Shown here in pieces: positions 1 through 64,000 of a DNA stretch of 64,000 bases. The notes beneath the pieces were generated by a model that was not told where the DNA came from, searched no databases, and saw only the letters and a list, made by a program, of their open reading frames with translations. The DNA comes from an uncultured Thiotrichaceae bacterium. GTDB taxonomy: Bacteria > Pseudomonadota > Gammaproteobacteria > Thiotrichales > Thiotrichaceae. Position 1 is the stretch's first letter, and every line of letters starts with the position of its first letter. The position numbers and the translations under genes were made by a program. Location: positions 1 through 64,000 of the forward strand of contig CACVAY010000110.1 in the NCBI GenBank assembly GCA_902727985.1, given 5' to 3'.

Positions 1-18
1 AAGCACTTGCTTCATACC

Positions 19-47
19 TTGACTTCACACCACTCTTCATAGATACT
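19..47 (+). promoter_or_regulatory. Candidate sigma70 promoter of the rpsF operon
   Basis: TTGACT at 19-24 and GATACT at 42-47 are separated by 17 bases, about 88 bases before rpsF. The -35 is close to consensus and the -10 matches at four of six positions. It is the best match seen in the short upstream stretch available, and no start site is known. Confidence 0.5.
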
Positions 48-50
48 GTC

Positions 51-70
51 GCGCACTTTGGGCAGTGTGC
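51..70 (+). promoter_or_regulatory. Hairpin in the rpsF leader
   Basis: GCGCAC and GTGTGC pair across an 8-base loop (one G-U pair) between the candidate promoter and rpsF. In many bacteria the S6:S18 complex binds an RNA structure in the rpsF leader and represses its own operon. This hairpin is in the right place for that, but I could not match the conserved bulge with confidence, so the role is inference. Confidence 0.3.
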
Positions 71-134
71 CCATCTCCTTGCTCTACCTTATCATACCGA
101 TTCGGGGGGCAATTTCTTTCCACAAGGAGTCACA

Positions 135-470
135 ATGAGACACTACGAAGTTGTATTTCTGGTACATCCTGATCAGAGCGAGCAGGTTCCTGCAATGATC
201 GAACGCTACCGCACCATGATTGAAGAAGATAAAGGTGTAATCCACCGCATGGAAGACTGGGGCAGACGCCAGTTAGCTTACCCTATCGTCAAGCTTCACA
301 AAGCACACTATGTTTTGATGAACATCGAATGTTCTGGCGAGTCGCTTGCTAAACTTGAAGACCTTTTCCGTTTCAATGATGCGATCCTTCGCAACATGAT
401 TATCAAGTGTGATAAAGCTGAAACCTCACCTTCTTTGCTAAGCAAAGAAAACGAAGACGCTAAGTCATAA
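135..470 (+). CDS. rpsF: 30S ribosomal protein S6
   Basis: Small-subunit protein that binds 16S rRNA in the platform together with S18. The 111-residue product opens [25 protein letters not shown] and carries the family signature [18 protein letters not shown] near residue 40, with a normal length. AAGGAG lies six bases before the ATG. It is the first gene of a tight cluster (rpsF, rpsR, a membrane protein, rplI) and rpsR follows after 13 bases, so co-transcription is likely. The C-terminus is a short charged tail (KENEDAKS). Confidence 0.98.
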
Positions 471-483
471 TAAGGAGCTAACC

Positions 484-711
484 ATGTCACGTTTTTTTAG
501 AAGACAAAAGTACTGCCGTTTCACTGCTGAGGGCATTACTCACATAGATTATAAAGATCTTGATACGCTTAAAGCATACGTTACCGAAACGGGTAAAATT
601 GTTCCTAGCCGTATCACAGGTACGAAAGCAAAATATCAACGTCAACTTGCTACTGCTATTAAGCGTGCACGTTACCTTGCATTGCTTCCTTACACTGATT
701 CACATAAGTAG
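484..711 (+). CDS. rpsR: 30S ribosomal protein S18
   Basis: 75-residue S18, the partner of S6 in the 30S platform. Visible family features are the N-terminal RRQKYCRF, the central TDTLKxYV-like segment [19 protein letters not shown] and the basic stretch [25 protein letters not shown]. The Shine-Dalgarno AAGGAG precedes the ATG. It sits 13 bases after rpsF and 16 before the membrane-protein gene, as expected for one operon. Confidence 0.98.
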
Positions 712-727
712 AACATAGGAAATAATC

Positions 728-1615
728 ATGGCCCGCTTTATTATGGCAGGCCCGCTGCAAGCCGGGATCTTTGTCATTTTTATGACCTTCGTCACGGCTC
801 TGGCTCCGCCACTGGCTGTTTTAGGTAATGCTGCAATCGCTCTGGTTACATTGCGATCAGGTTGGCAGAAAGGTGTAGTACTCGCCATCGTTGCAAGTAT
901 CACATTAGGTTTGCTTTTCTCTGCACAAAACTCGCTCGGTCAAGGCCTCGCGATTGGTCTCCTTCAATGGCTGCCAATTGTTGGATTTGCTTGGATACTC
1001 TTCCGAACCGTTTCATGGTCGATTACCTTACAGGCGATCATGGGCACTATAATTTTCGGACTCGTTATCTTTCAGATCCTCATTCCGGACATTGCTACCT
1101 ACTGGACAAGTACGCTAACAAGCTTGTTTGAACCATTGAAGGGGAAAGAAGAGTTTTCCGCTATCGATATCAAACAGCAAATTGAAACACTTGCCCCGCA
1201 TATGACATGGCTTAGTGCCGCGAGCTTCACCGTTATTAGCGTTGTTTCGCTATTAATTGGTCGATACTGGCAAGCCAAATTATATAACCCAGGTGGCTTT
1301 GGCGAAGAGTTTCGCGCCATTACTGTCGGAAAGCCAGCAGCATTTGTAGTGATTGCTTTAACCACAGCGGCGTTATTAAGCGATCACGTGTTAATACAAG
1401 CAATGCTTATGGCTGGCATGATTGTTTTTTTATTCCACGGCTTGGGCCTTGCACATAGCCTTGTCCATGCTGGAAAAATACATAAAGGCCTTTTGTTTTT
1501 GATGTATTTTCTTATGTTTATATTGCCAGTCATGATACTTGTGATGCTGGCTACATTAGCAATTATTGACAGCTTTGCTGATTTTCGTAGCAAACTGGAT
1601 ATAGATAAACCTTAA
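728..1615 (+). CDS. Multi-spanning membrane protein between rpsR and rplI (DUF2232/YybS-like)
   Basis: 295-residue inner-membrane protein with about eight hydrophobic segments spread over its length (roughly residues 5-30, 38-55, 58-75, 80-115, 165-185, 205-225, 230-250, 262-285) and a short soluble loop at about 125-155. A membrane protein at this exact place, between rpsR and rplI, is common in gammaproteobacteria (for example in Pseudomonas). I assign it by position and topology to the DUF2232/YybS-like group. No catalytic motif is visible. AGGAAA precedes the ATG, and rplI follows after 19 bases. Its function is unknown. Confidence 0.75.
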   Translation: MARFIMAGPLQAGIFVIFMTFVTALAPPLAVLGNAAIALVTLRSGWQKGVVLAIVASITLGLLFSAQNSLGQGLAIGLLQWLPIVGFAWILFRTVSWSITLQAIMGTIIFGLVIFQILIPDIATYWTSTLTSLFEPLKGKEEFSAIDIKQQIETLAPHMTWLSAASFTVISVVSLLIGRYWQAKLYNPGGFGEEFRAITVGKPAAFVVIALTTAALLSDHVLIQAMLMAGMIVFLFHGLGLAHSLVHAGKIHKGLLFLMYFLMFILPVMILVMLATLAIIDSFADFRSKLDIDKP

Positions 1616-1634
1616 AATTTTATAGGTGAACACG

Positions 1635-2144
1635 ATGGAAGTTATACTTCTTGAAAAAATTGAAAACCTGGGCTCACTAGGTCAAATTGTAAACGTACGT
1701 TCAGGTTACGCACGCAACTTTCTTGTACCTCAGAAGAAAGCAAAAATGGCGACTAAAGCTAACTTAGAGGAATTTGAAAAGATTCGCGCTGGACTTGAAG
1801 CTGCTGCTGCTGAAATTCAAACAGCTGCTGAGGCTCGTAAAGCCGAGATCGAAGGCACTGCGATTACGATCACGGCAAATGCTGGACCTGAAGGCAAGCT
1901 ATTCGGCTCTGTTACGGTAGCCGAGATTGCTAATGCTGTTATTGAAGCTGGTAAGACTGTTGAGCGTAGTGAGATTCGTATGCCTGAAGGCCCTATTCGC
2001 TCTACAGGTGAGTACGAAGTACTGGTTCACTTACACTCTGACGTTGATGCAACGATCAAAGTCACTGTTGAAACAGGTGATGAAGTATCAAGCTTGGAAG
2101 ATGAAGATGAAGATGAATCTGCTGAAGACTCAGTAGAAGAATAA
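1635..2144 (+). CDS. rplI: 50S ribosomal protein L9
   Basis: L9 binds 23S rRNA near the L1 stalk. The N-terminal domain MEVILLEKIENLGSLGQIVNVRSGYARNFL is the family signature. The ORF track starts three codons earlier at a GTG (1626), but ATG 1635 gives the canonical N-terminus and the upstream TAGGTG can serve as ribosome site. The product is 169 residues, about 20 longer than usual L9. The extra part is an acidic tail, SSLEDEDEDESAEDSVEE, after the normal C-terminal domain. It is the last gene of the rpsF cluster. Confidence 0.97.
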   Translation: MEVILLEKIENLGSLGQIVNVRSGYARNFLVPQKKAKMATKANLEEFEKIRAGLEAAAAEIQTAAEARKAEIEGTAITITANAGPEGKLFGSVTVAEIANAVIEAGKTVERSEIRMPEGPIRSTGEYEVLVHLHSDVDATIKVTVETGDEVSSLEDEDEDESAEDSVEE

Positions 2145-2160
2145 CTTCATGTTTGATCAT

Positions 2161-2191
2161 CCCGTCTGGTAATTTACTTTTACCAGACGGG
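2161..2191. terminator. Stem-loop between convergent rplI and argF
   Basis: CCCGTCTGGTAA at 2161-2172 pairs perfectly with TTACCAGACGGG at 2180-2191 across a 7-base loop. It lies between the convergent ends of rplI and argF and probably ends both transcripts. Neither strand has a strong T run after the stem, so it is not a textbook intrinsic terminator. Confidence 0.55.
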
Positions 2192-2225
2192 AATACTCTG
2201 TTCTACGAATACTAATTTGGCGTTC

Positions 2226-3143
2226 TTACAGCAGACCTTCAGATACTAGTGCTACCAACAAAGCTTTTTGCGCATGTAAGCGATTTTCTGCTTCCTGCCA
2301 TACCACACTCTGCTTTCCTTCTAAAACCCCTTCACTGACTTCTTCACCACGATGCGCCGGGAGACAATGCATAAAAATCGCATCCTGATCAGCTACAGAC
2401 ATAAGACTTTCATTGATTTGATAACCTGCAAAGGCAGTCTCACGTAATGCCTGCTCTTCCTCCTGCCCCATACTCGCCCAAACATCTGTCACGAGTAGGT
2501 TTGAGTCTTTAGCTGCTCGTTCAATATCTTGCGTAACTGTCACTCTCTCACCTAGCTGCTGAGTAAGAGCTGCATCTGGCTCATAGCCTTGTGGGCAGGC
2601 AATATTGAGATGAAAGTCGAATTGAATCGCTGCATTCATCCAAGAATGGCACATATTATTACCATCTCCGACATAGGTAACCGTCGCTCCCTTGATGTCA
2701 CCACGGGACTCTTGATAAGTCATCATATCGGCCAATAGTTGGCATGGGTGATACATATCTGTCAAAGCATTGATTACAGGCACACTTGAGTACTCTGCAA
2801 AAGTCTCCACAACGTCATGAGCAAAAGTACGAATCATTACTACATCCGTCATGCTTGAGATAACACGGGCCGCATCTGGAACTGGCTCACCACGGCCTAA
2901 CTGTGTATCGGTAGGTGACAAAAATAGAGCATGGCCACCGAGCTGTGTCATTCCAGCTTCAAACGAGACACGCGTACGTGTTGAAGCCTTATCAAAAATC
3001 ATGGCCAATGTACGATTTTGCAACGGCGTGTATGAAACCCCCTGCTTCCATTTTGCCTTCAAATGAATAGCATTATTGATAAGCGCTGTTAACTCATCTG
3101 GCGTGAAGTCCATGAGAGTTAGGAAATTTTTTATTTTATTCAT
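2226..3143 (-). CDS. argF: Ornithine carbamoyltransferase
   Basis: Transfers the carbamoyl group from carbamoyl phosphate to ornithine to make citrulline in arginine synthesis, in the cytosol. Visible motifs are [11 protein letters not shown] (carbamoyl-phosphate site), HPCQLLADM and [13 protein letters not shown] (ornithine site). The ORF track begins at 3188, but [18 protein letters not shown] from ATG 3143 is the usual start and gives 305 residues. It lies 37 bases after argD on the same strand, so argD-argF form an operon. The hairpin downstream is the likely end. Confidence 0.96.
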
Positions 3144-3180
3144 AATCTTATTTTCTGATACAGCAGACAAACATGGCCTA

Positions 3181-4344
3181 CTATGCAATAAATTCTTTAA
3201 CTAACCGTGAAACAGTCTCGATTACCGAGTCTGCCTGTTCATTTGTCATAACAATAGGCGGTAATAAGCGAATAACACTTCCAGCAGTGACATTGATCAG
3301 CAAACCAGCCTCTAGCGCTTGTAATACAAGCTCAGGACAGTCTTTTTCCAGTTCGATACCCAGCATCAAGCCTTTACCACGAACATCCTTTACACCTGAT
3401 AATTCAGCAAGAGAAGCAAAACCCTTGAGAAAGTATTCACCCAATTCTTTTGCACGAGCTGCCATAGCATCCCGCTCCATGACTTCAACAACCGTTAATG
3501 CCGTGCGACATGCCAAGAAGTTGCCACCAAATGTTGAACCATGTGTACCTGCCACGAGCACACCAACAGCTTCTCCTCTCGCTAACATTGCACCGATGGG
3601 TACACCATTGCCGAGCGCTTTCGCCAAAGTAACAACATCCGGTGTGACATCTTCATGCTGATAGCCAAACCATGTACCTGTTCGGCACATTCCGGCCTGA
3701 ATCTCATCAAGAATCATCAGACATCCATGCTTATTACATAGCTGTCTAATAGACTTTAGATAGCCTTCATCTGGAATATTGATGCCGCCCTCGCCTTGAA
3801 TAGGCTCAACCATAATAGCAACGACCTGATCATCCATGGCCACTTCTATTGCAGACAAATCATTATAAGGAACGTGCACAAAACCTTCTAAGAGGGGGGC
3901 GAAACCCTCTTGAATTTTTTTATTTCCAGTCGCTGAAAGTGCAGCCATGGTTCTGCCATGAAAACTTCCTTCTACAACAATAATTTTTGGTAAAGAAACC
4001 CCTTTCCCTGAACCATACCGACGTGCTAATTTTATCGCAGCTTCATTGGCTTCGGTACCTGAATTACTAAAGAACACCTGTTCCATGCCTGACAGTTGAG
4101 CTAGCTTGCTAGCTAGCTTTTCCTGTGGCTCAATACCATATAGATTCGAGGTATGAATCAACGTATGTGCCTGATCACTAATCGCTTTTGCTATTTCAGG
4201 ATGGGCATGCCCTAAACTACACACAGCAATGCCTGAGAGCGCATCTACATACTCACGATCTTCTGTATCCCATAAACGCGCGTCAGCACCTTTTGTAAAA
4301 GTAACAGGAAGTCTCGAATATGTTGCCATGATTGCATCTGACAT
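3181..4344 (-). CDS. argD: Acetylornithine aminotransferase
   Basis: PLP-dependent class III aminotransferase that converts N-acetylglutamate semialdehyde to N-acetylornithine. It may also act in lysine synthesis, as ArgD does in enterobacteria. It has 387 residues. [43 protein letters not shown] and the PLP lysine in [16 protein letters not shown] are all present. AAGG lies about ten bases before the ATG. It is upstream of argF on the same strand. The 153 bases between it and the next gene should hold the operon promoter, but I see no clear ARG box. Confidence 0.93.
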
Positions 4345-4497
4345 TTGCTCAACCTTAATAATTATTAGTGGATTTTACAGCTCAGAAAGACATGCATAGC
4401 GCGCATCGCCCAGCATGGAAAAAGCGGGCGAGTATAACTTTTTAGCCTCAAAGCGTCAATTTTTTAGAATTATTAGGTTGACAAGAAAGCAAAGCTT

Positions 4498-5790
4498 CTA
4501 TGAGTAATAGGCTTTAATCGCCCGGCCGATTCTTTTTAATGTCTCAGTAAACACGGCATCATCTTCTTGCAGCAGCGTCATGCGGAAACCCGTCAAATTA
4601 GAACCAAAGCCTGTCAACGGAACCACACAAACCCCTTCTGCTCCCATCAGCTCGTAGGCAAACTGGAAATCTCTATCCATTGGCATCTTTTCTAACCTAT
4701 TGAGATACAGGCGGATTTTCTTATTTTTTGAATCTAACAAGGCGACTGGTAAGTCTAATAACTCAACCACTAGATAAAACACCCCCCTTGGCTTGTTTAA
4801 TCTAACTTGAGGGACATTCTTAAAAAACTCATCCGCCTCATCTGCTCTTCTTTGGTATTTGGCAATTCGACTGGCTAACAAGGCATCGAAGTGTTCATTT
4901 GAATACAAAGCTGGCAATACTTGTTGCGGCATCGTCGTTGAACAAACCTCCAGCATCTTTGCCAATAGCAACATGCGAATATAGTCACTGAAATTTTTAT
5001 CCGTCTCAGCGTTATAAATTTCTATCCAACCACAACGGGAACCAGGCCAAGGAATATCTTTACTGATTCCTTTCATACTGATACCTGGGACATCCTCGAT
5101 GATTTCATAAAGATATGTGTTCTCAACACCATCAAAAGTCATATGGTGATAGATTTCATCAAAGATAAGAAAACAGTCGTATTTTTTTGCTATCGCTACA
5201 ATTTTTTCTAATGTTTCGCGACGGTACACACTACCTGTTGGGTTATTGGGATTAATAACCAAGATTGCAACAATCTGCTCGTTATACCGAACCTTATTTT
5301 CGATCTCATCAAGATCTGGTTCCCAGTCATTCTCAGGGTCTAGCTGATAGGAAACATAATCACAACCCGCATGCATCGCTTCAGCCGTTGCATGGGATGG
5401 ATAAGTCGGTGATGGGACGAGAACACGCGCTTCACGCGGCAGGTTATTTAAAATCTTATTGATGGCTTCGCCAAGCCCGTTAAAGAAAAGAATATCATCA
5501 ACGGTACACACTTTCTCACTAGAGAAATTATCCAAAACATATTGGCGAGCATTGATATCACCACGGGAATCCGTGTACGCAAAACTAATGGAATGGGATA
5601 CTTCTTCACGAAGTATATCCTTCATCCATTCTGGCACATCTTCGCCAGCAGTTACTGGATCACCTATATTTTCCCAAATCATTGAGAAGTGACCCATTTT
5701 TTCGAGCTGCTTACCAATCTCTACGACTTCCCGAATTGGGTAGCGCAGCAAATCACTTTCAGCTTTTAGCAGATTCTGTCTCACAGTCAT
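4498..5790 (-). CDS. Class I/II PLP-dependent aminotransferase (AlaA/AspB-like)
   Basis: 430-residue fold-type I aminotransferase. Visible are the substrate-loop region MIWENIGDPVTAGEDVPEW, SYSYTDSRG-like SFAYTDSRGDINARQYVL, the PLP-binding NPNNPTGSVYRRE and FDEIYHHMTFDG, and the Schiff-base lysine in GISKDIPWPGSRCGW. The family includes alanine and aspartate aminotransferases, and the exact amino donor cannot be read from the sequence. It is longer than typical AspC (about 400). It stands alone between argD and typA on the minus strand. Confidence 0.8.
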   Translation of the reverse strand: MTVRQNLLKAESDLLRYPIREVVEIGKQLEKMGHFSMIWENIGDPVTAGEDVPEWMKDILREEVSHSISFAYTDSRGDINARQYVLDNFSSEKVCTVDDILFFNGLGEAINKILNNLPREARVLVPSPTYPSHATAEAMHAGCDYVSYQLDPENDWEPDLDEIENKVRYNEQIVAILVINPNNPTGSVYRRETLEKIVAIAKKYDCFLIFDEIYHHMTFDGVENTYLYEIIEDVPGISMKGISKDIPWPGSRCGWIEIYNAETDKNFSDYIRMLLLAKMLEVCSTTMPQQVLPALYSNEHFDALLASRIAKYQRRADEADEFFKNVPQVRLNKPRGVFYLVVELLDLPVALLDSKNKKIRLYLNRLEKMPMDRDFQFAYELMGAEGVCVVPLTGFGSNLTGFRMTLLQEDDAVFTETLKRIGRAIKAYYS

Positions 5791-5878
5791 TCTTCCGTGA
5801 AATATCTGATCATATCAGTCGTTATTGTCGCTTCAACTAATTGCGCTTTACGGCAGTTATATCCGTATAAGCGATCAA

Positions 5879-7693
5879 TTATGCACGAGACGCGCGCTTG
5901 CGCTCGTTTTCAGTCAACATTTTCTTACGAAGACGAATACTATCTGGCGTTACTTCTACCAACTCATCTTCATCGATAAATTCTAGCGCTTGCTCTAGCG
6001 TCATACGAATAGGCTTAACCAAGGTTAAACTTTCATCTGTGCCCGAAGCACGTACATTCGTCAGCTGCTTTGCTTTAGTTGGGTTAACAACTAAGTCATT
6101 ATCACGGCTGTGAATACCCACAAGCATGCCTTCATAAACCTCTTCAGCATGACCAAGGAATAATTTACCGCGCTCCTGAAGATTGAATAACCCATAAGAT
6201 AACGCTTTACCTTGTGTATTAGAAATCAACACACCGTTCTGGCGCTGGCCAATTTTACCTGGCTTGTATTCACCATAATGATCAAATGTGTGGAATAATA
6301 AACCGGTACCAGAAGTCGTTGTTAGAAATTCAGTCTGGAAACCAATTAAACCACGTGATGGAATAATATATTCAAGACGAATACGACCTTTACCATCGGG
6401 TTCCATATTCTTTATTTCACCACGGCGTAAACCCAGCTTCTCCATAACTGAGCCTTGATGATCAACTTCGATATCAACAGACATACTTTCATATGGCTCT
6501 TCTTTATTACCATTCTCGTCTTCACGAATAATGACTTCAGGACGAGAAACCGCTAGTTCAAAACCTTCTCGACGCATATTTTCGATCAAGACACTAAGAT
6601 GCAATTCACCACGACCGGAAACACGGAATTTATCCGCATCATCCATTTGCTCTACTCGAAGCGCCACGTTATGTAGCAATTCTTCATCAAGACGTTCTTG
6701 GATATTTCTTGACGTAACGTACTTACCTTCTTTACCCGCGAAAGGTGAGCTATTAACCTGAAACGTCATCGTTACTGTTGGCTCATCAACCGTTAATGGC
6801 GTTAAAGCTTCAACGTTATCTGGATCACACAAGGTGTCCGAGATATAAAGCTCCTCCATCCCTGTGAAAGCGATAATGTCACCAGCTTGCGCTTCAGGCA
6901 CTTCAATACGCTCTAAGCCATGAAAACCCAAAATTTGTAGCATACGCCCATTACGAATCTTGCCTTCTCGGTCAATGACTTTGATTGAACTGTTTTTAGC
7001 AATCTTACCTTTCTTAATTCGACCGATGCCGATCAAACCCACATAAGAGTTATAATCTAGTGAGCTTACCTGCATCTGGAAAGGCGCATCTGGATCAACA
7101 TCAGGGTGAGATACTTGCTCTACGATTTGCTCAAATAATGGTGTCATATCGCCATCACGAACTGAATCTTCTAGTCCCGCATAACCATTTAGTGCTGATG
7201 CGTAGACTACTGGGAAATCTAACTGCTCATCCGTTGCTCCCAAACGATCAAACAATTCAAACGTTTGATCTAGTACCCAATCAGGACGTGAGCCAGGGCG
7301 GTCAATCTTGTTAATAACAACGATGGGCTTGAAGCCCATATCAAAGGCTTTTTGCGTCACAAAACGTGTTTGTGGCATTGGGCCATCAACTGCGTCGACA
7401 AGTAGAAGTACACTGTCCACCATCGAAAGTACACGCTCAACTTCGCCACCGAAATCCGCATGTCCTGGGGTGTCTACGATATTAATTCGATAATCATTCC
7501 AACGAAGCGCGGTGTTTTTTGCAAGAATCGTAATTCCACGTTCTTTTTCTAGCGCATTAGAATCCATCATTCGTTCACCGTGGTCTGCACGATCATCAAA
7601 TGTTCCAGACTGCTTTAGAAGCTCGTCTACCAAGGTAGTTTTACCATGGTCAACATGGGCAATAATGGCTATATTTCGTAGATTTTCGATCAC
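5879..7693 (-). CDS. typA: Ribosome-associated GTPase TypA/BipA
   Basis: Translational GTPase of the EF-G superfamily that acts in 50S assembly and stress adaptation, including growth in the cold. Near the N-terminus are the P-loop AHVDHGKTT, the switch motif [24 protein letters not shown] and NKIDRPG. The C-terminal BipA region includes [13 protein letters not shown]. The ORF track starts at GTG 7741, but a TATAAT box lies inside that extension and E. coli BipA begins MIEKLRNIAII. GTG 7693 (reading [11 protein letters not shown], 604 residues) is therefore the better start. Confidence 0.93.
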
Positions 7694-7724
7694 AACTTTT
7701 CGCTCGAATTTTTTAAGATGCGCG

Positions 7725-7730
7725 ATTATA
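7725..7730 (-). promoter_or_regulatory. -10 element of typA
   Basis: TATAAT on the minus strand, 31 bases before GTG 7693 and inside the 16-codon extension given in the ORF track. No good -35 is visible at the usual distance. It favours the downstream GTG start of typA. Confidence 0.5.
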
Positions 7731-7796
7731 CTCTCAGGCACAATATTAGTACACGTTTATATTACAACCCCTTGACAAGACCACATAGGTAGTATT

Positions 7797-8192
7797 TTGG
7801 AATTTTCAACATCACAATATGATCTAATCAGCGGAGACCAAGGCGTCAGAAAATTGGTTGATCGGTTTTATGACCTGATGGATGAACGCGAGGACGTCAA
7901 AGTATTACGTGATTTGCACGCAAAGTCCCTACGCATATCACGCGACAAACTCTACATGTTTCTTTCAGGGTGGCTAGGCGGACCTCAACTGTATGTCGAA
8001 AAATATGGCCACCCCCGGTTACGCGCACGCCACTTACCCTTCAAAATCACTAATGAAGAAAGAGATCAATGGATGTCATGTATGAACCAAGCCTTAGAAG
8101 AGCAGATAGAGGATCAACTGCTATTAAGCACCCTAAAACAGTCGCTATTTAAGGTCGCTGATTTTATGAGAAACGCAGAGGATGCTTCGTAG
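7797..8192 (+). CDS. Group II truncated haemoglobin
   Basis: 131-residue 2-on-2 globin that binds haem and oxygen or handles NO and peroxide. Features seen are GVRKLVDRFYDLMDE (B helix), the GWLGGPQLYVEKYGHPRLRARHLPF block with the likely proximal histidine at about residue 79, and Trp at about 92 in QWMSCM, the G8 Trp of group II proteins. The start is a TTG at 7797 with AGGT a few bases upstream. The only internal ATG near the front would remove the A/B helices. It overlaps the convergent gene at 8164-8523 by 29 bases. Confidence 0.9.
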   Translation: MEFSTSQYDLISGDQGVRKLVDRFYDLMDEREDVKVLRDLHAKSLRISRDKLYMFLSGWLGGPQLYVEKYGHPRLRARHLPFKITNEERDQWMSCMNQALEEQIEDQLLLSTLKQSLFKVADFMRNAEDAS

Positions 8193-8523
8193 CGGTAGAC
8201 ATTTGGGTATCTAGCTTGATATCTGCCTCCGGATCTAGACCCGAAATAAATTTTTTGAATTCTTGCTGGTCAGCTTCTTCATCATGATGAACAAAGCTAC
8301 CCTCTAAATGAAGACCTTTACGTTTACAAGATAAGAATACCACTAGACCTTCAAGCGCCATTCCAACAAACTCATCGGGACTTGGACTTGCTTTCTGTAG
8401 ATCAACATAACGATCAGAGTTCAACCTTTCCAACGAATTGAAAGTCTTTTGACAATGCTGATCATCAGCACTTGTGATCTCGAATGTAGAAAGTTGCTCA
8501 TTCATACCAGTTATGATTGTCAT
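8164..8523 (-). CDS. Uncharacterised small acidic protein
   Basis: 119-residue soluble protein that I do not recognise. It has no signal peptide, no membrane segment and two cysteines (DQHCQKTF, LSCKRKG). The middle (VGMALEGLVVFLSCKRKG) could form a strand-rich core. GGGG lies seven bases before ATG 8523, and a second ATG six codons in is possible. Its 3' end overlaps the end of the truncated haemoglobin gene on the other strand by 29 bases, so the two transcripts may interfere. It could be a chance ORF, but the composition and ribosome site argue for a gene. Confidence 0.6.
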   Translation of the reverse strand: MTIITGMNEQLSTFEITSADDQHCQKTFNSLERLNSDRYVDLQKASPSPDEFVGMALEGLVVFLSCKRKGLHLEGSFVHHDEEADQQEFKKFISGLDPEADIKLDTQMSTATKHPLRFS

Positions 8524-8607
8524 TATTTAGCCCCATTACTAAATATTATACCCACCTAAGATGACCAATAACTGAACAACTCTTTTCTTAATAAATATTT
8601 AACAACC

Positions 8608-9087
8608 TTATTTAACTTTTTGTTGCACTAAGTTTGTAACATTTCCCCCTGAATATGTGTAAGCTTTACCAAACCCTATGACAAAACTTCCTGCATTTAT
8701 TTCCACTCGAAATAATCTAAAATCACTAAGATTACTCAAAATATTCATGATGTTACCAAACTTACCTGCAAACTCAGCAATGATCTTAGTATAGTCCTCT
8801 TCTACACGCTCTATTTCAGATACATACCCCTCACCTGAGAGCCGCCTGCGTGCAAAAACTTGTCTGGACTTTTCCTCATCTTCAATAATTAAAATGGAAA
8901 TCCTTTTATCGTCAATAAGGTTTTGAGTATGTTTTGCCAGCTCGCTAATATAAATATAAAAACAACCATTATGATAGATATAAGGGGCATAACTTGCATA
9001 TGGTAAACCTTCTGATGTTAAGGACGCTATTTGCAGAGATTTTTGCTCTATAATTAATTCTTGTAATTGTTCTTCTGGGGACATCAT
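8608..9087 (-). CDS. HugZ/HutZ-type haem-binding pyridoxamine-oxidase-fold protein
   Basis: 159-residue split-barrel protein of the PNPOx-like fold. The N-terminal part SLQIASLTSEGLPYASYAPYI and the C-terminal FRLFRVEINAGSFVIGFGKAYTY match the HugZ/HutZ haem-utilisation family, whose members bind and degrade haem to release iron. The family histidine motif at the very C-terminus is not obvious here, so enzymatic activity is uncertain. AGGTAGG precedes two adjacent ATGs (9087, 9084). No haem transporter genes are nearby. With the globin just to the left, two haem-linked genes lie within 1.3 kb. Confidence 0.75.
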   Translation of the reverse strand: MMSPEEQLQELIIEQKSLQIASLTSEGLPYASYAPYIYHNGCFYIYISELAKHTQNLIDDKRISILIIEDEEKSRQVFARRRLSGEGYVSEIERVEEDYTKIIAEFAGKFGNIMNILSNLSDFRLFRVEINAGSFVIGFGKAYTYSGGNVTNLVQQKVK

Positions 9088-9182
9088 AAACCTACCTACA
9101 TAAACTCAACATTGATACTGTAAGCATAATATAACGATAAGTTTTGGTATGGCGGTTTATGGGACTCTGGATAATGAAAAGC

Positions 9183-10190
9183 TCAGTATTCTGATTTTTG
9201 CTCACGCGATAATAATTCACGAACAGCAATATGGGGAGACATCCCTTTGTAAAGAATACCGTGCACCTGCTGACAAATCGGCATCTCGACTCCCGCCTTT
9301 TCTGCCAGAGCATTGATTGAGTGGGAAGACTTATAACCTTCTACAGCTTGACCAATTTCCTCTATGGCCGCATCCATCTCTTTACCCTGTCCCAACGCTA
9401 AACCCAAACGTCGGTTACGTGATTGATTATCTGTACATGTCAGCACAAGGTCTCCAACACCTGCCAAGCCCATGATGGTATTGTGATTTGCGCCCATGGC
9501 TTTTCCAAGACGAGAAATTTCGGCTAAACCTCGTGTAATCAAGGCTGCTCGTGCATTCGCACCATATCCCAAGCCATCAGAAATTCCCGCCGCAATAGCC
9601 AATACATTTTTCACCGCACCACCTAGCTCCACACCCAACACATCATCGCTGGTATAAACTCGAAAGTTATCTCCCTGGAATGCCCTAGCAACCAAACTTG
9701 CAAGACTCTCCTCGTTACTCGCAGCCGTCATTGCGGTTGGCAAACCCTTTGCTACCTCTAATGCAAATGTTGGCCCCGACACCACGCCATACTGACTCTC
9801 AGACCCCAGCTCTTCACACAAAACTTCATGCAATAGTTTACCTGATCCGACTTCCAAACCTTTAGTCGCCCACACGATTCGATGTTCATCCGTTAAAAGC
9901 GGCTTAATTTTTTTCAGAAGATCCCGAAAACCATGAGAAGGTACAACGACCAACTGACAAATAGAGTGCTCAACGAGCTCCTCCACCTTTGGCGTACATT
10001 GCAATTTATCAGGGAAGGGGATATCTGGAAGATAATGCCTATTGACTCTTTCAACAGCCAAAGTATCGATATGCTCAGTGGAATAATCCCACAATAAAAC
10101 ATCAACACCATTACGAGCCAATTGCAACGCTAGTGCCGTGCCCCATGAACCAGCACCATAAACTGAAATTCGGGAAAGACAACTAGACAA
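9183..10190 (-). CDS. gpsA: Glycerol-3-phosphate dehydrogenase [NAD(P)+]
   Basis: Makes sn-glycerol 3-phosphate from dihydroxyacetone phosphate for phospholipid synthesis, in the cytosol. The NAD(P) site GAGSWGTALALQLARNG is at the N-terminus, with GVELGGAVKNVLAIAAGI (catalytic Lys), GLGYGANARAALITRGLAEI and GLAGVGDLVLTCTDNQSRNRRLG following. 335 residues is the normal length. It is two bases downstream of secB, the last gene of the yibN-grxC-secB-gpsA order that E. coli also has. Confidence 0.97.
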   Translation of the reverse strand: MSSCLSRISVYGAGSWGTALALQLARNGVDVLLWDYSTEHIDTLAVERVNRHYLPDIPFPDKLQCTPKVEELVEHSICQLVVVPSHGFRDLLKKIKPLLTDEHRIVWATKGLEVGSGKLLHEVLCEELGSESQYGVVSGPTFALEVAKGLPTAMTAASNEESLASLVARAFQGDNFRVYTSDDVLGVELGGAVKNVLAIAAGISDGLGYGANARAALITRGLAEISRLGKAMGANHNTIMGLAGVGDLVLTCTDNQSRNRRLGLALGQGKEMDAAIEEIGQAVEGYKSSHSINALAEKAGVEMPICQQVHGILYKGMSPHIAVRELLSREQKSEY

Positions 10191-10192
10191 AA

Positions 10193-10675
10193 TTAGCTCT
10201 CCTCAGTCGTCACTGCAGATTCTTCCTGTTTTAGCTCTTCAAGGCGTTGCGCATATAACGCTTCAAAGTTAATGGGGGATAAATGCAATTCAGGAAAACT
10301 ACCTTTGGAAACAAGGCTCGAAATTGCTTCGCGTGCATAAGGAAATAATATCGTTGGACAGTAGCTAGCCAACAAATGATTCATTTCATCGGCATCGTAA
10401 CCTGAAATGTGGAAAACGCCTGCCTGCTTTATTTCTACCAGAAACGCTGTTTGTTCCTTGCTTTTTACCGTAACAGTAAGATCAAGCTCTACTTCAAAAA
10501 ACGGAGCTCCCACCGCTCGCGCCTGTGTATTCATCTGTAAACTAATATCTGGATCCCACTCTTCGCCATAGATAGTTGGAGTATTAGGGGATTCAAAAGA
10601 CATATCTTTTAAATAAATACGTTGAATGACAAACTGCTGTTCTTCTTGTTCTTTTGCGATGGTTTCTTCAGTCAT
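10193..10675 (-). CDS. secB: Protein-export chaperone SecB
   Basis: Tetrameric cytosolic chaperone that keeps preproteins unfolded and passes them to SecA. FVIQRIYLKDMSFESPN, the acidic SecA-binding-like region and LLASYCPTILFPYAREAISSLVSKGSFPELHLSPINFEALY are typical. It has 160 residues with a Glu-rich C-terminus. AGGAAAG stands before the ATG. The gene lies between grxC and gpsA in the conserved order. Confidence 0.97.
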   Translation of the reverse strand: MTEETIAKEQEEQQFVIQRIYLKDMSFESPNTPTIYGEEWDPDISLQMNTQARAVGAPFFEVELDLTVTVKSKEQTAFLVEIKQAGVFHISGYDADEMNHLLASYCPTILFPYAREAISSLVSKGSFPELHLSPINFEALYAQRLEELKQEESAVTTEES

Positions 10676-10690
10676 TGGAATACTTTCCTA

Positions 10691-10795
10691 TTATTTCTTC
10701 TTTTTAGATATTACGCGAGTCAAGCCCCGTTGAATTGCTTGCCGCCGTTGATATGAATATGCTTTTTTGTGATGAATCAGAAAAACCTGACTCAT
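10691..10795 (-). CDS. Possible 34-codon basic ORF between grxC and secB
   Basis: An ATG-to-TAA frame encodes a very basic 34-residue peptide beginning MSQVFLIHHKKAYSY and ending SKKK. It starts 12 bases after the grxC stop and is in the same frame as grxC, so it is also the sequence a stop-codon read-through of grxC would add. No Shine-Dalgarno is visible. It may be a chance ORF or a remnant, and it was too short for the ORF track. Confidence 0.25.
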   Translation of the reverse strand: MSQVFLIHHKKAYSYQRRQAIQRGLTRVISKKKK

Positions 10796-10807
10796 AATAC
10801 AATGGTA

Positions 10808-11062
10808 TTAGTCGTAAAGGAGCTTATCTAACTCACCATTTTGATTAATTCGGGCCAAATCGTCATATCCTCCGATATGCCTATCATCAATAAAAATCTG
10901 CGGAACGGTATTACGCCCTGAACGCTTCTCCATCACCTTCCACAGTTTATTATCACCATCCACCCGCAATTCTTTAATGCTTACACCCTTACTTTTCAGT
11001 AATCTTCTAGCGCGCATACAATACGGGCAGAATAGTGTTGCATACATGACAACTTCCGACAT
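10808..11062 (-). CDS. grxC: Glutaredoxin 3
   Basis: 84-residue thiol-disulfide oxidoreductase that uses glutathione. The active site CPYCMRARRLL is at about residue 12, with the cis-proline TVPQIFIDDRHIGGYDDL downstream. Its ATG overlaps the rhodanese stop (TAATG), so the two are translationally coupled. It belongs to the rhodanese-grxC-secB-gpsA unit. Confidence 0.96.
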   Translation of the reverse strand: MSEVVMYATLFCPYCMRARRLLKSKGVSIKELRVDGDNKLWKVMEKRSGRNTVPQIFIDDRHIGGYDDLARINQNGELDKLLYD

Positions 11063-11505
11063 TAGCGTTTACTCAATGGATAATTTGCACTTTCCCAAGC
11101 CATGACGCCGCCTGACATATTATATACATCTTCGAAACCTTGCTTGGTTAATGTATTACAGGCAAATCCCGAGCGATTGCCGCTACGGCAGTAAACTAGT
11201 ACCGTTTTATTTTTATAAGCGGATAATTCTGAAATTCGATCCTTCAGTTGTCCAACCGGAATATGTCTGGAACCTGAGATAATTCCATCTCCCAGCTCCT
11301 TGTCTTCCCTGACATCGAGGCACAATGTTCCGTCACCATTGATAAGCCGCACCGCCTCATTTACCCCCACCTGTTTATATTTCTTAGTCAATCGCCCAAA
11401 TTCGACCCAAAGAATTAAGCCGAGTAGGCCAACAAACCCATATACCAAAAGAGGATGTTCTTGAGCAAAAGTTAGATATTGATCCATCAGAGGAAATTCC
11501 GTCAC
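11062..11505 (-). CDS. yibN: Membrane-anchored rhodanese-like sulfurtransferase (YibN-like)
   Basis: 147 residues: one N-terminal membrane helix (about 19-37, YGFVGLLGLILWVEFG), then a single rhodanese domain with the loop CRSGNRSGFACN, whose first Cys would carry the persulfide, and the end motif MSGGVMAWES. It probably faces the cytosol and delivers sulfane sulfur to an unknown acceptor. The gene heads the grxC-secB-gpsA unit as in E. coli. The regulator gene just upstream on the same strand has features of a persulfide sensor, which fits a shared sulfur theme. Confidence 0.88.
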   Translation of the reverse strand: MTEFPLMDQYLTFAQEHPLLVYGFVGLLGLILWVEFGRLTKKYKQVGVNEAVRLINGDGTLCLDVREDKELGDGIISGSRHIPVGQLKDRISELSAYKNKTVLVYCRSGNRSGFACNTLTKQGFEDVYNMSGGVMAWESANYPLSKR

Positions 11506-11642
11506 AAAAAACGCATAAGATAATACATCAGAAAAAGAACAGCAAACTACGTTTCTTTATGTGCGAAGATGTTTTGAAAAAACACATTCTTAGTAAACAG
11601 CCCAACCATTAATCTCTCTAATACTTTCAAGCACCTGGATAA

Positions 11643-11990
11643 CTAGTGTGCTGGACAAAAGACTTCTTGCATCATTCCAACTAAACGCAAAATTCGCGGA
11701 TCACCAACGCGGTAGTAAACACGATTTGCGTCTTTACGAGAGGATAGAACACCTTTATCACGTAAAATAGCTAAATGCTGAGAAATATTACTCTGAGAAG
11801 TTCCAACGATGTCGACAATTTCCTGAACGCTTACTTCTTGATCGCCCAATACACAAAGTATCTTTAATCGAAGAGGGTGAGAAATCGCTTTAAGTGAACG
11901 CGATGCGCGCTCTACATCTTCATCTCTTGCCAGTAATTGCGAATTAATTGAACAAGCCTCCGCAATGCTTGAAAATTCCATATTTGGCAT
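11643..11990 (-). CDS. ArsR-family repressor, BigR/SqrR/YgaV-like (putative persulfide sensor)
   Basis: 115-residue winged-helix repressor. VSVQEIVDIVGTSQSNISQHLAILRDKGVLSSRKD is the DNA-reading part. Cysteines are at 13, 46 (RLKILCVLG) and 112 (EVFCPAH). The 46-112 spacing of 66 residues equals that of the redox pair recalled for SqrR (41/107) and BigR (42/108), which form a tetrasulfide bridge with reactive sulfur. The metal-binding ELCVCDL of ArsR/SmtB is absent. An inverted repeat lies just before the start, implying autorepression. ATG 11981 is an alternative start. The rhodanese operon follows 137 bases downstream. Confidence 0.8.
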   Translation of the reverse strand: MPNMEFSSIAEACSINSQLLARDEDVERASRSLKAISHPLRLKILCVLGDQEVSVQEIVDIVGTSQSNISQHLAILRDKGVLSSRKDANRVYYRVGDPRILRLVGMMQEVFCPAH

Positions 11991-12003
11991 ATTTGTTTGT
12001 CCA

Positions 12004-12036
12004 ATATTATATTAGTATTCTCAAATAATATAATAT
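12004..12036. promoter_or_regulatory. AT-rich inverted repeat, likely operator of the ArsR-family gene
   Basis: ATATTATATT (12004-12013) and AATATAATAT (12027-12036) are perfect 10-base inverted arms separated by 13 bases. The left arm contains a minus-strand TATAAT (12006-12011) and the right arm a plus-strand TATAAT (12029-12034). BigR/SqrR-type repressors bind AT-rich dyads over their own promoter, so this is the probable operator. Confidence 0.6.
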
Positions 12037-12134
12037 ACTTAACTCTAAAAGTCATTAATTAAGTTACTCAGGATGTGGAGTTATCTCGCCCGCTAGAGTG
12101 CGACATACCGACTCTCAGGATATTTGTTATCCGC

Positions 12135-12140
12135 TATAAT
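12135..12140 (+). promoter_or_regulatory. -10 box upstream of hisC
   Basis: A perfect TATAAT lies about 180 bases before hisC, with only a weak -35 (CTCTCA) 17 bases upstream. GGATA and TATCC form a short dyad just before it. It is a candidate promoter for hisC-tyrA. The rest of the 12.04-12.32 kb stretch holds nothing else I can name. Confidence 0.35.
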
Positions 12141-12318
12141 GCGAAATTTAACGGCAAATGAAGATGCTACCTCCTTAGACTGTCCAAATAGTTAGCAACT
12201 ATAAAGATACTGACCACAAGCTCTATAAACCCATCAGAGCCAGATGTTTGCTGATAAAGCTATAGACTTCTACTACAGCTACTTGCGATACTCTCCACTG
12301 ATTAAATGGATTCACAAT

Positions 12319-13446
12319 ATGACTGCATCAATAGATTTTCAGACGCTCGCTGTAAACGGCGTACTAGGCCTTCACCCCTACCAACCCGGCAAACCCATTG
12401 AAGAACTAGAGCGGGAACTCGGAGTCTCCGATACGCTAAAATTAGCCTCAAATGAAAACCCCCTTGGCGCAAGTAGTCAAGCACTCATAGCCTTGCAAGA
12501 TCCATTACAAACACTGCATCTTTACCCAGACGGTAGCGGCTTTGCACTCAAAAACAAACTTGCAACTACACTCACTCTTGAACCTGAACAAATAACGCTG
12601 GGCAATGGTTCAAATGATGTCTTAGACTTAATCGCTCGATGCTTTCTCGATAACACAAGCAATGCCATTTTCTCGCAACACGCCTTTGCGGTTTATCATA
12701 TTGTGACACAAGCGACTGGTGCTGAATCGAGAGTAGCAACAGCATATTCTGCTGATCATCCTTCTGCCTATGGACACGACTTGGAAGCAATGCTTAACCT
12801 AATAGATGCACAAACTCGCATCATCTTTATTGCAAACCCAAACAACCCAACGGGCACATGGTTAAAGGCAGCAGAACTCGAAAGCTTTTTACAACGGGTT
12901 CCACCAGAAACGATTGTGGTAATAGATGAAGCCTACTTCGAATATGTATCTGAAGAGAAATACCCAGATACCACCAAATGGCTAGAACGCTTTCATAACC
13001 TGATCGTTACACGTACTTTCTCAAAGATCTACGGACTGGCCGCCTTGAGAGTGGGTTATTGTGTATCACACGCCGAGATCGCTGATTTATTAAACCGTGT
13101 CCGCCAGCCTTTCAATGTCAACTCACTGGCTTTAGCCGCAGCAACTGCTGCGCTTGATGACAGAGAACAAGTAGTGATGAGTTCAGAGATTAATCGTGAT
13201 GGGCTGGCTCAATGGGAAAAAGCATGTGCAGACCATGACTGGAACTATATTCCTTCTATTGGAAATTTCATCTGTGTAAACGTCGGTCCCGACGCTATGG
13301 ATGTTTATGATGCCTTATTACATAAAGGTATTATTGTCCGCCCAGTAGCCAACTATGAGTTACCTCATCATTTGCGAATTACCATCGGCAAAAAAGAACA
13401 AAACCAACGCTGCATTGAAGCTCTAGAGCAAATACTAAATGATTAA
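12319..13446 (+). CDS. hisC: Histidinol-phosphate aminotransferase
   Basis: PLP enzyme converting imidazole-acetol phosphate to histidinol phosphate. Relatives in this gene context also transaminate aromatic keto acids. HPYQPGKPIEELERE, KLASNENPLGAS, NPNNPTGTW, VVIDEAYFEY and the Schiff-base lysine in TRTFSKIYGLAALRVGY are all visible. The ORF track starts at 12244, but ATG 12319 (MTASIDFQTLAVNGV) gives the usual N-terminus and 375 residues. It overlaps tyrA by 8 bases. The hisC-tyrA pairing resembles the Pseudomonas pheA-hisC-tyrA-aroA cluster and suggests a role in tyrosine/phenylalanine synthesis as well as histidine. Confidence 0.92.
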   Translation: MTASIDFQTLAVNGVLGLHPYQPGKPIEELERELGVSDTLKLASNENPLGASSQALIALQDPLQTLHLYPDGSGFALKNKLATTLTLEPEQITLGNGSNDVLDLIARCFLDNTSNAIFSQHAFAVYHIVTQATGAESRVATAYSADHPSAYGHDLEAMLNLIDAQTRIIFIANPNNPTGTWLKAAELESFLQRVPPETIVVIDEAYFEYVSEEKYPDTTKWLERFHNLIVTRTFSKIYGLAALRVGYCVSHAEIADLLNRVRQPFNVNSLALAAATAALDDREQVVMSSEINRDGLAQWEKACADHDWNYIPSIGNFICVNVGPDAMDVYDALLHKGIIVRPVANYELPHHLRITIGKKEQNQRCIEALEQILND

Positions 13447-14305
13447 ACAAATCACAATTTTCGGTGTCGGCTTGATTGGCGGCTCACTCGCAATGGCGCT
13501 CAATAAGGCTGGCTTCTGTGAAAAAATTGTTGGCTGCAGTCGCAACCGTGAACACTTACAACAAGCCGTCGAGTTAGGTGTGATCGATCAATTTACAACA
13601 GATCCTCGCTTAGCCGTCGAAAATGCCGATTTAATCTTTCTCTCCGTACCACTTGGAGCCATGGCTTCAATTCTTACTCAAATCAAAGATTACATCCCTA
13701 AGCACGCTATTATAACCGATGGCGGAAGTGCTAAAATGAGCGTCAAGCAGGCAGCAGAGCAAGCCTTTGATGGAAAACTACCTCGCAATTTTGTACTCGG
13801 ACACCCTATCGCTGGGCGCGAAAAAAGTGGCGTTGGGGCTGCGATTGTAAACCTTTATCAAGACCGTAAAGTCATTTTAACGCCTGTTACCGATACGAAC
13901 ACAGAGGCACTAACCACAGTCACCAAAATGTGGCAAACCACAGGGGCTATTGTAGAAACCTTAAATGTTGAAGAGCATGACTTAACCTTAGCGGCTACTA
14001 GCCACCTTCCACACGTTTTGGCTTATGAACTAATCTCGACACTAGCTCAGTCAGATGTGAGCGAAGATATTTTTCGTTATACCGCAGGAGGATTTCAAGA
14101 TTTCACGAGGATTGCATCAAGTGACCCCGTGATGTGGCGAGATATTTGCCTGGAAAACCGCGATGCGATTCTCACAATGCTTGATGAATTTACAGATAAT
14201 TTACAAGTGCTACGCAAAGATATTGCAGACAGTAATGCTGAAGCGATATACGAAGAATTTTCTCTAGCAAAAGATGCACGCGACCAAGCTATGCGCCACC
14301 GTTAA
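13439..14305 (+). CDS. tyrA: Prephenate dehydrogenase
   Basis: 288-residue NAD(P)-dependent dehydrogenase that turns prephenate (or arogenate) into 4-hydroxyphenylpyruvate (or tyrosine). The Rossmann motif GVGLIGGSLAMAL is at residue 9, with FLSVPLGAM, TDGGSAKM, GHPIAGREKSGV and ATSHLPHVLAYEL downstream. It is a stand-alone form without chorismate mutase or ACT domain. It overlaps hisC by 8 bases (translational coupling). In Pseudomonas aroA follows. Here a convergent unrelated gene follows instead. Confidence 0.93.
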   Translation: MIKQITIFGVGLIGGSLAMALNKAGFCEKIVGCSRNREHLQQAVELGVIDQFTTDPRLAVENADLIFLSVPLGAMASILTQIKDYIPKHAIITDGGSAKMSVKQAAEQAFDGKLPRNFVLGHPIAGREKSGVGAAIVNLYQDRKVILTPVTDTNTEALTTVTKMWQTTGAIVETLNVEEHDLTLAATSHLPHVLAYELISTLAQSDVSEDIFRYTAGGFQDFTRIASSDPVMWRDICLENRDAILTMLDEFTDNLQVLRKDIADSNAEAIYEEFSLAKDARDQAMRHR

Positions 14306-14319
14306 ACTGAAGACATTTA

Positions 14320-14817
14320 TCAAATTAAGACAAAGGCTATCACAACAACAGCAACCACCATAGCAACAGCAACCGCGTACATAATGGGCGAAGACTTTTC
14401 CACCTGCCATTCTAAAGCTGCTTTTTCTGCCTTGAACATCAACTTTTCAACATGAGTCTTTACCGGCATTGTCTCAATTTTTGAGTACGTTGCACGACCT
14501 CCTTTGACATTCACCAAAGGAATTAATACGTTGATATTATGACGTGCCATAACTGCTGTTTGAATCGGACCTTCATAATTAATCATCCAAGGTGGCTGAT
14601 ACTCAAAAAAGTCTTTTTTCATATTTTCATACATGTCTTTCTGACACTCGTTCAATAACGCCCTATTTTGCTCCAACGCTTTTTCCAAGTTTTCAAGGTT
14701 CTCCATGGGCCCGGGAGGACTCACATGCACAGTAAAATCTTTTTCGCTCCCTTGAAGCGTTATCGGAACTTTGATGGTACCAATCAATGACACTGGTTTC
14801 TCCTCACCTGACATCAA
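14320..14817 (-). CDS. Uncharacterised tail-anchored membrane protein
   Basis: 165 residues: a soluble N-terminal region of about 140 residues with a strand-like start (SLIGTIKVPITLQGSEKDFTVHVSPPGP) and a Glu/Lys-rich helical middle, then one hydrophobic helix at about 145-164 (MYAVAVAMVVAVVVIAFVLI) at the very C-terminus. This is the layout of a tail-anchored protein with its body in the cytosol. I do not recognise the family. It follows apaH by six bases on the same strand, so the two are probably co-transcribed. Confidence 0.75.
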   Translation of the reverse strand: MMSGEEKPVSLIGTIKVPITLQGSEKDFTVHVSPPGPMENLENLEKALEQNRALLNECQKDMYENMKKDFFEYQPPWMINYEGPIQTAVMARHNINVLIPLVNVKGGRATYSKIETMPVKTHVEKLMFKAEKAALEWQVEKSSPIMYAVAVAMVVAVVVIAFVLI

Positions 14818-14823
14818 ACAACC

Positions 14824-15633
14824 CTATGGACACTTAACAGATATAGGCTGATATGCCTCGTAAGGCACATCGATATTCACAGCAGTCAGCGTATTACCCC
14901 AGACACAACCTGAGTCCAAGCCAACTACGTTATGTCCATGATAATAACCGAGACTTGCCCAATGCCCAAAAAAAATCGTGTAATCTTTATTCTTACGTTT
15001 TTTGAACTCAAACCAGGGAATGCTCCTTTTATGGCTAATGGGCGATGCCTTATCAACCAAATTTAAAGCGCCATTCTTTCTCAAAAAACGCATTCTCGTA
15101 AAAGCATTTAAGATATATCGATCCCGATCATTACCGATAAGTTCCTTTGACCATTTATTGGGTTTATTCCCATAGACCTGACGTAGCCACGGCCCTACAT
15201 CGTCATCCTGAAGCTTTTCTTGAATGCTTTTTGATAATTTTTTCGCTTTTTTTACTGACCAAAACGGTGGGATTCCCGCATGAACCATACAAATCTTCTT
15301 ATCCTTTGCGACTTGAATTAATGGTAAGGTTCGTAACCAGTCGATCAATTCAAACCGATCTGGGGCTTTCATTAAGGTATCAGTACTAGGGTGGCTTCTA
15401 ACAACCCCATAGTGCGCAGCAATCATCGAAATATCATGATTACCCAACACACAACGCGCACTGCTCCCGAGGCTTTTTAGGAAACGTAATGTTTCGAGAG
15501 ATTTACTCCCTCTATTAACCAAGTCTCCCGCAAGCCAGAGAGTATCGCTCGAAGCATCAAACTGTAATTCCTCCAGCAAACGCTGTAAGGAGTCATAGCA
15601 CCCCTGTAAATCACCAACCGCATAATTTGCCAT
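14824..15633 (-). CDS. apaH: Bis(5'-nucleosyl)-tetraphosphatase, symmetrical
   Basis: Metallophosphoesterase that splits Ap4A into two ADP. MANYAVGDLQGCYDSL, WLAGDLVNRGSKSLETLRF, VLGNHDISMIAAHYG, MVHAGIPPFW and FGHWASLGYY hold the metal and substrate residues. The ORF track starts at 15684, but ATG 15633 gives the standard N-terminus and 269 residues. It pairs with a tail-anchored protein gene six bases downstream, not with ksgA as in E. coli. Confidence 0.93.
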   Translation of the reverse strand: MANYAVGDLQGCYDSLQRLLEELQFDASSDTLWLAGDLVNRGSKSLETLRFLKSLGSSARCVLGNHDISMIAAHYGVVRSHPSTDTLMKAPDRFELIDWLRTLPLIQVAKDKKICMVHAGIPPFWSVKKAKKLSKSIQEKLQDDDVGPWLRQVYGNKPNKWSKELIGNDRDRYILNAFTRMRFLRKNGALNLVDKASPISHKRSIPWFEFKKRKNKDYTIFFGHWASLGYYHGHNVVGLDSGCVWGNTLTAVNIDVPYEAYQPISVKCP

Positions 15634-15718
15634 TACTTTAGTATATAACCCAAAAGCCAAAAGAAAAACCATGTTCCAATACATACTTATGTTTAATCAG
15701 ATAATTTAGGAGAATGCT

Positions 15719-15772
15719 ATGTATAATCATTGCGACATAGACTATCTCCAAACCTCTCCCTTACATGAATAG
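15719..15772 (+). CDS. 17-codon leader ORF overlapping the methyltransferase start
   Basis: The ATG at 15719 has a good ribosome site (TAGGAGAA) and opens a 17-codon frame MYNHCDIDYLQTSPLHE that ends with TAG at 15770-15772, eight bases inside the next gene. The methyltransferase ATG at 15765 has no Shine-Dalgarno of its own, so translation of this short frame probably delivers ribosomes to it. The peptide is not recognised and may matter only for coupling. Confidence 0.45.
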   Translation: MYNHCDIDYLQTSPLHE

Positions 15773-17294
15773 TTACGATAAAACCCCCTACAAATCCATC
15801 CCCATTCTCTACACCTACTTACCTTCCCTTGCCGCAACAGGAAGATTGCATGGCATCGATACAGAAGACCCAGACCAATGCAGAGTTCTAGAATTAGGAT
15901 GCGCAGAAGGCGGGAATATTATTCCTCAAGCCTGGTACTTTCCTAGTACCACCTTCGTTGGCATTGACCTATCACAGCGTCAGATTAAAATGGGTCAAAA
16001 TATAATCGAAAAACTTGAATTACCCAACATTCAACTTCTCCAAGCAGATATTTCATCTTTTAAACATCAAACAGATGACAAATTTCACTACATTTTATTA
16101 CATGGTGTTTTCTCTTGGGTTTCTGCAGAAACACAAGAAAGTATCTTCCGGCAATGCCAATCGTTACTCGCCGATAATGGCCTTGTTTATATTAGCTATA
16201 ACACATACCCTGGCTGGCATTCCCAAATGGTATTTCGTGATGCTTTAAAGCTCGATGCATCCCTATACCCTCAAAAGCCAATCAAAGAACGACTTAAAAA
16301 CTTACAGGCATTCTTTTCTGCTGCGGATAATGAGTTTTCAAACTATCATCAGCGACGCCTTCATGAGCTTGGTAAACATTCTGATAGCTACCTTCTGCAC
16401 GAATTTTTAGAAGAAAATAATCACCCTATCTACTTCAAAGACTTTATCTCGCGGGCTCAACAGCATTCACTCCAATATATAAGTGATGCCTACTTACCAA
16501 TTGACGAGCCTTCATTACTCGGGGAAAAACGTCATAGTTTTTTAAAAAATATACCTAAGAAAATAGATCGTTTACAAGCGATGGACTTCATGATTCATCA
16601 GCGTTTTCGACGCTCAATCTTAACGCATAGCGGTAATAAGGTACGTGAAAAATTCACATCCGAACATTTACCAGAAGTAGCATTTCGCACTTATCTGCAA
16701 AGTAAACAGATCGCGTCATATAATAAAATTCAAGAAGTAAAATATCACGACTTGAGTAATACAAAATTACAGATATCCGTTTCACATCCGATCACCCATG
16801 CAGCTATTTCCATTCTTAAATCTCATTACCCAGGCTCATTATCTTTTAATGACCTATTACAGAAATCCTGCCAAAAGGTTGCTGACGAAGGTGATCTAAA
16901 GTATTTAGAAAGTATTGAGCACTTCTATAGTGAATTGTACCTACTAGTGGTCGATGATTGGGTAGCCCTTGATACTCGAAGTCGACAATATGCAAAACTC
17001 GACTCTAGCAAGCCGTTACAAATTTCAACACTCAACTACTACTATGCAATTCAACAAGGGTTTATGCCCTCCCCCTGTCATAAAGCTATTGATTTGGGTA
17101 AAACTTCAAAAATATTTTTTTCACAATTATTACATGGCACGTCTGGAGAAGCATTGCAAGCAATGTATATCAATGAGTATAAGAAGAAAAATAAAAGCAC
17201 TAGCATAAACCCATTCTATGCCAATACGTATAAAAAACAGGCAAAAAATTTCATCAAAACACTTGAAAGAAATGGCTTATTGGAGAATAAATAA
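15765..17294 (+). CDS. SAM-dependent methyltransferase with MethyTransf_Reg domain (PKMT-like)
   Basis: 509-residue class I methyltransferase. Motif I VLELGCAEGGN is at residues 41-51, FVGIDLSQRQIKMGQ at about 65-80 and HYILLHGVFSWV at about 107-118. These are followed by the long regulatory domain (PF10119-type) starting near YNTYPGWHSQMVFRDAL. This architecture is shared with rickettsial lysine methyltransferases PKMT1/2 that modify outer-membrane proteins. The substrate here is unknown. An in-frame TAG at 15738 excludes a longer start. It appears to be a single gene, coupled to the 17-codon ORF. Confidence 0.82.
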   Translation: MNSYDKTPYKSIPILYTYLPSLAATGRLHGIDTEDPDQCRVLELGCAEGGNIIPQAWYFPSTTFVGIDLSQRQIKMGQNIIEKLELPNIQLLQADISSFKHQTDDKFHYILLHGVFSWVSAETQESIFRQCQSLLADNGLVYISYNTYPGWHSQMVFRDALKLDASLYPQKPIKERLKNLQAFFSAADNEFSNYHQRRLHELGKHSDSYLLHEFLEENNHPIYFKDFISRAQQHSLQYISDAYLPIDEPSLLGEKRHSFLKNIPKKIDRLQAMDFMIHQRFRRSILTHSGNKVREKFTSEHLPEVAFRTYLQSKQIASYNKIQEVKYHDLSNTKLQISVSHPITHAAISILKSHYPGSLSFNDLLQKSCQKVADEGDLKYLESIEHFYSELYLLVVDDWVALDTRSRQYAKLDSSKPLQISTLNYYYAIQQGFMPSPCHKAIDLGKTSKIFFSQLLHGTSGEALQAMYINEYKKKNKSTSINPFYANTYKKQAKNFIKTLERNGLLENK

Positions 17295-17680
17295 CCACTT
17301 CATAATAAGCTTAGCTTATCTTTCTAGCCAATAAAAATAGCAGACGCTCATAAGTGAAAACTATAACAATGATAAATATCACATCTACAGACCATACGTT
17401 TAACTAATTGGGGTTATAAAAAGGTTATAAGACCTTTTCTTACAATTGGTTATACAATTAGTTAAACAGGAATTTAGTTGTAAACGCCTCAGGATCAGAG
17501 CCGTTAGGTTTAGCATTGTTACTTTTTTAATCATTTGCTGCACTACTTCTTGTTTTTTGAACGGTACATAAAACATCTCCCCAATTTGTCGATGTGTCGT
17601 TCTTAGAAATTTATGTAATAACGCTCAAATAAGTAACAAAGGATTAATTGACGTTATAAGGAACACATAAGGGAATGTAT
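17295..17680. other. Intergenic stretch with palindromes before the secreted repeat protein
   Basis: No ORF or RNA gene recognised. It holds a small hairpin (ATAAGC/GCTTAT, 17305-17319) just after the methyltransferase, which may end that transcript. The large nested palindrome listed separately also lies here, followed by AT-rich DNA leading to the next gene. AAGGGA at 17669-17674 is the ribosome site that fixes the downstream start at ATG 17681. Confidence 0.6.
17398..17467. repeat. 70-bp nested inverted repeat
   Basis: GTTTAACTAATTG at 17398-17410 and CAATTAGTTAAAC at 17455-17467 are perfect 13-base inverted arms. Inside is a second perfect stem, AAAAGGT/ACCTTTT (17419-17425 and 17432-17438). 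GGTTATA occurs three times (17412, 17423, 17448). The unit would fold into one long hairpin. It may be a small mobile-repeat remnant, a terminator-like structure or a regulatory element of the gene 214 bases downstream. Confidence 0.7.
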
Positions 17681-18616
17681 ATGAATAACGGAATATCAAC
17701 AACAATCGTGAGTGTCTTGGGTGGTATCGCATTGCTAATTAGCAATGCCTCACTCGCCCTACAATCTAAAGCGACTTCAACAGTAGCTACGCAGGCTGAG
17801 CAAGTTCAGGCGATGAACAAGCAACGCGTGGATAGCGCTCCTTACTCAAGTAATCGAGTAAAGCGCAATTCAAAAAAAATGTCTGTGCTAAAGGACAGAA
17901 CCCGCGTCCGTTTCAAAGTCAAGTTTAAACGTGGACTTGGAATTGCAAACTCTGATGTTAAGTGGTCTGTTCGCCCTGTAAGTGGCAAAGGTACGCAACT
18001 TAAAAGGGGGCGTGAAGCAACAATGCGCCTCAAACCAGGAAAATATGTTGTTTCCCTACGCATTGGTGACTTCAAGAAAACCCAAAACGTTACAGTAAAA
18101 CGTAGTCGTAATTCCGTTCAAACTATTCCTGTTTCAGCGAAAATTGGTATCGTAAAAGCATCTTCAAACTTTGCGAATGTGGCAAGTTCCGATGTTAAAT
18201 GGACGATTACAAACAGCAAAGGAACAGTTGTCTCTCGTACTTCTGGTAAAGATTTAAAACGAATCGTACAAGCAGGTAGTTACAAAGTTGCAGCTACCTA
18301 CAAAGGTAATAAAAAGGGACGTAATGTGACGGTTGCTAACGGTCGTGTTGGCAAAACAACAATTCACATGCCGACGGGTAGTGTTAAATTCCGAGCGTTT
18401 AAAGGTAATGGTACAAAGCAGCCATTGATGGAGAAAGCAGCTTGGACGATATATGATGCTCGTGGCAAAAGTGTCTCAGCGTCATCGAAGAACAACTTCC
18501 GTGTCACACTTTTCCCAGGAAAGTATTCGGTAGTCGTCAAGACACGTGGGAAAAAACAAAAAAAGACATTCAACATACAGTCTGGTAGAAACTCAGATGT
18601 AGTGTTGCATCTGTAG
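17681..18616 (+). CDS. Secreted basic protein with three tandem beta-rich repeats
   Basis: 311 residues. MNNGISTTIVSVLGGIALLISNASLALQ is a Sec signal peptide with a likely cut near ASLA-LQ. The mature part has three repeats of about 75-80 residues. Each begins with a strand such as VRFKV/VKFRA, has a W in DVKWSV, DVKWTI or AAWTIY, then PGKYVVSL/AGSYKVAA/PGKYSVVV and a KK..NVTV..GRN-like end. This suggests three Ig- or transthyretin-like domains. Lys/Arg are very frequent. The start is ATG 17681 because AAGGGA abuts ATG 17675. The function is unknown; binding to an anionic partner (DNA, peptidoglycan or LPS) is only a guess. Confidence 0.8.
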   Translation: MNNGISTTIVSVLGGIALLISNASLALQSKATSTVATQAEQVQAMNKQRVDSAPYSSNRVKRNSKKMSVLKDRTRVRFKVKFKRGLGIANSDVKWSVRPVSGKGTQLKRGREATMRLKPGKYVVSLRIGDFKKTQNVTVKRSRNSVQTIPVSAKIGIVKASSNFANVASSDVKWTITNSKGTVVSRTSGKDLKRIVQAGSYKVAATYKGNKKGRNVTVANGRVGKTTIHMPTGSVKFRAFKGNGTKQPLMEKAAWTIYDARGKSVSASSKNNFRVTLFPGKYSVVVKTRGKKQKKTFNIQSGRNSDVVLHL

Positions 18617-18620
18617 AGCC

Positions 18621-18660
18621 CAAAACAGAGTGCAAATTATATTATTGCCCTCTGTTTTTG
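18621..18660 (+). terminator. Intrinsic terminator after the secreted repeat protein
   Basis: AAAACAGAG pairs with CTCTGTTTT, with GCAA/TTGC adding inner pairs, and the right arm runs into TTTTTG. It lies five bases after the stop codon and faces the convergent PP-loop gene. Confidence 0.7.
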
Positions 18661-18680
18661 CTATTTGATATCGTTATATC

Positions 18681-19727
18681 CTACAAATACCATGTAGGTT
18701 GAATATCTTCGATTTGCATTGGCTTAATCTCCATTTCTGTAAATTCTTTTGATTTGTTACCTACCGCAACAATAATTTTTTCCTCATTTCTTCCCCGACT
18801 AAACCGCCCAGTAATTCTTGCCGCTAGTTCAATATCAGCTTCTGAGAGATTCTCGCCATCAAGTAAAGTCATAGGCCCAGCATGGCTTACCGTCTTTATC
18901 CACATGAACTGCTTGCGATAACCTTCCATATAACGTGTTTCACCTTCTTCACGCGCAATGATCATTTTAAAATTATCTTTAGGACGAAGATGACGCCCTG
19001 TTTTTAACAGCATGATATCATCAAGCTCGTAGTATTTTTCACCTCGGTTCGCCCATAAATCTTTCAATTTATCCGAGTAATTTGGATCCGTTAAAAAACA
19101 GCAACCCCCAGCGGGTTGTGCGTATTCTTCAATTCCCCATTTATTAGCCAGAGCCATTTGAGGCTTACGACTTCGCCCTGAAAAATCAAACAACTGTTCA
19201 CGAACAATCCATCCTTCTTTCTCGGGCAACGTAGCAGGTAAATTCTTACCACATAGCGGACGTACTAACCGATCATCTGCGCCAGACTCTTTGGAAATTA
19301 TCGGCATGGTTTCTTTACGTTGAGATTTAGGGCGCTGTCCAATGACTTCACCTGTAATAATAAAATCGAAATTATTCTCTTCCATCCATTGTTTGGCTTT
19401 ATCTACCATGAAGATTTTACAATCAAGGCAAGGGTTTAGATTAGCGCCGTATCCATGCTGAGGATTAATAACAACGTCTTTGTATTCTTCCACAATATCG
19501 ATGATATGCAGCTTGATACCCAACTGATCAGCAACCCATAGCGAGTTATTTCTAACTGGCTTCTCTCGTTTATCTTTACGAATTGAGTGGGTATGTCCTT
19601 CCACACAAAAACCGGTGAAAAAATTGATACCTTCCACATGAATGCCTTGTTCTTGTATTGCCTTAGTGGCTAACATGGAATCCAACCCACCCGAGATGAG
19701 TGAGACTGCTTTGCGTTGTTTTTTCAT
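18681..19727 (-). CDS. PP-loop (ThiI/MnmA-like) ATP-pyrophosphatase
   Basis: N-terminal PP-loop SLISGGLDSMLATKAI marks an adenylating enzyme of the AANH superfamily. Cysteine motifs NPCLDCKIFM and GGCCFLTDPNYS recall tRNA-thiolating enzymes. The C-terminal third (MIIAREEGETRYMEGYRK, ITGRFSRGRNEEKIIVAVG) resembles an RNA-binding NFACT-R-type region. I infer a role in tRNA sulfur modification, but the substrate is unproven, and it is distinct from classical MnmA. The ORF track begins at a TTG (19766). ATG 19727, 348 residues, is preferred because it starts directly before the PP-loop strand. Confidence 0.7.
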   Translation of the reverse strand: MKKQRKAVSLISGGLDSMLATKAIQEQGIHVEGINFFTGFCVEGHTHSIRKDKREKPVRNNSLWVADQLGIKLHIIDIVEEYKDVVINPQHGYGANLNPCLDCKIFMVDKAKQWMEENNFDFIITGEVIGQRPKSQRKETMPIISKESGADDRLVRPLCGKNLPATLPEKEGWIVREQLFDFSGRSRKPQMALANKWGIEEYAQPAGGCCFLTDPNYSDKLKDLWANRGEKYYELDDIMLLKTGRHLRPKDNFKMIIAREEGETRYMEGYRKQFMWIKTVSHAGPMTLLDGENLSEADIELAARITGRFSRGRNEEKIIVAVGNKSKEFTEMEIKPMQIEDIQPTWYL

Positions 19728-19891
19728 AATTGTGTACGATTGGAAATCGTTGTCATAAACGAACAACGTAGTATATCAGTGAAATTCGATACTTGGTCAA
19801 GTTTACACGGAGCTTTCATCTTCAAATGTTTGGTTAAGACTGAGGATGACGTATACTTGCCCAACCAAAAAAAGAACGGTTTGCAAATCTA

Positions 19892-20809
19892 ATGAAATAC
19901 GATGTATCAACATTTCAGGGACTCATTCTCGCGCTGCAAAATTATTGGGCAGAGCAGGGATGCGTTATTCTCCAACCCTATGACATGGAAATGGGGGCGG
20001 GCACCTTTCACCCAGCGACTTTTCTACGTTCAATAGGCCCTGAACCATGGAATGCTGCATACGTTCAACCCTGCCGTCGCCCTACAGATGGACGCTATGG
20101 GGAAAACCCGAACCGTTTACAACACTATTATCAGTTCCAAGTTATCTTGAAGCCATCACCTGACAATATTCAGGAGCTGTATTTAGACTCTCTAAAGCAA
20201 CTTGGTTTTGACCCACTGGTACACGACATTCGCTTTGTTGAAGATAACTGGGAATCACCAACTCTTGGGGCATGGGGATTAGGCTGGGAAGTCTGGCTTA
20301 ATGGTATGGAAGTAACCCAGTTTACCTACTTCCAACAGGTAGGAGGTCTGGAATGCAAACCCGTTTCCGGAGAAATCACCTATGGCCTCGAACGTCTTGC
20401 TATGTATTTACAAGGCGTTAAAAGTATCTACGACCTGGTCTGGACAGAAGGCCCCCAAGGGATTGTTACCTATGGCGATGTCTTCCATCAAAATGAAGTT
20501 GAGCAATCAACCTACAACTTTGAGCAAGCAGATACCGAAGCCTTGTTCCTACAATTCGATCAATGCGAAGCTGAAAGTCAACGCTTAATTGAAGAGCATT
20601 TACCTTTGCCAGCATACGAACAAATGCTAACCGCATCACATACATTTAACCTATTAGATGCGCGGCACGCTATTTCAGTGACCGAAAGACAACGTTACAT
20701 TCTACGTGTCAGGGCCTTATCTCGAGAAATTGCTCAGGCTTACTATGACGCACGAGAGGCACTCAACTTCCCGTTACTCAGCCAACAGGAGGAAGCAAAC
20801 AATGCATAA
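19892..20809 (+). CDS. glyQ: Glycyl-tRNA synthetase alpha subunit
   Basis: Catalytic subunit of the bacterial alpha2-beta2 GlyRS that charges tRNA-Gly. The 305-residue sequence is typical: [39 protein letters not shown] (class II motif), [24 protein letters not shown] and [15 protein letters not shown]. It overlaps glyS by 8 bases. Confidence 0.98.
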
Positions 20810-22862
20810 AGATTTACTCATTGAGATTGGCACAGAAGAACTACCCCCAAAAGTACTTAAAAAACTTTCTACTGCGTTTACCCAAGGTGTTGTTGCAGGT
20901 TTAAAAGATCAGAAACTTTCGCATGGTGACGTCCGCTCTTTCGCCTCACCACGTCGTCTAGCTATTACCATTGCTGATCTTGCTACCGAGCAAGATGATC
21001 AAGTGACTGAACGTAAAGGGCCCGCCACTAAAGCGGCTTTTGATGCTGATGGCAATCCAACCAAAGCCATTCTTGGTTTTGCAAAATCATGTGGTGTGAC
21101 CATCGATCAACTTGGCAAGCAAACCACTGATAAAGGGGAATGGTTTGTTTTCAACCAAACCAAAGCAGGCCAGCAAACGGAAAGCTTATTGGCAGATATC
21201 ATTACTCATTCATTAAATAAACTCCCGACACCTAAGCGCATGCGTTGGGGGGATAATGATGTGGAATTTGTCCGCCCTATGCATTGGGTCATTGTTATGA
21301 TGGACGATACCGTCATCGATATGGAGATCATGGGTATCAGCTCTGACCGTATATCACGAGGTCATCGCTTCCACCATCCTGAACCTATCAGCATAGATTC
21401 TGTTGAAAGCTACGAATCACAACTGCTTGATGCTTACGTTATCGCTGATTTCGAAAAACGTCGTGATACCGTTAGCGAGTCAGCTCATACAGCAGCCGAA
21501 AGCCTTGGCGGACAAGTCATCATTGATGAAGAGTTATTAGATGAAGTTACAGCCTTAGTTGAATGGCCTGTTGCCGTAGCAGGGGGGTTTGAAGAGCAAT
21601 ACCTTGCCGTCCCTCAAGAGTGCTTAATCACAACGATGGAGTCACATCAAAAATATTTCGCGGTAGTCGATAATAATGGCATGTTACTGCCGCATTTCAT
21701 CACAACCAGTAATATTGAAAGTAAAAACGTGCGCGCTGTTCAAGAAGGAAATGAGCGTGTTATTCGCCCTCGTTTCAGTGATGCAGAATTCTTCTGGCAG
21801 CAAGATCAACTAAACCCATTATCATCACGCATCAAAGCGACAGAAAAAATTCTCTTCCAAAAGCAGCTTGGTACTCTCTTCGAAAAAACCCAACGTGTAG
21901 AGAAGCTTGCGACCTTTGTTGCTGAACAAACTGGTGCAAATGCCGAAGATGCAGCTCGCGCTGCTCAACTTTCGAAATGCGACCTAATGACCGACATGGT
22001 TGGTGAGTTCCCTAAGCTACAGGGCATTATGGGACGCTACTATGCGCTACAAGATGGCGAAACAGAAAATGTTGCTTGGGCACTAGAAGAGCAATATAAC
22101 CCACGTTATGCTGGTGATGATCTGCCACAACATGAAGCTGGTTTGATCCTGTCACTGTCTGACAAGCTTGATACACTAATGGGTATTTTTGCTATTGGAC
22201 AACGCCCAAGCGGTACTAAAGACCCTTTTGCTTTGCGTCGAGCAGCACTCGGGGTATTGCGCATTATTATTGAAGGTGGACTAGATCTTGATTTGAAAGA
22301 GCTTCTGCACGTTTCAGCAGGTAATTTTTCTGACTCTGTAAAGGCGAATGAGAAAGTTGATGAAACCTTCGATTACATCATCGAACGTCTCAATGCCTAT
22401 TACAAAGACCAAGGTATAAGCTCTACTGTTGTCGATGCCGTTGCAAAATTGCTACCTACACGTCCTTTAGACTTCGACCAACGTGTAACAGCTGTTGCAA
22501 GCTTTAAAGATATGGCAGAAGCTGAATCATTAGCTGCGGCAAACAAACGAATCGGTAACATCCTAAAGAAACAAGATCAGGCAGTTAGCGAAACGGTGGA
22601 TACAGACTTGTTTAAAGAAGCCGCTGAAGGAGAACTCCATGCTGCTTTACTCAAGCAGCAAGATATTGTTTCACCACTGTTCGAAGAAGGTAATTACACA
22701 GACGCACTCAAATCACTTGCTGATTTACGTGACCCTGTCGATACATTTTTCGATGGTGTAATGGTTATAGATGAGAATATGGCGCTTCGTGAGAACCGTC
22801 TCGCTTTACTCAACCAGCTTCGTAATACCTTCCTTAAAGTAGCCGATCTTTCGGTACTATAA
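20802..22862 (+). CDS. glyS: Glycyl-tRNA synthetase beta subunit
   Basis: 686-residue beta subunit that binds tRNA and carries the HD-like and anticodon domains. The ORF track starts inside glyQ (20706), but [17 protein letters not shown] at ATG 20802 is the standard start and has AGGAGG ahead of it. [21 protein letters not shown] and [22 protein letters not shown] are family segments. It is translationally coupled to glyQ by an 8-base overlap. An intrinsic terminator follows. Confidence 0.98.
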
Positions 22863-22879
22863 ATTACTATCTGTTATAT

Positions 22880-22912
22880 ATCAGGCAGCTTGCTTTAATG
22901 CTGCCTGATTTT
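22880..22912 (+). terminator. Intrinsic terminator of glyQS
   Basis: ATCAGGCAGC (22880-22889) pairs perfectly with GCTGCCTGAT (22900-22909) over a 10-base loop and is followed by TTT. It starts 17 bases after the glyS stop. Confidence 0.8.
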
Positions 22913-22956
22913 GATATCTGAATACCATCAAGTGACCCCCTCACTATTCAAAAGCA

Positions 22957-22973
22957 TCACACTATTAGTGTGA
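22957..22973. promoter_or_regulatory. 17-bp palindrome, operator-like
   Basis: TCACACTA-T-TAGTGTGA is a perfect 8-base dyad around one central base, 125 bases before the membrane-protein gene at 23099. The size and symmetry fit a dimeric repressor site. No cognate regulator is apparent. Confidence 0.4.
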
Positions 22974-23098
22974 AACTTAATAACAGCAAGTCTGTCTATC
23001 TTCCCAGATATTCTTTACCCCTCAGAATCACTTTTACGCTAAACTTAGTAAGCCTAAAATAATCACTTTTACCATAGAATCCAGAAAAAACCATATAA

Positions 23099-24652
23099 AT
23101 GAAAAACATAGCTAACTCTTTTTTTAGAACAGCGTTGCAAAACAAACCTCATCTATTTATCTTGCTTTTCCTTCTGGTCTTATCCTGTATCTCCTTCTAT
23201 ACCACCTATGATGGACTGATTCGTTTCTCTTATGGCAGTTTCGATAAAACACCGATCGTATTTGTTGTTGTGCTATTTTTATTCGTGACGGTTCTACAGG
23301 GGATGCTGCTCTTTTCCCTCTTCGAACTTTTACGTAGTCGTATCTATTTAAAAGCTATTTGGCTAATTGTATATATCGTTACTATGGGAGTGAGTGTCTT
23401 TTTTAGTTACAGTTTTTACTACAATCTATTTCGTGCAGAAAGTTACGCTTTTGATAACTTCTCTTCACAACTCAATCGCGTCAAAGATTCAGCACAGGAT
23501 TATCAAGATGCCTTTTCACAAATTAATGCCGATACGGTTAAGTTAGCCGACTACTCACGTAAACGTGCAGAAGAAGAACGGCAGTTTGGTGGAACTTGTG
23601 GCTATCAATCAGCGCCAAAGGCTGGCCCACGTAGCCGCTACCGGGATAAAGAAAAGCGCGTTTTTACGGCGTTATCTGATGACATTACCGATCTCAATAA
23701 AAAAGTTTCAGCCGATATTCTACAATTAGAAGCACTGGTTAAAAAATACCAAAGAGACGATCAGGCTACCGAGAATATTCAAAACTCGATGAATAAGATT
23801 GTTCAGAGAGTGAATGGCTATCAGGAAAATGGCAAGTTACTCAACCTCAGCGCCACCTTGCGCGACCACATGTATGAGAAGCGTAAAACTGATGGTAATC
23901 ATGCAGATGGAATACCAATAACATGCCCGGATGATAATATCGATATCAAGGGCACCAGTATTCTCAAACAAATCGAGATTTTGCCTCAAGTATCTGATGT
24001 CGAACTGTTTGACCCAGATAGCGATCACCAGGTATTAGGGCGTGCATTGACCGTCTTTATGCAAATACCCAAAGCACTTTTGCCCGATACTTTCTGGGAA
24101 CAGTTTATCCCCGAAAAAAATAGTGACCAAGCTGAAGCGACCAAGATTACCAATCTGGATTACTCACCTCTCATTCTGGGAGGACTCATCGATCTCTTTA
24201 TCTTTATTGTAGGACTGGCTGATGGGTTGGAAAACCGTCAATACCGCTGGGCACAACGACAATTCAAAGGACGCTACATTCAATCGGATGATATTCCGAG
24301 ATTTGGTGACATTGCCAATGAAATCTTATTTATTGAACATCTGCGTAATTTTATTTATCGAGATCGATGGAGTTTAACCATCATCATACCCAGTAATCCA
24401 CTCACGCTACCCGTATCTGAACGGGGGATATTTGATTTGATAGAAGCACTTGAAGCTTTCGAAATTCTCAAGAGGCCACAGAAACAAAATCTGCCTTTTG
24501 CGTCTTTACCTCCATCCATGCAAACTTCATTTTCAATGCTCTTTAATGATGCTCAAGGAAGAGAATTTACGGTATATAAACTCCCCACTTCACTCTGGAG
24601 AGAGCTTCAACAAGCCTATTATTCACACCATTTACAGGTAAATAAGCTCTAG
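23099..24652 (+). CDS. Large membrane protein with coiled-coil, unknown function
   Basis: 517 residues. Three hydrophobic helices at about 18-36, 51-77 and 84-106 are followed by a long polar, heptad-like region (about 115-275) that probably lies outside the membrane. A fourth helix is at about 354-376 (LILGGLIDLFIFIVGLADGL), then a soluble C-terminal domain of about 140 residues with alternating strands and helices. GGTCGYQSA and ITCPDDN give two cysteines that could pair. I do not recognise the family. Its 3' end is three bases from the end of the convergent dioxygenase gene. Confidence 0.75.
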   Translation: MKNIANSFFRTALQNKPHLFILLFLLVLSCISFYTTYDGLIRFSYGSFDKTPIVFVVVLFLFVTVLQGMLLFSLFELLRSRIYLKAIWLIVYIVTMGVSVFFSYSFYYNLFRAESYAFDNFSSQLNRVKDSAQDYQDAFSQINADTVKLADYSRKRAEEERQFGGTCGYQSAPKAGPRSRYRDKEKRVFTALSDDITDLNKKVSADILQLEALVKKYQRDDQATENIQNSMNKIVQRVNGYQENGKLLNLSATLRDHMYEKRKTDGNHADGIPITCPDDNIDIKGTSILKQIEILPQVSDVELFDPDSDHQVLGRALTVFMQIPKALLPDTFWEQFIPEKNSDQAEATKITNLDYSPLILGGLIDLFIFIVGLADGLENRQYRWAQRQFKGRYIQSDDIPRFGDIANEILFIEHLRNFIYRDRWSLTIIIPSNPLTLPVSERGIFDLIEALEAFEILKRPQKQNLPFASLPPSMQTSFSMLFNDAQGREFTVYKLPTSLWRELQQAYYSHHLQVNKL

Positions 24653-24655
24653 GTG

Positions 24656-25366
24656 CTACCTTTGATGAAAGGTCAGCACTAAGACATCACGATAAGCTAA
24701 TTCCCCTTTGCGTAAAGGATGAATTGAGCTAACGCTGTGAAACAGCTTCTTATCATTTAGCAACACAGCATCACCCGGTTGCGCTAACATACCTTCAAAG
24801 ATAGTATCTCTATTTTTATATAAGCGTGTCACACCACCTTCGATGTTGTGTCGCTTGATTAGCATGATGAATACATATTCTGCACCATCTTGATGAATCC
24901 CCTCAGGTGTTGGCTTTCCTTCCTGCTTTTCATCCCCCGTTATCCTGAACTGATGGCATTGCACTTTCCAGTTTTGTGCATCAGGCCGACTGATCATCGC
25001 AATACTCCAATTCAACACTTGTTGAAAAACAGGATTATTCAATACCGATGGAGAAAATGTAGCAAAGTTTCTTGAGAAACCGCCATTCAAACGATTGTAT
25101 GAACTGTTTTGGTAATGGGGTTCATAAGGCAGTACATGCGTTTTATTAGTGCTTACCTCTAATACAACATAACGTCGATAACGATAGGTTCCCGCATCTC
25201 TGAGATAGACATCTTGAGGGAGTTGCGACCATGTTTGACTCAATTGTTCAAAATGTTGATTGCCATTACCCAAGTTAAGCGCTGCATAACGAGATGAATC
25301 TCTAGGCAAACAGTAACCTATATGCTGAAGATCAAGATATAGTAATAGTGATGGTTTTCGTAGCAT
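24656..25366 (-). CDS. 2OG-Fe(II) dioxygenase family protein (PF10014-type)
   Basis: 236 residues. The iron-binding H-x-D...H set is visible as EGIHQDGAEYVF (about residue 160) and KLFHSVSSIHPL, with the family segments RNFATFSPSVL, QCHQFRITGDEKQEGKPTPEG and RHNIEGGVTRLY. The family includes L-isoleucine and other free amino-acid hydroxylases, and the substrate here is open. The ORF track starts at a TTG (25396). ATG 25366 is chosen, though neither start has a good ribosome site. Its 3' end meets that of the large membrane protein gene. Confidence 0.82.
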   Translation of the reverse strand: MLRKPSLLLYLDLQHIGYCLPRDSSRYAALNLGNGNQHFEQLSQTWSQLPQDVYLRDAGTYRYRRYVVLEVSTNKTHVLPYEPHYQNSSYNRLNGGFSRNFATFSPSVLNNPVFQQVLNWSIAMISRPDAQNWKVQCHQFRITGDEKQEGKPTPEGIHQDGAEYVFIMLIKRHNIEGGVTRLYKNRDTIFEGMLAQPGDAVLLNDKKLFHSVSSIHPLRKGELAYRDVLVLTFHQR

Positions 25367-25569
25367 ATTGAATTTACTGTATAAAAATTCTAGCAATTGT
25401 TAGCAGATAATAATCTGTGTTTTTCCGCATTACTACGCTCTTTCTCATATAACCAAAATTGTATTTCAGCATACACCCCGTCAAAAAAAAAGCGCGTTAA
25501 AAATCTGGTAATATCGCAAAAAAACTGATATTAATCACGCTAATTACAACAACTCACTTAGGAGGAAAC

Positions 25570-25971
25570 ATGTCAGAATTATTTTCTGAAGACTGGATGA
25601 AGGCACTTAAAGACGAATGGAATAACGACCCAGAGGTATCAGACGCATTAGCAGCAATCGGTTTTAATTCGGTTATTGGCTGTGGTTTTAAAGACGGCGA
25701 GACAGTTGGTGTCTTTGTAGTGGAGCAGGGCGTTTGTACGAGCGCTGGCGCATACAATGGCGAAGAGCTTGATTGGGATATGCGCGCAGATAAAAAGAAC
25801 TGGATGAAATGGGTTTCCAAAGGCATTGGTATGGGAGGTCTTGGCATGGCTTATGCCAGCGGCAAGCTTAAGTTCTTCAAAGGCGACTTTGGCGCAATGA
25901 TGAAGAACCCGAAAATGGCAGGGCCTTTTGTTAAAAGCTTTGGTTTGATGAAAAATATTCCAACGACATAA
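25570..25971 (+). CDS. SCP2 sterol-transfer-like protein
   Basis: 133-residue soluble protein with a strong ribosome site (TAGGAGGAAAC) before the ATG. FSEDWMKALKDEWNNDPEVSDALAAIGF and the later WVSKGIGMGGLGMAYASGKLKFFKGDFGAMMKNPKMAGPFVKSFGLM resemble small bacterial SCP-2-like lipid-binding proteins. The expected role is binding a hydrophobic ligand. It is a single gene with its own terminator. No operon partner identifies the ligand. Confidence 0.6.
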   Translation: MSELFSEDWMKALKDEWNNDPEVSDALAAIGFNSVIGCGFKDGETVGVFVVEQGVCTSAGAYNGEELDWDMRADKKNWMKWVSKGIGMGGLGMAYASGKLKFFKGDFGAMMKNPKMAGPFVKSFGLMKNIPTT

Positions 25972-26309
25972 ACACCCTAGCTGTTTTTGAAAAAGGCCAA
26001 CTGTAATTTCGCAGTTGGCCTTGTCATGGGCATTCATGCCCCATGTAACACATACGTAAGCTATCTTACGTAATTTTCTATGATGTGATCAACACCTTTA
26101 CCTGAGACCTCATAAACTCAACAATGGCATAGATACCAACATATCGATGAATATACTGCCGCCTATGAAATACCTCGAGATTATAGATCACATAGTATCT
26201 CCGAATCAGTTTGCCAGATACTGGTACCGTCGCTACACTTCACATCATCAGCCTTTATTTCCAAATTGCTTTAATCGTAGTCATCCAAACTGAGTGGAGT
26301 GCTTGGAGC
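25972..26309. other. Intergenic stretch with three palindromes
   Basis: No gene recognised. It holds the terminator at 25993-26022, a near-perfect palindrome around GGGCATTCATGCCC (26028-26041) and TACGTAAG-CTAT-CTTACGTA (26053-26072) followed by ATTTTC. On the minus strand there is an open frame of about 50 codons without a start, which I cannot match to any family. Confidence 0.6.
25993..26022. terminator. Bidirectional intrinsic terminator
   Basis: AAGGCCAACTG (25993-26003) and CAGTTGGCCTT (26012-26022) form a perfect 11-base stem. The minus strand reads out into TTTTTC, so it works best for leftward transcripts from the nadE-tmcA unit. It also ends the SCP2-like gene. Confidence 0.75.
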
Positions 26310-26969
26310 TCAGCCAGGTAGAGGCGGAGGTTTCTTTCCTGACAGGGGTACAAGAGGTGGCTCATCCTTCACAGATGTTGACTGATGTGGCAAGGGAGGA
26401 GGGGTAGACGCAATATCCACTTTTTGAGTGGCTGCTATAGGTATAATGACACGCTTTACTTTTCTTTCTTTTCGCAGAATAACTCGCTCTGAAGGCAATG
26501 CTTTTATTTCTTCTTTAACCACCTCTTCAACATGACTTCCCCATGCCGCTAAACGAAATAAAGTCCCCCCTGCGACAAGAATAAAACTCATATACCAAAG
26601 ATAAAAACCAAGCCCAACATCAATCACCTCCTCTGAACTATCGAAAGGCACTTTTTTAAATAAAAAGGCTTCAGATGCAACAAGAATAGCAAACACAGCA
26701 AGTAACAGGGCAAACTGCGGCTTTCGACTAGAGACGCGGATGGCGATAATTGCCAAGGGCAGGGCATACCAGGCAAACTGAAAGGTAATAAAGCCTAACC
26801 AACCCATTGCTAACACCCAATAGCCCAATATATCTTGGGACTGCGTGATGAAGGCAGGCAAAAATAAGGACAAAAGAAAGAGTACAGCCGCTAAAAAATA
26901 GGCTGCAAATGAAAGACTTTTTAGCTGGGTATTATTTCCCTGCCATCTGGTTTTAGCTTGTGTATTCAT
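26310..26969 (-). CDS. Membrane protein with proline-rich tail, coupled to tmcA
   Basis: 219 residues from ATG 26969 (MNTQAKTRWQGNN). The ORF track's longer start lies inside tmcA. Four hydrophobic helices (about 20-40, 50-85 as a pair, 90-112, 125-155) are followed by a basic, probably cytosolic tail that holds PPPLP twice (STPPPLPHQ and the C-terminal KKPPPLPG). Its ATG overlaps the tmcA stop as ATGA, so it is translated with tmcA. I do not recognise the family. The PPPLP repeats look like a protein-docking motif or may simply be disordered. Confidence 0.7.
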   Translation of the reverse strand: MNTQAKTRWQGNNTQLKSLSFAAYFLAAVLFLLSLFLPAFITQSQDILGYWVLAMGWLGFITFQFAWYALPLAIIAIRVSSRKPQFALLLAVFAILVASEAFLFKKVPFDSSEEVIDVGLGFYLWYMSFILVAGGTLFRLAAWGSHVEEVVKEEIKALPSERVILRKERKVKRVIIPIAATQKVDIASTPPPLPHQSTSVKDEPPLVPLSGKKPPPLPG

Positions 26970-29032
26970 GATTGTATTGGCAATTCCCCTTGCTGACAGG
27001 CTCTCAGGAAATATATTACCTGTCGCAAACGCTCCTTCGTCTGACGCTTCCCTTGAAACTCTAGCGTTGAGCATACGTCACGCCATGATTGATTTTCAAT
27101 AACTTTTGCATTCACTAAGGCATTATCACGTTCATCAAGCGGGCTTTCTAACTTAGAATCTGCGTTGGCGTAACATGCGAACCATTTTTGAATGGCATAG
27201 AGGCAGGATTCTAAAGAGCGATTACCATCACAGTAAGAATCAACGTCTCGCTTATCGTAGCTATCAAACTCATCGTTTATCGATGAAAGCTCTACGCCTA
27301 AAACATCTAACGTTTTACCCAGGATATCTGCATATTCACTATCTCGCAACGCACTAAACTGTTTGTTAAATCTCATGAAACAAGGCTCTATAAGCTCCAT
27401 CACGTGTGGCAATGTTGCAGACACCATCATGACGGAACGATGCCCACTGCTCTTATCTCGGCGCATACCAACACGCACAACCTGATAACCCGTGTTTCGC
27501 CAAAATTGTGCAATCCTCGTACCCGTCAGAGCATACGAGGTACTCCAATAGTCACATGACTTACCCGTTTGCTGCATATAAGCCAGCAAAGCACGACCAA
27601 CCCCACGTTCTTGAAGCTGTGGATGTACCACAATACGCATAATACGCTCTGTGGTGAGCACTGCTATTTCGGGCATTCCCAGATGATTGATCAAAGACTG
27701 AGGAATTAAATGTCCCCGTGGTCGGCGTTTTCCATAATGAATTTGCTGCGCCAACTCCTCATTAAAACCGCCTTCTTGTACTGTTAACGCTACCGCTATA
27801 ACGTTATTCTGATACTTTGCAATATAGACCTTAACGCCCATGCCATCTAACAAATGGCGTAGGTCTGAAGGTCGTGTCTGGTAATGAGCAATCACTAATA
27901 AACTGACCATCTCTTTGAGCAATGCTTCATCTTGCATTAACTGCGTACGCGAGACTTCCATAAATTGACAAGCTTTGGAACCGAAATGGTTACTTGAAGA
28001 AAGGGGGGGCAAGACAACATCCAAGAGCAAACTACTATGAATAAACCGCTCGAGGGGATCATCTTCAGCATAGCGAATGGGCTTCTGCATGGATAATTCT
28101 GTCCAATCAGGATACTTTTTATGTAAATACTGTCGCAAACGAATACTAAAACCATGTCCTGATCCTTCGTATCCCTGTAAGGTCGTCGATAAAACAACTC
28201 TTGGGTAATGCTCCAGAATTTGCTTTAAAGCATGGATTGATAGCGTCGCTGCTTCATCAATAAAGAGAAGATCTATAGCTTCTGCCTTCTCCAATAATTC
28301 TTCTACCGTTTTGAAGGCAACCTGCTCTTCTAAATCCTCCCCCTGTTGATAAAAACTATTTAGAGATAATTTACTGGGTGCATATACGCCAATTTTTAGA
28401 CCTTGATTATCGATGATCTGATTAACAAATAAGGCGAGTGCCGAAGACTTTCCTCTGCCACGATCTGCTTGAATGACGACAGGCCATGCAACATCATTTT
28501 CCTGAATGTCGAGCAAGCTTTGAATAAGTTGCTCTTGATCATGAGTCGATGCCAGAATAGGGGGGCGAATAGCTTCTATTTGAGGCAGGTCAGATGATTG
28601 CTGCGTAAGGATCTCTGGAAAACTGCTGCTCTGTAAGAAGCGAATAAAACGCTGTAAGAATCGTTGTTGAATATCTTCTTCTTTATGCGGCCAATTTAGA
28701 TAACGAACTGAAAAGGGGTCTGCATAGTTCTTCCACGCGGCAAACTCAGGGCTTAACAATATTAAACATCCTCCTGCCACAATCGTACCCGTACAGGCTG
28801 CTAAGGCATCGGGATCGAAGCCTGCAAACATATCAAACACGACACAACGGTATTCCTTGCCTAATATGCTATTAATGTCTCCTACTTTGTGCCGGCCATC
28901 ACGTGCCGCATAGCGTAGGATTTGCGCTTCTGCTTGCTGACTGAGTACATGGTCCACTGTGTCTTTTGCCCAAGCTTCATCGCCTGATATCACCAGCAAA
29001 CGACGATGGGCCAAACCACGATCATCAAACAT
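26966..29032 (-). CDS. tmcA: tRNA(Met) cytidine acetyltransferase TmcA
   Basis: Acetylates C34 of elongator tRNA-Met at the expense of ATP and acetyl-CoA. It has 688 residues: an N-terminal domain, the RNA-helicase-like ATPase with ADRGRGKSSALALF (about 185-198) and LLFIDEAATLSIHAL, then the GNAT domain with MRIVVHPQLQERGVGRALL, and a C-terminal helical part. It overlaps nadE by one base (TGATG) and the downstream membrane-protein gene by four, giving a three-gene leftward unit. Confidence 0.92.
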   Translation of the reverse strand: MFDDRGLAHRRLLVISGDEAWAKDTVDHVLSQQAEAQILRYAARDGRHKVGDINSILGKEYRCVVFDMFAGFDPDALAACTGTIVAGGCLILLSPEFAAWKNYADPFSVRYLNWPHKEEDIQQRFLQRFIRFLQSSSFPEILTQQSSDLPQIEAIRPPILASTHDQEQLIQSLLDIQENDVAWPVVIQADRGRGKSSALALFVNQIIDNQGLKIGVYAPSKLSLNSFYQQGEDLEEQVAFKTVEELLEKAEAIDLLFIDEAATLSIHALKQILEHYPRVVLSTTLQGYEGSGHGFSIRLRQYLHKKYPDWTELSMQKPIRYAEDDPLERFIHSSLLLDVVLPPLSSSNHFGSKACQFMEVSRTQLMQDEALLKEMVSLLVIAHYQTRPSDLRHLLDGMGVKVYIAKYQNNVIAVALTVQEGGFNEELAQQIHYGKRRPRGHLIPQSLINHLGMPEIAVLTTERIMRIVVHPQLQERGVGRALLAYMQQTGKSCDYWSTSYALTGTRIAQFWRNTGYQVVRVGMRRDKSSGHRSVMMVSATLPHVMELIEPCFMRFNKQFSALRDSEYADILGKTLDVLGVELSSINDEFDSYDKRDVDSYCDGNRSLESCLYAIQKWFACYANADSKLESPLDERDNALVNAKVIENQSWRDVCSTLEFQGKRQTKERLRQVIYFLRACQQGELPIQS

Positions 29033-30657
29033 CAGGATTTTGGCAGGAGATGATGCCGATAGGCTGAGGTGATCGGATAGCGGCGATCTTTGCCGAACGC
29101 GCGTTTGCTTATACGTACACCTGGTGCTGCTTGACGACGCTTATATTCATTGAGTAACAATAGATTCGCTACGCGATGTACTGTTGCCTGCTCGTATCCC
29201 AAGGCAACGATATCTTCAACACTCATGAATTCTTCAATAAACATCTGCAAGATCGGATCAAGAATATCGTAAGGCGGTAAAGAATCTTCATCTTTTTGAT
29301 CTGGTGCAAGTTCTGCAGAAGGTGGACGCGTGATTACTCGGTTCGGAATAATCTCGCCATCACCCATACTATTTCGGTAACGCGCCAGTGAAAAAACTCT
29401 TAGTTTATAAACGTCTTTCAGTGGCGCAAAACCTCCTGCCATGTCCCCATACAAGGTTGCATAACCCATCGACATTTCGCTCTTATTCCCTGTTGCCAAA
29501 AGCATTTTTCCAAGCTTATTAGACATGGCCATCAATAGCACACCACGACTACGCGATTGGATATTTTCCTCCGTTACATCTCTACCCAAGCCTGCAAACT
29601 CATTCGCCAAGGCTCCCATGAAACTATTAAAAATATCTTCTATGGGAATCTCTCGATACTTCACACCTTGGGTTTCAGCTTGTTGTCGAGCATCGGTTTT
29701 GCTGATTTCAGCGGTATAGCGAAACGGCATCATGATGGCTTCGACTTTATCTGCACCTAGTGCATCTACCGCAACGGCCAATGTTAAAGCAGAATCAATT
29801 CCCCCTGACAGTCCTAAAAGCACACCCGAGAAACCATTCTTTTTAACATAATCTTGTACTCCGATAACCAGTGCCTGATAAATCTGCGCATCTGGTACTG
29901 CCAGTTGTAATGTCTTGACTTCCCTTGATGCCCCCACCTGGCAAATCTGACAAACACTTTCGAAAGCTGGTAGCTGCTCAATGAGTTGTCCTTTTTTATC
30001 CACAACCAGTGAATGACCATCAAATACCAATTCATCCTGCCCACCTACCAAGTTGCAGTAAACAATCGGCATCTGATATTTCTTGGCACGTTTGCTCAAG
30101 AGCTCTAATCGTTCTTCAGCCTTATTTTCTCGAAATGGTGACGCGTTTAAAACAATACATAACTCAGCACCAGCACTCTTTGTCTTTTTGATGGGGTCTT
30201 TCCGCCAAATATCTTCACAGATCAAGATACCCGTCGGCACTCCTGCAATTTCAATAACTGCAGATTTTTTACCCCTTGCAAAATAACGTTTTTCATCGAA
30301 AACACGATAATTCGGCAAATATTGCTTGGCATATTTGGCCAGGGTTTTTCCATCTCGGTAAACCATAGCCATATTGTACAAATGGTTGCTGCGCTCAACA
30401 GGTGCGCCCACTATCACAGTGATACCTATTGAAACGTTACGAATCTGCTTCAGCATACTCTTCACCTGCTTTAGAAAAGCAGGGCGGAATAATAAGTCCT
30501 CAGGAGGATAGCCTGTTACTGCCATTTCAGGGAATACAACAGCATCCGCTTTTTGTACCCGTGCTGTTTCAATGTTTTCCAGAATCATCTCTAAATTCTT
30601 GGAAAAATCCCCCACCCATGGGTTAATCTGTGCAATAGCTATTTTTATTTTTTTCAT
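29032..30657 (-). CDS. nadE: Glutamine-dependent NAD+ synthetase
   Basis: 541 residues with two domains. The N-terminal nitrilase-type glutaminase has FPEMAVTGYPPEDLL (Glu), AKYAKQYLPNY (Lys) and GILICEDIW (Cys). The C-terminal synthetase has LGLSGGIDSALTLAVAVD (PP-loop) and ATGNKSEMSMGYATLYGDMAGG. It converts deamido-NAD to NAD using glutamine. The ORF track starts at TTG 30660, one codon before ATG 30657, which is preferred with AGGA upstream. It is the first gene of the nadE-tmcA-membrane protein unit. Confidence 0.96.
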   Translation of the reverse strand: MKKIKIAIAQINPWVGDFSKNLEMILENIETARVQKADAVVFPEMAVTGYPPEDLLFRPAFLKQVKSMLKQIRNVSIGITVIVGAPVERSNHLYNMAMVYRDGKTLAKYAKQYLPNYRVFDEKRYFARGKKSAVIEIAGVPTGILICEDIWRKDPIKKTKSAGAELCIVLNASPFRENKAEERLELLSKRAKKYQMPIVYCNLVGGQDELVFDGHSLVVDKKGQLIEQLPAFESVCQICQVGASREVKTLQLAVPDAQIYQALVIGVQDYVKKNGFSGVLLGLSGGIDSALTLAVAVDALGADKVEAIMMPFRYTAEISKTDARQQAETQGVKYREIPIEDIFNSFMGALANEFAGLGRDVTEENIQSRSRGVLLMAMSNKLGKMLLATGNKSEMSMGYATLYGDMAGGFAPLKDVYKLRVFSLARYRNSMGDGEIIPNRVITRPPSAELAPDQKDEDSLPPYDILDPILQMFIEEFMSVEDIVALGYEQATVHRVANLLLLNEYKRRQAAPGVRISKRAFGKDRRYPITSAYRHHLLPKS

Positions 30658-30833
30658 CAATAGTTTTCCTAGACAAGCAAATTATGCATTCGTTATGCCC
30701 TGCTTGTTAAAATGTCATCTGATAATCGACAAACAATGGCTTGGCTTGATACTCATGTAAATTCATTGCAATTCGACGATGATTTGATTAATGAGGTATT
30801 ATCGCACCATCATTAAAAAGATACACGTTCCCT

Positions 30834-31061
30834 ATGCGCATTCTATTCGTCCTTGTTCTGCTGGTAGTCAGCTTCCTCGTTGTAAGATCAATACGATCAA
30901 AATTGAATCAGTTACCAAAAAGAGACAATTCACCAACAATAAAAAATAATGCCATGTTGAAATGTCAGCATTGCGGCCTGTTTATTCTAGAAGAGCAGGC
31001 TATAAGAAAAGGGGATAAGGTATTTTGCAGTCTAGAGCACGCCAGGCAACAACTGGAATAA
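30834..31061 (+). CDS. PP0621-like membrane-anchored zinc-ribbon protein
   Basis: 75 residues: an N-terminal membrane helix (ILFVLVLLVVSFLVV), a polar linker, then KCQHCGLFILEEQAI and VFCSLEHARQQLE, which give a CxxC plus C..H metal site of the TRASH/zinc-ribbon type. Small proteins of this kind often sit just before pilS in beta- and gammaproteobacteria, where they are annotated PP0621 family. The role is unknown. Its 3' end overlaps the TTG-started pilS ORF by 37 bases. Confidence 0.75.
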   Translation: MRILFVLVLLVVSFLVVRSIRSKLNQLPKRDNSPTIKNNAMLKCQHCGLFILEEQAIRKGDKVFCSLEHARQQLE

Positions 31062-32662
31062 CAGTTGATGCAGTACCAGCATCGTTTTTCAAAGTAGAAA
31101 GTAACCCTTGGTCACAGCTGCAACTCTATAATCTTTATCGCCTTGTTCTTGCTGGAGCCTTACTGCTTGTCGGTCTAACCGAGCATCTTTTACCTGATCG
31201 CTTTATTATCCACCCAGGGCTTTTCAATCAGGTTATGGCAGTATTTACTGTCATTGTGATTATAGAAAACATTTTTGCGTATATGCAGTGGCCACGCTTT
31301 ACCATTCAACTTTATGTGAATTCGACCACTGATATTGTAACTTTGCTGGCGATTATGTATGCCAGCGGTGGCGTCAGTTATGGCTTAGGCATCTTGTTAA
31401 TTTTGCCAGTGATTACACCGAACTTATTTCAACCCAGTCAATTTTCTTTATTGTTAACGGCCATTACTGTCATCTTATTGATTAGCATAGAAATGAGCTT
31501 GCAAAATAAAGGCGAGAATTTTCAGGAGTTATCTCGAACAGGCTTTCTTGCTTTATTTATGATGCTGTCATCATGGTTAGCCAACTCCTGGTCTGCGCAA
31601 GCATATAAAACAGCTACTTTAGCAAGAAAACGTGGGCTTGATTTAGCCAGTATGTCACAACTTAATCAATCCATTTTAGACCATATTCAAACAGGAGTGA
31701 TTGTACTGGAAGATTCACGAACCATTAAACATATGAATCAATCCGCTATGTCAATCTTAGGTCAGCCCAAGGATTGGAGAAATCAACCGTTAATAGATTT
31801 TGCCCCTGAACTCGATGCATGGTTCCGCTTTTGGAGCGACAATCATCGCCCGAAGGTGATGAGCTATGACATTAACCATCAAGGCACGACTTCTTTGAAA
31901 GCACGGATTTCCCAATTAGGAACAAGAAGTAATGCGACTTCACTGATTTATTTGCAAAATACGCATGAGGAAAAAGAACAATTACAGGATATGAAACTTG
32001 CTTCTCTAGGCCAATTGACGGCAAGTATTGCACATGAGATACGTAATCCTCTGGGTTCAATTAGCTATGCCGCGCAGTTAATGGAAGAGGCCGGTAATTT
32101 AAACGAGGAAGATGCGCATATGAATCAAATCATTCTGTCGAATGCCAAACGTACTGATGTGATTATTGATAATGTGTTAAACCTTTCAAAACGAAAAAAT
32201 CCAAAGCGGATTAATTTGCGTTTAAAACTTTGGCTTGATGCATTTTATAAGGATTTCATCGCGCAAAATAAGCTTTCTGAGGATCAAGTCAGTTTATTTA
32301 TGGACCCTGAAAATATTGAAGTCACTTTTGACCCTGACCACTTACATCAAATTCTTTGGAATTTGGGTCGAAATGCCGTCAAATATGCTAAAGAAGACCC
32401 TAAAGACCTGATGTTACAAATACAGGTAAGCATTCCTGCACATACCAGTGATGTGATTTTAAGCCATATTGATAATGGCAAAGGAATCAGTAAACCAATG
32501 CAACAACGCCTTTTTGAGCCGTTCAGCACAAGTGGTAAAAAGGGTATCGGTTTGGGGCTCTTTATGTCTCGAGAACTTGCCCAAGCCAATGGTGCATCGC
32601 TTGAATATGAAAAACTGGCTAGTGATGGAAGTTGTTTCCGTCTTGGCTTTGCTAACCGCTAA
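31025..32662 (+). CDS. pilS: Sensor histidine kinase PilS
   Basis: Membrane kinase that with PilR controls sigma54-dependent type IV pilin expression. 545 residues: paired hydrophobic helices at about 38-180, a PAS-like region, HisKA with ASIAHEIRNPLGSISYAAQLM (phospho-His near 330), and HATPase motifs LWNLGRNAVKYA, HIDNGKGIS and GKKGIGLGLFMS. There is no in-frame ATG before the first helix. TTG 31025 with GGGGATAAGG just upstream is the likely start, which makes it overlap the PP0621-like gene. pilR follows after 11 bases. Confidence 0.9.
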   Translation: MQSRARQATTGITVDAVPASFFKVESNPWSQLQLYNLYRLVLAGALLLVGLTEHLLPDRFIIHPGLFNQVMAVFTVIVIIENIFAYMQWPRFTIQLYVNSTTDIVTLLAIMYASGGVSYGLGILLILPVITPNLFQPSQFSLLLTAITVILLISIEMSLQNKGENFQELSRTGFLALFMMLSSWLANSWSAQAYKTATLARKRGLDLASMSQLNQSILDHIQTGVIVLEDSRTIKHMNQSAMSILGQPKDWRNQPLIDFAPELDAWFRFWSDNHRPKVMSYDINHQGTTSLKARISQLGTRSNATSLIYLQNTHEEKEQLQDMKLASLGQLTASIAHEIRNPLGSISYAAQLMEEAGNLNEEDAHMNQIILSNAKRTDVIIDNVLNLSKRKNPKRINLRLKLWLDAFYKDFIAQNKLSEDQVSLFMDPENIEVTFDPDHLHQILWNLGRNAVKYAKEDPKDLMLQIQVSIPAHTSDVILSHIDNGKGISKPMQQRLFEPFSTSGKKGIGLGLFMSRELAQANGASLEYEKLASDGSCFRLGFANR

Positions 32663-32673
32663 AGAAAATAATA

Positions 32674-34068
32674 ATGACTAAACAGCGAATTTTAATTGTT
32701 GATGATGAACCTGATATCCGCGAATTACTGGAAATCACGTTGATCCGTATGGGGCTATCGACTCTCACAGCCGCTAATGTGCAAGAAGCCTTAGCATTGC
32801 TTGAGACATCACCTCCTGATCTTTGTCTTACCGATATGAAGTTGCCTGATGGCACGGGGCTAGATATTGTTAACTTCGTGCAAACACATTGTCCAGAAAC
32901 ACCTATTGCGGTCATTACTGCTTTTGGCTCAATGGAAACAGCTGTTTCAGCACTGAAAGCAGGCGCAATCGATTTCATTTCCAAACCTGTTGAGCTAAAA
33001 AAACTTCGAGAATTGATTGAGTCTGCATTAGCTTCCACTGATCACTCTGAAACCAAAGACTCCTTGGAAGAAACGCCAGGCGATTCTGCTATTATTGGTC
33101 AATCAACACCGATTCTCACGTTGAAGAAAACCATCCAGAAAATATCCCGTGGTCACGCCCCTGTGTATATTTTCGGCGAATCAGGAAGCGGTAAAGAACT
33201 GGTCGCAAAAAGTATTCATCAATCAGGAGCACGCGCAAAATTTCCTTTTACTCCGGTCAACTGTGGCGCAATCCCTGAGGCTTTAATGGAAAGTGAGTTC
33301 TTTGGTCATAAGAAAGGCTCATTTACTGGCGCAGTCAATGATAAACAAGGTCTTTTTGAAGCAGCATCAGGTGGCACGTTGTTCTTGGATGAAGTTGCAG
33401 ATCTACCCTTGGATATGCAAGTTAAATTGCTGCGTGCTATCCAGGAAAAATCTATTAAGCCTGTTGGTAGTAATGAAGAAATCTCTGTCGATGTGCGGAT
33501 TCTCAGTGCTACGCACAAAAATCTCGAAAAAGAAGTTGCAGCAGGGCATTTTCGCCAAGATTTATACTATCGTCTCAATGTCATCAAAATCGAAGTTCCA
33601 CCGCTGCGTCAGCGTGGCGATGATATTATCCTGCTTGCTGAAAACTTTCTGCAATCAATCACCACACGCTGGAAGCTCAAACCTATCCCTCTTTCTGCAA
33701 CAGCAAAGGCTGCTATCAAAAGCTATACTTTTCCCGGCAATGTTCGTGAATTAGTCAATATTCTAGAACGTGCGGTTACATTATGTGATGAAGTAATGAT
33801 TGAAGTTGAAGATCTTCAATTGCCAACACATGAACTTGCTGTTGATACACTGATTGAAATCCCCATTGTCTCTCCTATTCCAATAGATATTCCGACCTGG
33901 AACAAAAATGTAAGTGCTGATGAAGAAAAAAAAATCATAGAAAGTGCGCTTGATGCAATGCATTGGAACCGTACCAAAGCCGCAGACAAACTCGGAATGA
34001 GCCTACGACAATTACGTTACCGTATAAAAAAATACGAACTCGAAAACTTTGAGTCTGATCTAACCTAA
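32674..34068 (+). CDS. pilR: Sigma54-dependent response regulator PilR
   Basis: 464-residue NtrC-type activator. The receiver domain has ILIVDDEPDIRELLE and the phospho-Asp at residue 54 (LCLTDMKLPDG). The AAA+ domain has GESGSGKELVAK (about 168), the sigma54 loop KKGSFTGAVN (GSFTGA in place of GAFTGA, a common variant) and GTLFLDEVADLP. The C-terminal Fis-type helix-turn-helix is NRTKAADKLGMSLRQLRYRIKKY. It acts with PilS on sigma54 promoters of pilin genes. No pilin gene or -24/-12 promoter is visible in the window. Confidence 0.92.
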   Translation: MTKQRILIVDDEPDIRELLEITLIRMGLSTLTAANVQEALALLETSPPDLCLTDMKLPDGTGLDIVNFVQTHCPETPIAVITAFGSMETAVSALKAGAIDFISKPVELKKLRELIESALASTDHSETKDSLEETPGDSAIIGQSTPILTLKKTIQKISRGHAPVYIFGESGSGKELVAKSIHQSGARAKFPFTPVNCGAIPEALMESEFFGHKKGSFTGAVNDKQGLFEAASGGTLFLDEVADLPLDMQVKLLRAIQEKSIKPVGSNEEISVDVRILSATHKNLEKEVAAGHFRQDLYYRLNVIKIEVPPLRQRGDDIILLAENFLQSITTRWKLKPIPLSATAKAAIKSYTFPGNVRELVNILERAVTLCDEVMIEVEDLQLPTHELAVDTLIEIPIVSPIPIDIPTWNKNVSADEEKKIIESALDAMHWNRTKAADKLGMSLRQLRYRIKKYELENFESDLT

Positions 34069-34444
34069 TATTGCTTTTGCTTAGCCTGCTTAAAATTAGA
34101 ACAAGCTTCTTTGTTTAGTCTATGTTGCTAGCTGCCATTAAAATGCAGCACTACCTAATCCCAAGTAACCAAAGTGATGCACAGGCAGCCCGCACAGACT
34201 GTCAATCAACGTGCAAACCAAGAGAGTAATAGATAAGACGAGCCTATATGAACGCTCGTTAATGCATTAAAATACCTCTGTCAACATAAGTATCCTACTT
34301 AATTCTCTCACAATAGCTTGACTTAATAGGCTTAGAGAATCAAAGTACACAAGATCCACACACCATCAACAGAATACATATTAGTTTAGCTCGAATAGCT
34401 TGTTTATTCTTAAATAAGTTGTAAGAGCAGGGGGATTATTTACG
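34069..34444. other. Intergenic stretch without recognised gene
   Basis: 376 bases with stops in every frame. ACGAGC/GCTCGT (34238-34259) can form a hairpin without a T run. I see no pilin remnant and no sigma54 -24/-12 element. AGGGGGA at its end is the ribosome site for the next small gene. Confidence 0.6.
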
Positions 34445-34795
34445 GTGACTATTTTCGAAAACTTATCAAAAAAGCTTAACCTTTTCTTTGAAAAACAACA
34501 AGATAAAAAGTCTTTCCGGCTATCTCAAGAGAATAAGAAAGAACACCTGAAAGGGGAATCTTCAAAACCTTTTGAAACCTATCTAGCTCCCCCTACCTTC
34601 ACGCTTTACCTATGGGCAGCCCTGCCTTTGTTATTCATCGCAACATCCAATATGCGATTTGCAATTGCCGCAATCGTTGCGACTATTATTAATTATTTGC
34701 TGATTCATTTCGATACTTTTTCCTTCATCAAGTATCTCATCACAGGCTTCGTTCTACTGATTTTATTCTTACTACATTTCTTTGCAGTGTTATAA
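34445..34795 (+). CDS. Small membrane protein, unknown function
   Basis: 116 residues: a charged N-terminal half (NKKEHLKGESSKPFE) and two or three hydrophobic helices (about 53-67, 70-88, 94-115) at the C-terminal end. The start is GTG 34445, with AGGGGGA about 11 bases upstream. It is convergent with ycaO, 13 bases apart. Not recognised. A DNA-binding or enzymatic motif is absent. Confidence 0.6.
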   Translation: MTIFENLSKKLNLFFEKQQDKKSFRLSQENKKEHLKGESSKPFETYLAPPTFTLYLWAALPLLFIATSNMRFAIAAIVATIINYLLIHFDTFSFIKYLITGFVLLILFLLHFFAVL

Positions 34796-34808
34796 AACCA
34801 AAATTTTA

Positions 34809-36515
34809 CTAGCTTTGATATTTCGCTTTTTGTACTTTTTGGTATGCTTCGATCAAAGCATCTTGCCAAGTATTTTCTGTACTCCACCACGAAGGCAATG
34901 AACCACTGAGTAATTGATCTGCTTCGCGCATAATCTCTTTCGAGTACAACTTCTCCATTGTAGAGTGATATTGAGGATCGTCATCACATTCTAGGCGATT
35001 CACAACACAATGATAAAGTTTATAGCGTTTCTCTTCTATCTGAGAGAAATCAATGAGCCATTCACATCCTTCAAGTAAAGCATCTTTATTCTGACTTATC
35101 GCAACTAACAACACTTTAAGCTCAGCTACACGAAAATCTTTCCACAGTGTATTGGGCTGTAGTGGCAATCCAATCAACGCCCCAACGGGTTGCATATCAT
35201 CGAGCGCCATCTCATCTATCTCATCTGCTAAGGTCTGTGCATCTTCAGCACTCAAGGCATCTAGCTGTAAAATCTGATTGCGTAAGCCAATACCCACGTT
35301 ATTATTCGCCCATTCTAAATCTTCACTGGCATAAATTTCTGACATGGAGGGCACAAGAATACGACAGCAGGGAACACCTAAATGCTCATAATCAGCAATG
35401 TAAATATCACGACCTGTCTGCTCTATTAACTCACAAAGCCATATAAACTCTTCATTTGTTGTTCCTTCAAAGTCGCACGGCGAATAATCGTAATCAGATG
35501 TATCAGAGAAAAATGACCATCCCATTAAGCCACTAGAATCGATGAAATGCGTTTCTATATTTTCAGGGCTAGCCACTTCATCCAGGTTATGAATCGGCGC
35601 AGGAAACTCATTTAAAGCAGCCAATTCACGTCCTTGTAATAGCTCCGTCAAAGAACGTTCAAGTGCTACGAAAAACTTGGGATGCGCACCAAAACTTGCA
35701 AAACAACCTTGATTTTCCGGACTAAGCAGAGTGACATTCATCACGGGGAATTGTCCTCCCAGTGACGCATCTTTGACTAAGACAGAGAAGCCTTTTTCTT
35801 CCAGCTTGCGAATACCTTCCAGGATATCAGGATACTTCTCTAATACTTGCTGAGGAACATCTGGTAAGCAAATACCTTCTTCGATTATTTTAAACTTTAT
35901 GAAACGTTCCAGTATTTCAGATAAGGCCTGTACACGAGCTTCTGCCTGAGAGTTTCCCGCTGACATACCATTACTTACATATAAATTACCGATAATATTT
36001 ACAGGGAATAAACATTCTTTGCCATCCCTTTGACGCTTGAAGGGAAGGGTACAAATACCTTTTTCATAATTAGCGGTATTGAGGTCTACTAACTGTGCAA
36101 GTTGTAACTGTCCCGATGGATTGTAAAAATCTAAGAGCTCTTTGGAGAGTAAAGCTTCTGGCCAATCACTTGATTCTTGCGCGGGAAACCATTGTTCATT
36201 AGGGTAATGGGCAAAGTTTTGTGTTAACAGATTATCCCCTAAATAGAAATCCGCCCAAAAATAATTTGTGGCTAAACGCTCGAAGTATTCACCAAGTGCA
36301 CTTGCTAAAGCGGCTTGTTTAGAACCACCTTTACCATTCGTAAACAGTAAAGGGCAGGAACTATCATTGATATGAACTGACCACACATGTGGAACAGGGT
36401 TTAACCATGCGTGTTCTTGTATATCAAAACCCAAATTCTGAAGTTGCTTTTGCATCTTCGCAATAGAATCTTCCAGAGCTGCATCTTTTCCTGCAATGTA
36501 GTGTTTTTCAGTCAT
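34809..36515 (-). CDS. ycaO: YcaO protein, ribosomal S12 methylthiotransferase accessory factor
   Basis: 568-residue YcaO-superfamily ATP-dependent cyclodehydratase-fold protein. The ATP-site helices are visible as SALGEYFERLA (about 90), ALSEILERFIKFK (about 210) and RSLTELLQGRE (about 285). Its closest relative is the E. coli protein that helps RimO methylthiolate ribosomal protein S12. No precursor peptide or dehydrogenase gene is nearby, so a natural-product role is unlikely. rimO is not in the window. The C-terminus lacks the proline-rich end seen in azoline-forming YcaO enzymes. Confidence 0.88.
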   Translation of the reverse strand: MTEKHYIAGKDAALEDSIAKMQKQLQNLGFDIQEHAWLNPVPHVWSVHINDSSCPLLFTNGKGGSKQAALASALGEYFERLATNYFWADFYLGDNLLTQNFAHYPNEQWFPAQESSDWPEALLSKELLDFYNPSGQLQLAQLVDLNTANYEKGICTLPFKRQRDGKECLFPVNIIGNLYVSNGMSAGNSQAEARVQALSEILERFIKFKIIEEGICLPDVPQQVLEKYPDILEGIRKLEEKGFSVLVKDASLGGQFPVMNVTLLSPENQGCFASFGAHPKFFVALERSLTELLQGRELAALNEFPAPIHNLDEVASPENIETHFIDSSGLMGWSFFSDTSDYDYSPCDFEGTTNEEFIWLCELIEQTGRDIYIADYEHLGVPCCRILVPSMSEIYASEDLEWANNNVGIGLRNQILQLDALSAEDAQTLADEIDEMALDDMQPVGALIGLPLQPNTLWKDFRVAELKVLLVAISQNKDALLEGCEWLIDFSQIEEKRYKLYHCVVNRLECDDDPQYHSTMEKLYSKEIMREADQLLSGSLPSWWSTENTWQDALIEAYQKVQKAKYQS

Positions 36516-36529
36516 ACCTTGTCTCTTAT

Positions 36530-37003
36530 TTATTTAATAATGACCAATACACCACGCTTGTTTTCAGCGTTGTAGATCAAATTTAGCTCTGCAGCTCCAT
36601 CGTTACCGCTGAACCATGTTTCTCGATTCAGTGCTGCTGGCTGCCACCAACTGACACTCGACTTAACAAATATCTCCTGCATAACCTCATCCGTTAACGC
36701 CTGTTGTTCCAAACCTTTTTTCTTAATAAAGCCTCTTACTGTGTCAGGGTCAGTGCTGTATGAAAAATACATACTTTGCTTGCCAGAAGTCTGATCGGTT
36801 TCACGGTAGGCTTGTACAGTATCCATTTTATTCGGATCGACCGAAAACCAATCAGCTAATGCAACACGTGCACGATCAGATATCGCTATTTGCGGCTTTG
36901 ATTCGTCAACAGGAAAAATGAAATTCATCACAAATGGACTAAAAGTGAGTACCACACCTGCAAATACAACAATACCAATGAGAATGGGAAAAAAGTTTTT
37001 CAT
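36530..37003 (-). CDS. Uncharacterised anchored or secreted protein coupled to the TatD-type DNase
   Basis: 157 residues with one N-terminal hydrophobic helix (FFPILIGIVVFAGVVLTFSPFVMNFI), followed by a soluble domain probably on the periplasmic side. The domain has alternating strands and a WWQP segment near residue 120. Not recognised. Its ATG overlaps the stop of the TatD-type gene as ATGA, so they are co-translated, and ycaO starts 14 bases downstream. This gives an operon of DNase, this protein and ycaO. Confidence 0.65.
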   Translation of the reverse strand: MKNFFPILIGIVVFAGVVLTFSPFVMNFIFPVDESKPQIAISDRARVALADWFSVDPNKMDTVQAYRETDQTSGKQSMYFSYSTDPDTVRGFIKKKGLEQQALTDEVMQEIFVKSSVSWWQPAALNRETWFSGNDGAAELNLIYNAENKRGVLVIIK

Positions 37004-37773
37004 GAATTTAACCTCAATAATGCTTTGGCATTTTGTGTAGTTACATCTGCAACTTCAGTAGGGGAGATCTCCCGTAATTCTGCAAATGTATTCATAATTG
37101 CAGGAAGAAATGCAGGCTCATTACGTTCACCGTAACGGCTTTCATCTACCTGATCCGGAGCATCCGTTTCTAGTAGTAGAGATTCTAGCGGTAGCGTACG
37201 CACCAACTCTCTGAGTTTACGAGCTCTCGGATAAGTAACCGGGCCACCAAACCCCAATAGGAATCCCTGCTCAATACATATTTCTGCTTGTTGTCGACTA
37301 CCAGAAAAGGAATGCATGATACCTCTTAGCCCCGTAAATTGACGAATATATTTCAGTACAATATCGAGAGATTTTCGAGCATGAATAATTACCGGAAGAT
37401 CGTATTTTTTTGCCAGTCGTAAATGTTCAATGAAAATATCGACTTGACGCTGCTTATGCTGAGCTAAGCCCTTAACAAATAAATCAATGCCACATTCACC
37501 AACTGCCTTACACACATTGTGTTCCAGCATAAAGTCCAGGGCCTTAATATCTTCTGCCCGATGTTGCTCTAGAAACATCGGATGCATGCCTAAAGCCACA
37601 TGTATACCAGCAAATTCTTCTTGTAAATCTAACACTGCCTGCCAGTTTTTATAACTCACGCTAGGCACTAGAATATCTTGAACACCTTGTTTTTTGGCCC
37701 GCTCTATAACTTTTGATCGATCGGATTCAAATACCTTAAAATCAAGATGGCAATGGGTATCAAATAGCGTCAT
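37000..37773 (-). CDS. yjjV: TatD-family metal-dependent deoxyribonuclease (YjjV-like)
   Basis: 257-residue TIM-barrel hydrolase. Metal ligands are visible in FDTHCHLDF, the Glu of VGECGIDLF, VIIHARKS, MHSFSGS and LLLETDAPDQ. The sequence is closer to E. coli YjjV than to TatD or YcfH (for example VPSVSYKNWQAVLDL, YDLPVIIHAR and TYPRARKLRELV). Family members are 3'-5' nucleases. It heads a leftward unit with an anchored protein and ycaO. Confidence 0.85.
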   Translation of the reverse strand: MTLFDTHCHLDFKVFESDRSKVIERAKKQGVQDILVPSVSYKNWQAVLDLQEEFAGIHVALGMHPMFLEQHRAEDIKALDFMLEHNVCKAVGECGIDLFVKGLAQHKQRQVDIFIEHLRLAKKYDLPVIIHARKSLDIVLKYIRQFTGLRGIMHSFSGSRQQAEICIEQGFLLGFGGPVTYPRARKLRELVRTLPLESLLLETDAPDQVDESRYGERNEPAFLPAIMNTFAELREISPTEVADVTTQNAKALLRLNS

Positions 37774-37863
37774 AGCTTGTAAATACTTTATTAATCTGGT
37801 AGAGAAAAACGTCCTTTCAGGTTAAAATTATTAGCCTTATCTTTATACACAATCAGGCATGAC

Positions 37864-39438
37864 ATGAGCGCTTTAACCGTACCTCGCTGTCCCACGTTGC
37901 TCGTAATTCTCGATGGATTCGGCGTCAATCCCAGCAAAAAAAATAACGCTATTTACGAAGCTGATACGCCTAATTTAGATCGCTACTTTGGTAGCCACCC
38001 ACATGTAACCATCAATGCTTCTGGACGTGCTGTTGGCCTACCTCGTGGACAAATGGGGAACTCAGAGGTTGGACATTATACCTTAGGTTGTGGTGCTATT
38101 TACATGCAAAATTTAGTACGCATTAGTGAATCCATCCGTGATGGTAGCTTTAAGAAGAAAGATGTTCTGCTGAATGCATTCAATCGTGCTAAAGAGTTAG
38201 ACCGTCCCATTCATTTGATTGGCTTAGTATCTGATGGTGGCGTACATAGCCATACTTCACACCTACTTGCCCTGCTAGAAATGGCAAAGGAACTTGGTGT
38301 AAAACCCGTTGTTCATGTGATTACTGATGGACGTGATACTGCCCCAACTTCAGCTAAGACTTTCTTAAGTCCCTTGCAGCATACACTTGACGAATGTGGT
38401 GGTGAAGTTGCGACGGTATCTGGACGATACTATGCGATGGATCGTGATAGCCGTTGGGATAGAACACAAATTGCTTGGGATGCCATTGTTAATGCTAAGG
38501 GAATCCCTGCTGACTCTATGCTTTCTGCTGTTGATGATGCTTATGCTAACGGTGAGAATGATGAATTTATAAAACCACGTTCTATAACAGGCGCAGAGAA
38601 GATACTCGAAGATGATCAGCTTATTTTCTTTAACTTTCGTAATGATCGTCCTCGCCAAATGGCTGATGCACTAGGAAGTGATGATTTTGTAGAGTTTGAC
38701 CGTGGTCACTACAAAACCATTACGGTTACTTGTCTAACTGAATATGATAAAAATTTACTTGCACCTGTTGTGTTTGCACCTGAAGAACCCGCCACGAACC
38801 TTTCTCATATCATTAGCCTCGCAGGACATAAGCAATTACATGTCGCCGAAACAGAAAAATATGCACATGTGACGTTCTTTTTTAATGGGGGGCGTGAAAC
38901 ACCGTATGCTGGCGAAAGTCGCACCATGATTGATTCACCAAACGTTGATACTTATGACTTACAGCCGGAAATGAGTGCTCAGGAAGTTGCAAACACTGTG
39001 ATAGACGCAGTAAAAAGTGGTGAAAATTCATTCATTGTTGTGAACTTTGCTAACGGTGATATGGTCGGACATTCAGCAGTACCTGAAGCCGTTGTGAAAG
39101 CAGTTGAGGTGCTCGATAAAGAAGTAGGGAGAGTGTTGGACTCAGCCGTTGAAAATAATTATTCTGTTATTTTAACAGCTGATCATGGAAATTGTGACGA
39201 ATATATTGACCCGTTAACTGGTGAACCCCATACCCAACACACTATTTATCCCGTCCCTTGTTTAATCATAGATAAGTCATTCTGGCGTTTGGACACATGC
39301 GGAGGTTTATCCTCTATTGCTCCAACAGTGTTACAACTTATGGGCTTACATCAGCCTGCAGCCATGACGGGCGAGTCCATCTTATTGGAGGAAATACCTA
39401 AGCATGAATATATTACCGATTCGGAATCTCCGTACTAA
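37864..39438 (+). CDS. gpmI: Phosphoglycerate mutase, 2,3-BPG-independent
   Basis: Interconverts 3- and 2-phosphoglycerate in glycolysis with a Mn-dependent phosphoserine mechanism. It has 524 residues. VILDGFGVNPSKKNNAI (metal Asp), PRGQMGNSEVGHYTLGCG (catalytic Ser), HVITDGRDTAPTS, FFNFRNDRPRQM and LTADHGNCDEYID are all present. In many gammaproteobacteria gpmI is followed by envC and ctpA. Here those genes are about 2 kb away on the other strand. A CAP-domain lipoprotein gene overlaps its 3' end by 35 bases. Confidence 0.97.
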   Translation: MSALTVPRCPTLLVILDGFGVNPSKKNNAIYEADTPNLDRYFGSHPHVTINASGRAVGLPRGQMGNSEVGHYTLGCGAIYMQNLVRISESIRDGSFKKKDVLLNAFNRAKELDRPIHLIGLVSDGGVHSHTSHLLALLEMAKELGVKPVVHVITDGRDTAPTSAKTFLSPLQHTLDECGGEVATVSGRYYAMDRDSRWDRTQIAWDAIVNAKGIPADSMLSAVDDAYANGENDEFIKPRSITGAEKILEDDQLIFFNFRNDRPRQMADALGSDDFVEFDRGHYKTITVTCLTEYDKNLLAPVVFAPEEPATNLSHIISLAGHKQLHVAETEKYAHVTFFFNGGRETPYAGESRTMIDSPNVDTYDLQPEMSAQEVANTVIDAVKSGENSFIVVNFANGDMVGHSAVPEAVVKAVEVLDKEVGRVLDSAVENNYSVILTADHGNCDEYIDPLTGEPHTQHTIYPVPCLIIDKSFWRLDTCGGLSSIAPTVLQLMGLHQPAAMTGESILLEEIPKHEYITDSESPY

Positions 39439-40030
39439 ATTTGTACTAGCAGCAATACTGCCTATTGCTGGAATATTACTAAGTGGACTTAGTGGTTGTA
39501 GTACCCATGATCACGGTGTTAATACAAATGATCCAACCATCATTTATAAAACACGTGGGCATTTATCACCTATCAAGGTCAATCAACGGCAAATTATCAG
39601 CACGCATAACAAATTCCGCGCAAAGTACGGATTAAAGAGGTTAAGCTGGTCTAATGAATTAGCCAGTTACTCTCAAGAATGGGCAAACACGCTGAAAAAC
39701 AATAATGCTTGCCGAATGCGTCATCGTCCAAATAATCCTTATGGCGAAAACCTTTCTTGGGCTAGTCCTGTGTCTTGGTCTGATGGCAAAAGAAGTATTC
39801 AACAACTCTCTTCTGCTGATGTTGTAAATGGCTGGGGAAATGAGGACAAGTTTTATAATTATCAACGCAATAGCTGCCAACAAGGTCAGCAGTGCGGACA
39901 CTATACGCAAATGGTTTGGAAAGACACCACCCAGGTAGGATGCGCGGTTGCTATCTGTCAGGATTTCTCTCAGGTTTGGGTATGTAACTACAACCCACCC
40001 GGTAATTATATCGGTAAGCGCCCATATTAG
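39404..40030 (+). CDS. CAP-domain (SCP/PR-1) lipoprotein
   Basis: 208 residues. The N-terminus ILPIAGILLSGLSGC is a lipoprotein signal with the lipobox LSGC. The CAP domain follows, with STHNKFRAKYGLKRLSWSNELASYSQEWAN, NPYGENLSW, GQQCGHYTQMVWKDTTQVGCA and WVCNYNPPGN. The conserved His/Glu pairs and cysteines of eukaryote-like CAP proteins are present. GGAGG lies 12 bases before the ATG. It overlaps the end of gpmI, so the two are co-transcribed. The physiological role is unknown. Confidence 0.88.
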   Translation: MNILPIRNLRTKFVLAAILPIAGILLSGLSGCSTHDHGVNTNDPTIIYKTRGHLSPIKVNQRQIISTHNKFRAKYGLKRLSWSNELASYSQEWANTLKNNNACRMRHRPNNPYGENLSWASPVSWSDGKRSIQQLSSADVVNGWGNEDKFYNYQRNSCQQGQQCGHYTQMVWKDTTQVGCAVAICQDFSQVWVCNYNPPGNYIGKRPY

Positions 40031-40058
40031 ATTACTTGTTTTATACCTCTCTGTGATA

Positions 40059-40088
40059 GTTGATGATAAAAGTTTATTTATCATCAAC
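40059..40088. terminator. Hairpin shared by the convergent CAP and thiO genes
   Basis: GTTGATGATAAA (40059-40070) pairs perfectly with TTTATCATCAAC (40077-40088). The right arm encodes the last residues of thiO. There is no T run on either side, so it may act as an mRNA end-protecting structure or a weak bidirectional terminator. Confidence 0.45.
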
Positions 40089-41222
40089 CGTCTGGTAGTT
40101 CTCAAACTCCTCACTGCTTGGTCGTTCGGCATTCATTGCATATGCCTCATGGTTAAGTGAATTTGAATTTTCAACCTCTATCTGCATCCTTTCGAGCAAG
40201 ATCTTTGCTGATGCATGAGCCATCGTTAATCCGTATCTGTAATGCCCGGCATTAACATATAGCCCCAGTATTTCCTGATGTTCATCAATGTAAGGAATTC
40301 CACTTGGCAAGCCTGGGCGGAATCCACACCATTTTTTCACTATCTCAGCATTTTTTAATATGGGTAAAACCTGCTCAGAGAAAGCTTTTTGCTGATGAGG
40401 AAAGTTGCTATCTGGTTGTTTATCGAAGCCTTTAAATTCCAGTGTCGAACCTGAAAGAATATGACCATCTTTTCGTGGTATCAGGTATTTTTTATCATGC
40501 AGGATAATAGTCTTTTGCGTACCTGGTTTCGTTTTATAAAGAAGCATTTGACCCAATACAGGTTCTATTTTCGTCTGTTTTAATTCAAAAAACTTACGTG
40601 TCCAAGCTCCCGCACAAACTACTACGGCGTCACCCTCATATTTTCCTTGCTCTGTTTTTACACCCCTTACGCTATTTTTGCTATGGAGTATTTCTGTAAC
40701 TGCTTCATTGTTATGAAAGATAACATCATTATCTTGCAAGTAGGTTTTAACCGTAGCTAGAAGTCGTGGGTTGCGGATTTGCTTTACATCTGGCAGATAG
40801 AAAGCATGATCAAAACGTTCTGATATATTTTGCTCAACTTGGTGGAGTGCTTGAGCGCTATCAAGACGATCCACTTTCTGTTGATAACTATCGGACCATT
40901 GCTTTGCTTTTGGCGTATCAGATGAGTCTGCTATAACCAACATCCCCGAATCTAGGTACTCAACATCCATCCCAGTCGCAGCGCTGATTTCCTCGATAAA
41001 TACAGGGTAATCTTTAAGACTTTCGTGAACCAAGTTATTAATTACAGGTGGATAATCCCACGGTGCAAGGGGTGATAAAATACCACCACCAGCCCAAGAC
41101 GCTTCCGATCCTATTTCTGATTGATCAAAAATACGAACCCGATGACCCGCCTTTTGTAGATAATACGCAGCGGTGAGACCGATGATTCCACCACCAACAA
41201 TGATCATTTCATTTTTTAACAT
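40074..41222 (-). CDS. thiO: Glycine oxidase ThiO (FAD-dependent)
   Basis: 382-residue DAO-family flavoprotein. The FAD motif MIIVGGGIIGLTAAYYLQKAGHRVRIFDQ is at the N-terminus, with ASWAGGGILSPLAPW, VVVCAGAWTRKF, PRKDGHILSGSTLE and the C-terminal NAGHYRYGLTMAHASA. ThiO oxidises glycine to the imine used for the thiazole of thiamine. No other thi gene is next to it, so a general amine or amino-acid oxidase role is possible. Confidence 0.85.
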   Translation of the reverse strand: MLKNEMIIVGGGIIGLTAAYYLQKAGHRVRIFDQSEIGSEASWAGGGILSPLAPWDYPPVINNLVHESLKDYPVFIEEISAATGMDVEYLDSGMLVIADSSDTPKAKQWSDSYQQKVDRLDSAQALHQVEQNISERFDHAFYLPDVKQIRNPRLLATVKTYLQDNDVIFHNNEAVTEILHSKNSVRGVKTEQGKYEGDAVVVCAGAWTRKFFELKQTKIEPVLGQMLLYKTKPGTQKTIILHDKKYLIPRKDGHILSGSTLEFKGFDKQPDSNFPHQQKAFSEQVLPILKNAEIVKKWCGFRPGLPSGIPYIDEHQEILGLYVNAGHYRYGLTMAHASAKILLERMQIEVENSNSLNHEAYAMNAERPSSEEFENYQTVDDK

Positions 41223-41285
41223 GATGTTTGTGGATAGCAGAGTAATTTCACTGTAAGACTGGATAAAAACTGGGTTTATATTTGA

Positions 41286-41540
41286 TCAGCAACGCTGAAG
41301 AGGCTGTTCTACTTTACTACGAGCTTCAACGCCCAGCAATTTTTCTATTAAGGTTAAGGCCATAGCAATACCAACAAATCAAACTCTTCCTCCATTACCT
41401 CATCTAATAAACAATCTGCCACTTAATCACTAAGCGCTGCTGTCATAACATTCAGCTCAGCACGCCCTGAGTAAGTTAATCAGAGTAGCTGCCTCAAGCT
41501 CTTCACAACCTTCGGCTAATGGAATCAGAACACGCTTCAT
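41286..41540 (-). pseudogene. Decayed DJ-1/PfpI (YajL-like) gene
   Basis: Its ATG overlaps the ctpA stop as ATGA. The first 22 codons read MKRVLIPLAEGCEELEAATL, a standard DJ-1/YajL N-terminus. An extra G in AGGGCG then shifts the frame. Removing it restores RRAELNVMTAALSD and, after a stop, VADCLLDEVMEEEFDLLVL. The centre of the protein with the nucleophilic-elbow Cys is deleted, and the sequence resumes with AMALTLIEKLLGVEAR, the DJ-1 C-terminus, and a stop. About 255 bases remain of a gene that is normally about 550. It is not functional as the full enzyme. Confidence 0.85.
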
Positions 41541-42889
41541 TTGCTAAGGTTGCTTTGGTAAAGACTCATACCTTTTAAAATGTTTAGCGCCTCAAATAGT
41601 TGATAGTCATCCTCTGTAGATTTGTCTACCTTTGCAACCGTATCCTTCTTCTCATCTGTTTTTTTATCTTTTTCTTTCTTATCTTTTTCTTTCTTATCTT
41701 TTTCTGGGTTACTCAAATGACCGTTCAAATCAGCTTCAGAAATTGCATCGAAGGCCGAGTTCTCTTGCTTCTTATCTGCAAATTCACGTTGTTCAACTTC
41801 AATATCTGGAATAATTCCTTTCGCTTGAATAGAACGCCCTGCAGGCGTGAAATAACGTGCTGTTGTGAGTTTAACGGCAGTTGTTGTATCAATAGGCAAA
41901 ACTGTCTGTACTGAGCCCTTGCCAAAGGTCTTTTCTCCTAATATCAAGGCGCGATCATGGTCTTGCAAGGCTCCTGAAACAATTTCCGAAGCTGATGCAG
42001 AACCTTGATTCACCAATACAATAATTGGCTTCCCTTCCATCAGGTCAAAATCTGTTGCATCGTAATTCATTTCTGAGTCAGCGACTCTGCCTTCGGTATT
42101 TACTATCCGCCCTTGCTTTAAGAACAAATCAGAAACGCCAACTGCTGCACCAAGTACACCACCTGGGTTATTGCGCAAATCTAAAACTAACCCTTTCAAC
42201 TTGCCATTATTGGTTTTTTCCAGTGTCTGTAAACCTTGTTTTGCTGCCGAAGAGGTATCAGCCTGGAATGAACTAATTCTTAAATAACCGTAATTCGCTT
42301 CAAGCAATCTCTGCTTCACACTCTTAACGGTAATAATATCACGAATTATTTTGATTTCTATCGGTGCCACTTCACCTTCGCGAACCACTGTCAGTACAAT
42401 TGGCTCACCTGCATTGCCACGCATAATATTAACGGCTTCGTTTAGTGTTTTACCCTTAACCTGAATCTCATCCAAGCGAATAATGAGATCGCCAGCTTTA
42501 ATACCTGCTTTTGCAGCAGGTGTATCGTCAATTGGAGATATGACTTTTACAAAACCATTTTCCATGCCCACTTCGATACCTAAGCCACCAAATTTTCCAC
42601 TTGTGTCTACCTGTAGCTCAGCAAATTCCTCTGAATCCAGATAGGCGGAATGTGGATCAAGCCCAGACAACATACCTCGAATAGCATCGGTAATCAGCTG
42701 CTTTTCATTGACTTCTTCAACATAGTCACTTTTTATTAAAGCCATGACTTCATTAAACTTTCTTATTTCTTGCAGAGGTAATAAGGTCTTATCCTGCTTA
42801 AACGCGGATACAGTGACACTCATCGAGACAGCAACTCCTAGAAATATGCCTAATATTACTGCTGACAAAGTTTGTTTTTTGTACTTCAT
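41537..42889 (-). CDS. ctpA: C-terminal processing protease CtpA (S41 family)
   Basis: 450-residue periplasmic serine protease: an N-terminal signal or anchor (LSAVILGIFLGVAVSMSVTVSA), a PDZ domain (FGGLGIEVGMENGFVKVISPIDDTPAAKAGIKAGD), then the S41 core with nucleophile in NQGSASASEIVSGALQD and the general-base Lys in GEKTFGKGSVQTVLP. The tail is Lys/Glu/Asp-rich with EKDKK repeated three times. It acts on cell-envelope proteins such as peptidoglycan hydrolases. It lies downstream of envC and upstream of the DJ-1 pseudogene. Confidence 0.94.
   Translation of the reverse strand: MKYKKQTLSAVILGIFLGVAVSMSVTVSAFKQDKTLLPLQEIRKFNEVMALIKSDYVEEVNEKQLITDAIRGMLSGLDPHSAYLDSEEFAELQVDTSGKFGGLGIEVGMENGFVKVISPIDDTPAAKAGIKAGDLIIRLDEIQVKGKTLNEAVNIMRGNAGEPIVLTVVREGEVAPIEIKIIRDIITVKSVKQRLLEANYGYLRISSFQADTSSAAKQGLQTLEKTNNGKLKGLVLDLRNNPGGVLGAAVGVSDLFLKQGRIVNTEGRVADSEMNYDATDFDLMEGKPIIVLVNQGSASASEIVSGALQDHDRALILGEKTFGKGSVQTVLPIDTTTAVKLTTARYFTPAGRSIQAKGIIPDIEVEQREFADKKQENSAFDAISEADLNGHLSNPEKDKKEKDKKEKDKKTDEKKDTVAKVDKSTEDDYQLFEALNILKGMSLYQSNLSK
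41664..41708. repeat. ctpA: 15-bp tandem repeat in ctpA
   Basis: TTATCTTTTTCTTTC is repeated nearly three times in tandem. On the minus strand it encodes EKDKK three times in the charged tail of CtpA. Copy number could vary by slippage in units of five codons without breaking the frame. Confidence 0.85.
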
Positions 42890-42996
42890 TATTATTACCT
42901 CAATTATTTGAGATTGTGGTTTCCCTCATACTACACCAGATCTTTTGCTGATGCGTTATCTCATTACTCTCTAGGAGCGCTTTATAGACCTGCTGG

Positions 42997-43002
42997 ATTA
43001 TA
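42997..43002 (-). promoter_or_regulatory. -10 box in the envC-ctpA gap
   Basis: Minus-strand TATAAT about 110 bases before ctpA, with TTCAGT as a weak -35 17 bases upstream. It suggests that ctpA can be transcribed separately from envC. Confidence 0.35.
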
Positions 43003-43051
43003 ACTAGAGCCAAATACAAACTGAACAAAACTTTGCAATGCTGGAAAAATA

Positions 43052-44227
43052 CTAACGACACCAATGTGCCGGGTTTCGAGGTTTTGTTCCCTTACGAATT
43101 TCAAAATAAAGTGCATTCTGTTTTTGCCCACCCGAATTACCAACTGCAGCAATCGCTTGTCCACCATTGACAATCTGTCCTGACTTAACAAATACACCAC
43201 GGTTATAACCATACAAGCTACGATAATTATTATCATGGCGAATAATCACCAAATAGCCGTAACCATTAAACCAGCCACTAAACTCCACCTTTCCTTGAGC
43301 GATTGCTCTTACTTTAGTACCACCGGACGCTTTGATAACAGCACCTTTCCACCGTTGCTTTTCATTTCTTCTTGAACCATAACCATGAAGCATATATCCC
43401 TTCACTGGCCACGCCATCTTGCCACGCATACGTGAAAACTTTTTGTTAGGCTTAAACCTTTGAGTCGACCCAACTGGTTTGCTGTTTTTTCTTTCAGGCC
43501 GAGTTATTTTCTTGGGTTCCCGTTCCCGCACTGCTACTTTTGTCTGTGTATCGATTAATTTATCAATCTTGATTTGCAGCGACTTCTCTTTTTTCACGGC
43601 TCTTTGTAACGCATTCTTACTGCTTTTATAAGACTTATTCAATTTCTGATACTGCCTGTCACGATTAGCGAGAATGGCTTTAATCTCTTTTTTCTGTGTT
43701 CTAAGTGCACCCTGTAACTCTTTCAAAGCTTGTTGGTCTGTAAGCATTGTTTGCTCTGCGATATCAATATCATCCATTATTTCTTTGATTTTCTTGATTT
43801 TCTTGACTCTACTTTTATTTAAGTATTCTAGATACTTCAGCGTTCTCCCAATATCCGAAGGATTATCCTGTTTCAACAACATCCGTATATGTGATTGTGT
43901 ACCTGCTGTATACATCACTTGTAACTGCTGCGCTAAACCTTTTTTTTGTTCATCAAGCTTGGTGACAAGTCCACTTTTCTTACCTTGATTAGATACTAAA
44001 CGCTTATTGATATTCTCTATTTTTCTTTCTGTTTGATGTTCTTTTTTGGTAATCGTACCCAACTGTTTCTCAACCTTGCGCACTTCAGATCTCGCACGTT
44101 TAGCTGCGCTCTCTCGTTCATCAACGATTTTATCAAGTCTATTAATTTCATTTTTCAAGTCTTGTGTATTTTCCGCGAATAAGATGCTGGAAAATAGCAA
44201 GAGAATAATGATGGTTAGTTGCTTCAT
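43052..44227 (-). CDS. envC: Murein hydrolase activator EnvC
   Basis: 391 residues: a signal peptide (TIIILLLFSSILFA), a long coiled coil (about 20-225), a basic linker and a C-terminal LytM/M23 domain (about 275-390). The LytM domain is degenerate, as in EnvC: the first metal His position reads WKGAVIKASGG, and QKQNALYFEIRKGTKPRNPAHW ends the domain. This predicts an activator of N-acetylmuramoyl-L-alanine amidases at the septum and not an active peptidase. It is upstream of ctpA on the same strand. Confidence 0.92.
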   Translation of the reverse strand: MKQLTIIILLLFSSILFAENTQDLKNEINRLDKIVDERESAAKRARSEVRKVEKQLGTITKKEHQTERKIENINKRLVSNQGKKSGLVTKLDEQKKGLAQQLQVMYTAGTQSHIRMLLKQDNPSDIGRTLKYLEYLNKSRVKKIKKIKEIMDDIDIAEQTMLTDQQALKELQGALRTQKKEIKAILANRDRQYQKLNKSYKSSKNALQRAVKKEKSLQIKIDKLIDTQTKVAVREREPKKITRPERKNSKPVGSTQRFKPNKKFSRMRGKMAWPVKGYMLHGYGSRRNEKQRWKGAVIKASGGTKVRAIAQGKVEFSGWFNGYGYLVIIRHDNNYRSLYGYNRGVFVKSGQIVNGGQAIAAVGNSGGQKQNALYFEIRKGTKPRNPAHWCR

Positions 44228-44246
44228 AAAGATTGATCTATTTCTC

Positions 44247-46280
44247 TTAAGCAGCTTTTATTCCTGAATGTCGTAACAAAGCATCAACCTTCGGCTCTCT
44301 ACCCATAAAAGCTTTAAATGATTCTACAGCAGGCCTTGAGCCGCCACGTTCCAAAATTTCTTGCTTAAATTGTGTTGCCGTAGTTTGATCGAATAATCCC
44401 TGCTCCTCAAACTTTGAGAATGCATCAGCTGATAAAACCTCGGCCCACTTATAGCTGTAATAGCCGGCAGCATACCCACCAGCAAATATATGACTGAATG
44501 AGTTCTGGAAGCGATTATATTCCGGCACTTTCAGTGTTGCCGTTTTCAATCTTACTGCTTGCAAAATGCCCTGTATATCTGCGTAACGTGTTAGGTTTGC
44601 ATCCATATGCAAGCGCATATCAAACAAGGCAAATTCCAATTGCCTAAGCATCGCTATTCCACTATTGAAATGCCGCCCAGCTTGCATTTTTTCAAATAGC
44701 TCATCAGGGATAACCTCACCAGTTTGATAATGCTTGGCGAATAGATCCAGCGACTGCTTCTCCCAACACCAGTTTTCCATGAATTGACTAGGAAGCTCTA
44801 CGGCGTCCCATTCCACACCACTTATACCAGCCACCTCTAAGGCATCTACCGTTGTTAACATATGATGCAGACCATGACCAAATTCGTGGAATAATGTGAT
44901 CACTTCATCATGGGTAAACAGGGTTGGCTTACCCTCAACTGGAGGTGCAGAATTGCAGGTCATGTAGGCAACAGGAGTTTGTAAACCATTAGCACTCTGA
45001 AAGCGACCACAGTAGGAGTCCATCCAAGCACCACCACGTTTATGTTGCCTTGCGTATAAATCGAAATAGAATTGTGCTATTAATTCGCCGGATTGATTTT
45101 TAATATCATACAACTTCACATCAGAATGCCAAACATCTGCTGATTCATTCAGAGTAATCGATACGCTATAGAGTTGCTCCACTAATTCGAACAAACCTTC
45201 GATGACTTTATCAACCACAAACCATGGCTTAAGCTCTTCCTCAGAAAACCCCAGGCTCTCTTCTTTCACTTTCTCGCTAACATAGCCGAAATCCCATGGT
45301 TGAAGATCTTGAATATCAAGATGTTTAGCTGCGTAGTCTTTTAATATATTTACCTCTTCAACACTTTGTGGTTTTGATTTATCTAACAAGTCATTTAGAA
45401 ACACGAGCACTTGTTGAGGTGATTTAGCCATCTTGCTATAAAGTGACTGCTCTGCATAATTCTCAAAACCCAATAGGCTTGCACGTTGATGGCGCAAGTA
45501 TAAGATCTCTTCCATTAGCTGTTGATTATCCCACTTTCCTCCAGCTGATTGATCCGAAGCTTTTGTGCTAAATGCCCGATACATTTCTTCACGAAAAGCG
45601 CGATCATCTGCATATGTCATTACAGCAATGTAGTGAGGGAAATCTAATGTGAACACATAACCTTCATATTCACGTTCTTTTGCTGCACTTCTTGCCATTG
45701 CAACTGCGCTATCTGGCAACCCTGATAAAACTTGTTCATCGTGAACGCTCTTAATCCAAGCATTGGTAGCATCAAGAACATTATCGGAATACTTCGAACT
45801 AACCTCTGATAAACGTGAGCTAAGTGTTTTGTATTCTGCTTTCTTTTCTTTATCTAGAGAAACGCCCGTGAGTCTGAAATCACGTAAGGCATTTTCCACA
45901 AGTTTTTTCTCAGCTGTCGTTAGCTGCTCTTCATTTTCAGCAACTGTTTTATAACGGTTATAGAGAGCCTCATTTTGCCCAACTTCAGTACTGTAAGCAC
46001 TAAGCAATGGCAAACATGCCGTGTACGCTTCGCGCAATTCGGCTGAGTTCATCACTGAATTCATATGTCTCACTGGGGACCATGCTTTAGTGAATTGGTT
46101 GTCTATGCTTTGTATAGCCTCTAAGAAATCTTTTGGTTCCATATCAACCTTTGCAACCAATTCATCAATATCCTTTTTACTTTTCTTTATAAGAGCCTTT
46201 ATCCCGGGCACTACATGCTCGACTCTGATTTGACTAAAAGCGGGTAAAGAAGAATTATCAAGTAAAGGATTCATAGACAT
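44247..46280 (-). CDS. prlC: Oligopeptidase A
   Basis: 677-residue cytosolic M3 zinc metallopeptidase that degrades signal peptides and other oligopeptides. The zinc site HEFGHGLHHML is at about residue 465, with Glu in VSGVEWDAVELPSQFMENW downstream. NPLLDNSSLPAFSQIRVEHVVPGI is the typical start. ATG 46274 two codons in is an alternative. The stop is 19 bases before envC on the same strand. Confidence 0.96.
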   Translation of the reverse strand: MSMNPLLDNSSLPAFSQIRVEHVVPGIKALIKKSKKDIDELVAKVDMEPKDFLEAIQSIDNQFTKAWSPVRHMNSVMNSAELREAYTACLPLLSAYSTEVGQNEALYNRYKTVAENEEQLTTAEKKLVENALRDFRLTGVSLDKEKKAEYKTLSSRLSEVSSKYSDNVLDATNAWIKSVHDEQVLSGLPDSAVAMARSAAKEREYEGYVFTLDFPHYIAVMTYADDRAFREEMYRAFSTKASDQSAGGKWDNQQLMEEILYLRHQRASLLGFENYAEQSLYSKMAKSPQQVLVFLNDLLDKSKPQSVEEVNILKDYAAKHLDIQDLQPWDFGYVSEKVKEESLGFSEEELKPWFVVDKVIEGLFELVEQLYSVSITLNESADVWHSDVKLYDIKNQSGELIAQFYFDLYARQHKRGGAWMDSYCGRFQSANGLQTPVAYMTCNSAPPVEGKPTLFTHDEVITLFHEFGHGLHHMLTTVDALEVAGISGVEWDAVELPSQFMENWCWEKQSLDLFAKHYQTGEVIPDELFEKMQAGRHFNSGIAMLRQLEFALFDMRLHMDANLTRYADIQGILQAVRLKTATLKVPEYNRFQNSFSHIFAGGYAAGYYSYKWAEVLSADAFSKFEEQGLFDQTTATQFKQEILERGGSRPAVESFKAFMGREPKVDALLRHSGIKAA

Positions 46281-46333
46281 TTTTATACTGAAATTTGAGG
46301 TACGTAAGTAGAGTAAGCGAGATAAACATAAAC

Positions 46334-46359
46334 CAGCCTCATTAAAATGAATAAGGCTG
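46334..46359 (-). terminator. Hairpin downstream of gyrB
   Basis: CAGCCT/AGGCTG with three further pairs forms a stem 18 bases after the gyrB stop. No strong T run follows, so its strength is uncertain. Confidence 0.4.
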
Positions 46360-46376
46360 TGCTACCGCTTTTTTAT

Positions 46377-48854
<2,478 letters not shown>

Positions 48855-48973
48855 TCAGCGAAATACATTCACTCCCTCTAGTGAATACACACCTGTTCGC
48901 ATCATTTAATCAATGGATTCTTACATCTCACTTGCTACTACTTACTCTCAAAACACGCTTTCTCGATTAGAGA

Positions 48974-48989
48974 TGTTTCACGTGAAACA
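48974..48989. other. parS site 1
   Basis: TGTTTCACGTGAAACA, an exact match to the bacterial parS consensus bound by ParB. The symmetry extends to a 28-base perfect palindrome (48968-48995). It lies between gyrB and recF. Confidence 0.92.
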
Positions 48990-49004
48990 TCTCTAGTTTT
49001 TTGA

Positions 49005-50075
49005 CTAAGTAATTACACCATGTTTCACGTGAAACATGTTTGCATCAGGTAGCTGATTAGACACAAGTCCATCAGAAGTAGCTGTAATGATGAGTTGGGC
49101 ATTCATGTCATACAAAAATGAAAGTAGATTCTTCTGGTTTGTTATGTCGAGTTCTGCAGATAAATCATCAAAGGCGATAATGTTGTTACCTGGGATTGCA
49201 TTGTTTTGCGCAAGAATGAGTAATATCGTAATCAGTCGAATTTGCCCTCTAGAGCCAGTGCTAGAAACAAGAAAGTCATTATGCTTAATAGATAGGTCGC
49301 CAAGATGATAGCCATATAAGGTTCTTCTTCTTTCTTTTTCCTTGTGTACATTCTCTATGTAAAAATCATATATATCATCAGCACTGGAATGCTCATTTAT
49401 AGGCAAACCTTCCTTGATGGACAAAATAGGATTAAGGTCTTTGAGGAATGCTGGTGAGATTTCTTCTATCGACTCTTTGAGCTTGGATAAGGAAAACTGT
49501 CTTCGTGAAAATAATTCGGGTTGTATAGAAGAGATTTGTTCCGTGAGAGTTTCCAATGAAAAATAATAACGAGGGTCTTTAAGAGCTGCATTTCGTTGTT
49601 TCAGAAGAGCTTGGTAACGCCTCCACAAATCATAGAAATCATCATGCAGATAGAAACTTAACCAATCAAGATAACGTCGGCGGTTTGTTGCCCCGCCCAA
49701 AATAAGATCCTGCGATAATGGATGGATAATTGATACAGGCAAGTGTTTTGATAAAGCGGCTTGTGTGCGAATAGATTGCTTATTGATTCGAATACGAGAA
49801 CTTTCTGGGTTGCGCTCAATCCCCATATTTAACTCAAGTCCATTAACATTTCTACCAGAGGCACGGACTAAGATGTTTGTGGATTCATGATTAATGAGTT
49901 CTTTGATCTTAGTGGTACGAAAAGAACGACCTTGAGAAAGTATAGATAAGGCTTCAATGACACTGGTTTTTCCAGCGCCATTATCACCTATAATGAAATT
50001 GGCTTTGTTGGAAAGAGATAAATCAGCAATTTCTATAACCCTACAATTTTCAATATGAAGCTCATCAAGCCACAT
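49005..50075 (-). CDS. recF: DNA replication and repair protein RecF
   Basis: 356-residue SMC-like ATPase that loads RecA at gaps with RecO/RecR. Walker A FIIGDNGAGKTSVIEAL is near residue 28, followed by LILGGATNRRRYLDWLSF, the signature SSTGSRGQIRLI and Walker B IIAFDDLSAELD. The C-terminal residues MFHVKHG are encoded by parS site 2, so the gene end carries a segregation site. It is nine bases after dnaN. Confidence 0.96.
   Translation of the reverse strand: MWLDELHIENCRVIEIADLSLSNKANFIIGDNGAGKTSVIEALSILSQGRSFRTTKIKELINHESTNILVRASGRNVNGLELNMGIERNPESSRIRINKQSIRTQAALSKHLPVSIIHPLSQDLILGGATNRRRYLDWLSFYLHDDFYDLWRRYQALLKQRNAALKDPRYYFSLETLTEQISSIQPELFSRRQFSLSKLKESIEEISPAFLKDLNPILSIKEGLPINEHSSADDIYDFYIENVHKEKERRRTLYGYHLGDLSIKHNDFLVSSTGSRGQIRLITILLILAQNNAIPGNNIIAFDDLSAELDITNQKNLLSFLYDMNAQLIITATSDGLVSNQLPDANMFHVKHGVIT
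49021..49036. other. parS site 2 inside the 3' end of recF
   Basis: A second exact TGTTTCACGTGAAACA, within a 20-base palindrome (49019-49038), 47 bases centre to centre from site 1. It encodes MFHVKH of RecF. Confidence 0.92.
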
Positions 50076-50084
50076 AATGAGACA

Positions 50085-51194
50085 TTACAGCCTAACAGGC
50101 ATGACAACATTAATGGTGTCAGGGTCATCGAGTGATTGAATAAGCGTACTCGATTCTACAGAGTTTAAGGCTAATGAAATTTCCTCGCCACTTAAGTGTG
50201 AAATAGCATCCTGAAGATAACGAACATTAAAGCCGACTTCAAAAATATCACCTTTATAGTCGATATCCACAGTCTCTTTGGCAGACTCACGTTCAGGATT
50301 ATTTGACTGCAAGGTCAGAAGATTTTCCGAAAACCGTAGTAAAACACCGCGAAACTTCTCATTCGATAAAATCGCAACACGGGTTAGTGTGTCACGTAGC
50401 ATTGTACGATCGATTTTTAAAATGTGTTGGCTACTTGCGGGGATAGCAGCTTGATAGTCAGGATATTTACCATCAATAAGTTTCGAGGTAAAACGAATAT
50501 TATCGATAACCAAACGTAGATGGTTTGAACTTAAGAGGACTTTGAGTGATACACTGGAATCGGATTTTAACAATCGTACCAGTTCATTAATGCCTTTTCG
50601 CGGTACAATGATATTCATTGAATCTCTACCGCTATATGAAATTTCTTCAGTTTTAGATAAGGCTAAACGATGACCATCAGTTGCAACTGTGGTTAGTTGT
50701 TTTTCATCTAATTGGAAAAGCATACCATTAAGATAGTAACGTACATCTTGTGCTGCCATGGCAAATGCAGTTTTAGACATCAAACCAAAAAACGTATTTT
50801 CAGCTAGCTCAAAATCTACGCTAAATTCAATATCGTCAAGCAAAGGAAAATCGTCTGAAGGTAAGGTTAGCAACTCAAAACGACTTCGACTACTTTCCAA
50901 TATAAGCGTACTGTCTTCCTGCTTTATATCGATGAAGTTTTCGGGGGGAAGCGCTTTACAAATATCAAAAAGCTTTCGAGCTGATACACACGTCTCACCT
51001 GCTTTTTCAATACCTGTATTATTAATATAACCTGAAATCTCAGTATCAAGATCTGTTCCGGTAATCTGGAGCCCTTTGTCACTTGCTTTGAGTAAGACAT
51101 TCGTCAAAACAGGTGTCGTAGATTTATGCTCCACTGCACCGATAACTTTTTCAAGAACATCTAAAATACTTTCCCGGTTTACTCTTAATTTCAT
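50085..51194 (-). CDS. dnaN: DNA polymerase III beta subunit (sliding clamp)
   Basis: 369-residue processivity clamp that encircles DNA. MKLRVNRESILDVLEKVIGAVEHKSTTPVLTNVLL, the TVATDGHRLALSK strand and the C-terminal VVMPVRL, which closes the protein-binding pocket, are typical. It follows dnaA after 177 bases and precedes recF by nine. Confidence 0.98.
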   Translation of the reverse strand: MKLRVNRESILDVLEKVIGAVEHKSTTPVLTNVLLKASDKGLQITGTDLDTEISGYINNTGIEKAGETCVSARKLFDICKALPPENFIDIKQEDSTLILESSRSRFELLTLPSDDFPLLDDIEFSVDFELAENTFFGLMSKTAFAMAAQDVRYYLNGMLFQLDEKQLTTVATDGHRLALSKTEEISYSGRDSMNIIVPRKGINELVRLLKSDSSVSLKVLLSSNHLRLVIDNIRFTSKLIDGKYPDYQAAIPASSQHILKIDRTMLRDTLTRVAILSNEKFRGVLLRFSENLLTLQSNNPERESAKETVDIDYKGDIFEVGFNVRYLQDAISHLSGEEISLALNSVESSTLIQSLDDPDTINVVMPVRL

Positions 51195-51371
51195 AATAGT
51201 TCAATAGTCGTAATAGTTAGTAGAGTATGATGACACTCTCTTTCTTTATATTCAAAGGCTTAGGGGTAAAAAGCACAAGCAGTCATTATCAGCAAATGTT
51301 CATAATAACAGATGATAAGAAAAGCAATAACAGCAAATAGCTAATCGTTGGGTAATTTCAAAAGGAATAAA

Positions 51372-52739
51372 TCAGGTTGCGGTCAAAGTGCGGGTGAGAA
51401 TCTTAATATCTTCCTCTATTTTGTTATCTTTTGTTCTTAGTTCAACAATTTTACGGCAAGCGTGCAGTACTGTAGAGTGATCACGGTTTCCGAACTGTTT
51501 CCCTATTTCTGGCAAACTATGTTGCGTTAACTCCTTACAAAGTGCCATAGCAATTTGACGAGGCCTGGTTACAGAACGTGTTCGAGATTTTGATTCCAGA
51601 TCCGAGGTCCTGATATTGAAATACTGTGCAACCGTCTTTTTCACGTTATCAATTGTGACTGTTTTCTCGTGACTAGCTAACTGATCCTTGAGAGCTTCCT
51701 GGACAAAGTCAACATCTATGTTCGCATCTGATTTATAAAGTTGGATGGTGGCAATAACTTTCTGTAATGCACCTTCAAGTTCACGAATGTTAGAGTGAAA
51801 ACGCTGTGCAATAAAGAAGGCAACTTTGTTCGGTAACAACAACCCCGAATCTTCAGCTTTTTTACGAAGTATAGCCACTCTTGTTTCAAGATCTGGTGAA
51901 TCAATCGCAACACTAAGCCCACTCGTAAACCGTGAACGTAAACGATCGTCTAAGCCTTCTACATCACGTGGATAGCGATCACTGGTGAGTACTATCTGTT
52001 TTTGCCCCTCAAGTAGAGCATTGAAAGTATGAAAGAACTCCTCCATAGATCGCCCTTTCCCAGCAAAAAACTGGATATCATCAATGAGCAAAGCATCAAC
52101 AGATCGATAATATAGTTTAAACTGATCAATGCGATTCGTACGAATAGCCGTGATCATATCATTTACAAAGGCTTCAGAATGTAAATACACTACTGTAGCG
52201 TTTGGATTGTAATCGAGAATACGATTGCCAATAGAATGCATTAAATGTGTTTTACCCAGACCAACCCCGCCATAAATGAAAATCGGGTTGTATGACCCAC
52301 CAGGGTTATCGCCAACCTGCATAGAAGCAGCACGTGCTAAAGAGTTAGATTTACCTTCAACGAAATTATCGAAGGTCATTTTACTATTTAAATTATTCGT
52401 AAATTTTTCGATCGCTGGTTTTTGTATAACAGGATCAGGGGGAGTAGATGCCGACATAGGTGGCATCGGATCAAGATCATGTTCTGAATTTGAATAGACA
52501 GAATTATCACTACCAATTTGTAAGAAGACTTGATAATCCTCTTTTCCACTGATATGACGAGCTTGTTCTGTAATCAAAGAAAAATAGCTGCTATGTACCT
52601 TCTGCAAAACAATAGAGTTTGGTGCCAACAATGACAATTGTGTTTCTTTTTCCTGAGCATGAAGTGGACGTAGCCACGTACTTATTTCAGAGTCAGAGAC
52701 ACGTGTCTCTAAACGTTTAAGACATTCAGACCAAACCAT
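51372..52739 (-). CDS. dnaA: Chromosomal replication initiator DnaA
   Basis: 455 residues. Domain I is MVWSECLKRLETRVSDSEISTWLRPL, domain II a short linker, domain III the AAA+ core with FIYGGVGLGKTHLMHSIG and ALLIDDIQFFAGK, and domain IV the DNA-binding helix-turn-helix with SLPEIGKQFGNRDHSTVLHACRKI. AGGT lies before ATG 52739. I see no DnaA box in the 230 bases upstream, so autoregulation through such sites is not obvious and the origin lies about 2 kb away. Confidence 0.98.
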   Translation of the reverse strand: MVWSECLKRLETRVSDSEISTWLRPLHAQEKETQLSLLAPNSIVLQKVHSSYFSLITEQARHISGKEDYQVFLQIGSDNSVYSNSEHDLDPMPPMSASTPPDPVIQKPAIEKFTNNLNSKMTFDNFVEGKSNSLARAASMQVGDNPGGSYNPIFIYGGVGLGKTHLMHSIGNRILDYNPNATVVYLHSEAFVNDMITAIRTNRIDQFKLYYRSVDALLIDDIQFFAGKGRSMEEFFHTFNALLEGQKQIVLTSDRYPRDVEGLDDRLRSRFTSGLSVAIDSPDLETRVAILRKKAEDSGLLLPNKVAFFIAQRFHSNIRELEGALQKVIATIQLYKSDANIDVDFVQEALKDQLASHEKTVTIDNVKKTVAQYFNIRTSDLESKSRTRSVTRPRQIAMALCKELTQHSLPEIGKQFGNRDHSTVLHACRKIVELRTKDNKIEEDIKILTRTLTAT

Positions 52740-52971
52740 GTGGGAAACCTAGAAAATACAGTATGAGACTTCAGTATAACGTAAAAAAAAAAAGAAACTA
52801 AAGCTTCGTAGTGGTATATTTACTCAAAAAAAACAAAACATTTATCAAGAATTTAAAAACCTTAAGTTGATTCCGCTGTTTATTCGTCTCATTTAAGAAA
52901 ACACCTAAGAAATATCTTTTAGACAAAGAGATTTTGCATTGATTTTTTACTCTGATACCGTCAGCCTGTCT
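52740..52971. other. AT-rich gap between divergent dnaA and the RskA-like gene
   Basis: Contains an uninterrupted A run (52783-52793) and a second A-rich tract near 52826, but no TTATCCACA-type box on either strand. In many relatives this position is oriC. Here it seems to be only a promoter region. Confidence 0.6.
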
Positions 52972-53481
52972 ATGAAAACATTAGCTTTATACAAATTTTT
53001 CCCATTCATTATCGCGCTCATTCTTCTGCTCTTGCTAGCATTTTTTTTGCGTGAAAATGGAAATATCGCTGTAACCTCGACGAGCCAGCAAGAACTTCGA
53101 GTGGTACGTAATGTTTTATTAGCCAACCAGGACACGGTTAGAGTCAATCTATTGCGCTCACTTGATCCCTTGGTTAAAGATACTCAAGGCGACATACTCT
53201 GGAATTCTGAAATGCAAAATGGCGTATTACAGTTGCAGGGATTACCTGAACATGAGGGGCGTAAGAAATATCAGCTATGGATTTATGATTTGAAACGGGA
53301 TAACAATCATCCCGTTTTAGCAGCAAATTTCTATGGCTCGGAGGCAGATACTTCGTCTTATATCGTCTCTATTAAACCCACTGAAAACATTGAAAAAGCC
53401 TTTAAGTTTGTTGTAACCAAAAGTTTGATCAGCAATAGTAAGTTTGAAGATGCTGAACCAATCTTCTTTGCTCAACCATGA
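52972..53481 (+). CDS. Membrane-anchored RskA-like (anti-sigma-K C-terminal-like) domain protein
   Basis: 169 residues from ATG 52972 (MKTLALYKFF). The ORF track start is a TTG 11 codons earlier. One hydrophobic helix (about 8-26) is followed by an external domain. The segment DILWNSEMQNGVLQLQGLPEHEGRKKYQLWIYDLKRD, then PVLAANFYG, matches the periplasmic domain of RskA-type anti-sigma factors. The zinc-finger sigma-binding domain is missing and no ECF sigma gene is nearby, so it is not a normal anti-sigma factor. It is divergent from dnaA. Confidence 0.7.
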   Translation: MKTLALYKFFPFIIALILLLLLAFFLRENGNIAVTSTSQQELRVVRNVLLANQDTVRVNLLRSLDPLVKDTQGDILWNSEMQNGVLQLQGLPEHEGRKKYQLWIYDLKRDNNHPVLAANFYGSEADTSSYIVSIKPTENIEKAFKFVVTKSLISNSKFEDAEPIFFAQP

Positions 53482-53526
53482 GTCCATCACTCAAAACTAT
53501 CAACGAGTCACTACAACAAGATAACA

Positions 53527-54228
53527 TTAATTTACGGGTAATTTAGCGCGAAGCTTATCCCGATCATACCACCAATTATCATCAGCAATGGCTTCAAGGA
53601 TTTGTCCCATGCGGGGTAGAAATTTAGCCGGATCATTAAGCTCCAGTTTCAACATCCACATGTTCATTTGTCCCTGATCTTTTACATCACTGTGTCTTTC
53701 TGCCACTTTCCCTAAAAGCCCACTGGTTAGGAACATAGTGCTATCACGCTTTTCACCTTCCAAACGTAAATCGGCAAGATAATGTGCTGTAGCAGCAGCT
53801 ACAGCTGCACCATCAGAATTTGCAGGTGTGTCATCGATAAGATTGTTCAGCATTACAATGGAAAGTTCCGGGTCAATTGGATATGTTACGGATAACCAAA
53901 TACCATTAGCCAAAGCGTTAATGGCAGCAGGTAAGTCTGTCCGGTAAAGTACATCTGCCGCGCGTACAGCATCCTCCCATTCTTCATTTTCGACATACAG
54001 TAAAAAAGCTTCCTTGGCCAAGCCCCATGTTGCTTCCGCCATACCAGGTTCTGCAATATCTAACATAATATCAGCAATGTCGAGCTGTATATTAGCTCGC
54101 TCTAAAGGACTACTTTCGAGCGTTAATTCCGCTAGTTGCTGTTGCTTTTTCTTAAGTTCATCACCTAAGAATTCACGACTTTCATCAGCAGCCGTAAAAT
54201 CAAAAGGTGCGCTATTGTTGTCATTCAT
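53527..54228 (-). CDS. Uncharacterised helical protein paired with a Rieske ferredoxin
   Basis: 233-residue soluble acidic protein, mostly helical. Repeated helix pairs (for example ERANIQLDIADIMLDIAEPGMAEATWGLAKEAFLLYVENEEWEDAVRAADVL) look TPR- or HEAT-like. It contains no cysteines. I do not recognise a family. Its start is five bases after the Rieske gene stop on the same strand, so the two form an operon and may work together. Confidence 0.7.
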   Translation of the reverse strand: MNDNNSAPFDFTAADESREFLGDELKKKQQQLAELTLESSPLERANIQLDIADIMLDIAEPGMAEATWGLAKEAFLLYVENEEWEDAVRAADVLYRTDLPAAINALANGIWLSVTYPIDPELSIVMLNNLIDDTPANSDGAAVAAATAHYLADLRLEGEKRDSTMFLTSGLLGKVAERHSDVKDQGQMNMWMLKLELNDPAKFLPRMGQILEAIADDNWWYDRDKLRAKLPVN

Positions 54229-54233
54229 GGAAA

Positions 54234-54551
54234 TTATCCTACATCTACAAAGAGTTGTTTCTTATCGATGATTGTTTTGTAAGTTTTGAGAGAAATTTCT
54301 GCTGGTTCAACCGTAGCTTTACCTGTTACTACATTAAAACGTCCACCATGCAAAGAACATTGAATTTCCTCACCTTTTAAACAGCCGAGGTAAAGAGGTG
54401 CATCTTCGTGCGTACACATATTATCCACGCAATAGAAGGTATTACCCACGTTGCAAAGTAAAAGGTCTTTCCCACTTACATTAAAAGACTTCATTTTTCC
54501 TTCAGGGATATCCTGAATATCACAAACAGGATAAATAGAGGTGTTTGGCAT
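54234..54551 (-). CDS. Rieske [2Fe-2S] ferredoxin
   Basis: 105-residue soluble Rieske protein of the bacterial dioxygenase-ferredoxin type. The two cluster motifs are CTHEDAPL and CSLHGGRFN, giving two Cys and two His ligands, with the usual PVCDIQDIPEGKMKSF start. There is no signal peptide, so it works in the cytosol as an electron carrier. No oxygenase or reductase gene is adjacent, only the unknown helical protein. It borders the proposed oriC. Confidence 0.88.
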   Translation of the reverse strand: MPNTSIYPVCDIQDIPEGKMKSFNVSGKDLLLCNVGNTFYCVDNMCTHEDAPLYLGCLKGEEIQCSLHGGRFNVVTGKATVEPAEISLKTYKTIIDKKQLFVDVG

Positions 54552-54659
54552 AGCGATCTCATTTTTTGTTCGATGTGTAACATGGTTACTCTGTTTTTCA
54601 AAGCAGATACTAGCAAAGATTATTCTGAGTGTTTTGCATAAATCTTTCTCCTGTGCTTT

Positions 54660-55040
54660 TAAGATAGTTCTTTTTGCATTTTCCCTCGGAAGATTATTAC
54701 TGTTTTTTTATTTATTTAAGTAGTAATAATAATAAGGGGTTAGCTTTTTTGTGGATAACTTGATTTCTTATAACTTATTCAAAGACTTATGTAATAAAAA
54801 ACGAAAGGAAGAGCTGTTAGTTTATATCTAACTATCTGTGCATAAGATGTGGATAACTTTGTGTGTGATAACTTATCCTTTTGTTATCCACAGTTTATCC
54901 ACGAAGTTTTTAGGAGGTAGGTTAGCCCTGTTGATAAGTTTTTTAAAATTACGTTAAATCAAATGCTTGAAGATAGTATCGTGCTGTGGATATGTTCTGT
55001 TATCCTATTTTGAGAATTTCATAACTTTTAGTGTTATGAA
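54660..55040. other. oriC: Chromosomal replication origin (oriC)
   Basis: Perfect TTATNCACA boxes are at 54750-54758 (minus), 54837-54845 (minus, TTATGCACA), 54848-54856 (minus) and 54884-54892 (plus). One-mismatch boxes are at 54895-54903, 54929-54937 and 54985-54993. Left of the first box come GGGG (54736-54739), then AAG TAG TAA TAA TAA TAA (54718-54735), which on this strand reads 3'-5' as AAT/GAT/GAA trios, then an AT-rich stretch. This is the box, GC-cluster, DnaA-trio and unwinding-element order known from Bacillus. TTCATAAC/GTTATGAA (55018-55040) marks the right edge. Confidence 0.85.
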
Positions 55041-55119
55041 GAGAAAATTAAGGTTTAATCACACAAAAAAAATAAGTTATTGCCCATATTGGGGTGATGG
55101 TAAAAAAGAGAGAGGAACT

Positions 55120-55989
55120 ATGCAGAAAAAAACAACTATTATCGGGTGTGGTGATATAGGATTACGTGTTTCAAGTCTATATAGAAAAGAAAATCAATTG
55201 GTTAGAGGTTTTGTGAGATCTAGGGAATCATTAGATAAATGCTTGCATAAACAGATTGAAGCCTATCAGTTTGATATGGATTTTCAGTCGTCTAAGACCT
55301 TAGCTGTTGAAAAGCACGATCTCTATTATTTTGCCCCGCCTCCGGTATCAGGAGATAAGGATCGGCGTTTACAGAAGTTCTTGGAACAATTAAGCACTAT
55401 ACCCCGAAAGATAGTGCTTATCAGTACAACTGGAGTATATGGGGACTGTGCTGCTGAATGGATTGATGAAACTCAGCAAGCAAAACCTAAGGCAGATCGC
55501 GCAAAACGACGCTTCCATGCAGAACAAAGCTTGCAAGCATGGAGTTCTGACAACAAGGTCGCTTGGGTTATTTTACGTGTGCCAGGTATTTATGCCTTGG
55601 ATCGTCTGCCATTAGCAAGAATTAAAAAAGGTACGCCTATGGTGAGAGGAGAAGAAGCAGGATGGACGAATCGTATACATGCAGACGATTTAGCGATGAT
55701 TGCAAAAGCTGTGATGCAGGATCCAAATGCAGATGGTCAAATATATAATGCGTGCGATGGTAACCCTTCTGTGATGACACATTACTTTGATCAAGTTGCA
55801 GATTACGCAAATCTTCCAAGACCTCCTAAAATCACGATGGCTGAGGCAGAAAAGCAGCTCAGTTCAGGGATTCTTAGCTACTTAAAAGAGTCACGGAAAA
55901 TTAGTAACCGTAAGCTTCTGCAAGAGCTGAAAATAACGTTGAAATATCCTGACCTAATGTCTTGTTTAGGAACGTATAGTAAAAAGTAA
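55120..55989 (+). CDS. NAD(P)-dependent SDR/epimerase-like protein (YeeZ-like)
   Basis: 289 residues from ATG 55120, preceded by AGAGAGGAAC. The ORF track's extra 51 codons run into the origin. The Rossmann motif TTIIGCGDIGLRVSSLY is at the N-terminus, with YYFAPPPVSGDKD, STTGVYGD and WVILRVPGIYALDRLP downstream, as in extended SDRs of the YeeZ/COG0451 group. The canonical YxxxK is not clear. The substrate is unknown. It is the first gene to the right of oriC and is transcribed away from it. Confidence 0.75.
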   Translation: MQKKTTIIGCGDIGLRVSSLYRKENQLVRGFVRSRESLDKCLHKQIEAYQFDMDFQSSKTLAVEKHDLYYFAPPPVSGDKDRRLQKFLEQLSTIPRKIVLISTTGVYGDCAAEWIDETQQAKPKADRAKRRFHAEQSLQAWSSDNKVAWVILRVPGIYALDRLPLARIKKGTPMVRGEEAGWTNRIHADDLAMIAKAVMQDPNADGQIYNACDGNPSVMTHYFDQVADYANLPRPPKITMAEAEKQLSSGILSYLKESRKISNRKLLQELKITLKYPDLMSCLGTYSKK

Positions 55990-56135
55990 GCACTGCGCCT
56001 GACATTATGCCGAACATTCCTTGAAAACCCGTAATAAGCGCCCATATTTTCTGTCACTAAATTTAAACGTCCATGTCCCCTTTTTTAGATATGACATGAA
56101 CTTAATCAATCAAATTAATTCAGAAAGGATTTTTT

Positions 56136-58007
56136 ATGAGCGGAAAAGAGAATATGCAGTTTCAAACCGAGGTGGATCAGTTACTACAATTGATGATTCA
56201 CTCTCTGTACTCCAACAAAGAAATATTCCTCCGTGAATTAGTTTCAAATAGTGCAGATGCTTGTGACAAATTACGTTTCGAGGGGGTTAAAGATGATTCA
56301 CTTTATGAATCTGACCCTGAACTACGTATCGAAATAGAAGCGGATAGTGAAGCAAATACCATCACAATTCGTGATAATGGTATTGGTATGAATCGTGATG
56401 AAGTCATTACGAATATCGGTACGATTGCCAAATCAGGAACCAAAGAGTTTTTGCAAAAGCTAAGTACAGACCAAAGCAAGGATGCCAACTTAATTGGACA
56501 GTTCGGTGTCGGTTTTTACTCATCATTTATCGTCGCAGACAAAGTAACCTTGAAAACACGCCGTGCAGGAGATGATGCTGCTAATGGTACGGTGTGGGAA
56601 TCTGATGGTACATCCGGCTATTCACTAGAAACGATCGAGAAAGAAGCTCGTGGTACTGAAATCATTTTACACTTGAAAGATGATGAGAAAGAACTTGCGA
56701 ATGAGTTTTCACTGCGTGGCATCGTTTCAAAATACTCTGAGCATATCCCTATCATCATTAAAATGCGCAAGCAAGATGATGAGGGTAAGGTTAGTGATGA
56801 GTGGGAAGCAATTAACGCAGCTACGGCTCTCTGGAAGCGCCCTAAGAGTGAAGTTAAGGATGAGGAGTATGCTGAATTCTACAAAACGATTGCAATGGAT
56901 TGGCAAGAACCACTTTCCTGGAGCCACAATCACGTAGAAGGTAAGTATGAATACACATCATTATTATATATCCCTTCTAAAGCACCGTTTGACCTATGGG
57001 AACAGCAGCAAAAACATGGGATTAAGTTGTACGTGCAGCGTGTATTCATCTTAGATGATACAGAAAATCTAATGCCTCGTTACCTACGTTTCGTTCGTGG
57101 TTTAATCGATTCTAATGACCTTCCATTGAATGTTTCTCGTGAGATTTTGCAAAGTAATCGCGTTATTGAAAGCATGAAGAATGCTGCCGTGAAGAAGGTG
57201 CTTGGATTACTCAAAAGCATGGCGAAAAATGATAAAGAGAAGTATCAAACCTTCTGGACAGAGTTTGGAAATGTCATTAAAGAAGGTCCTGGCGAAGATT
57301 TCTCAAATAAAGAAGAAATTGCTAAATTGTTACGCTTCTCATCAACGGCTACAGATACCCAAGAGCAAGATGTATCTTTAGAAGATTACATTGCACGTAT
57401 GAAAGCAGATCAGGAAAAGATCTACTTTATTACTGCAGACTCATTTGCTGCCGCTAAAAACAGCCCTCATCTTGAAGTATTCCGAAAGAAAGATATCGAA
57501 GTGCTACTGTTGAGTGATCGTGTTGATGAGTGGTTAGTTAGTCACCTTACTGAGTTTGATGGTAAGAGCATGCAGTCGGTTGCCAAAGGTGAGCTTGATC
57601 TTGATAAATTCGACAGCGAAGATGATAAGAAAGCACAAGAAAAGATCGAGAAAGAGGCACAAGATGTTATTGAGCGTTTAAAGGCAAGCCTAGGTGATAA
57701 AGTTGAAGATGTTCGTGTATCACATCGTCTTACCAGCTCCCCTTCTTGTATTGTTTTGAGCGAGCATGATATGGCGCTGTACATGCAGCAGTTAATGAAA
57801 CAAGCAGGTCAGGAAATGCCGAATAGCAAACCTGTACTTGAAATAAATCCAACACATCCAATGGTTGCTAAGATTTCTGAAGAAAAAGATGAAGCACTCT
57901 TTGGTAACTGGTCGAGTATTTTGTTTGACCAAGCAGTCTTGGCGGAAGGTGGACAGCTTGAAGATCCAACGGGTTTTGTTAGCAAATTAAATGCAATGAT
58001 GTTCTAG
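56136..58007 (+). CDS. htpG: Molecular chaperone HtpG (Hsp90 family)
   Basis: 623-residue ATP-dependent chaperone. The N-terminal GHKL domain shows LRELVSNSADACDKLR, IRDNGIGMNRDEV, TIAKSGTKEFL and LIGQFGVGFYSSF. The middle domain has the catalytic-loop segment LPLNVSREILQSN. A C-terminal dimerisation region follows. AAAGGA lies six bases before the ATG. It is monocistronic, with a strong terminator after it. No sigma32-type promoter could be read with confidence in the 146-base upstream gap. Confidence 0.97.
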   Translation: MSGKENMQFQTEVDQLLQLMIHSLYSNKEIFLRELVSNSADACDKLRFEGVKDDSLYESDPELRIEIEADSEANTITIRDNGIGMNRDEVITNIGTIAKSGTKEFLQKLSTDQSKDANLIGQFGVGFYSSFIVADKVTLKTRRAGDDAANGTVWESDGTSGYSLETIEKEARGTEIILHLKDDEKELANEFSLRGIVSKYSEHIPIIIKMRKQDDEGKVSDEWEAINAATALWKRPKSEVKDEEYAEFYKTIAMDWQEPLSWSHNHVEGKYEYTSLLYIPSKAPFDLWEQQQKHGIKLYVQRVFILDDTENLMPRYLRFVRGLIDSNDLPLNVSREILQSNRVIESMKNAAVKKVLGLLKSMAKNDKEKYQTFWTEFGNVIKEGPGEDFSNKEEIAKLLRFSSTATDTQEQDVSLEDYIARMKADQEKIYFITADSFAAAKNSPHLEVFRKKDIEVLLLSDRVDEWLVSHLTEFDGKSMQSVAKGELDLDKFDSEDDKKAQEKIEKEAQDVIERLKASLGDKVEDVRVSHRLTSSPSCIVLSEHDMALYMQQLMKQAGQEMPNSKPVLEINPTHPMVAKISEEKDEALFGNWSSILFDQAVLAEGGQLEDPTGFVSKLNAMMF

Positions 58008-58016
58008 TTCGTTTTA

Positions 58017-58090
58017 CTTTTATCAGTTATTTTACTGATAAAAATTCAAGCGTAAAAAAAGCCGCCCATTTTACTATGGGCGGCTTTTTT
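58017..58090. terminator. Tandem hairpins ending htpG and the convergent yeaQ-like gene
   Basis: TTTTATCAGT/ACTGATAAAA (58018-58043) comes first. Then GCCGCCCAT (58061-58069) pairs with ATGGGCGGC (58076-58084), flanked by seven A and six T, which makes it a classical bidirectional intrinsic terminator. Confidence 0.9.
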
Positions 58091-58106
58091 ATTGATAAGC
58101 GTTCGG

Positions 58107-58385
58107 CTATAAGACTTTTTTAATCAGCCCGATAATAAAGAGCAGGACAACCGCGCCAATCGTAGCCCATATTAGCGTGCCAACAATAGCAGGCCCGGGA
58201 ATCGTTAAAACATTTCCGCCATTAGCACCAAGTATTTCACCAATAAATTTACCGACGACTGAGCCGATTATTCCAACGACAATATTTCCGATCAGGCCAA
58301 AACCACCACCACGCATGATGTTCCCAGCAAGCCATCCGGCTACAGCTCCAATTGCCAGCATTATAAGAATTTGTACAATATCCAT
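58107..58385 (-). CDS. GlsB/YeaQ/YmgE-family stress-response membrane protein
   Basis: 92 residues with three hydrophobic helices. GAVAGWLAGNIMRGGGFGLIGNIVVGIIGSVVGKFIG is the family signature (transglycosylase-associated protein, PF04226), and the C-terminal helix is WATIGAVVLLFIIGLI. AAAGGAGAAC precedes the ATG. Family genes are often induced by stress. Their molecular function is unknown. Confidence 0.88.
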   Translation of the reverse strand: MDIVQILIMLAIGAVAGWLAGNIMRGGGFGLIGNIVVGIIGSVVGKFIGEILGANGGNVLTIPGPAIVGTLIWATIGAVVLLFIIGLIKKVL

Positions 58386-58515
58386 TTGGTATGTTCTCCT
58401 TTAGTTTTAATACCACACTGATAGTAGTAGAAAAAATTGCTGTTTATTGAGGAATTTACTGACAGTTTGTTTAGAAGCAGGAAGAGAGCAGGCGTATTTA
58501 GAGGTAGGTGATGGT

Positions 58516-59070
58516 CTAGGATCTAAGGATCTGTTTGGTATGCAAGTCGATAAGCTGGGAAGGTTTGGCTGCATTACCTAAAGGGGCGTCCCAAATTCCA
58601 TCTAAATCGTCCCCAAAATAGTTCCTAACCTTCTCTACAGAGCTAGCAGGGATGTGACCTTTAGGATTTGCACTGGTGGAGACCAGTGGGTGCTGGAGAG
58701 CTTCGCATAAGTCGTAAGTTGCAGGATGTAAAGTGATACGAATGGCGAGGCTGGAGAACTGACCTCTCAAAAGTTTTGAAGTATTTTCTTTAGCAGGAAC
58801 AAGCCAAGAAGTGGGTTGATTAGTAACGGAACTGAGAAGGTCTCTATCTTCTTGAGTAATTGGCTGTAAATATTTTTCGACAAAAGCTAATCGGGAGCTA
58901 ATAATGATTAGACCTTTTTCTATCGCTCGTTGTTTTAAAGATAGAATGCGTTGAATGGCTTCTTCATTATCAGGATTACAACCAAGACCAAAGACAGCCT
59001 CGGTTGGATAAGCAATGACTCCTCCGTCTCGGACAAGGTTAGCTATCTCTTCAATCTTGCTAGAAATCAT
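58516..59070 (-). CDS. tsaC: L-threonylcarbamoyladenylate synthase TsaC
   Basis: 184-residue YrdC-domain enzyme that makes threonylcarbamoyl-AMP for the t6A37 modification of tRNAs reading ANN codons. GVIAYPTEAVFGLGCNPDNEEAIQRILSLKQRAIEKGLIIISS and HPLVSTSANPKGHIPASS are the ATP/threonine/bicarbonate site segments. It is the short form without the Sua5 C-terminal domain. It lies nine bases downstream of topA on the same strand. Confidence 0.94.
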   Translation of the reverse strand: MISSKIEEIANLVRDGGVIAYPTEAVFGLGCNPDNEEAIQRILSLKQRAIEKGLIIISSRLAFVEKYLQPITQEDRDLLSSVTNQPTSWLVPAKENTSKLLRGQFSSLAIRITLHPATYDLCEALQHPLVSTSANPKGHIPASSVEKVRNYFGDDLDGIWDAPLGNAAKPSQLIDLHTKQILRS

Positions 59071-59079
59071 CTGAAGCCG

Positions 59080-61563
59080 TTACTCGTCGTCAGAGTCTGC
59101 CTTCTTAGCGGCGGGCTTTTTAGCCGGCGCTTTTTTCTTTGCAGGTGCCTTTTTGGTAGCTGCTGCTTTCTTAGTGGTTGTAGCCTTTTTCTTGGTGGGT
59201 GCTTTTTTGGCAGCTGGCTTTTTAGCGGTAGTCTTCTTTTTAGCCGGAGCCTTTTTCTTTGCTGCAGGCTTTTTACGGCCACGTGTCTTTTTCTCAGGTG
59301 CTTTTTCAATAAGCTCTTGGCACTGTTCCAACGTCAGCTCTTTCGGATCCTGATCTTTTGGCATTTTGGCATTTTTATTACCATCTGTGATGTACGGCCC
59401 CCAACGACCGTTTAGGACTTGGATACCTGCATCAGGGAAATCCTGAATAATGCGATTACGTTCAATTTCCTTTTTCTCTTCAACCAGCTCTAAAGCTCGT
59501 TCAAGCGTAATGGTATAAGGGTTGTCTTCTTTCTTCAGTGAAACAAATTTGCTGTCATATTTCACATACGGGCCGAAGCGACCGATATTAGTACTAATTT
59601 TTTCACCAGCAGGGCTTTCACCGAGATCACGGGGAAGTTTAAATAACTCCATCGCATCATCATAAGTGATGGCATCCATTTTTTGACCAGGAAGTAAGCC
59701 TGCAAACTTTGGCTTATCTTCATCATCGCGTGTACCAATTTGTACATAAGGACCATAGCGACCCATGCGAACAGATACCGGTTTGCCTGACTTTGGATCG
59801 GTACCCAGTCCACGTGCTTGCAGTACTTCATCACGAGAAACACTTTCTTCCTTGTCTCGGACAAGTTCATCGAAAGGTTTCCAGAAATTTTCCATTAATG
59901 GAAGCCAGTCTTTTTCACCACGTGAGATGGTGTCTAGTTCATCTTCAAGGTTGGCGGTAAAGCTGTAATCTACATACTGGGTAAAATGATCCGTTAGGAA
60001 TTTGTTTACAATCTTGCCAATATCCGTGGGATAAAAACGACGAGATTCAAGTTCAACGTATTCGCGTGATTGCAAAGTAGAGATAATGCTGGCGTAGGTT
60101 GATGGTCGACCAATACCATATTCTTCCAGTGTTTTTACTAAACTTGCTTCTGAAAAGCGAGGTGGTGGTTCAGTGAAATGCTGGTTTGCTGCAATCTCTT
60201 GCAGATCAATTTTCTCACCTTCTTCCAAGGGAGGAAGAATCTTGTTTTTTTCTTTATCGCCGGTGTTTCCTTCCTGGTAAACCGCAAGGAAACCCGGAGT
60301 ACGGATCGTTGAGCCGCTTGCTCTGAAGAAACTGTCATCATTTGCCGCAAGGTTTACAGAAACCGTATCCATGGTGGCGTGGATCATCTGACAGGCAACT
60401 GTACGTTTCCAAATTAAATTATATAAACGATACTGCTCATCTGTGAGCTTATGTTTGATCATCTCAGGGATATTTTTAGCCGATGTTGGGCGCACAGCCT
60501 CATGCGCTTCCTGAGCATTTTTGGATTTAGTTTTGAAGGTACGTACGTCTGGATTGACATTGTCTTTACCATAGTTCTTGGTAATGACCTCACGAAGTTC
60601 TGCAACAGCTTCATTAGCCAAGGCTACTGAGTCCGTACGCATATAGGTAATCAGCCCTACTGGGCCGCTACCAAGATCAATTCCTTCATACAGTTGTTGT
60701 GCAACACGCATAGTTCGCTGAGTAGTGAATGTTAATTTACGCGCAGCTTCTTGTTGCAAGGTTGACGTTGTGAATGGTGGTGATGGGTTGCGTTTACGTT
60801 GTTTCTTTTTAACCTCCGCAACCGTAAGTTTGCCATTTGCATCGGTGGTGAGTTTTTCTTTTACTTCCTTAGCAAGCTTTTCATTATTGATATCGAATTG
60901 CTTAAGCGCTTTACCTTGCCAGGTATGTAGTTTGGCATGGAAAGGTTGTTCGTCTTTGTTGACGGCCGCTTCTAAAGTCCAGTATTCCTGGGGAATAAAA
61001 GCTTCAATTTCTAGCTCGCGTTCTACGATCATGCGCAGTGCTGGACTCTGTACGCGCCCAGCAGAAAGACCGTATTTAATCTTTTTCCAGAGTAAGGGTG
61101 ATAAATTGAAACCCACTAAATAATCAAGAGCACGACGTGCTTGCTGAGCATCTACAAGTGGTATAGCAATTCCTCGAGGGTTTGCTACTGCTTCTTGAAC
61201 CGCATGCTTGGTGATTTCGTGGAAAACGACACGTTGAACATTCTTACCTTCCAGTGCGTTTTTTTCTTTTAACAGTTCCAGAAGATGCCAGGAAATAGCC
61301 TCTCCTTCTCTATCCGGGTCGGTTGCGAGATAAAGGTTATCAGCCTTTTTTAATGCCTTGAGAATATTTTTAACATGCTTCTCATTGCGCTCGATGGTTT
61401 CGTATTTCATCTTGAAACCATTCTCCGTATCAACAGCACCTTCTTTTGGTACTAAGTCACGAACATGGCCATAGGAAGCAAGGACTTCAAAGCCTTTGCC
61501 GAGATATTTTTTTATGGTTTTTCCCTTGGCAGGGGACTCTACGATAACCAGACTTTCGCTCAT
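59080..61563 (-). CDS. topA: DNA topoisomerase I with lysine/alanine-rich tail
   Basis: 827 residues. TOPRIM VIVESPAKGKTIKKYLGKGFEV and LATDPDREGEAISWHL are near the N-terminus, and the catalytic Tyr is in GPVGLITYMRTDS. The C-terminal part has at least three GRYGPYV/GRFGPYVKY/GRWGPYIT repeats (Topo C-terminal repeats) and no four-Cys zinc ribbons. It ends in about 70 residues made of K, A, P and T (for example APAKKKTTAKKPAAKK), a histone-H1-like tail that should bind DNA. It relaxes negative supercoils. It lies in the dprA-smg-topA-tsaC unit. Confidence 0.96.
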   Translation of the reverse strand: MSESLVIVESPAKGKTIKKYLGKGFEVLASYGHVRDLVPKEGAVDTENGFKMKYETIERNEKHVKNILKALKKADNLYLATDPDREGEAISWHLLELLKEKNALEGKNVQRVVFHEITKHAVQEAVANPRGIAIPLVDAQQARRALDYLVGFNLSPLLWKKIKYGLSAGRVQSPALRMIVERELEIEAFIPQEYWTLEAAVNKDEQPFHAKLHTWQGKALKQFDINNEKLAKEVKEKLTTDANGKLTVAEVKKKQRKRNPSPPFTTSTLQQEAARKLTFTTQRTMRVAQQLYEGIDLGSGPVGLITYMRTDSVALANEAVAELREVITKNYGKDNVNPDVRTFKTKSKNAQEAHEAVRPTSAKNIPEMIKHKLTDEQYRLYNLIWKRTVACQMIHATMDTVSVNLAANDDSFFRASGSTIRTPGFLAVYQEGNTGDKEKNKILPPLEEGEKIDLQEIAANQHFTEPPPRFSEASLVKTLEEYGIGRPSTYASIISTLQSREYVELESRRFYPTDIGKIVNKFLTDHFTQYVDYSFTANLEDELDTISRGEKDWLPLMENFWKPFDELVRDKEESVSRDEVLQARGLGTDPKSGKPVSVRMGRYGPYVQIGTRDDEDKPKFAGLLPGQKMDAITYDDAMELFKLPRDLGESPAGEKISTNIGRFGPYVKYDSKFVSLKKEDNPYTITLERALELVEEKKEIERNRIIQDFPDAGIQVLNGRWGPYITDGNKNAKMPKDQDPKELTLEQCQELIEKAPEKKTRGRKKPAAKKKAPAKKKTTAKKPAAKKAPTKKKATTTKKAAATKKAPAKKKAPAKKPAAKKADSDDE

Positions 61564-61676
61564 ACTTCTGCGTATTCTAAGGTGGATAATTTGGGCAACT
61601 ATACTGCAACACTATAGATTACCCAAACCTTAATTATAGAAGAGTGCTTTATGTGATGGGCTTTTAAGCGAAATAC

Positions 61677-62147
61677 TTAATGATAAACAGGTGGCGTTTC
61701 ACTCATAGCAATATCATCCATCCAAGTGAACTCAGCTTCCATTTCAGGGTTATTAAGAAGGATCATCAAGACGACCCATTTCAACTTATCGAGATCAAAG
61801 TCGATGTCACGCAAAACAAGAATTTTATCGATAATGAATTCGCGAGTTTCATCTTTCAAGACGCCGGATTCTGTTAGGAATAGCAAATAACTTTGACATT
61901 CTGCGTTCAACCAGCGTCGCTCACGAGGAGAGAACACACGAAAAGATTTGGGGGATGATGGCACAAATCCGTATTCGGTTTCGTCGCCCAAGCTTTCAAG
62001 CCAATCGAATGCTTTACTGATTTCCCCACTTGGGAATCCTGCTTCTAAGAGGTGTCCTTGTAGAACTTCACGATTTTGTCCAGATTCATCGTAATCTGAA
62101 AAATTATCAAAAAGGTAAAAAAGGACGTCTAAAGTATTTTCTTTCAT
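61677..62147 (-). CDS. smg: Smg protein (DUF494)
   Basis: 156 residues from ATG 62147 (MKENTLDVLFYLFDNF). The ORF track start is 15 codons too long and lies inside dprA. ETEYGFVPSSPKSFRVFSPRERRWLNAECQSYLLFLTESGVL and LKWVVLMILLNNP are family segments. Its function is not known, but it accompanies dprA and topA across gammaproteobacteria. The ATG overlaps the dprA stop as ATGA. Confidence 0.93.
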   Translation of the reverse strand: MKENTLDVLFYLFDNFSDYDESGQNREVLQGHLLEAGFPSGEISKAFDWLESLGDETEYGFVPSSPKSFRVFSPRERRWLNAECQSYLLFLTESGVLKDETREFIIDKILVLRDIDFDLDKLKWVVLMILLNNPEMEAEFTWMDDIAMSETPPVYH

Positions 62148-63298
62148 GGGGTAACACTCGTGTTCAGTCTTACGTATTGACCTCCACCACATGCGCTGAT
62201 GTGTCCGTGAAGCTCTAAAAGGAGAAGGATGGAGGAAACGACGTCAATCGTCAATCCCGTTTGTACGACCATTCTATCAATCGATACCGGATCAAAACCC
62301 ATAGCTTCTAAAATCAGCCGTTGATCTGAAGAAAGCACATCCTGAGTGGTTTCTTCGTAACTAGCGTCAGTATTTGAAGCAGAATTTTCGATTGGGCTTT
62401 GTAAGAAGGTTTGTAGTTGCGGCGCTAATTCTTCAAGAATATCTTCAGCCGTTTCCACTAGCTTAGCACCTTCGCGAATCAGGCGATGACAACCCTTGGC
62501 CAAGGGATTGTGGATGGAGCCAGGGATAGCAAACACTTCTTTCCCCTGTTCCATCGCATTTCTTGCGGTTATCAAAGAGCCACTTTTTATCGCAGCTTCA
62601 ACGACTAAAGTGCCTAAGCTGATACCGCTAATAATGCGGTTTCTGCGTGGGAAAAAAGGTGCTTTCACAGGTGTGCCAATGGGGTATTCAGAAAGAATGA
62701 GACCGCTATTTTCGACAATAAAATCAGCAAGTTTCTGGTGTTTACTAGGATAGGTGATATCTAAACCGGTCGCGGTTACAGCAATCGTGGGGGAAGCTAA
62801 ACTATCTAAAGCCCCTTTATGGGCAAAGCCATCAATGCCCAATGCTAAACCACTAGTAATAGTGAGTCCGTTACCCGCTAAATGTTTGGCAAACTGTTGG
62901 GCGTTATCTCTGCCCCCAGTTGTTGGATTTCGGCTACCAACGATAGCGAGTTGAGGGTCTTTAAGACAGCTTAAGCTACCTTTTGCAAAAAGAATGGGGG
63001 GCGGGTCGTTAATGCTTTTGAGTTGTTCTGGGTATGCATTATCAGCAATGGTAATAATATGATGTATCGAGGATTGTTTTAGCCACTCAATATCAGCTTG
63101 GCTTGCATTGTCATTAGTATCTACAATCGCTTGGGCAACATTCTGTGGAACCCCTTTTGCCGTCAGTGTTTTAAGAGCACTATTCATCACCGACTGCGGG
63201 GTGTTGAAATGGTGCAAGGCTGACATAAAACGCTTTGGACCAATACCGGGCACACGTAATAGGTTTAACCAGTGATGTAGGTCGTTTTGGTGTTTCAC
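62144..63298 (-). CDS. dprA: DNA-processing protein DprA
   Basis: 384 residues: an N-terminal SAM-like region (LLRVPGIGPKRFMSALHHF), the Rossmann-type core with LAIVGSRNPTTGGRDNAQQF, TSGLALGIDGFAHKGAL and FFPRRNRIISGIS, and a C-terminal winged helix (ILEAMGFDPVSIDRMVVQTGLTIDVV). It loads RecA on incoming single strands in natural transformation. It is translationally coupled to smg. With pilS/pilR in the window this hints at transformability, though no other competence genes are here. Confidence 0.95.
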   Translation of the reverse strand: MKHQNDLHHWLNLLRVPGIGPKRFMSALHHFNTPQSVMNSALKTLTAKGVPQNVAQAIVDTNDNASQADIEWLKQSSIHHIITIADNAYPEQLKSINDPPPILFAKGSLSCLKDPQLAIVGSRNPTTGGRDNAQQFAKHLAGNGLTITSGLALGIDGFAHKGALDSLASPTIAVTATGLDITYPSKHQKLADFIVENSGLILSEYPIGTPVKAPFFPRRNRIISGISLGTLVVEAAIKSGSLITARNAMEQGKEVFAIPGSIHNPLAKGCHRLIREGAKLVETAEDILEELAPQLQTFLQSPIENSASNTDASYEETTQDVLSSDQRLILEAMGFDPVSIDRMVVQTGLTIDVVSSILLLLELHGHISACGGGQYVRLNTSVTP

Positions 63299-63502
63299 GT
63301 CATTTCGTTCGTAGTTTGTGTTAAGTAATAAACATGCAAAAAAGCATGATTCACCTGAAAAACGCCTCTATCTTCAGCTGATTAAAGAAGATTCTACGTT
63401 GTTGGGGTATGTTGCGATTACCTCAAGGAGTCTGCTTGTGACCCCTTAAACTTTTAGTTAACGCTAAAGGTTCTGGGGAAAGGTAAATAAGTGTCTTTAC
63501 TA
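63299..63502. other. Gap between the LysM-type gene and dprA
   Basis: About 200 bases without a gene. ACTTTTAG and CTAAAGGT (near 63450-63472) can form a hairpin that may end the upstream transcript. CATGC-AAAAAA-GCATG (63333-63348) is a small dyad before dprA. Confidence 0.4.
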
Positions 63503-64000
63503 TTAGGGGTTTCCGATTTTGTGACCGACTTTTACTGCATTATCTGATTTTGTGACCAGCGCATAACTATAATGCTGATTAACATCATACACGACCATTG
63601 TGCCGATACGCTCTGGAGGCAGCTTTACTGAAACAGGCTTTTCGTTGTGTAATTTGCCGTAGCGTTTTTCGTAAGGATCATCCGCAAGGCGTGGCGAAGT
63701 GTAAACACCTAATACATGCCCTGCTCGAATACCATCTCTAGCACCACGATTGATAATAGCGATCATGCGCTGACCGATGATGAGTTCTGCATCATAGAGA
63801 CTCATAACAGTGCCACGTACCTTAGTCGTAGGCAGACGCATTTCAATATCGAGTTCTGTTGGCTTATCTTCGACACGAATCAAGCGATCACCACGGCGAA
63901 TCTCACGATCAGACTTTTCAATAATAGTTGATGTGATGGTATTTGGTTGGGTAACGGTTAGCAAGCCATGATAGTCAATTTGTGTACCAAGTAATTCATT
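63503..64000 (-). CDS. LysM-domain peptidoglycan-binding protein, C-terminal part (partial)
   Basis: The open frame runs to the window edge: before the TTG at 63964 used by the ORF track it continues in frame as NELLGTQIDYHGL. The piece seen (VTQPNTITSTIIEKSDREIRRGDRLIRVE and GTMVVYDVNQHYSYALVTKSDNAVKVGHKIGNP) matches the C-terminal part of the LysM protein encoded next to dprA in Pseudomonas (PA0020-like). The LysM repeats themselves would be beyond the edge. The protein is likely periplasmic and binds peptidoglycan. Confidence 0.8.
   Translation of the reverse strand, partial: NELLGTQIDYHGLLTVTQPNTITSTIIEKSDREIRRGDRLIRVEDKPTELDIEMRLPTTKVRGTVMSLYDAELIIGQRMIAIINRGARDGIRAGHVLGVYTSPRLADDPYEKRYGKLHNEKPVSVKLPPERIGTMVVYDVNQHYSYALVTKSDNAVKVGHKIGNP

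Follow-up and report, generated by a model that had tools for sequence, protein, structure and literature searches.

A chromosomal replication origin with DnaA-trios that has probably moved out of the dnaA–dnaN gap in an uncultured Thiotrichaceae bacterium

Introduction

Where does an uncultured Thiotrichaceae bacterium start the replication of its chromosome, if the DnaA boxes of the region do not lie beside dnaA? This question is raised by a stretch of 64,000 nucleotides (the window below) from a 3.54-Mb draft genome of 152 contigs, in which a cluster of such boxes is separated from dnaA by several genes. Origins away from dnaA are well known; within a genus the position of the origin is usually taken as near-fixed, and distant origins of the E. 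coli type have been seen only as finished outcomes. Origins with DnaA-trios (BUS) were reportedly described by Richardson in 2016.

Pelliciari et al. (2021) predicted the trio element in 1755 of 2070 origins (85%), with a maximum of 16 for the spacer between box and trios and with single-box BUS modules accepted, and described the BUS score of E. coli as weak (PMC8287927). In a review of 2026 the E. coli oriC, too, is drawn with putative trios (PMC13220808). The preliminary description of the locus had noted that the order of box, GC cluster, trios and unwinding element is rarely pointed out in gammaproteobacteria; in the light of these two papers a trio element there is in itself no surprise. 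Strand asymmetry has served to infer a translocation of oriC (PMC3269017). In the openly licensed literature we found no paper on Thiothrix origins or on repeated moves of an anatomically constant origin within one family.

Results

A box scan of the window gave eight perfect DnaA boxes (TTATNCACA), and four of them lie inside 400 bp (P~2.5e-7 per stretch), which is beyond chance because the whole window holds only these eight. The same region (54660-55040) contains four boxes with one mismatch (Table 1) and a further one, 55055+, stands just beyond it; the preliminary description had given the number of perfect boxes correctly and had counted only three with one mismatch. On the minus strand the left-most box TTATCCACA (54758-54750) is followed by AAAAAGCTAA, CCCC (54739-54736) and TTATTATTATTACTACTT (54735-54718), the last being a run of six trios. 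Box, CCCC and trios had all been recognised before, but as a direct succession of box and CCCC in which the 10 nt between them were omitted. Compared with the rules for a BUS, which allow two mismatches in the box, a spacer of up to 16 bp and at least three NAN trios, the box is perfect, the spacer has 14 nt and all six trios also fit the stricter [G/A]A[T/A] rule. A search for a box with at most one mismatch, exactly 14 nt and at least five trios resulted in one match in the window and none in 200 local shuffles. The box cluster adjoins AT-rich DNA (71% A+T), as is expected for a chromosomal oriC, and a 9-bp inverted repeat is shared between the AT-rich stretch past the trios and the trio region. 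No second box of one mismatch or fewer was found in tandem near the trios inside the spacer, no GATC site (Dam/SeqA) is present in 54660-55040, and no exact IHF site was found in the spacer or in register.

Three repeats were observed besides these elements. A 29-nt direct repeat (83%) at 54750-54778 and 54848-54876 is spaced exactly 98 bp, which matches the box separation in the family and may stem from an early duplication within the origin or from phasing. An 8-bp perfect inverted repeat (TTCATAAC-N7-GTTATGAA, 55018-55040) lies beside the origin near the start of the SDR gene and is possibly a regulator site or a terminator. Elsewhere in the window, six more trio-like triplets in a row (10688-10705, plus strand) have no box at the right distance and are probably due to chance.

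Table 1: Features of the relocated origin candidate and of its gene neighbourhood in the window. Offsets are counted from the unwinding box.
Feature	Position	Strand	Remark
dnaN	50085..51194	-	tblastn matches; order dnaA-dnaN-recF-gyrB in relatives
Vacated ancestral origin site (probable), dnaA–dnaN gap	51195..51371		177 bp; no perfect box, no unwinding element
dnaA	51372..52739	-	Pfam Bac_DnaA, Bac_DnaA_C, DnaA_N
180-aa gene between dnaA and origin	52939..53481	+	weak RskA_C match
233-aa gene between dnaA and origin	53527..54228	-	no Pfam match
Rieske [2Fe-2S] protein gene	54234..54551	-	left neighbour of the origin
Intergenic insert holding the origin	54552..55122		571 bp; SDR and Rieske genes nearly adjacent in same-genus relatives
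AT-rich stretch past the trios, putative DUE	54692..54717		likely first unwound (function inferred)
Six DnaA-trio triplets	54718..54735	-	TTA TTA TTA TTA CTA CTT; complement 3'-AAT AAT AAT AAT GAT GAA-5'; PWM 39.6 bits
14-nt spacer with CCCC end	54736..54749	-	length 14 in nearly all family members
Unwinding-element DnaA box TTATCCACA	54750..54758	-	E. coli R1-like position; positions 1-9 of family model R1
One-mismatch DnaA box TTATTCAAA	54775..54783	+	
Perfect DnaA box TTATGCACA	54837..54845	-	offset -87
Perfect DnaA box TTATCCACA	54848..54856	-	offset -98; a box at -96 to -101 is present in most of the family
Perfect DnaA box TTATCCACA, opposite orientation	54884..54892	+	offset -134
One-mismatch DnaA box TTATCCACG	54895..54903	+	offset -145
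One-mismatch DnaA box TTATCAACA	54929..54937	-	
One-mismatch DnaA box ATATCCACA	54985..54993	-	
NAD-dependent epimerase/SDR gene	55123..55989	+	right neighbour of the origin

The gene neighbourhood agrees with what had been reported earlier, with three genes (180-aa, 233-aa and Rieske) between dnaA and the box cluster and no DnaA box in the 200 bp upstream of dnaA. The DnaA protein shows the expected N-terminal, AAA+ and helix-turn-helix domains and is closest to Thiotrichaceae genomes of the public set (up to 70%).

For a comparison with related genomes we gathered the dnaA loci of the family and examined about 35 origins, 34 of them being in our list of box offsets. Most loci have a box cluster with trios in the dnaA–dnaN gap. 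The spacer between box and trios is exactly 14 nt in nearly all of the about 35 origins, two Thiothrix having 13, and in most of the 34 listed a box of the same direction lies about 98 bp from the unwinding box. Opposed boxes are found at about -122 to -134, and the window has its boxes at -98, -87, -134 and -145. With a PWM built from the other genomes, the window being left out, the site in the window scored 39.6 bits and the next best in the 64 kb 3.4 bits. The calibrated 46-nt model R1, made from 31 sequences of other Thiotrichaceae and again excluding the window, matched the bacterium's own draft genome only once at E<=0.1, namely at 54716-54758 with E=1.6e-7. A class-wide search with R1 gave matches at E<=0.001 in five of 184 other genomes, two of which (G206 and G118) are real box clusters in the dnaA–dnaN gap while the other three look like chance.

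Two further observations concern the surroundings of the unwinding box in the family. The full IHF-like consensus occurs in 5 of the 34 origins vs 0.4 expected and its core in 21 vs 9.8 expected; in many relatives (e.g. L133, L136, L145, L067 and G017) the core WATCAR or its complement stands at a fixed register of -19 or -24, whereas the window has such a core, AATCAA, only at -7. In genus g4 (L127, L128, L129, L130 and L143) trios and CCC are kept next to a DnaA box that has decayed (e.g. TTACTAAGA and TTGTTAACA), which makes the box the less conserved side there.

Four genomes of the same genus with a dnaA locus (G001, G003, G004 and G005) show the same origin anatomy in the dnaA–dnaN gap. 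In G001 and G005 the gene order is SDR-Rieske-233aa-180aa-dnaA-[origin]-dnaN-recF-gyrB; G004 has the same order with the Rieske gene not detected, and in G003 the region is split on two contigs (dnaA-origin-dnaN and SDR-Rieske-233aa). The gene order of the window is unchanged compared with these relatives, and its origin is instead found in the 571-bp stretch between SDR and Rieske, where no box cluster is present in the relatives in which these two genes adjoin. In the closest relative, L039/L160 (G004), the Rieske gene is absent from its usual place and the gap of about 430 bp between the SDR and 233-aa genes is boxless. The dnaA–dnaN gap has 177 bp in the window vs 215-262 bp in the relatives, and across the family it measures 13-180 bp if the origin is elsewhere and at least 199 bp if the origin is inside; in the window it keeps a single one-mismatch box (51297-), no perfect box and no unwinding element. 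In a tree of DnaA, DnaN, RecF and GyrB the window branches as the sister of G001, G003, G004 and G005, and since the clusters of these four and of the outgroup (G206 and G118) lie in the dnaA–dnaN gap, the position in the window is taken as derived. The preliminary description was right about the displacement from dnaA and had treated it as mere distance; the comparison points to a relocation, with the anatomy kept in the gap of the relatives and lost from that of the window.

Traces of the move were also sought. A decayed trio/box remnant in the dnaA–dnaN gap (CTATTACGACTATTG, GCTGATAATG, TTATGAACA) was rejected, as the gap scores -12.3 bits vs a shuffle mean of -14.6 and 144 of 500 shuffles were as good, and so was a relic, flanking the moved origin, of the 3' end of dnaA or the 5' end of dnaN, the best match of 22.2 bits comparing with up to 28.5 in shuffles. 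A search of 54480-55180 for terminal repeats gave nothing convincing, the insert 54552..55122 contains no transposase ORF, and the empty site has diverged.

The cumulative GC skew, named as a check in the preliminary description, was computed over 80 kb of contig and has its minimum at 54,527, near the boxes; the keto-skew minimum is at 54,535 and both lie on a plateau about 6 kb wide (about 49 to 55 kb). The skew switches at the site, as it should at an oriC, in this local contig. If the origin has moved, the genes between the old and the new site would swap the replication arm. The third-position GC skew of dnaA and the 180-aa gene is indeed -0.07 in the window vs +0.22 in relatives (Fisher p=1.5e-4 with sites treated as independent), and fourfold sites of the same genes also differ (p=3.7e-4), while the flanking genes to the left and right show no window–relative difference (p=0.77 and 0.84). 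The 233-aa and Rieske genes, also between the two sites, show little skew shift taken alone. Across the family the coding-strand skew of dnaA is negative where the modelled element lies downstream (35 of 35 genomes) and positive where it lies upstream (6 of 6); in the window it is positive (+0.08). Two genomes of the Thiothrix eikelboomii group (L058 and L076) are outside the PWM count because of their 13-nt spacer, and the rule is imperfect because these two have third-position dnaA skews of +0.07 and +0.05 with a box cluster downstream of dnaA. In L074/G072 the dnaA skew is +0.10 and the element was later found 12 kb upstream of dnaA. Coarse sampling of G082 and G016 gave a skew sign that fits the site of the model at about 300 kb and more and is noisy nearer to it.

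E. coli has box clusters outside its origins, datA and DARS, and the cluster in the window could by the same token be a DnaA-titration or regulatory site of this kind, or a DnaA-regulated promoter, with the working origin still at dnaA–dnaN or elsewhere. We regard this as very improbable: the complete origin geometry is kept at 54.7 kb, the only R1 match of the genome is there, the skew minimum and the dnaA skew fit this site, and the dnaA–dnaN gap has neither an unwinding element nor a perfect box. A bipartite origin, in which the boxes at 54.7-55.0 kb and the dnaA–dnaN gap would cooperate across dnaA and three genes, has its models in oriC1/oriC2 of B. subtilis and H. pylori, bipartite origins around dnaA being known (PMC4285127), and the one-mismatch box retained in the gap would suit it. 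This arrangement also seems most unlikely to us, as the score of the gap for the unwinding element is at the level of shuffled DNA, no box cluster is found on the other side of dnaA, and the 54.7-kb segment already has boxes and trios like its single-site relatives.

Besides that of the window, at least five further origin sites were found in the family, which brings the non-ancestral sites in 63 genomes to at least six; the origin was left unplaced in L055, G063, G010, G070 and others. In at least five genomes of the Leucothrix-group the element is inverted and directly upstream of dnaA. It lies between purE and purC in G021 and beside purE/purK on C231 in G015 (gene names read from ORFs, no family search), between a nitrite-reductase-like operon and a cobD-like gene in G017, and near fusA in G072. 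G002, from the same genus as the window, has it between fmt and rsmB; in the window's own genome (G000) and in G004 and G005 these two genes adjoin and no box cluster is present. The fmt of G002 is closest to that of its genus-mates. Since this genome is 69% complete and neither dnaA nor dnaN was found in it, G002 may have a second origin. Two pattern matches were not accepted as origins, namely G015:C117, which is inside a coding frame without a box cluster and for which C231 is the better site, and G010:C173, which has no box cluster.

Draft assemblies, here one of 152 contigs, can be wrong, and yet it is barely conceivable that an assembly or binning artefact has misplaced the origin segment between SDR and Rieske, as a wrong join would have had to take the origin out of its old place and put it into the new one within the same contig, the new place has independent support from the dnaA skew and from the skew minimum, and relocations recur in separate assemblies (G015 and G021 on the purE/purEK side and at least five of the Leucothrix-group upstream of dnaA).

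Discussion

The preliminary reading of the locus as an oriC displaced from dnaA, with box, C-rich cluster and trios, is well supported by the conservation in a fixed register within the family, the local skew minimum and the codon skew of dnaA. Comparison of related genomes, also proposed there, showed that the element of box, spacer and trios is conserved across the family and differs in position within the same genus. Judged from its anatomy, its conservation, its absence from the ancestral site and the skew shift, the locus is very probably the chromosomal oriC, which would have been relocated by about 3.4 kb from the ancestral dnaA–dnaN gap to the gap between SDR and Rieske, its geometry and its orientation relative to dnaA being kept.

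By analogy with the work on B. subtilis and H. pylori (PMC6669920, PMC8287927), from which the opening steps are inferred, DnaA would bind to the opposed box pairs (54837-54903) and to the box at 54750. A DnaA-ATP oligomer starting from the latter would grow across the fixed, C-ended 14-nt spacer, engage the trios on a single strand and open the AT-rich DNA (about 54690-54735), where the helicase would be loaded. As to the route of the move, the origin could, for example, have been copied first and the old copy lost afterwards, or an origin circle could have been excised and reinserted. A bolder version, which we consider rather unlikely, is that the oriC of the Thiotrichaceae behaves as a short mobile cassette (about 250-300 bp) and has been moved repeatedly by an active route tied to initiation (reinsertion of an excised circle or copying during re-replication), with the old copy lost each time.

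If the origin has indeed been relocated, a single genus offers for comparison both its old and its new site together with close relatives that have kept the former arrangement. The family would then form a natural series for origin relocation (upstream of dnaA, beside purE, fmt–rsmB, nir–cobD and near fusA), and because the geometry is fixed while the position changes, the requirements of an origin (opposed box pairs, the -98 box, the 14-nt spacer and trios) can be told apart in it from mere habit, namely a place beside dnaA. The codon-skew test on dnaA is also a way of placing origins in draft genomes.

Among known systems the locus resembles the BUS of B. subtilis incC and H. pylori oriC2 (PMC8287927) in its order of box, short spacer with a C/G cluster, a run of 3'-[G/A]A[T/A]-5' triplets and AT-rich DNA; unlike these, it has no clear second box in the spacer, its spacer length is near-invariant in the family, and it lies away from dnaA. 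With the gap origins of the Thiotrichaceae (G001, G003, G004, G005 and Thiothrix spp.) it shares the opposed box pairs, the -98 box, the unwinding box, the 14-nt spacer, the trios and the orientation relative to dnaA, and differs from them in its position and in the IHF-like core of many relatives, which is out of register in the window. The oriC of E. coli between gidA and mioC is similar in that it is away from dnaA, has an unwinding-side box pointing to the AT-rich DUE and shows putative trios (PMC13220808), whereas the locus in the window is flanked by Rieske and SDR genes and lacks both GATC in 54660-55040 and an exact IHF site in the spacer. In Blochmannia the origin has also shifted inside one genus, by about 32 kb between species (PMC3017870), but there it was located by skew alone in a dnaA-less endosymbiont without a DnaA-box cluster, while the window probably holds a DnaA-type origin that has kept its anatomy.
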